Below, one piece after another: positions 1 through 22,456 of a stretch of DNA of 22,456 bases. Source of the stretch: a virus; IMG/VR virus record IMGVR_UViG_3300032288_000805, positions 1 through 22,456 of that record; one strand, given 5' to 3'. The stretch's first letter is position 1. Every line of letters starts with the position of its first letter. Below the pieces are notes generated by a model. It was given only the letters and a program-made list of their open reading frames with translations. It ran no database searches and was not told the DNA's origin. Made by a program: the position numbers and the translations under genes.

Positions 1-1
1 A

Positions 2-175
2 AAATTAAATGAAGAACTCAAGACCTTTGACGAAGCCAAGGTCTTGGAGATGCTGACCCATGAGCGGGCGAACGCCAAGCGTGTGGTGGTGCTGGAGCGA
101 CTGCACCAACGCTACACCACGCTACGGGCGTCGCGTGAGCGCATTGAACTTTTACAGGAGGCTAGACAGCCATGA
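2..175 (+). CDS. Hypothetical helical protein, 3' end only
   Basis: An open frame enters from the left edge and ends at TGA 173-175, leaving 57 visible residues. The visible part is rich in Glu, Arg, Lys and Leu with few breaks, so it is probably one long helix or coiled coil. The ending QEARQP is followed at once by the next start codon, with an ATGA overlap at 172-175, which implies translational coupling. The N-terminus and total length are unknown. I do not recognise the family. It is the first visible member of the + strand small-gene operon. Confidence 0.7.
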   Translation, partial: KLNEELKTFDEAKVLEMLTHERANAKRVVVLERLHQRYTTLRASRERIELLQEARQP

Positions 176-429
176 AATATTTTTTACTTTTACTGATGAG
201 CGGGTGCGCGGGAAGTGCTTCCATGTTTGACAGCAACGGCACCGCCGAGCAGAAGATGGTGTTGGACAAGAACATCCAGGCCATGAGCCGCAACGAAGTC
301 ATCTTGGCGGTGCAAGAGTGTGAAAGCTCTGGCTTGCGGGCGGTGATGGTGTTTGGCAAACGCAAGATCAACAATTACACCGCTGACGTTGTGGCTGACG
401 TGACGTGTGCCCCTAAGTACAGGTACTGA
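172..429 (+). CDS. Small putative lipoprotein (85 aa)
   Basis: The protein starts MKYFLLLLMSGC: one Lys, a very short hydrophobic stretch, and a lipobox-like LMSGC with the acylated Cys predicted at residue 12. This indicates a type II signal peptide and a periplasm-facing lipoprotein of about 74 residues after cleavage. Two more Cys, near residues 50 and 79, could form a disulfide. An AGGAGG ribosome site lies at 156-161, ten bases before the ATG, and the start overlaps the previous stop. The role is unknown. Phage lipoproteins known from other systems include outer-membrane spanins and receptor-masking exclusion proteins. This one has no proline-rich spanin look and lies outside the lysis genes, so I assign neither role. 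Confidence 0.75.
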   Translation: MKYFLLLLMSGCAGSASMFDSNGTAEQKMVLDKNIQAMSRNEVILAVQECESSGLRAVMVFGKRKINNYTADVVADVTCAPKYRY

Positions 430-431
430 AT

Positions 432-653
432 ATGAGCTTCAGAACCACAACCATTAAATACATCAAGGACGTGTTGAGGCTTAGGACTATTAACGAAGTC
501 ATTGCCACTGAACTGCGAGAAGCGCACCTGCGCAAGTTGGAAGCTGAGACTGCGGCTGAGTATGCGAATGCGGCTATTCAATACAACGAACAACGCATCG
601 CTCGGCTGACCGCACGGCTCACGGAGCATACGGAGGAGGGGGACTACACATGA
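432..653 (+). CDS. Hypothetical coiled-coil protein (73 aa)
   Basis: This charged, mostly helical protein begins MSFRTTTIKYIKDVLRLRTI and continues with a Glu/Ala/Arg-rich heptad-like stretch through about residue 65. There are no Cys, signal peptide or membrane segment. The start lies two bases after the preceding stop, with only a short AGG upstream, so translation may depend on coupling. The last codons hold a very purine-rich GGAGGAGGGGG that serves as ribosome site for the next gene, which starts in an ATGA overlap at 650-653. I do not recognise the family. Confidence 0.7.
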   Translation: MSFRTTTIKYIKDVLRLRTINEVIATELREAHLRKLEAETAAEYANAAIQYNEQRIARLTARLTEHTEEGDYT

Positions 654-739
654 GACAAATCTACATCTGTACAAAATGCAAACGCCATATTTTGACCATC
701 ATTGCACGATGCCCATACTGCGGAGGTGACCCGCTATGA
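650..739 (+). CDS. 29-aa zinc-ribbon microprotein
   Basis: The complete frame MRQIYICTKC...CPYCGGDPL is 29 residues long and has two CxxC knuckles, Cys7/Cys10 and Cys21/Cys24, ten residues apart. That is the minimal layout of a zinc ribbon (rubredoxin-like knuckles), so one Zn ion is probably bound by four Cys. The start has a strong GGAGGAGGGGG ribosome site at about 631-641 and an ATGA overlap with the previous stop. The stop overlaps the next start in the same way (736-739), and this frame encodes the next gene's perfect GGAGGTGA ribosome site. Coupling on both sides and intact metal ligands support a real gene. The partner or target is unknown. Confidence 0.75.
   Translation: MRQIYICTKCKRHILTIIARCPYCGGDPL
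722..729 (+). promoter_or_regulatory. Perfect Shine-Dalgarno site for the 81-aa gene
   Basis: GGAGGTGA is complementary to the 3' end of 16S rRNA over eight bases and ends six bases before the ATG at 736. It fixes that start. It is embedded in the zinc-ribbon coding sequence. Confidence 0.8.
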
Positions 740-981
740 CACAAGAAGAACCGAAAGAGGACAAAGCGTTCGACAGCATTGAACAACTGAGCAAAATCGC
801 ACAAGACTTGGTTAGACGAAAGACAGAATTGGCACAGCGCACATGGGTAGAGATGACGGATGAGGAATTGCGGAAGTTGGCAGACAAGCATCTTTACTAT
901 CAACCTGAGGGTTATGTTGTAAGTGGCGTGTTTGACTTTGCTCGTGCCATCGAAGCCAAACTCAAGGAGAAGAACACATGA
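736..981 (+). CDS. Hypothetical phage protein (81 aa)
   Basis: This small, charged, soluble protein starts MTQEEPKEDKAFDSIEQLSK. The middle contains W-V-E-M-T-D-E-E, a pattern I have seen in small proteins of uncultured phages, followed by a helical C-terminus (FARAIEAKLKEKNT). There is no signal peptide, membrane segment or Cys. A perfect ribosome site at 722-729 sets the start. The gene overlaps its neighbours by four bases on both sides (ATGA), so it belongs to the coupled + strand operon. Function unknown. Confidence 0.75.
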   Translation: MTQEEPKEDKAFDSIEQLSKIAQDLVRRKTELAQRTWVEMTDEELRKLADKHLYYQPEGYVVSGVFDFARAIEAKLKEKNT

Positions 982-1181
982 TTGATCGACTAATCCTTGG
1001 CGTGGTGTTGTCCGTGGTTGGTTGGAATGGTTTGTTTCCTGAGCCGCCACCGCCATTGACGTTGAAACAAAAAGCCAAAGAGCGACAACTCAGCGAAATC
1101 TGCTCAAGGAAGAAGCCAAACAAACAAACCGATACTGTGAAACGTATGTGTAAACAATGGAAGGAGCAACAAGGTGCTTGA
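978..1181 (+). CDS. Small secreted or membrane-anchored basic protein (67 aa)
   Basis: The N-terminus MIDRLILGVVLSVVGWNGLF is one hydrophobic segment, followed by PEPPPPLTLK and then a strongly basic tail with two Cys (in EICSRK and RMCKQW). It could be a signal peptide with an uncertain cleavage site, or an N-terminal anchor. If exported, the two Cys could pair. An AAGGAGAA ribosome site precedes the ATG, and the start overlaps the previous stop (ATGA). The proline cluster just after a hydrophobic N-terminus recalls small outer-membrane spanin subunits, but there is no lipobox Cys, so I do not make that call. Function unknown. Confidence 0.7.
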   Translation: MIDRLILGVVLSVVGWNGLFPEPPPPLTLKQKAKERQLSEICSRKKPNKQTDTVKRMCKQWKEQQGA

Positions 1182-1332
1182 AAAAATTCGAACATTTTTT
1201 GGTAAGCCGCGCGAGCGCGGTAGGACTGTCGTGCAAGAAAACCTTGTGTGGCGGTGCAGTAACTGTTACCTTATATTTCTAACCAAAGAAGCTGGAGACG
1301 CGCACAAATGCCAAGACCGAAAAGTGAATTGA
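1174..1332 (+). CDS. 52-aa CxxC/HxC putative zinc-finger protein, GTG start
   Basis: The frame begins with GTG, preceded by GGAAGGAG at about 1160-1165, eight bases upstream, and overlaps the end of the previous gene by eight bases. The product is basic at its N-terminus (KPRERGR). It then has Trp-Arg-Cys28-x2-Cys31 followed by His44-x-Cys46, a CCHC-type set consistent with one zinc site. No other good start exists in this frame. The 3' end overlaps the next ORF by 25 bases, unusually deep for this operon, so the boundary with the next gene is less certain than the others. Probably a nucleic-acid or protein-binding microprotein. Family not recognised. Confidence 0.6.
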   Translation: MLEKIRTFFGKPRERGRTVVQENLVWRCSNCYLIFLTKEAGDAHKCQDRKVN

Positions 1333-1463
1333 CGACTAGCCAAAAATGCGTGGGCGCAAAACTCACGCAGTGGCAGTATGAAGAATGGAAATTACTTGGA
1401 GCATCAAAATGGCTCAAGCAAGTATTGACTGAAAGTAGGAGACAACGAAATGCCAAACTTTGA
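1308..1463 (+). CDS. 51-aa MPRPKS-type small basic protein
   Basis: The start MPRPKSELT followed by a basic helix-rich body (QWQYEEWKLLGASKWLKQVL) matches a pattern I know from many small phage and plasmid proteins beginning MPRPKS. The length and the ending W-L-K-Q-V-L recall ribbon-helix-helix-like DNA-binding proteins, but I infer that from composition only. GGAG at 1294-1297 supplies a ribosome site. The gene overlaps both neighbours (25 bases upstream, 14 downstream), in line with the crowded operon. Possible role: small regulator. Function not established. Confidence 0.65.
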   Translation: MPRPKSELTTSQKCVGAKLTQWQYEEWKLLGASKWLKQVLTESRRQRNAKL

Positions 1464-1599
1464 ATTGTGGAGCCAAGCCAACTTGGCCAAGTTCGCTGCC
1501 GAAGCCTACGCCAAGATGCAAGAGCAACAAGAACGCATTGAGCAATTGCAAAACGAATTGAAAGACGCCATCAAGGCATACAGGGAGTTAAATAAATGA
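1450..1599 (+). CDS. Hypothetical coiled-coil protein (49 aa)
   Basis: MPNFELWSQANLAKFAAEAYA leads into a clear coiled coil, EQQERIEQLQNELKDAI, which spans most of the C-terminal half with Leu/Ile at heptad-like spacing. There is no membrane segment. AGGAG lies a few bases before the ATG, inside the previous gene, and the stop overlaps the next start as ATGA at 1596-1599. Probably oligomeric. Function unknown. Confidence 0.7.
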   Translation: MPNFELWSQANLAKFAAEAYAKMQEQQERIEQLQNELKDAIKAYRELNK

Positions 1600-1730
1600 A
1601 TTACGCTGATTACGAAACCCAACGCGCAATCCTGATCCAGTACCTACACGTGATGATCGCCAGATGCGATTGGCACGGCGTGGCCGACGTGGCCATGGAC
1701 TTGCGTGAACTTGAAGCAGAAAATAAATGA
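1596..1730 (+). CDS. Hypothetical small protein (44 aa)
   Basis: The protein reads MNYADYETQRAILIQYL and ends in VADVAMDLRELEAENK. It is a small, acidic, all-helical protein of a type I have seen in uncultured freshwater phages (pattern MNYADYE-QRAILI-YLH). CAGGGAG near 1581-1587 acts as ribosome site, nine bases before the ATG. It is coupled by ATGA overlaps to both neighbours. No function known. Confidence 0.7.
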   Translation: MNYADYETQRAILIQYLHVMIARCDWHGVADVAMDLRELEAENK

Positions 1731-1813
1731 TCACCACCATACTGGTGCTGTTCATCGGCGCAATCGTTGGCATCGGCGGCATCATCTTGCTGTTGCATTT
1801 CCTCGCTGACTAG
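1727..1813 (+). CDS. 28-aa single-pass membrane microprotein
   Basis: The peptide starts MITTILVLFIGAIVG and continues into I-I-L-L-L-H-F-L-A-D. It is almost entirely one hydrophobic helix with a glycine-rich centre, so it should sit in the inner membrane. The ATG lies in an ATGA overlap with the preceding stop, but no good ribosome site is seen, which implies coupled translation. It is the last + strand gene. Its TAG stop (1811-1813) shares a CTAG palindrome with the TAG stop of the endolysin on the other strand. It lies at the junction with the lysis genes but on the opposite strand. A holin-modulating role is only a guess. Confidence 0.6.
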   Translation: MITTILVLFIGAIVGIGGIILLLHFLAD

Positions 1814-2148
1814 ACGTTGCGCTCAAAGTGCGGGCAGTCCACCAGGTTGCTGAAATGGCCACCCCAACGATTCTTGGGGTGCAACGATTCCCAATACGCG
1901 CCCAACGGCGCGATGGTGTCTTTGTCCCAAATGATCTTGCCGTCTTTGAAGAAGTTCAAATCAATGGCGCAGCGTTTCAAGTGGATTGACTTCATGGTCT
2001 TGGAGCGGCCTGTCTTGAAGTAGATCGCTTGTTGTTCAGGCGTTCTGGCCAACTCACCGCCAGTGACTTTGAAGCCTTGGTCGGTTGCGTATTGGATCAG
2101 TTTGCAGGCATCCAGCAAGAATGCGGCTTGTTCGTTAGATAGGCTCAT
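1810..2148 (-). CDS. Endolysin, M15 L-Ala-D-Glu-type peptidase (112 aa)
   Basis: This is a compact peptidoglycan peptidase of the M15 / VanY-endolysin class (known from phages such as T5 and A500), expected to cut the stem peptide at lysis. The zinc motif is complete: His56 and Asp63 in S-I-H-L-K-R-C-A-I-D, and Asp104-x2-His107 in V-D-C-P-H-F-E. The conserved N-R-W-G-G-H-F precedes the second motif. There is no signal peptide, so release needs the holin encoded just upstream. I chose the internal ATG at 2148 because GAGGAAG lies at the right distance and because this ATG overlaps the holin stop (ATGA, 2145-2148). A 65-residue upstream extension would only re-read holin coding sequence. It is the last gene of the late operon. 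Confidence 0.92.
   Translation of the reverse strand: MSLSNEQAAFLLDACKLIQYATDQGFKVTGGELARTPEQQAIYFKTGRSKTMKSIHLKRCAIDLNFFKDGKIIWDKDTIAPLGAYWESLHPKNRWGGHFSNLVDCPHFERNV
1860..1881. other. 8-bp perfect stem-loop inside the endolysin gene
   Basis: CACCCCAA (1860-1867), loop CGATTC, TTGGGGTG (1874-1881) form a perfect eight-pair stem. It lies 47 bases past the stop of the + strand operon and overlaps the codons of the conserved N-R-W-G-G motif. There is no T-run on either side, so it is not a standard intrinsic terminator. It may end or stabilise the + strand transcript, or be a by-product of codon choice. Confidence 0.4.
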
Positions 2149-2654
2149 TTCTTCCTCATTTCTGCTAACTTCTCTACCGTGCGCCCGCCAAAGTACGCAC
2201 CCATGATGAGCATACCCCAGTTGCCCAGCAACGTGACGTAGGACTCGTTTGCGTTGTACCCGTAGGCAGACATCATGGCAAACAAGAAGTAGCCCAAGAA
2301 GATGGCAATCAAGCTCATAGGGCGTATGTTTTTGGACAGCCAAGAGTCACTGCTCATGTCTGCTTGCCAGCGGTCTGTGACGTTATCAGCGTCGCTTTGC
2401 GCGGCCTTGGCCAACAGGTCAAGCTCGGCCAACTCCATCTTGGCCTTTTCAATCCCAAGCTCTAGCAGGCGCTCCTCATGGGCGTATTGCAACTCGCGCA
2501 GCTTGCTGACATCTTCTGGCGTGGGCGCGTCAGGAATTTTTACGCCCAATGTGTTTTCAACCACTTCCTTACCCTTGGCTTGGATGGCGCTGGAAAGCAA
2601 GCCAAGGCCATTTTGGGCCAATGTGCCAAGCAGCGATGCAACGATAGGAATCAT
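2145..2654 (-). CDS. Holin, 3-TM / gene-transfer-agent holin family (169 aa)
   Basis: The sequence fits the 3-TM holin family (GTA_holin_3TM type): an amphipathic N-terminus (residues 1-25), a long charged helical region (50-95), the conserved block D-R-W-Q-A-D-M-x3-S-W-L-S-K-N-I-R-P near 94-112, and two clear membrane helices (about 113-131 and 140-158) before a basic tail. It should open the inner membrane to release the endolysin, whose gene follows with a four-base ATGA overlap. Its start at 2654 overlaps the stop of the 93-aa membrane protein gene by four bases. The length and block order are normal for the family. Confidence 0.88.
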   Translation of the reverse strand: MIPIVASLLGTLAQNGLGLLSSAIQAKGKEVVENTLGVKIPDAPTPEDVSKLRELQYAHEERLLELGIEKAKMELAELDLLAKAAQSDADNVTDRWQADMSSDSWLSKNIRPMSLIAIFLGYFLFAMMSAYGYNANESYVTLLGNWGMLIMGAYFGGRTVEKLAEMRKK

Positions 2655-2932
2655 TTTTTCTCCTCCAGTTGAGTGATAAGACGGCGAATAACTGCCTGCT
2701 GTTGTTTGTTTTCTTGTTGCAGCAATAGCATATCAAAATACATTGACGCCATCACGTACAAGAACAGCGGCAAGACCAACATCATTGCAATGAGGGTCAG
2801 TATAAAAACTACTTGACTGTGTTCATTTTTATCGACCATAGAAGGAGGTGGAGGTATATAGTAACTGTCAGCACTGCTGCGATTATTAGCGCCTTGTCTT
2901 GCAGATTGCTTATTGCTTTTTTGCGTTGCCAT
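2651..2932 (-). CDS. Single-pass membrane protein with C-terminal coiled coil (93 aa)
   Basis: The first 43 residues are polar (Gln, Ser, Asn and P-P-P-P rich). A strong membrane helix follows (about 43-66, VVFILTLIAMMLVLPLFLYV), then a coiled coil (LLLQQENKQQQAVIRRLITQLEEKK). The start at 2932 has TTGGAG eleven bases upstream and lies 124 bases inside the preceding gene in another frame. An alternative ATG at 2839 (62 aa) would shorten that overlap to 31 bases but has no ribosome site. The stop overlaps the holin start (ATGA). TM plus coiled coil next to holin and endolysin suggests a lysis helper such as an inner-membrane spanin or antiholin, but this is positional inference. Confidence 0.65.
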   Translation of the reverse strand: MATQKSNKQSARQGANNRSSADSYYIPPPPSMVDKNEHSQVVFILTLIAMMLVLPLFLYVMASMYFDMLLLQQENKQQQAVIRRLITQLEEKK

Positions 2933-3336
2933 TTGCGTTGCATCTCCAATTGGCGTTCCAGTTCAATCTGCCTTTCGTTTTCCTCGTTCAGTTTCTTGTA
3001 TTCTTCTTCAAACCTAGACCAGACGGCACCCAACGCTGGGTCTGTGTGGTAGATCAAAAACTCACGCAACTCGACCGACTGGCGCTCCAACTCGATCTGG
3101 TGGAACACGTTCTCAAGCGCCTGCGCTTTGAGTGATTTTGTTTTTGGTGGGTCAAGCTCTTGGCGCTTGACTTCTTTTTTTATTTCTTCGTGCGAGTCAA
3201 AGAGTTGGCCAATGAACCCTGTGATCTCTTTGGTTATTTTGTAGACGTCTGTACCAGCGGCCTTTGCGTCTTTGTACAGAGCCACACCTTGCTTAATTCC
3301 AGCAATTGCAGCCAATGCCAATGTGATAGGTTCAAT
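2809..3336 (-). CDS. C-tail-anchored helical protein (about 175 aa), probable ATT start
   Basis: The protein is mostly long charged helices (E-E-I-K-K-E-V-K-R, then a coiled coil E-E-E-Y-K-K-L-N-E-E-N-E-R-Q-I-E-L-E-R-Q) with one hydrophobic helix near the C-terminus (LIIAAVLTVTIYLHLLLW). The frame is closed by TAA at 3337-3339 and has no ATG near its head. The best beginning is ATT at 3334-3336, giving I-E-P-I-T-L-A-L-A-A, with GGGG six bases upstream. Small phage proteins of this kind usually begin M-x-P-I/V, which favours it. TTG at 3321 or 3315 are alternatives without a ribosome site. The 3' end overlaps the next gene by 124 bases. Function unknown; probably membrane-associated and part of the lysis or ejection end of the operon. 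Confidence 0.65.
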   Translation of the reverse strand: MEPITLALAAIAGIKQGVALYKDAKAAGTDVYKITKEITGFIGQLFDSHEEIKKEVKRQELDPPKTKSLKAQALENVFHQIELERQSVELREFLIYHTDPALGAVWSRFEEEYKKLNEENERQIELERQLEMQRKWQRKKAISNLQDKALIIAAVLTVTIYLHLLLWSIKMNTVK

Positions 3337-3534
3337 TTACAGCCCCAATACTTTTTTGACCAACTCACCGGCAAAGCCTGGGCCGAGTAACACGGCAGCA
3401 ATCAACACGTAAAGCAGATATTCAATCCGCGTCATGCGCTTGTCGCCCTCGATGAATGATCTTTCAATGGCCGCGTAGCGTTCAGCACAGACGGCCTCAT
3501 GTACAGCCAGTTTGGTGGTGGTTTGTTCAGTCAT
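3337..3534 (-). CDS. Small membrane protein, hemolysin XhlA/holin-like layout (65 aa)
   Basis: The N-terminal half is an amphipathic helix (KLAVHEAVCAERYAAIERSF). It is followed by R-M-T-R-I-E and a single membrane helix (about 39-58, YLLYVLIAAVLLGPGFAG), then a short basic end. This matches the general plan of XhlA-type or small holin-like proteins, though sequence support for a named family is weak. The start overlaps the stop of the upstream ejection gene (ATGA, 3531-3534) with no clear ribosome site, so coupling is likely. Its TAA is immediately followed, in the same frame, by the next ORF. It could be a second holin or a membrane adaptor. Confidence 0.65.
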   Translation of the reverse strand: MTEQTTTKLAVHEAVCAERYAAIERSFIEGDKRMTRIEYLLYVLIAAVLLGPGFAGELVKKVLGL

Positions 3535-5105
3535 CGTGCAAGCGCGTTTTGGTTTTGTTGAACTGGGCCTAACATATTTTGGGCGCTACGCGAAAAGAAA
3601 ACTGGTTGGTTTGCCGATATACCTTCAATAACTTGAGGTATTTCACCAAGCCGCATACGATTGGCCAATCGGTTTACTTCTTGTATTCTGCGGGTTTCAG
3701 CTAAACTTTTAGCCGTCATACCTGCCGCAGCGGTATACGCGCCCAAAGGGTTCACCGCAGTAAATATAGCCGCCGCAGGCGTCATTGGAGTGAACTTACT
3801 AAGGGTACGCAGCATTGATTGCAACGTTCCACCTTTAGCCGCGTCACGAATTGCTTGCTGTTCCTCAGCAGAAAAGAAACGCATTTTCTTTTCGTTCTTT
3901 GCCAACGCTGATAATTGGTTAGCAATGTTTGCTTCTTTAGACCCTTGGGATACATCAGCGTTGTCCAAAATGTTGGAGATCATTTCCCCTTTTTTCATTT
4001 TGGAATAGTCTGCGCGGGCTTCTTTCCATGCCACCAAGGCTTTTTTATCCGCAGCAACAATTGCGCTTGGTGGCGCGTTCATTACGTAGTCATCAAATTC
4101 GTCCAATAACTGACTGGCGGCTAAACGTTCGGCGGGCTTAGTGCTCTTTGCCGCGTTACCAACAATGGCTCGTAAGGTTGTTAATTCTTGGATATTTTTT
4201 GGATTGCCTGAAGTTAATTGTGCAAGCGCGGCGTCCACGTCAGGCATGATGCGGGGGTCAAAACCAGCGGAAGAACGTAATTTATTCGCCAAGCTACCCA
4301 TGTGAGTAGTGAACTGCGCGTTGTCTAATTGAAAATTAGATTTGTCAAGAACATCGTAATTAGCTTTAGATCGCGCAGATAGGTCTTCAATTGATGGAAC
4401 ATCACCGCGCTTAACCGGACGAGTGCCCGCTACTGTTCCTGTAGCAACCCCTGTTACAAAGCCAGCTAAAGGATTGCCTGTTGCCTCAGTAACTGTTTGC
4501 CCTGCTGCGGTGGCGATCGGTGCGGTAACTATTTGACCTACAGGCCGACGCGCGGCTTCAGTTCCAATTGCTTTTAATCCTTGAACAACATTTGGCCCTT
4601 GAGCTATTGCGCGTCCCGCAGTTACAGCGCCGCCAGTTCCTGTCAAAGCGCCTGTGCTTGACTGAACAACTCGTTCAACAGGTGTTTCAGCGCGGGGGCC
4701 AGGGATCATGCTAGATATAACTTGTGACGGCAAACGAACGTTGCTATCTGTAAGTTTGTTGTACCCTTGCACTACTAGGTCAGAAGCTGGAACAGCTAAG
4801 CCGCCTGCCAAAGCACCTACGCCTGCACCTACTGGGCCACCCAAGAAAAAACCAGTTGTTGCGCCAGCCGTAGCAGGTGCTAACGCTTCGGTAGCGCCGC
4901 GAACAGCAATTCCTAATTTACGCGTAGCCTCTTCACCCATTGACAACTTAGGGGCAAGATACTGCAAAATTTCATCTGGGTTGTACCCTGCTTCTAACGC
5001 TTGTGTAATGCGTGGGTCTTTACCTTTTAAATACCCGATAACTTGATCGTCAGTATATCCAGCGCGTCGTGCTGTATTGATTTGATCGCGGAATTGGTCA
5101 GCCAT
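3531..5105 (-). CDS. Ejection (internal virion) protein, gp16 position (524 aa)
   Basis: It sits third in the ejection-protein block, where P22 carries gene 16. The N-terminus has two tandem short helical repeats of the form ARRAGYTDDQVIGYL / ALEAGYNPDEILQYL (about residues 12-50), seen in several phage internal proteins. A long Gly/Ala-rich stretch follows (about 66-115, with GGPVGAGVGALAGG), with glycine-zipper character that could insert into membrane. The rest is mostly helical with low Cys content. No enzyme motif (for example lytic transglycosylase) is visible. P22 gp16 is about 609 residues and enters the host envelope during DNA entry; a similar role is inferred from position and composition. 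AAGGGG precedes the ATG by about six bases. Confidence 0.7.
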   Translation of the reverse strand: MADQFRDQINTARRAGYTDDQVIGYLKGKDPRITQALEAGYNPDEILQYLAPKLSMGEEATRKLGIAVRGATEALAPATAGATTGFFLGGPVGAGVGALAGGLAVPASDLVVQGYNKLTDSNVRLPSQVISSMIPGPRAETPVERVVQSSTGALTGTGGAVTAGRAIAQGPNVVQGLKAIGTEAARRPVGQIVTAPIATAAGQTVTEATGNPLAGFVTGVATGTVAGTRPVKRGDVPSIEDLSARSKANYDVLDKSNFQLDNAQFTTHMGSLANKLRSSAGFDPRIMPDVDAALAQLTSGNPKNIQELTTLRAIVGNAAKSTKPAERLAASQLLDEFDDYVMNAPPSAIVAADKKALVAWKEARADYSKMKKGEMISNILDNADVSQGSKEANIANQLSALAKNEKKMRFFSAEEQQAIRDAAKGGTLQSMLRTLSKFTPMTPAAAIFTAVNPLGAYTAAAGMTAKSLAETRRIQEVNRLANRMRLGEIPQVIEGISANQPVFFSRSAQNMLGPVQQNQNALAR

Positions 5106-5118
5106 ACATACCCCTTGT

Positions 5119-6642
5119 TTAGTTAGCAGGCTTAAGAATGTCAGCTAATGAAGGGCGGTTATCTTTAGCTGGCTCGGCGCTAGCTTCAGTTGGCACCGCG
5201 TATTTTTTAAGCACAGGGCTTTCAAACAAAGATTTACTGCCTGGGCCAGCAAACCATGCGTCTTCAGCGCCCTCAAGTGTTTTATTCTTGTCGCGCCATT
5301 TAGTGTAGAAGGCGCGTTGTTCAATGTCGCGCTGAAGTTGAGCTTTAGCCACGTTAAGTACAAAACGGTTGGCGTCTTTGGTGTTACCCAACTGAGCGCC
5401 GGTGGCTGTGATGCGTTGGGCGTCAGATTCGGTTTGCGGGCCTTTTTGCTCCAACTGCCGTTGCAACACAGCCGCGTTGGCGCTGGCCAAGAATGTTTGC
5501 GCGTTTGTGGCGAAGTCTTCTGCTTTTTCAACACCAAGAGCGCCCAATACCCTAGCGCCTGCGGCTATGGTTTCTGTTCCAAATCCAGTATCAAACCCTT
5601 TGTCTAGGGTTGCAAGATTGCTTTCAATAGCGGGTAACGACTTTGCGGCGATTCGTGCACTGTCGTTTACCCCCTTAAATTGCTCAACCAAAAACTTGCC
5701 GTATTCCTTTTTCTCTTCTTTTTCTTGTGGTCCGTAAGACACTGATGTCTTAGGTGTTGAGATAGATTTAAATTCAGCAAACGTACCTTTGTAATTGCCG
5801 CCCGCAGGTGTTTTTGCATACTCGTAATTTCTTACGAGATCAGTTGGGGTAAGCGGTTTTTCTTTGGCAGTAAATACTGGCTGGCCATCAACAACAATAG
5901 CTGAGCCTGGCGCAACAATTTGCGGCTTAATAGCCTCTTTATACCGCTCGGTGAGAAACGTAATTTGCTCTTTAGCTTTTGCGCTGTAAGGAAACCGTGT
6001 CCGCAAATCGTTAATTTCTTCCAGTATTTGATTTGCTTTGGATGGTGTAGCAAGCGCGTTGCCCTGCGCGGGAGCTGCAGCAGGTGCAGCTTCAGCAGGC
6101 GCAAGCGCGTTAACTTGCTTTGCGTTTTGTTGATCAATCCAATTCCTAAAAGGTAAGTCAGTTTTGGCTTCCGTATATGCTTTGTAACTGTCATCGTCGT
6201 ACGCTAAAACAGGTTGAGCGCCAGCAGCCGGAGGCAAATTAGTAACTTGGATTGGTTGCGGTGCGGTGCGGTTTGCAAACGCTTTATCTTGTTGGTACGC
6301 AAAAACTGTTTGGTTTGCCTCAAACAAATTTTTGCCCGCATCGCGGACTTTTGGGTTTGGGTGCCGCAACATTTGCATAGCGGCTTCCATAGGATCATCA
6401 GTAGGCGCGCCGTTCTTTTTGGCTGCGTTCATAACTTGGGTTATGTAGTCTTGCGCTTCTTGCGCTTCTCGGATTGACATCCGAGCTTGACCCAACTGCG
6501 CTTGTGCCAATTCGTTTTGAGTACCCGCAGCTCTTCTTTGATCTTGAGCAGCCAAAATGTTTTGCACTTGGCCATACTGAGCCAACGGGTCAGCAATTTG
6601 AAGTTGCTGAACACCAAGTGAAATTCTAGGATCGATAGGCAT
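5119..6642 (-). CDS. Ejection (internal virion) protein, gp20 position (507 aa)
   Basis: This long helical protein has a Gln/Ala-rich N-terminus (LAQYGQVQNILAAQDQRRAAG), an Ala/Pro linker near residues 178-195, and a conserved-looking C-terminal segment with Q-K-G-P-Q-T-E-S-D-A-Q-R-I, L-G-N-T and F-Y-x-K-W-R-D-K-N followed by A-W-F. I have seen that C-terminal pattern in proteins next to gp7-type ejection genes in other podoviruses. It has no signal peptide and no Cys cluster. Size and position match P22 gp20 (about 471 aa), which leaves the virion with the DNA. AAGGA lies about seven bases before the ATG. The flanking gaps are only 9 and 13 bases. Confidence 0.72.
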   Translation of the reverse strand: MPIDPRISLGVQQLQIADPLAQYGQVQNILAAQDQRRAAGTQNELAQAQLGQARMSIREAQEAQDYITQVMNAAKKNGAPTDDPMEAAMQMLRHPNPKVRDAGKNLFEANQTVFAYQQDKAFANRTAPQPIQVTNLPPAAGAQPVLAYDDDSYKAYTEAKTDLPFRNWIDQQNAKQVNALAPAEAAPAAAPAQGNALATPSKANQILEEINDLRTRFPYSAKAKEQITFLTERYKEAIKPQIVAPGSAIVVDGQPVFTAKEKPLTPTDLVRNYEYAKTPAGGNYKGTFAEFKSISTPKTSVSYGPQEKEEKKEYGKFLVEQFKGVNDSARIAAKSLPAIESNLATLDKGFDTGFGTETIAAGARVLGALGVEKAEDFATNAQTFLASANAAVLQRQLEQKGPQTESDAQRITATGAQLGNTKDANRFVLNVAKAQLQRDIEQRAFYTKWRDKNKTLEGAEDAWFAGPGSKSLFESPVLKKYAVPTEASAEPAKDNRPSLADILKPAN

Positions 6643-6651
6643 TTTTAATCC

Positions 6652-7371
6652 TTATAACTTGCTACCAGAGCCAAACCCATAATCTGCGCCTGTTGAAAAG
6701 TCGGTTGTAGGTGTGTATCCACCGCCGCCTCCACCTCTATTTTGCAACGCGTTCACCATGTTTTGGCTGTTTTGGTAATTCAAATACGTACCCAAACCGC
6801 CCGTCAAAGCGTTTGCAGTACCGACGTACCCAGATGCTCTGGCCGCAGCCCCACTGCCCATGAGATTGCCAACATTTGACGCCATAGTTTGCCCCGCACC
6901 ACCAATTTGTTGCGCTGTTGTTTGGCCCATGCCTGTCAATGACTGCAATGGGTTCAAACGAGCGGTACGTTCTGCTTGATACCTGTTGAAAGCGTTGGTG
7001 TATTCTTGGCTACCCATCTCTTGGCCGTAGCGTTGCGCGGCTTTCAAAGCCCCGCCAGAGATCAGACCGCCACGGGCAGCGGCTTGACGGTCAAGAGCTT
7101 GTTGGCCTTCCTTTAGCCGAAAAGCATAACCAGGATCTTGTTGAAATTGTTGCATCGTAAACGGCGTGTACTTGGACGCTTTGACCAGTTCCGGCAACGC
7201 ATTGACGCCGACGTCATAGAAAGGCTTTTGCCTTTGAACGTCTTCTTGGTATTGTTTGTATTGCAAGTCTGAAGCGCGATCCATTGCGCCAGCTTGTACG
7301 TCACCGGCTTTTTTTGCTGAGTATGCACCTATAAGTGTGCTACCTACAACTGCTGTTCCTACCCATGTCAT
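6652..7371 (-). CDS. Ejection protein, gp7 / DNA transfer protein p32-like (239 aa)
   Basis: This is the most recognisable ejection gene. Residues 45-150 carry the typical blocks Q-K-P-F-Y-x-V-G, F-Q-Q-D-P-G-Y-A-F-R-L-K-E-G, A-A-A-R-G-G-L-I-S-G-G-A-L-K-A and N-x-Y-x-A-E-R-x-A-R-L-N-P-L-Q of phage DNA transfer proteins. A hydrophobic N-terminus (GTAVVGSTLIGAYSA) and a Gly-rich tail with a run of six Gly near 219 flank them. P22 gp7 is about 229 aa. The start at 7371 is set by AAGGAG six bases upstream; an upstream ATG at 7419 would add 16 unrelated residues read from the cupin gene. The gene starts one base after the cupin stop. The protein is expected inside the capsid and ejected with the DNA. 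Confidence 0.88.
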   Translation of the reverse strand: MTWVGTAVVGSTLIGAYSAKKAGDVQAGAMDRASDLQYKQYQEDVQRQKPFYDVGVNALPELVKASKYTPFTMQQFQQDPGYAFRLKEGQQALDRQAAARGGLISGGALKAAQRYGQEMGSQEYTNAFNRYQAERTARLNPLQSLTGMGQTTAQQIGGAGQTMASNVGNLMGSGAAARASGYVGTANALTGGLGTYLNYQNSQNMVNALQNRGGGGGGYTPTTDFSTGADYGFGSGSKL

Positions 7372-7372
7372 A

Positions 7373-7924
7373 TCAAACTCCTTGCGCCGGTATTTGCGGC
7401 AATGCTTCAACAGATGCAATCAGTCCCAAATCGTCATACGACGGGGCGATAACTTCATGTTCAATTTTATCTAGCTCAGTTTCAGACTCAAATTCAGTTA
7501 AATGAACGGTCGTCCATATTGTGTCTTCTAACGCGTGAACCACCCGTTTCAACCCAACTTCCGAAACAAAAGTACACGGCGCTTTCAAATGTTTTTCACC
7601 AAATTCAGTGTACACAATAACTTCACCTTGCGTAATAAAATTAAGGTGCTGATGCCGATGTATCTTTCCAATTACTATTGACCCTTTAGGAAGTTTTATC
7701 TCTCTGGCGTAAGTGCAACACCCATACTTTTCGTCTTTTGGCGAAAAATAGTGTTTTAACGTGCATTCTTCAGCGATAGATTTCACCTCACCGTTAGCAA
7801 TCATGGCGTCTAACCCTGCTTGAACGGTCAAAACATTTTGCCGAAACTTAACTTTATCAACTAAGTCTGAAGACAGTTCTGCGTTTAGCATTTTGAGGTT
7901 TGACTCAACAGCAATATCGTTCAT
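7373..7924 (-). CDS. Cupin-fold protein (183 aa)
   Basis: The central part (about 75-145) has the cupin layout. G-K-I-H89-R-H91-Q-H93 precedes a Gly at position 100 and the strand E-V-I-V-Y-T-E-F-G, and V-G-L-K-R-V-V-H130 then W-T-T-V-H141 follow as the second motif. Three His plus a later His could bind a metal. The usual motif-1 Glu is not obvious. Similar proteins with H-R-H and the block F-V-S-x2-G-x-K-R-V are common between fibre and ejection genes in uncultured phages, but I know of no demonstrated function. The helical N-terminus (1-50) is separate. The gene lies one base from the fibre stop and one base from the gp7-like start, so it is part of the virion operon. Ribosome site weak (GGAA). 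Confidence 0.75.
   Translation of the reverse strand: MNDIAVESNLKMLNAELSSDLVDKVKFRQNVLTVQAGLDAMIANGEVKSIAEECTLKHYFSPKDEKYGCCTYAREIKLPKGSIVIGKIHRHQHLNFITQGEVIVYTEFGEKHLKAPCTFVSEVGLKRVVHALEDTIWTTVHLTEFESETELDKIEHEVIAPSYDDLGLIASVEALPQIPAQGV
7378..7383 (-). promoter_or_regulatory. Shine-Dalgarno site fixing the gp7-like start
   Basis: On the - strand this reads AAGGAG, six bases before the ATG at 7371. It lies in the last codons of the cupin gene and argues for the 239-aa form over a 16-residue longer one. Confidence 0.75.
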
Positions 7925-7925
7925 T

Positions 7926-9554
7926 TTATTCCAAAAGAAGAATGTTGTTAGGTATGTATTGTGTCATCAACCAGTTCGTGCCGTCGGACACCAGCGTGGC
8001 CGCGTCGCCTGAGCTTGCCAACAGGATGGACGTACCCGCCGCGCCGCCGGTCAAAGGTACCACGTTCGACGACGCTGACACAACAGCTTGGACTTGGTAG
8101 TTTTGAAACCGCAAAATCCGACCTGCCCAGCTTGAAGCTGTTGGCAGAGTCACCGTACAGGTCGAGCCAGACTTGTTGTTGATCAGCCAGTTTTCGCTGG
8201 CCGCAACAGTAAAGTTGGCGGTTTTTGTGACCGGCGCGCCGCCAGAGGCATTGATCACTGACGCAGGGGTAACGTTTGTCCAATAGCCTAATGAGGTGCT
8301 GTACTGGATCAAGTCAGTATTGGCTAATGTTCCAAACTGCACGTTGGAATCAGTGCCGCCAAGCACAGAGCCAGGCCGTAGCAACACTTGAAAAGACCCA
8401 GAGCCACCAGACCCTGCGTTAATTATGATTCCAACTTGAATTTTAATTCCAGGCGCTACAGGCTCAACATTGGTGGGGTTGCCTGTTACGGGGCTGTACC
8501 AAATAACATCGTCGTCAGCCCAAGTCTCACCAAAAGCAGCGCCGTTGGTTGTGATTCCACGCACTACACCGAAGTTTGTGACGCGACCAAAACTATTGAG
8601 CGCAATTGGCTCAGTTGCAACACCAACAATAGCGTTAATATCTGTAATGCCTGCAACGGTAGGGGCAAACGTGACGACGCTGCTAGCCCCTACTGTGCCT
8701 GTGTGGTAAACAATTTGAAGCGGAGAATCTGTGATAGCCGCAGAGGCTTTGCCATAGATAAACAATTCTTCGCCAACTTGCTGAGTAATGTTGCCGTTAC
8801 CCATGCCCAAATTCCATGCCCCAGTAGAACCGTCATACCACATCTTGCCTGCGGCAAGAGTGACGGCAGCGCCATTGCTAAACTGTTGAGACAAGATGCC
8901 GCTGGCGTTTCCAGTGTCGTCAATAAGAGTGACAGAATTTTGAATTAGCTTGCCGGTAACGCCATCAAACCGCGCAATAGCGTTATCAGTTGAGGACGCT
9001 GGCCCTGCGACATCTCCATTGGCATTTGTCGTCCATGTAGGCACTCCTGCGCCGTTGCTGGTCAACACTTGACCTGCGGTGCCTGCCGCAGTGAAGGCAT
9101 ACGCTGTGCCTGTGCCATAGGCCACTGCGCCAGCCGTAGGAGCCGCAGAACCGTTTGTACCGCCGTTGGCAATACCCAAGGTGCCTGCAAGCGTTATCGC
9201 ACCTGTAGAAGCCGTTGCTGGCGTCAGGCCGGTCGTGCCACCTGAGAATGACAGCACACCAGTGTTGGCCAACGTAATGGTGCCGATGCCGTTGGTCACT
9301 AAAATGCCAGCGCCAACACCTAACGTGTTTAGGGTATACCCTGTACCGTTACCAATCAGCAGTTGACCATTGGTAGGGATAGTACTTAGACCCGTGCCGC
9401 CGCTGGCAACTGGAATAATGCCTACACCACTGCCAACAATGTTGTATAGACTGTAAAACCACCGATACCACTCGCGTGACACCGCCCCCGTGCGCTCGTC
9501 AATAAGCGGCACCCGTGGAGGCGTGATTTGGGTGGCGTTTGGACTGGTTGCCAT
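7926..9554 (-). CDS. Tail fibre / needle-position structural protein (542 aa)
   Basis: The N-terminus (about 1-45) contains R-V-P-L-I-D-E-R-T-G and S-R-E-W-Y-R-W-F, a motif common at the virion-attaching end of fibre proteins in uncultured phages. Then come many Gly/Thr/Ala-rich repeats with G-G-T-G steps, typical of trimeric beta-structured fibres. The C-terminal 110 residues form a second beta domain (WLINNKSGSTCTVTLP, then VVSASSNVVPL) seen at the ends of fibre proteins. The gene directly follows the gp10-like hub gene, where P22 has its tail needle gp26. It could therefore replace the needle or be a fibre; the repeat-rich body favours a fibre. The start at 9554 lies two bases after the hub stop with no clear ribosome site, so it is probably coupled. 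Confidence 0.78.
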   Translation of the reverse strand: MATSPNATQITPPRVPLIDERTGAVSREWYRWFYSLYNIVGSGVGIIPVASGGTGLSTIPTNGQLLIGNGTGYTLNTLGVGAGILVTNGIGTITLANTGVLSFSGGTTGLTPATASTGAITLAGTLGIANGGTNGSAAPTAGAVAYGTGTAYAFTAAGTAGQVLTSNGAGVPTWTTNANGDVAGPASSTDNAIARFDGVTGKLIQNSVTLIDDTGNASGILSQQFSNGAAVTLAAGKMWYDGSTGAWNLGMGNGNITQQVGEELFIYGKASAAITDSPLQIVYHTGTVGASSVVTFAPTVAGITDINAIVGVATEPIALNSFGRVTNFGVVRGITTNGAAFGETWADDDVIWYSPVTGNPTNVEPVAPGIKIQVGIIINAGSGGSGSFQVLLRPGSVLGGTDSNVQFGTLANTDLIQYSTSLGYWTNVTPASVINASGGAPVTKTANFTVAASENWLINNKSGSTCTVTLPTASSWAGRILRFQNYQVQAVVSASSNVVPLTGGAAGTSILLASSGDAATLVSDGTNWLMTQYIPNNILLLE

Positions 9555-9556
9555 AG

Positions 9557-10999
9557 TCAGGCATTAGTCGGGCTTATGATCAATTCAGCCCCCATGATGG
9601 CTATCTTGTTGGGATCAGTGCCTGAAAGCTCGTACACGCGGTCGCGCAACTTGAGAGTCATGCCCAACCGACGCCAAAAGGTTCGTTGGCCATACGCGCC
9701 GATCTTGCCAATTGGTGACCAATGTTCATTTGACCAAGTGTGACCGCCGTCATCCGACCAGCGCAACATGACTTGGGGGTCAGAGCCTTGGCCGGTATTT
9801 AAGCCAACGCCTGCTTCGCAGTCCAATTGCAAGCTGTGGTGCGCTGTACGCTTGAGGTTGTTTGTGCCGGTAGGCAACGCCCTCCATGAGCGCAGCCATT
9901 TCTGAATGCCGCCATTGTCAGCATACACGTCCAAGTCAAACGTATAGATGTTGCCGTTTTCAAAGTCGCCAACAATGATGTTGCCGCCAAAATTGCATTG
10001 GCAATTGCTGCGGTGCCGCATAAACTCGCCGTTGTCCCAACCAGCCCGTTCATGCCAAGCTTGGGTAGACACGTCGTAAACCCATGTGGCATTGCCGCTT
10101 GGGAACGTCAGCACATAGAAAGCATGGCCTTCTTGTTGGTAGGTGTAGGCGATAGCGTCTGAGATGTTGCCGTATTGGGCAATGGCGTATTCGATGGCGT
10201 GGGTGGAGATACGAACGCCGGTATAGCCGTTTGCCCTGTAGACAATACCTTGGCCACGAGCATCTGTACCCAACCAAAATAAACCGTTGTCTAATTTAGC
10301 AATGGACGCCGCAGCCACGCAGCCGATTTCGTTAAACGCGCCTTGGATGCGGGTCAGGGGAAAGTCGGCAGCGCCGGAGTCGTACCAGACTTCAACCGAA
10401 TCGGTGCCAAACACCCATAGCTCGCGGTGGTCGGCAATGATGCCCACTACGCCGTCGGGTGAACCTTCAGCACTTGCAAAGTCCAACGGGTCAACAGATG
10501 ACCCATCCAACAGTTGCGACACCCAAATGAATTGGCTGTTGGGTTGATTGAATACAAAGTAACCGTCAAGGTACGCAACCGTCACTGCGCCAGCAAAGTC
10601 TGGGTCGGTGATCCGTGCAAATACGCCCGTGGTTTCGTTGTAAATGTAACCGTCGGGGTTGCAAGCAAAGAAAATTTGCGTTCCGTTGTCAGCAATTGAC
10701 ACAGGGCCCGTGCCAGACACGGTGCCCAACAGTTGCGGTGTGGCAGTCAGGCTGGTTAGTTTGTAGACTTGCTGGCCGGACACGACGTAGAAGTCGCTGC
10801 CGTTAGTCTGGTGCGCCCACAATGCGCGGATTGGGCCTGTGCCCACGGTTTGCAAAAAGTTGAGGCCAGGGGCACGGTTGAGAAAACCAGGCTCTTTGCC
10901 GCCCTCTGGAATTACCTCTGGAAACAAATTGACCATGCGGTTGTCGGCAGCGTTGATACTGCGAGCAACATAGGCCGACCCAAGAATCGGCGTCTTCAT
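9557..10999 (-). CDS. Tail hub / packaged DNA stabilization protein, P22 gp10-like (480 aa)
   Basis: The opening K-T-P-I-L-G-S-A-Y-x4-S-I-N-A-A-D-N-R-M-V-N-L-F-P-E is typical of the P22 gp10 (Phage_stabilise) family. A beta-propeller-like body follows (D-F-Y-V-V-S-G-Q-Q-V-Y-K-L, L-W-V-F-G-T-D-S-V-E-V-W). P22 gp10 is about 472 aa. It forms the hub that closes the portal vertex and seats the needle and tailspikes. The start ATG overlaps the gp4-like stop by one base (TAATG at about 10999), and the fibre gene follows after two bases. Nothing is missing. Assignment is by both sequence and order. Confidence 0.9.
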   Translation of the reverse strand: MKTPILGSAYVARSINAADNRMVNLFPEVIPEGGKEPGFLNRAPGLNFLQTVGTGPIRALWAHQTNGSDFYVVSGQQVYKLTSLTATPQLLGTVSGTGPVSIADNGTQIFFACNPDGYIYNETTGVFARITDPDFAGAVTVAYLDGYFVFNQPNSQFIWVSQLLDGSSVDPLDFASAEGSPDGVVGIIADHRELWVFGTDSVEVWYDSGAADFPLTRIQGAFNEIGCVAAASIAKLDNGLFWLGTDARGQGIVYRANGYTGVRISTHAIEYAIAQYGNISDAIAYTYQQEGHAFYVLTFPSGNATWVYDVSTQAWHERAGWDNGEFMRHRSNCQCNFGGNIIVGDFENGNIYTFDLDVYADNGGIQKWLRSWRALPTGTNNLKRTAHHSLQLDCEAGVGLNTGQGSDPQVMLRWSDDGGHTWSNEHWSPIGKIGAYGQRTFWRRLGMTLKLRDRVYELSGTDPNKIAIMGAELIISPTNA

Positions 11000-11715
11000 T
11001 AGTAATTACCCGCGTAGATGTTGAAACGCTGACGTGAAGACACGATAGCGTAAGGCATGGACATAATGTCGTCAGGATTGTTGATGCGCTTCAGATTGCG
11101 CTTGGATGTCATTGCAATGCGTTGCACTTGAGGGCTTGGCTCAACGCCAAACTCAGGGGCAAATTCCATCGCCAAGTTGTAGACAAACGCTCGCAAGTAG
11201 CCTGGTGGAAACAGAATATTTGTTGCCAAATTAGCAGGCTGGGTCAGTTCTTGAACTGATATGAAGTGCCATTCCAAGTCCCGTGTGGGGCGCGGGTAAA
11301 TGTACATTTCAACATCAGGGTAGGTCATGTTGACAAAAATAACCTGTGGATACGTAGACGTTACGGTTTTAACCGCAATGCCGTTGTACTGTTGTTGATT
11401 GATAAATTTGATACCGTAAGACACGTTGGTGCCAGGGTCGCGGTAGTAGGTAGCGTCATCCAACAGCACAGGACGCAGACCAACAAAATTACCTGACGGG
11501 CCTAGTGTGCGTTTAATTTCACCGGCAGGCCAAGTAAATATCTGATCTTGAGTGCTAAAAACCGATAGGCGTTCAGTGTTCCATGAATCAATCATCTGAT
11601 TCAGCGCCATCAAAGCGTCTTGGGACACGGACGCAGAAGGTGTTTCACCTTCAGCCAACACGCCAAGCAATCGTAATGCTCTATTGATTTGATCGCCAGC
11701 GGTATAGATGGCCAT
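10999..11715 (-). CDS. Head-tail accessory factor, P22 gp4-like (238 aa)
   Basis: The N-terminus has D-Q-I-N-R-A-L-R-L-L-G and D-A-L-M-A-L-N-Q-M-I-D-S-W, the helical start typical of P22 tail accessory factor gp4 relatives. Beta-rich segments follow (A-T-Y-Y-R-D-P-G, V-E-M-Y-I-Y-P-R-P), then a helical C-terminus with L-A-x-E-F-A-P-E-F-G and the basic stretch S-K-R-N-L-K-R-I-N-N. P22 gp4 is 166 aa, and longer versions are common in other phages. It binds below the portal ring and receives the hub protein encoded next. AAGGAG lies seven bases before the ATG. No muramidase motif was recognised. Confidence 0.85.
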   Translation of the reverse strand: MAIYTAGDQINRALRLLGVLAEGETPSASVSQDALMALNQMIDSWNTERLSVFSTQDQIFTWPAGEIKRTLGPSGNFVGLRPVLLDDATYYRDPGTNVSYGIKFINQQQYNGIAVKTVTSTYPQVIFVNMTYPDVEMYIYPRPTRDLEWHFISVQELTQPANLATNILFPPGYLRAFVYNLAMEFAPEFGVEPSPQVQRIAMTSKRNLKRINNPDDIMSMPYAIVSSRQRFNIYAGNY

Positions 11716-11717
11716 GT

Positions 11718-11912
11718 TTATGCTCCTTGTTCAACCACCTCTGGTGATCGGCTACGACGACGTTTGACTTCCAGTTCGTTGACGACAGGAGCCGCCTCAA
11801 CAGGCGTGTCTAAAGTATATCGTACCCAGCCATTTTTTTCATCAAACTCAGCTTCCATTTCCATGTAAGCTATTTTTCGGCCATGAATTTCATGCTGAAG
11901 ATAAATTTGCAT
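11718..11912 (-). CDS. Small protein of the capsid-tail junction region (64 aa)
   Basis: The start Q-I-Y-L-Q-H-E-I-H-G-R-K-I-A-Y, then E-A-E-F-D-x2-N-G-W-V-R-Y, matches a pattern I know from short proteins next to head genes in many phages (x-H-P-x-H-G-x-K-x-A ... E-A-x3-D-x2-G-W). The C-terminus has K-R-R-R-S-R-S, a basic run. The conserved-looking N-terminus supports the ATG at 11912 although no ribosome site precedes it. Instead the bases upstream are the tail of a stem-loop, so this gene may be translated weakly. Function unknown. Confidence 0.72.
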   Translation of the reverse strand: MQIYLQHEIHGRKIAYMEMEAEFDEKNGWVRYTLDTPVEAAPVVNELEVKRRRSRSPEVVEQGA

Positions 11913-11938
11913 ATAAAGAAGGGGGTGATTAGCCCCCT
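11913..11938 (-). terminator. Terminator-like stem-loop after the 106-aa gene
   Basis: On the - strand: A-GGGGG (11938 side), loop CTAATCA, CCCCC-T, followed by TTCTTTAT. It has a five- to six-pair GC stem and a U-rich but imperfect tail that runs into the next start codon. It lies just after the stop of the 106-aa gene and probably attenuates rather than fully stops transcription, since the tail genes continue downstream. Confidence 0.6.
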
Positions 11939-11945
11939 AGTTGGT

Positions 11946-12266
11946 TTAAGACAACAAACCAAGAGTTTGAAGTTTAGTTTCTAATTGCGTTACGCGGGCT
12001 TGCAAATTTGCAATCACCGCCAACACTGAGTTACCCTCATCTTTGGTAACAAAACCAAACGGGGTTGTTTGAGTCAAGTCTTGGATTGCAAAGTCTGGCG
12101 TACCAGGTGCAGTAGACGTGATTGTAGTTAAAGCAGCGGTGTTAGCCGCAGGCTTAGTTGTCGGGTTAGTACCGTAGAAACCAGCAGTTCCTCCAGCTTT
12201 ACCCATAATTGCGCCATCAAGTTGTGCATCTTCAAATGCAACACCTACAGCTTTTGTATTTGGCAT
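11946..12266 (-). CDS. Putative head-surface or fibre-like small virion protein (106 aa)
   Basis: The first two thirds are Gly/Thr/Ala-rich and lack charged clusters (GKAGGTAGFYGTNPTTKPAA). The last 25 residues form a neat heptad helix (VLAVIANLQARVTQLETKLQTLGLL) likely to trimerise. The motif G-F-Y-G-T-x-P followed by a C-terminal leucine helix is one I associate with small head-fibre or decoration-like proteins placed after coat genes. A structural role on the capsid surface is inferred, not shown. AAAGGA lies eight bases before the ATG. Terminator-like stem-loops flank the gene on both sides. Confidence 0.65.
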   Translation of the reverse strand: MPNTKAVGVAFEDAQLDGAIMGKAGGTAGFYGTNPTTKPAANTAALTTITSTAPGTPDFAIQDLTQTTPFGFVTKDEGNSVLAVIANLQARVTQLETKLQTLGLLS

Positions 12267-12278
12267 GATTTTTCCTTT

Positions 12279-12304
12279 AAAAATAGGGGCCGAAGCCCCT
12301 ATTT
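12279..12304 (-). terminator. Strong intrinsic terminator with UUCG tetraloop
   Basis: On the - strand the sequence is AAATAGGGGC, TTCG, GCCCCTATTT: ten perfect pairs closed by the very stable C(UUCG)G loop, with TTTTT immediately on the 3' side (12283-12279). This is a textbook rho-independent terminator, placed seven bases after the stop of the 142-aa gene and just before the ribosome site of the 106-aa gene. The + strand side is also A/T-flanked, so it could act in both directions. Because late genes follow, it is likely partial or antiterminated. Confidence 0.85.
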
Positions 12305-12310
12305 AGGTTT

Positions 12311-12739
12311 TTAAGACACGCGGTAAATTGAATACGCTGCGTCACCTGTTTTGCGGAAACGGAACGTGCCAGATGTGTTGTTGGTTTTAGTAACCGCATC
12401 TTGGATCGTGTCGTTACCAACAAGGGTGTTGCCCGTGCCAGCAGTAAAGGTCACGTCATTTGCTGCGTTGTCACCAATGTTGATGAATGAGCAATCAAAT
12501 GTCGAGCCAACTTTAAGGCTAGAGAATGCAGCGTCAAGCAATGCACCTGTTGGAAACACATAGGTGCCTGCGTCTGTGCCGCCGGAGTCCATAGTGCACA
12601 CACCAGCAGCCAAATTGTCTGCGGTGATAGTGACAGACGCGCCAGTCAATGCGACGGGTGCGTTGGTGTTATAAAAACTGATTTCGCCAAGATTGCCGTC
12701 ACCAACTTGGTAACCGCTTGCGCCATTAGGTAATGCCAT
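12311..12739 (-). CDS. Beta-rich putative capsid decoration protein (142 aa)
   Basis: The small Gly/Thr/Ala/Asp-rich protein starts ALPNGASGYQVGDGNLGEI and is built of predicted beta strands without membrane segments. It directly follows the coat gene and is boxed by two stem-loops, as expected for a high-copy capsid protein; a decoration role is inferred from this. Residues about 38-142 resemble the last 98 residues of the 370-aa fibre (15276-16388): shared T-A-x2-L-x2-G, P-T-G-x3-D-x2-F, I-N and a closing F-R-x-R-x-T ... Y-x2-Y-R. AAGGAA lies eight bases before the ATG. Confidence 0.72.
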   Translation of the reverse strand: MALPNGASGYQVGDGNLGEISFYNTNAPVALTGASVTITADNLAAGVCTMDSGGTDAGTYVFPTGALLDAAFSSLKVGSTFDCSFINIGDNAANDVTFTAGTGNTLVGNDTIQDAVTKTNNTSGTFRFRKTGDAAYSIYRVS

Positions 12740-12771
12740 GATAAATTTCCTTAAAAAAAGTTACGAAGACA

Positions 12772-12787
12772 GGGGGTCAAAGCCCCC
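12772..12787 (-). other. Stem-loop just after the coat gene
   Basis: On the - strand GGGGG, loop CTTTGA, CCCCC begins eight bases past the coat stop codon. A run of seven T (12759-12753) follows only after 12 more bases, so it is not a standard terminator. It may protect the 3' end of coat mRNA or weakly attenuate. Confidence 0.5.
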
Positions 12788-12794
12788 CATCAAT

Positions 12795-14006
12795 TTAGCC
12801 CCACATGCGGCAGGCCATTTGTGGACGGATTGTGCTGAAGCCATACAGAACGTCAATACGGCAAGGCATACGGTCGTTGTTGATGTCGTACTGACGAACA
12901 ACGCGCAAGCTGATACCGTTATGGACTGCGCGAGCAGCCATATCGACGCCTTGAGGCAACAACAAATCGGCGGTCGCAAAAGTGATTGCGTCTTTGTGGT
13001 AGATCAAGTTTTGAGCGTACTGAGTAGAAGCAGCGCCCACGAAAGTTACAGTACCGCCAGTTGCAGGCAGCGCGTCCATAGTAGCCAAAGCATGGTTAGC
13101 TGAGTACATAGGAGCAACGGTGACAGTCCAAGTACCAGATGAGGCAGCAACGGTAGTCAAAGCCACAAACTGGAACAAAGAGCCTGTGGATTCACGGGTC
13201 TGTGGGTTAACAGCATTGCAACCACTGATAGTGAACACGTCACCAGCATTGATTGTTGTTGACACAGAACCTTGTTCCAACAGAATGGTCGATGAACCTT
13301 CGGAAGTAACACCTGGTGTCTTGACCAATGTAGACGCAGATGCGCTACGTGAGCCAGTGGTGTGCTGCTTGATTGACTGAGACATGTTGATCTCGTCAAA
13401 ACCCAACACGCCAGTGCCCATCATGCCGTTCTTGAACTGCTTGCTGATGGTGTCGGTGGGGTTGAACAAACCTTTCATGCCTTCGACCAAACCAGCGTTA
13501 GCGGCTGGGTTGACGGTAGCGTAACGTGGTGACATCACGGCAGCGTTTTCGTTCAGCTTCTGTTGGGCTTGCAACAAGACCAAAGAAGTAGAAGGAGTAG
13601 TGCCTGGGGTGCCAACGGTGTTACCGATGGTTTTGTACGCATTGGCAACGTCAGCATCAATAGAAGATGCCAACTGGCTAATACGAGGCTTCAACACACG
13701 CTCTGCGAAGTCGTCCAATTGCATGGTCAATTCAGCAGATGTGAAGTTCACGCCGATGTGCTTTTGTGAAGCAACAGTCAAAGTGGTGAACTGTTCGTTG
13801 TCGTCCTGAACTTGCAGGGCGGCACCGTCAGTTACCAAAGCGCGGTCGGGTAAACGGATACGCAGTGTAGAACCGATCTTGGCACCTTCAACAGCGAAGC
13901 TGTCGTCGTACTGACGGTTCACGTTACGGGTGAGCACCAGGTTGTTCTCGAGAATTTCGAGAGCTTTGCGGGTGATCATGTCGATCGTTAAGATACTATT
14001 AGACAT
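12795..14006 (-). CDS. Major capsid (coat) protein, P22 gp5-like (403 aa)
   Basis: The sequence has the features of the P22 coat family. The N-terminus has MITRKALEILENNLVLTRNV and N-R-Q-Y-D-D-S-F, then G-x-T-L-R-I-R-L-P, T-V-A-S-Q-K-H-I-G-V-N-F-T-S-A-E-L-T, and a long helix V-L-K-P-R-I-S-Q-L-A-S-S-I-D-A-D. An Ig-like inserted region around 245-330 is Ser/Thr/Val-rich, and the end has D-I-N-N-D-R-M-P-C-R-I-D-V-L-Y-G-F-S. P22 gp5 is 430 aa. It forms the HK97-fold shell around the scaffold, whose gene lies 23 bases upstream. GAAGGA precedes the ATG by nine bases. Confidence 0.92.
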   Translation of the reverse strand: MSNSILTIDMITRKALEILENNLVLTRNVNRQYDDSFAVEGAKIGSTLRIRLPDRALVTDGAALQVQDDNEQFTTLTVASQKHIGVNFTSAELTMQLDDFAERVLKPRISQLASSIDADVANAYKTIGNTVGTPGTTPSTSLVLLQAQQKLNENAAVMSPRYATVNPAANAGLVEGMKGLFNPTDTISKQFKNGMMGTGVLGFDEINMSQSIKQHTTGSRSASASTLVKTPGVTSEGSSTILLEQGSVSTTINAGDVFTISGCNAVNPQTRESTGSLFQFVALTTVAASSGTWTVTVAPMYSANHALATMDALPATGGTVTFVGAASTQYAQNLIYHKDAITFATADLLLPQGVDMAARAVHNGISLRVVRQYDINNDRMPCRIDVLYGFSTIRPQMACRMWG

Positions 14007-14029
14007 GGAAAAAATCCTTCAAAAATTGT

Positions 14030-14818
14030 TTAGCGGTTGGCTTGCGCTTGCCACTTTTTCATCTGCCGTGCTCTTTCAGCTTCAATCCACTGCGAATCCG
14101 TCATGGTCTTGGTAGACCGTGGATCAGTAGTGTCATAGGCTGGGCCCCCAGAGGAGCGAGCAGTGACAGGCGAAATCGGTGCTGGCGCAGACGTGGTTCG
14201 TTTCACGGGAGGATCGTTGGCCATCTTGGCCTCAATTCTCCCAATTTCTTTAGCCTGCACGATAGGCGCAAGACGAGAGATTCGTTCCGCTTCTTTGGGG
14301 TTGGCACCGAGGTAGTACGCTACTTCAGGGCCTACGTCCGAGGCTCGGATCGACTCAGCCATCACGTCAGTAATTGGAAGTTTCGGGTTGTAGGCGACTT
14401 GTTCAAAGTCGTCGTACTTACTCCGAGCTTCTTCTTCGCGTTCGTGATAGGACTCAAGAATTGCAGATTGCTGCCGTGCTTGTTCTCGCTGGGCAAGCAG
14501 TTGTTCAGCTTTCTGATAGGCCAATGCGTCTGCATAGTCTTCAGGGCTGTCAAACTGATCGACTGGCGGGATTGTTGCTGGCGCTCTCAGCGTCTGGGCT
14601 TCCGCTTGACGTTGAGTCTGCTCTCTTTCCCACTTACGTTGTTCTCTTGCAAGCCTTTTGCCAATTGCTGCATCAAGTTCTTCTTGGGTAAAAACCCGTG
14701 AAGGTTCTTTTGCCTCATCAGCGACTTCCGGCGTTTGAGTTGCTTCCGGAGTGGCCGTCACTTCTGGAGCTGGCGCGGAGTCTACTTCCGCTAAGGGTTG
14801 TTGGACTTCTTCAGTCAT
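14030..14818 (-). CDS. Capsid scaffolding protein (262 aa)
   Basis: The protein is very polar and acidic at the N-terminus (Glu/Pro/Ala/Thr-rich, PAPEVTATPEATQTPEVADE). The middle is helical and highly charged (Q-E-E-L-D-A-A-I-G-K-R-L-A-R-E-Q-R-K-W, then R-E-E-E-A-R-S-K-Y-D-D-F), with a linker and a short basic C-terminal helix (SQWIEAERARQMKKWQAQA). This is the usual scaffold plan, in which the basic C-terminal helix contacts coat. It has no Cys. It lies directly upstream of coat, as in P22 (gene 8; about 303 aa). The protein should fill the procapsid and leave before packaging ends. The ribosome site is weak, and a perfect stem-loop lies about 20 bases before the ATG. Confidence 0.88.
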   Translation of the reverse strand: MTEEVQQPLAEVDSAPAPEVTATPEATQTPEVADEAKEPSRVFTQEELDAAIGKRLAREQRKWEREQTQRQAEAQTLRAPATIPPVDQFDSPEDYADALAYQKAEQLLAQREQARQQSAILESYHEREEEARSKYDDFEQVAYNPKLPITDVMAESIRASDVGPEVAYYLGANPKEAERISRLAPIVQAKEIGRIEAKMANDPPVKRTTSAPAPISPVTARSSGGPAYDTTDPRSTKTMTDSQWIEAERARQMKKWQAQANR

Positions 14819-14838
14819 TTTTGAATCTCAGTGATTCC

Positions 14839-14854
14839 CTGGTGATCGCACCAG
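14839..14854 (-). promoter_or_regulatory. Stem-loop in the scaffold leader
   Basis: CTGGTG, loop CGAT, CACCAG on the - strand makes six perfect pairs, ending 20 bases before the scaffold ATG and next to its weak ribosome site (CTGAGA). There is no T-run, so it is not a terminator. It could be a translational control site. Confidence 0.45.
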
Positions 14855-14868
14855 TACGGTTTTCAGCA

Positions 14869-14958
14869 TTATGCTGGATTTTGTTCTTGTTCGGCCACCA
14901 ATTTAAAATAAGTTGACCAACCACCCGTGTGCATTGCTTCAAGAAGTGCTGCTTCCAT
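14869..14958 (-). CDS. 29-aa ORF upstream of scaffold
   Basis: The short frame M-E-A-A-L-L-E-A-M-H-T-G-G-W-S-T-Y-F-K-L-V-A ends E-Q-E-Q-N-P-A then TAA. It has a good ribosome site (AAAAAAGGAA, seven bases before the ATG) and sits alone in a gap of 158 bases between the 98-aa gene and scaffold. It would form one amphipathic helix with a G-G-W turn. The strong ribosome site in an otherwise tightly packed operon argues that it is translated. I do not recognise it. It could be a structural peptide or a leader controlling scaffold expression. Confidence 0.6.
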   Translation of the reverse strand: MEAALLEAMHTGGWSTYFKLVAEQEQNPA

Positions 14959-14976
14959 AATTTATTCCTTTTTTAG

Positions 14977-15273
14977 TCACAAATCCCAAGGCAAACCGCC
15001 TGTTACTACTTTGCGTTTTTTGTACGCTTCAAGTTCAGCATCAGCTTGGCTTTCGCAAATTTCTTGAACTAGATTCTTTACCCAATTTATTACCGTTAGC
15101 TCATCAAGACTATCAAACGTAATAAAATTTTCATTGGGCGCTGGCAAAGCCGTGTACCCATCAAACACAAAACTGTCCACGCCATCTGATGCGGTAACTG
15201 TAAACGCAACAGCCACAACTACACCCGCATCATCTTTAGGTGTGTCAATAATCTTGTATTCGTATGTGTTCAT
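14977..15273 (-). CDS. Small conserved phage protein (98 aa), DUF7936-like
   Basis: The N-terminal half is beta-rich (NTYEYKIIDTP, VVVAVAFTVTASDG, FVFDGYTAL). The C-terminal half is helical with F-I-T-F-D-S-L-D-E-L-T-V-I-N-W-V-K-N-L-V and a charged end. The pattern 'beta sandwich, then F-x2-L-x4-V-x-N-W-V-K' is one I associate with the phage family DUF7936, found near fibre genes; the link is from memory and moderate. There is no signal peptide or membrane segment. It follows the 370-aa fibre gene by two bases. A role in fibre assembly or as a virion accessory is possible but unproven. Confidence 0.65.
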   Translation of the reverse strand: MNTYEYKIIDTPKDDAGVVVAVAFTVTASDGVDSFVFDGYTALPAPNENFITFDSLDELTVINWVKNLVQEICESQADAELEAYKKRKVVTGGLPWDL

Positions 15274-15275
15274 GT

Positions 15276-16388
15276 TTAACCCAAACGATAAAGAACATAA
15301 GTGTTTGCAGCGGTTCTACGCAATCTAAACCGTGCTGATGTTGCTGCTGCTATCGTTAAAGAACCCAATGAAGTCATGCCTGTTGCACCAACAGCAACTG
15401 TGATTATTCCTGACGCGGTGTTGATTACGTTCCACTCAAAGCCAACGTCTGTAAAAGCAATGTTGGTAAAGCCGGTGTCAATAGCTGTTCCTGTCGGCAA
15501 AGTGATCGTGTAAGTTGTGCCTGTGGTATTGAGAATACCGGTCTGCAACTCAGCCGCAGTTAATGTAGCCGCCCCAGATTTTGAAGTTGGTGCTGGCGCA
15601 TACTGCCACAATACGTTTTTAATGTAGGTATAGCCAGCAAGGTAATTATCTGCCGTGCCAGTCATGTAAAGGTTGTATCGGCCAACAGCACTTGCTAACC
15701 CAGACCAAAAAGCATAGTTATTGGTTGCTCCGCTATTAGAAGAAACGTAATAAAACCCGTACTGATTTGTAGGCGCAACTGTGAAAGTTCCTTGGTTTGC
15801 GTAAAAACCAACAATTGACCCAGCACCTGTATAAGTTGCGTCTGTGTTGTAGGTAGCTATTACGCTTGCTGTTGTGCCTGTTTGAGCAGCTTTAGAAGTT
15901 ATGCTATATGTAATTGCCGAGGGGTTAGCCCCAGTCATGTCTGCAACAGTAAAGGTAAACTGACCTGTACTGGCTACCCTAAATCGTTCAATTGAATTGG
16001 TTGCAATAGAAACCGCATTTGCGGCAGATAGATACATTCCATTGGTTGGAATAGTTGAGCTTGATGGAATAAATGCTTTAGCCGTTGCGCTACCAGTAGT
16101 TGCAAAATTAGTACCGTCAAATGTAATTGCCGAACTTGTTGCTAAAACAGTGGTGCTTGACGCATAAACTATTCCATTAGCTGTGAATGCGCTTGTGCTT
16201 CCAGTGCCACCGCTTGTTGCAGCCAACGCAGTGGTCAATGTTAAAGACGATGCACTTACCGCACGACCCGCAGTTAAATCGGCTACTGAAACTTGTTTGG
16301 TTGTGCTACTCTGAACAACAGGCAAAACTTCAGTACCCGCCAAAGGCGTAGTAGCTGAGGTTAAAGCTGATATTTTAGAGTTTGACAT
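15276..16388 (-). CDS. Tail fibre-like structural protein (370 aa)
   Basis: The opening S-N-S-K-I-S-A-L-T-S-A-T-T-P-L-A-G-T-E-V-L-P-V-V-Q is common at the start of fibre-like proteins in uncultured phages. A long Ser/Thr/Ala/Gly-rich beta-repeat body with a G-G-T-G step follows. The last ~98 residues form a compact domain (TYTITLPTGTAIDTGF, then SARFRLRRT and YVLYR) related to the 142-aa protein after coat. No Cys cluster or enzyme motif. No ribosome site is visible before the ATG, which lies ten bases past the tailspike stop, so translation may be low or coupled. Probably forms an appendage together with the tailspike. Confidence 0.75.
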   Translation of the reverse strand: MSNSKISALTSATTPLAGTEVLPVVQSSTTKQVSVADLTAGRAVSASSLTLTTALAATSGGTGSTSAFTANGIVYASSTTVLATSSAITFDGTNFATTGSATAKAFIPSSSTIPTNGMYLSAANAVSIATNSIERFRVASTGQFTFTVADMTGANPSAITYSITSKAAQTGTTASVIATYNTDATYTGAGSIVGFYANQGTFTVAPTNQYGFYYVSSNSGATNNYAFWSGLASAVGRYNLYMTGTADNYLAGYTYIKNVLWQYAPAPTSKSGAATLTAAELQTGILNTTGTTYTITLPTGTAIDTGFTNIAFTDVGFEWNVINTASGIITVAVGATGMTSLGSLTIAAATSARFRLRRTAANTYVLYRLG

Positions 16389-16398
16389 TGTTCAATTT

Positions 16399-18831
16399 TT
16401 ATGTATTTTCTACGCAAATATACTGTGTTGAAAAAGTCATGCCGTTTGCATTTGCTGTTATTTTTAAATCTGATACTTGCATTGGACTGTCTACACCGTT
16501 TGATGTAGCACGTTTGCGTAGTGAAATTGTGCTGGTATTTACTGTTCCAAAACAAGGGTAGTCAGATTGCCAATTTGACATTGACGTAATACCGACAAAA
16601 GCACTATCAGGCCCAGGCAAATCTTGTTTATCAACAGGAAGTGGTGAAAGTGTCAGGTTGTCGGCGGCTGTTCCAACTGTAATTGCATCAGTTAAAACAT
16701 AACCTTGCAAATACATTGTGTTGCCGTTTCTAACGTAATAAAAAGCCGTGTCTGGATCGTAAGTAACAGAGGTAAAACTTCCTGTTTGTGGCACAAACGC
16801 CATTGTGCATGAAACTGGCACAGAACCCCTAGTGTCTACTTTTTGAGCCGCCCCGCCAAGTATTGAACGCAATGCAAATGCAGTTAATGCTGTACCTACA
16901 CCAGCAGTAACCCCAACGCCACTTACTAGCGTAAATTGAGTGCTTGAGTCAATAGACGCAATGTACGAATTTGCAGGCAATGTTGTGCCTGTTACAGTCA
17001 TGCCCACTTCTAAAGTAGCAGTGCTAGAAACGGCTGTTACAACGGCACTGCCTGCCGTGGTTGTGCCAGTAATAGAGATTACTTGCGTGTCTTTATTTTG
17101 AATTCCATCGTAGCAAATTTGCCCAGCTATCGACCCTGCTGTTGTGTTCACATAAACAGGGTATTGAAAATTCAGTATTTCATTTCCGCTAATCCAAACA
17201 CCTCGGTCACACGACACAATGTTTATCGCGCGGCTTGCTTTGGCTTTGCAATTCATAAAGTTGTTTTGAATGTTGACGGCGCGGCTTGTAAAAAAACTAC
17301 CTGTGCCTAAATCTTCACCAATTTCAAAGAAAGTAGTTACATCTGTTGCCGCAACATCTGGAAGTTCCATATAACAGTTTTCAATGGTGACCGTATTAGT
17401 AGATTCAGTCTTTACCATGCTGGCCGCAATCATTGGCTCAAAATCGCAATGGTGAATGACGTTGTTTACGCCGCTAGACTTGATGACCACCATATGGTGT
17501 TTTGTAGAGATAACGCCTTCTACAATGCCAGTCGCACGGTTACTAAAAAAACTATGGTAGATGGACGTATTGCCGTTATTGTCACCAATGAAAACAGAAT
17601 TTCCGTCAATGTCCCAAAAGCTACATTTTTCAACCAAACTGTTAAAGTTTGTGGCGGCAAAATTGATTCCGTAGGTGCACATTTTTGAGCCACTGTAAGT
17701 GGCCGCACCAAGTTTCATGGCGGTCATTAAGTTGCCCGAAACAACGCTTAATGAACTGGTGCCAGCTTTAATTACAAACTTGCCGTTTGTAAATTGGCAT
17801 CGCAAGTAAGGCGTTGTTGCTCTACCTACAACGTCAACCAAATCCGCTACATCGTCAAAAGAAGTTGCTGTAGACAGGTTAATTCCGCTAAGTGTGCGTG
17901 ACGTGCCATCTATGTTTACTGTTAAAACGCCAGCTGTAATTGCTTGTAAGGTTGCCAAATCTGATTGTTCAACTTGTGACCCGATTGACCAGCCCCAGGT
18001 TCTTGATAAAAAACCGCAATTTTCAATTAAATTCCATGCTTGATACGCGTTAAATTCAACATGACCGCCAACAAAAGACAGCCCCCGAATCACATGCCCC
18101 GCAGATTGCCCAACATTCGCCGTTTGAGTTGGAAAGCTAAATATAGGATTACCAGTAGTACCTGTAAAAAACAGAATGACCCCTGCTTTGCTTGCGTATT
18201 GGCTTGCTCTATAAGGTTGTTCACCTTCACCAGTAAAAATCAAAGCCTCGCCGTTTACTGTAATTGTGCTACTGACAACGTAAATTCCAGTAGCAAAAAC
18301 AAGTTCTTTGCCTAACGCGGCGCTGGCAGCAATAGCACTAGTTATTGCAACCGTGTCATCAGTGACGCCATCGCCAACAGCACCAAAATCTTTAACATTT
18401 AAAAACTCTTGCATTTTTACGTGCAAGGTTTTGCCAACGGAACCGGTCAAATTTCCAAATACATACGATTGTCTAAAGCCGACTAACGCATCGCCTTGTG
18501 CTGGATCGCTAGTGTTAGCCAGCGTGTCTGAAATAAAAGTTGGGCCAATCAGGTTGTCATAGCTTCCAATAAGAACATTTGTGCTTGTGTAAATTACAAA
18601 TTTATAGCTGCTATCTTTAGTAACCCAAATTTCACCCCCAGGAACTCGCCCTGCTGAATCCAACACAATTGGATTTGTGTGGGCCGTAACTCCCGTGCTG
18701 CTGGTGTATGTGGCCAACGGAGTAGTTGTACCTGCGGCATAAGTGTAAATTAAACCGCCAGCTAATGGTGTCCCATTATTGGTAAATAATTGCCCCGCAG
18801 CGCCAGCAATAGGTGAAAGAGAAACGGCCAT
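16399..18831 (-). CDS. Tailspike with P22-type head-binding domain and pectate-lyase-like fold (810 aa)
   Basis: Residues 1-97 resemble P22-type head-binding domains: G-Q-L-F-T-N-N-G-x-P-L-A-G-G, then N-P-I-V-L-D-S-A-G-R and Y-K-F-V-I-Y-T-S-T-N-V-L-I-G-S. After a linker, V-K-D-F-G-A-V-G-D-G-V-T-D-D-T (146-160) is the hallmark start of a pectate lyase superfamily right-handed beta helix, running to about residue 570. A short beta domain (T-T-T-A-G-S-A-V-V-T) and a C-terminal domain of about 130 residues follow, perhaps for trimerisation or binding. The protein likely binds and may cut host surface polysaccharide; I cannot name catalytic residues. AAGGA precedes the ATG. Its place between portal and scaffold genes is unusual for this phage type. 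Confidence 0.87.
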   Translation of the reverse strand: MAVSLSPIAGAAGQLFTNNGTPLAGGLIYTYAAGTTTPLATYTSSTGVTAHTNPIVLDSAGRVPGGEIWVTKDSSYKFVIYTSTNVLIGSYDNLIGPTFISDTLANTSDPAQGDALVGFRQSYVFGNLTGSVGKTLHVKMQEFLNVKDFGAVGDGVTDDTVAITSAIAASAALGKELVFATGIYVVSSTITVNGEALIFTGEGEQPYRASQYASKAGVILFFTGTTGNPIFSFPTQTANVGQSAGHVIRGLSFVGGHVEFNAYQAWNLIENCGFLSRTWGWSIGSQVEQSDLATLQAITAGVLTVNIDGTSRTLSGINLSTATSFDDVADLVDVVGRATTPYLRCQFTNGKFVIKAGTSSLSVVSGNLMTAMKLGAATYSGSKMCTYGINFAATNFNSLVEKCSFWDIDGNSVFIGDNNGNTSIYHSFFSNRATGIVEGVISTKHHMVVIKSSGVNNVIHHCDFEPMIAASMVKTESTNTVTIENCYMELPDVAATDVTTFFEIGEDLGTGSFFTSRAVNIQNNFMNCKAKASRAINIVSCDRGVWISGNEILNFQYPVYVNTTAGSIAGQICYDGIQNKDTQVISITGTTTAGSAVVTAVSSTATLEVGMTVTGTTLPANSYIASIDSSTQFTLVSGVGVTAGVGTALTAFALRSILGGAAQKVDTRGSVPVSCTMAFVPQTGSFTSVTYDPDTAFYYVRNGNTMYLQGYVLTDAITVGTAADNLTLSPLPVDKQDLPGPDSAFVGITSMSNWQSDYPCFGTVNTSTISLRKRATSNGVDSPMQVSDLKITANANGMTFSTQYICVENT

Positions 18832-18840
18832 TTCAAGTCC

Positions 18841-19110
18841 TTATTCGTAAGCGACGGTGAAAGCTGCTGAAGTGCCAGCCAGCACAATGTACAAGCCCTT
18901 GTTGAAAAACAAACCCGCAGGAATATTCAAATAAGTCGTACCTGCGGACACGGCAATGGTGTCTGAAATCTTGGGGTCGCCGGTACTGGCCGCACCTGAG
19001 TCATAAACGGTCAAAGTGCCGCTTGAAGATGCCGATACAAAGATACCGAACAGTTTGCCAGCCCCAACTTTGACTTGTGTCGTTGCAGCGGCTTGGGTGT
19101 AATTTGCCAT
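18841..19110 (-). CDS. Small beta-rich virion-associated protein (89 aa)
   Basis: The protein is almost all predicted beta strand: V-K-V-G-A-G-K-L-F-G-I-F-V-S, G-T-L-T-V-Y-D-S-G-A-A-S-T-G-D-P, G-L-Y-I-V-L-A-G-T-S-A-A-F-T-V-A-Y-E. I have seen this short pattern (GxGxLxGIxV ... GTxxFTVxYE) in many phages near structural genes, without known function. It has no Cys, signal or membrane segment. AAGGAA lies six bases before the ATG. It sits between the Dps-like gene and the tailspike. A small surface or adaptor domain is plausible. Confidence 0.68.
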   Translation of the reverse strand: MANYTQAAATTQVKVGAGKLFGIFVSASSSGTLTVYDSGAASTGDPKISDTIAVSAGTTYLNIPAGLFFNKGLYIVLAGTSAAFTVAYE

Positions 19111-19119
19111 GATGTTTCC

Positions 19120-19482
19120 TTATGCCAAAGATTTGAGTTTGTAGAGGGTTCGAAGATAAATCTCAACGATATTATCGATGAGTTGTTGCAATGATGAATC
19201 TGACTTGTCGGCAACTTTATACCGAGCGTTTTCAATTTCAGCCAACGAGCTTTCTAAAAACTCAATGATGTTGGAAGTCTTGGTTGCCGAATGCAAAGTG
19301 ATTGGCCCAATCAAACCATGACGGCCTTGATAGGCTTCAGCAAAATCATCTGCCGCGCCAACAATGCGGGAGTAGAAAATTTTAAGTGCCTCATGTTTGC
19401 TAAAGCTGCGGGTGTTTAAGTGAACGCTGTGCGCCACGTCCCGTGCTAGAAACAGCACACCTAAAAAATCAGCGGGTTTCAT
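19120..19482 (-). CDS. Dps/ferritin-like helical protein, DUF5856 type (120 aa)
   Basis: The N-terminal helices read F-L-x2-L-F-L-A-R-D-V-A-H18-S-V-H21-L-N-T-R-S-F-S-K-H30-E-A-L, then F-Y-x2-I-V-x2-A-D45-D-F-A-E49-A-Y-Q-G. This matches the DUF5856 phage family and looks like a shortened Dps. E. coli Dps has His51, His63, Asp78 and Glu82 with the same spacing as His18, His30, Asp45 and Glu49 here. The residue at the Dps Asp67 position is Lys34. The C-terminal helix (LQQLIDNIVEIYLRTLYKLK) would close a four-helix bundle. It starts in an ATGA overlap with the portal stop. Role unknown: it could bind metal or DNA, or the fold may have been reused. Confidence 0.72.
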   Translation of the reverse strand: MKPADFLGVLFLARDVAHSVHLNTRSFSKHEALKIFYSRIVGAADDFAEAYQGRHGLIGPITLHSATKTSNIIEFLESSLAEIENARYKVADKSDSSLQQLIDNIVEIYLRTLYKLKSLA

Positions 19483-21677
19483 CGTGGTATTCCTTGTGGT
19501 GGCATCATTTCTTCTTCAAACATCATCTCGCCCTCAGGCATCATCTCTTGCTGAGGCATCTCAGGCATTTCATTGGCCATATTTTGCGATTCCATCGCCG
19601 CAGCGACCACGCCCATGGCAATATCTTGAATCTGTTGCTCAGTCATGCCTGCCTGCACCGCAGCAATCCGCTTGGTTTCAGCTTCGTACATCTTAACTTC
19701 AGCTTCAAAATCTTTGCGTTGCATGTCTTGCATTTCAATTGACTTGCCGACGTTTTGAATCATCTGGTACATCTGTTCCATCTCTTGACCCATTGCTTGC
19801 ATTTGTTGTTCTGCTGCCTGCAACTCTGGTGACTTGTCGCCGTCTTCCATGAGTTTGGGGTCAATCGTCTTGGCAAATCGCTTGGCCATTTCTTGAGCGC
19901 CTGGCCAGTCCATGTTCTTCACAAACAAGTCGCCAGCCACAGCCCACAATTGTGGGTTGCCCTGCAACAGTTGGGCCATGGCTTCCAAGGCTTCTTGACG
20001 CTTGGTCGCGTAGCCTGGGCCGGTGGCAACAACCACGTCGTACTTGCCGACATTGGGGTTGTAGATTTTGTCGATTACGATGTCTGGGTTGTTCGGGTCG
20101 GTGATCTTGCGAACTGCTTCAGGCTGGTCAGGGTTTAACTTGACCATCTTGGTTTCACCATCCAAGCCAATGATGCGGGCCACACGCTGGGTGTCGTAAA
20201 TCTTGGGAATCAAGTCCACCAATTGACGCACGATGTGTCGTACACCACGGGCCAAGTTGTCGCCGTAGTGGTAAGTGCCCACATCACCTTCGCGCTGGCG
20301 GGCCAAAATGGCTTTGCCGCTGCGCTCGTTGGATGTCATGCCCAAAGATGCGTTGTATTGGCCGGTAGACGCTTTGATGTCCTCAGATGCACCGGCTTTG
20401 GCCTGCAACAGACCGCTGGAGGCCATCGGTGGTTGCGCCCGTGCAGGCAACGGCAACACCGCGCCTTGGCCGTCGGTGACGTCTGGATTGACCTCCAAAT
20501 ACGGCCAGTTCGTCGTATTTGCGGTCTTCCACTGGTTCTCATAACCTTCAAATTGACCACCGTAGCCAATGAACGGTGCTTTCGGTGCCAAGGCCAGCAT
20601 CTCTGCTTCTTGGCTTACCCAGTAGTTGTACATGCGCTGGGCGTCCTTGGCGTTACGCACAAGGCCAGACACGTACAAGCGGCCATCGACTTCAAACTCA
20701 TTGCCGACAATGCGGACTACGGGGATGTATTTCCCCGCCCAATCGCGTTCTTCAAGAATTTCATAACCGTTAATCTTGCAGTATTTAACTTGGACACGAT
20801 CAGATTCACGAGATTTTTTAGGCTTGCCATAAATTTCTTTCAGTTGTTTGTCCTCTAGGGTGCCTTCAAACGCGGTCACGTTCCCTGGGTACAAGTTCAG
20901 CTTTTCTTTGGTGTAGTCAAGGTAGTAGTAGTCAGCCACGCGCACAGTGTCTTCAGTCAACCACTGGCTCAAATTCTGATCCCCCACACCCAACGACTGC
21001 AAGGTGGTGATGGGCGCTGAATCGGGGTACTTGCGGGCGTATTCGTCTTTGGGAATGTCTTCTGTAATCAAACACCATTTTTGATCCGCGCCAGTCGGGT
21101 CTTGGATGGTTGGATCCATGTAGACGCTGAACGAATTGCGAATGCGGCCAATCTTGATGTCTTGGTCGAATGTGTTGTCATCGCAATATTCAGTCAGAAT
21201 GCGGATGTAACCTTCGCCGTAGGAGACTTGGTTTTCACACGCTGTATCGTACGCGACGTCAGCATCGCTGATGTATTCGATGTGCCTGACCATGCCGTTG
21301 AAGACTTCTGCAACTTCGACGTCGGCGTCGTCATTGGCTGGAATAACCTTGCCACTTGGGCGGTTCTGCCTTTGGTCATTGGTCACTTGCCTTACGTGCT
21401 GTGGCAGTTTGTTGATTGTCAGACATGGCCTGGCGTTGATCGTCTGGCCTTGCACAGAGCCACGGGTGGCCAACACGTCCGCAGGCCACTGCCAGCGATT
21501 GTCAGGTGAACCCGCGTAAAACTTCAAGTCGTCAATTTCATCTTCACGACTCTCAGATAACGCGGCGATCGCCATGTTGAGGCGAGTGCGGGCGGTGGAC
21601 AGAATGCTGGATTCGGTCTTTTTGTTGCCGCCGTTGGCCACAGCACCTGCTGCGGCGATGCCTGTGTAATCTGCCAT
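19479..21677 (-). CDS. Portal protein, P22 gp1-like (732 aa)
   Basis: Length and sequence match the P22 portal family (P22 gp1 about 725 aa). The N-terminal third has D-D-L-K-F-Y-A-G-S-P-D-N-R-W-Q-W-P, L-T-I-N-K-L-P-Q-H-V-R-Q-V-T-N-D-Q-R-Q-N-R-P and V-S-Y-G-E-G-Y-I-R-I. The middle has E-I-L-E-E-R-D-W-A-G-K-Y-I-P-V-V-R and S-N-E-R-S-G-K-A-I-L-A-R-Q-R-E-G. A C-terminal coiled-coil barrel region follows (about 590-690). The last ~40 residues are very Met/Glu/Pro-rich. It forms the dodecameric ring for packaging, tail joining and ejection. The start overlaps the previous stop by one base (TAATG). Confidence 0.93.
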   Translation of the reverse strand: MADYTGIAAAGAVANGGNKKTESSILSTARTRLNMAIAALSESREDEIDDLKFYAGSPDNRWQWPADVLATRGSVQGQTINARPCLTINKLPQHVRQVTNDQRQNRPSGKVIPANDDADVEVAEVFNGMVRHIEYISDADVAYDTACENQVSYGEGYIRILTEYCDDNTFDQDIKIGRIRNSFSVYMDPTIQDPTGADQKWCLITEDIPKDEYARKYPDSAPITTLQSLGVGDQNLSQWLTEDTVRVADYYYLDYTKEKLNLYPGNVTAFEGTLEDKQLKEIYGKPKKSRESDRVQVKYCKINGYEILEERDWAGKYIPVVRIVGNEFEVDGRLYVSGLVRNAKDAQRMYNYWVSQEAEMLALAPKAPFIGYGGQFEGYENQWKTANTTNWPYLEVNPDVTDGQGAVLPLPARAQPPMASSGLLQAKAGASEDIKASTGQYNASLGMTSNERSGKAILARQREGDVGTYHYGDNLARGVRHIVRQLVDLIPKIYDTQRVARIIGLDGETKMVKLNPDQPEAVRKITDPNNPDIVIDKIYNPNVGKYDVVVATGPGYATKRQEALEAMAQLLQGNPQLWAVAGDLFVKNMDWPGAQEMAKRFAKTIDPKLMEDGDKSPELQAAEQQMQAMGQEMEQMYQMIQNVGKSIEMQDMQRKDFEAEVKMYEAETKRIAAVQAGMTEQQIQDIAMGVVAAAMESQNMANEMPEMPQQEMMPEGEMMFEEEMMPPQGIPR

Positions 21678-21814
21678 TATTTTTTCTTCTTTTCCGCTTC
21701 GCGTTTGACAGCGTAAGCAATTGCGACCGCTTGCTTGACCGGCTTACCGGCAGCAACTTCGGCCTTGACGTTTTTGCGGAAGGCTTCGGGCGTTTTGGAT
21801 TTAACGAGCGGCAT
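21677..21814 (-). CDS. 45-aa Lys-rich protein, DUF6496-like
   Basis: The protein M-P-L-V-K-S-K-T-P-E-A-F-R-K-N-V-K-A-E then A-G-K-P-V-K-Q-A-V-A-I-A-Y-A-V ends K-R-E-A-E-K-K-K-K. The block G-K-P-x-K-Q-A-V-A-I-A is the signature I associate with DUF6496, a small phage-encoded family. It is strongly basic with no Cys. It overlaps the 50-aa gene stop and the portal start by one base each (TAATG), so all three are coupled. Function unknown; a nucleic-acid-binding or packaging accessory is a guess from charge and location. Confidence 0.75.
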   Translation of the reverse strand: MPLVKSKTPEAFRKNVKAEVAAGKPVKQAVAIAYAVKREAEKKKK

Positions 21815-21966
21815 TATTTTTTCTTCGCAGTTTTAGCTGACTCTTTGAAATCTTTGGCCGTTGGCGCATTCTTGCTACCAGGCTTGTTCATCTTTTCGCC
21901 AGAGCCCGCTTTAATACGTTCGCGTTTTGCGTGAATGTTTGCATAGAGTCCAGGTTTGGTAGCCAT
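21814..21966 (-). CDS. 50-aa basic phage protein
   Basis: The protein reads M-A-T-K-P-G-L-Y-A-N-I-H-A-K-R-E-R-I-K-A and later K-M-N-K-P-G-S-K-x-A-P-T-A-K-D-F-K, ending K-T-A-K-K-K. The opening K-P-G-L-Y-A-N-I-x2-K-R-x-R-I and the P-G-S-K-x-A-P-T repeat are common among short phage proteins near terminase or portal. I chose the ATG at 21966 (GGAAG nine bases upstream). A 28-residue longer form reads into the preceding gene and is Cys/Arg-rich in an unrelated way. Very basic; function unknown. Confidence 0.72.
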   Translation of the reverse strand: MATKPGLYANIHAKRERIKAGSGEKMNKPGSKNAPTAKDFKESAKTAKKK

Positions 21967-21968
21967 GA

Positions 21969-22223
21969 TCAACACTTCCATCGTTTGAGTGACGCCTTGG
22001 CGCGTTCGCCATCTTTGGCGTTGGCTGCTACAGCGCCCATTCTTGCACAAAATGAAGCCTTGCGGCCTTTATCTGCTTCAGTCTTAGGGTTGGGTGCTGG
22101 CGCTTTAAGGTTAGAACCAGTTTCACGATTGTACTTCTCGCGCCCTTTGGCGGTCAGCCCTGCACCTTTGCTCACCGGCAGTTTCTCGCCTCGGCCAACT
22201 GATAGAGACACGTTCTTTTTCAT
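21969..22223 (-). CDS. 84-aa basic protein, DUF6321-like
   Basis: The protein starts M-K-K-N-V-S-L-S-V-G-R-G-E-K and has K-G-A-G-L-T-A-K-G-R-E-K-Y-N-R-E-T-G-S-N-L-K-A-P, then S-F-C-A-R-M and ends L-K-R-W-K-C. The block G-L-T-x-K-G-R-x-K-Y-N-R, with S-F-C-x-R-M and a terminal W-x-C, is what I know as the DUF6321 family. The start at 22223 makes an ATGA overlap with the terminase stop; an ATG four codons earlier is less likely. Its two Cys are conserved in my memory of the family and might bind metal. Function unknown. Confidence 0.75.
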   Translation of the reverse strand: MKKNVSLSVGRGEKLPVSKGAGLTAKGREKYNRETGSNLKAPAPNPKTEADKGRKASFCARMGAVAANAKDGERAKASLKRWKC

Positions 22224-22456
22224 GCACCCATCCATGATGCGTTGACCCCACTGCCTTGCGCGTTCACGCGGCGGGTTGGTTCAACATATTGCCGATGTGC
22301 TACAGGAAATGCAAATGTAACAGCAATTGCGTCGGCAGCGTCAGGTGACGCCAACCCACGCGACTTCATGTCTTTTTTGCTCTCCAAGAAAATCGTCCCT
22401 TTCGAGTCAGGCTTCATCATAGGCGAAATCAAGTCCGTCTTCAAGAACCTGTCGTT
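22220..22456 (-). CDS. terL: Terminase large subunit, C-terminal end only
   Basis: The frame is open to the right edge, so only the last 78 residues are seen (N-D-R-F-L-K-T-D-L-I-S-P onward). The segment G-x-I-F-L-E-S-K-K-D-M-K-S-R-G-L-A-S-P-D-A-A-D-A-I-A-V-T-F-A is the typical end of the terminase nuclease domain, with Ser-Pro-Asp-x2-Asp-Ala carrying an Asp that belongs to the metal site. The ATPase part and start lie outside the window. It overlaps the next gene by four bases (ATGA), and portal follows after three small genes, the standard packaging order. Confidence 0.88.
   Translation of the reverse strand, partial: NDRFLKTDLISPMMKPDSKGTIFLESKKDMKSRGLASPDAADAIAVTFAFPVAHRQYVEPTRRVNAQGSGVNASWMGA

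Follow-up and report, generated by a model that had tools for sequence, protein, structure and literature searches.

The gene at positions 19120–19482 of the window (the entire 22,456-nucleotide stretch of viral DNA analysed here) encodes a 120-residue protein that is predicted to fold as a ferritin-like four-helix bundle and whose family keeps four metal-ligand positions of Dps invariant. We favour, with somewhat better than even confidence, reading this product as a virion-associated minimal Dps-type ferritin with an intersubunit metal site. The gene and its start region comprise the following features:

19120..19482, minus strand: gene of the DUF5856 / PHROG 858 Dps-like mini-ferritin, 120 aa
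19479..21677, minus strand: upstream gene of the P22-like portal protein, 732 aa (PF16510, 2e-173; PHROG 156, 1.5e-128)
19479..19482, minus strand: ATGA overlap of the portal stop and the mini-ferritin start, read from the sequence and recurring in 121 of 159 scored relatives
19490..19495, minus strand: AAGGAA, a Shine-Dalgarno-like motif in the sequence, 7 nt 5' of the ATG

The ATG of the mini-ferritin gene (19482–19480) and the TGA of the portal gene (19481–19479) are shared as ATGA. The open reading frame is real, and the overlap, with the AAGGAA motif 7 nt upstream, bears out the coupling to portal proposed in the initial annotation. The gene lies between the portal gene and an 89-aa open reading frame, followed in the same direction by a pectate-lyase-like tailspike candidate, a scaffold gene and the coat gene, which places it among the head and packaging genes of a P22-like podovirus. 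Scanning for promoters and terminators returned no more signals than were obtained in shuffles. Two other annotations in the window deserve comment. The open reading frame at 6652–7419 (minus strand) is a mechanical call with a TTG start inside the upstream frame at 7373–7924 (minus strand), which matches a short tail fiber family; because its match to PHROG 598 ("DNA ejection") begins only at residue 27, the true start is probably internal. The frame at 3531–5105 (minus strand) matches PHROG 21712 ("major head protein") at 1.8e-15, but the coat gene is clearly that at 12795–14006, so either this name or the match is doubtful, and by its position the product is more likely an ejection protein.

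Coupling to portal recurs in the lineage to which the window belongs. A P22-type portal gene is directly upstream at 161 of 163 loci, the other two being cut at contig ends, and the ATGA-type overlap is present in 121 of the 159 loci that could be scored. Among more divergent relatives, one locus (L236) has the mini-ferritin gene joined by an ATGA overlap to a preceding gene for a portal-like protein, another (L118) has portal two genes upstream, and others place the gene after a tail-fiber-like or head-decoration-like open reading frame or near GroES-like and terminase genes. The T-even and Ackermannviridae homologs are located elsewhere: the T-even gene sits in the rI lysis-inhibition operon, where the T2 homolog rI.-1 overlaps rI, and the Ackermannviridae homolog is upstream of the primase gene. 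Adjacency to the rI antiholin gene of the T4 RI.-1 type was not found for the portal-coupled window gene. The earlier statement that the protein is made with virion proteins is therefore fair for the window lineage, whereas it does not extend to the family, since the coupling is lineage-specific. Four relatives came from bacterial metagenome-assembled genome (MAG) contigs; we rejected them as host genes because these contigs also carry the P22-type portal, and we read them as phage DNA. The contigs in question (L239, L240, L241 and L242) were binned to Burkholderiales, Rhodoferax and Methylococcaceae MAGs, which is a hint at hosts. GroES-like co-chaperonin genes occur just 5' of the mini-ferritin gene in one contig (L129:4432-4980) and just 5' of portal in phage DSL-LC05 (L002:7592-7840).

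The resemblance to DUF5856 suggested initially was confirmed by profile search. Pfam PF19174 (DUF5856) matches residues 21–116 along profile positions 1–94 with E 1.2e-17 and 65.2 bits, against a curated cut-off of 34.6 bits, and the same profile matches all 53 members of our alignment of relatives (A2). PHROG 858, named "starvation-inducible transcriptional regulator", matches over the full length at 2.9e-21. By tblastn, 1,337 phage records contain a family member, and the carriers include T-even phages (T2 rI.-1), Ackermannviridae, jumbo phages and Caulobacter phages, as well as two podoviruses with the same gene order as the window. In this sense there is nothing unusual about the window protein as a member of its phage family, which is widespread and poorly described. 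Searches of NCBIfam and PADLOC gave no match, and DUF5856 was mentioned in none of the papers searched. The PHROG 858 name has been widely propagated through RefSeq phage records (e.g., L085:1462-1848).

The AlphaFold2 model of the window protein (pLDDT 94.7) is a ferritin-like four-helix bundle with helices at residues 3–23, 27–55, 72–90 and 96–119. Its top structural matches are Dps proteins (MsDps2, Z 14.0, rmsd 2.3 over 118 residues; E. coli Dps, Z about 13), in agreement with the Dps-like bundle proposed initially. The model of the LIMEstone1 relative has a similar fold (pLDDT 90.3; MsDps2, Z 14.8). Bacterioferritin and YciF score within 1 to 2 Z units of the Dps matches, and because helical bundles score high against many ferritin relatives, the structural match by itself does not set Dps apart. 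The sequence comparison is more specific. When a profile of the 53-sequence family was compared with all PDB sequences, the ten best matches were all Dps (best 3.8e-6), and a profile-profile comparison with six bacterial Dps gave 6.3e-7. The profile search suggested in the initial annotation placed Dps first. Taken alone, the fold identifies the protein as ferritin-like, and it is the sequence that points to Dps. The single window sequence had no match among PDB sequences and the family profile was needed, so the relationship to Dps is remote. Furthermore, helix BC, which is part of the Dps fold (PMC7327923), is absent, since residues 56–71 of the B–C crossover form a loop in the model, and helix A begins at residue 3 and leaves no N-terminal lysine-rich DNA-binding tail, a feature of some Dps only. 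Because both elements are absent, we filed the protein as Dps-like and not as Dps. The ExxH motifs found on helices B and D of ferritin and bacterioferritin are also absent, helix B having DxxxE and helix D a lone D103. Comparison of the window protein's model with BFVD showed that giant-virus proteins (Pithovirus LCPAC404 and Fadolivirus) share a similar predicted fold.

Conservation was assessed over the 120 columns of an alignment of 53 relatives taken from viral contigs. No columns other than H21, H30, Y37, D45 and E49 are invariant, and the same five remain so in 13 representatives with less than 60% mutual identity (29% on average). Four of the five coincide with Dps ligand positions, for which the random expectation is 6e-7, and these four are the ligand positions that do not vary among six bacterial Dps. 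The partial set of ferroxidase ligands claimed initially is therefore present, and it is conserved. The codons concerned are:

19420..19422, minus strand: His21, aligned with Dps His51, invariant (53/53)
19393..19395, minus strand: His30, aligned with Dps His63, invariant (53/53)
19348..19350, minus strand: Asp45, aligned with Dps Asp78, invariant (53/53)
19336..19338, minus strand: Glu49, aligned with Dps Glu82, invariant (53/53)
19429..19431, minus strand: His18, aligned with Dps Lys48, His in 48/53
19381..19383, minus strand: Lys34, aligned with Dps Asp67, not conserved (G 25, N 16, R 6, E 3, K 2, Q 1)
19174..19176, minus strand: Asp103 in helix 4, Asp in 50/53

The initial annotation had selected His18, His30, Asp45 and Glu49, whose spacings of 12, 15 and 4 residues equal those of His51, His63, Asp78 and Glu82 in E. 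coli Dps (numbering confirmed on the K-12 sequence). The structural and conservation checks it proposed both came out in its favour: the model is a four-helix bundle, and three of these residues are kept in every relative, with His18 kept in 48 of 53. The positions and spacing were correct as given, and so was the alternative register through an H-x-N-x-R match that it mentioned, in which His21 takes the place of His51; the preferred equation of His18 with His51 was off by three residues. Profile-profile alignment pairs H21, H30, D45 and E49 with His51, His63, Asp78 and Glu82, profile matches to solved Dps chains also pair H21 with H51, and three residues are deleted relative to Dps in the A/B turn between H21 and H30. 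Residue 1 of the window protein's model corresponds to residue 31 of E. coli Dps, and residue 2 of the LIMEstone1 model to the same residue 31; this structural register presupposes an ungapped helix A, because the alignment gives range ends only. We consequently rejected His18 as the counterpart of His51. It falls on Lys48, a residue that one Dps study assigned to a low-affinity iron site with Asp67 and Asp78 (PMC9140674), and that H18 yields the same spacing is an accident of the HxxH motif, which Bacillus Dlp-2 and MrgA have at the corresponding place. Lys34 had been placed correctly at the Asp67 position, which is acidic in 3 of the 53 relatives. Since this position varies in the six aligned bacterial Dps too, an acidic residue there is not a strict Dps criterion, and Lys34 does not mark a defining loss.

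Virion data exist for two members of the family, LIMEstone1 ORF078 and Sajous1 gp217. ORF078 of Dickeya phage LIMEstone1 was seen in virions by mass spectrometry (3 peptides, 28% coverage), and a putative late promoter lies immediately upstream of its gene (PMC3296691). Salmonella phage Sajous1 gp217, which is identical to the Kuttervirus member used in our analysis, gave 10 spectra in CsCl-purified virions and was predicted to be a ferritin by Phyre2 with 96.7% confidence (PMC10892097). Klebsiella T4-like phage virions yielded 26 and 27 spectra for a protein matched by product name only (PMC13119998), and a term search of the phiD3 structural proteome paper turned up no mention of a homolog. 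Ferritin-mediated entry was proposed for the Vi01-like phages, with reference to the Ferrojan Horse hypothesis (cited via PMC10892097). These phages infected TonB or FeoB mutants of Salmonella as usual (PMC10892097), which argues against iron-receptor-based entry as the main route.

Based on these observations, we propose a minimal four-helix Dps-type ferritin that would be made alongside the head proteins and would probably be built into the virion or attached to it, presence in the particle of this phage itself being our inference. Dps-like two-fold dimers are most likely, perhaps assembling into cages, although our models are of monomers. Along one helix, 15 residues or about 22 angstroms separate His30 from Asp45, and a single metal could therefore be held by all four ligands only in an antiparallel Dps-like dimer: His21 and His30 of one subunit with Asp45 and Glu49 of its partner would hold iron or another divalent metal. 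The likely job would be Fe(II) binding and oxidation, using O2 or peroxide, in the vicinity of DNA that is packaged or on its way in, which may limit oxidative damage to that DNA; alternatively, iron might be carried in the particle. For the window protein, metal binding and ferroxidase activity are predicted from ligand conservation; counterpoints are the lack of conservation at the fifth ligand position, that of Asp67, the rI-operon location of the T-even gene and the modest spectral counts in virion preparations. A broader version, in which tailed phages at large, T4 RI.-1 included, carry a virion mini-Dps that oxidises Fe(II) or consumes peroxide at an intersubunit iron site by packaged or entering DNA, and that in some lineages sits in or beside the portal, is doubtful at present.

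We weighed two other readings. The ferritin fold could have been reused, with no metal chemistry, in a protein that serves the structure or assembly of the portal/head region. The tight portal coupling in one large lineage, the recurrence of the gene beside portal or head/tail genes in divergent lineages, and the detection of relatives in virions all agree with this, but the sole invariant residues are the four Dps ligand positions and one tyrosine, which is hard to explain without metal, and in T-even phages and Ackermannviridae the homolog has no portal gene next to it; we consider such a role rather unlikely. We give a similarly low standing to a soluble protein that buffers iron and reactive oxygen species late in the infected cell, with its virion detection due to co-purification. 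A role inside the infected cell (of an anaerobe) has been proposed for the Dps and catalase genes of Bacteroides phages (PMC8008677), and the neighbourhood in T-even phages is a lysis module. Virion spectral counts are low to moderate, and co-purification is possible. Against this, virion detection was made by independent groups in two Ackermannviridae phages, and by product name in the Klebsiella T4-like phages; the putative late promoter of LIMEstone1 and the head-gene coupling of the window lineage also speak against it.

The functions implied by existing names fare worse. Control over when lysis occurs, the role suggested for T4 RI.-1, would suit the T2 homolog, which is named rI.-1 and overlaps rI, and over-expression of T4 rI.-1 was reported to delay the collapse of lysis inhibition slightly (Golec 2010, as reviewed in PMC6832632). 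This effect is slight and comes from over-expression, the window lineage has its gene beside portal, and RaK2 encodes an RI.-1 homolog but lacks RI, RIII and T holin (PMC3622015), which makes this function very improbable. Still less credible is a role in regulating transcription or binding DNA, which is what the names "starvation-inducible transcriptional regulator" and "DNA binding protein" imply in PHROG, in RefSeq and in some records. We looked for a DNA-binding domain or regulatory feature in the DUF5856 / PHROG 858 family and found none; the start of helix A leaves no room for a lysine tail, and the family median pI is 5.5. The regulator name probably descends from the resemblance to Dps.

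If the virion-associated mini-ferritin reading is true, a family in more than 1,300 sequenced phage records, among them a T4 gene of unclear role, could be assigned a specific biochemical role for experiment, that of a mini-ferritin in the virion whose four predicted metal ligands never vary. Phage-borne iron, and protection of phage DNA from iron-driven oxidation, would become directly testable in model phages. The idea that particles of some phages may contain a mini-ferritin did not originate with this work, as a virion ferritin was suggested for Vi01-like phages in 2024 (PMC10892097); our additions are the connection across the whole family, the right register of the ligands and the coupling to portal.

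Among the closest known systems are the virion-detected family members Sajous1 gp217 and LIMEstone1 ORF078, which are about 30% identical to the window protein but belong to large myoviruses with a different gene neighbourhood. The DUF5856 / PHROG 858 family, T-even RI.-1 included, shares with the window protein a full-length match, the same ligand positions and the same predicted fold. Dps-like genes of Lactobacillus and Bacteroides ("Gratiaviridae") phages also belong to the Dps/ferritin superfamily, and the passages of PMC8008677 consulted showed no virion evidence for their products. Compared with Dps, which has about 150–170 residues, the protein is short (about 117–120), lacks the N-terminal tail and the BC helix, has an A/B turn three residues shorter and a histidine at the Lys48 position, and does not conserve the Asp67 position. 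Common to it and Dps are the four-helix bundle and the positions of His51, His63, Asp78 and Glu82, and the ligand set starts with an HxxH-like motif as in Bacillus Dlp-2 and MrgA.
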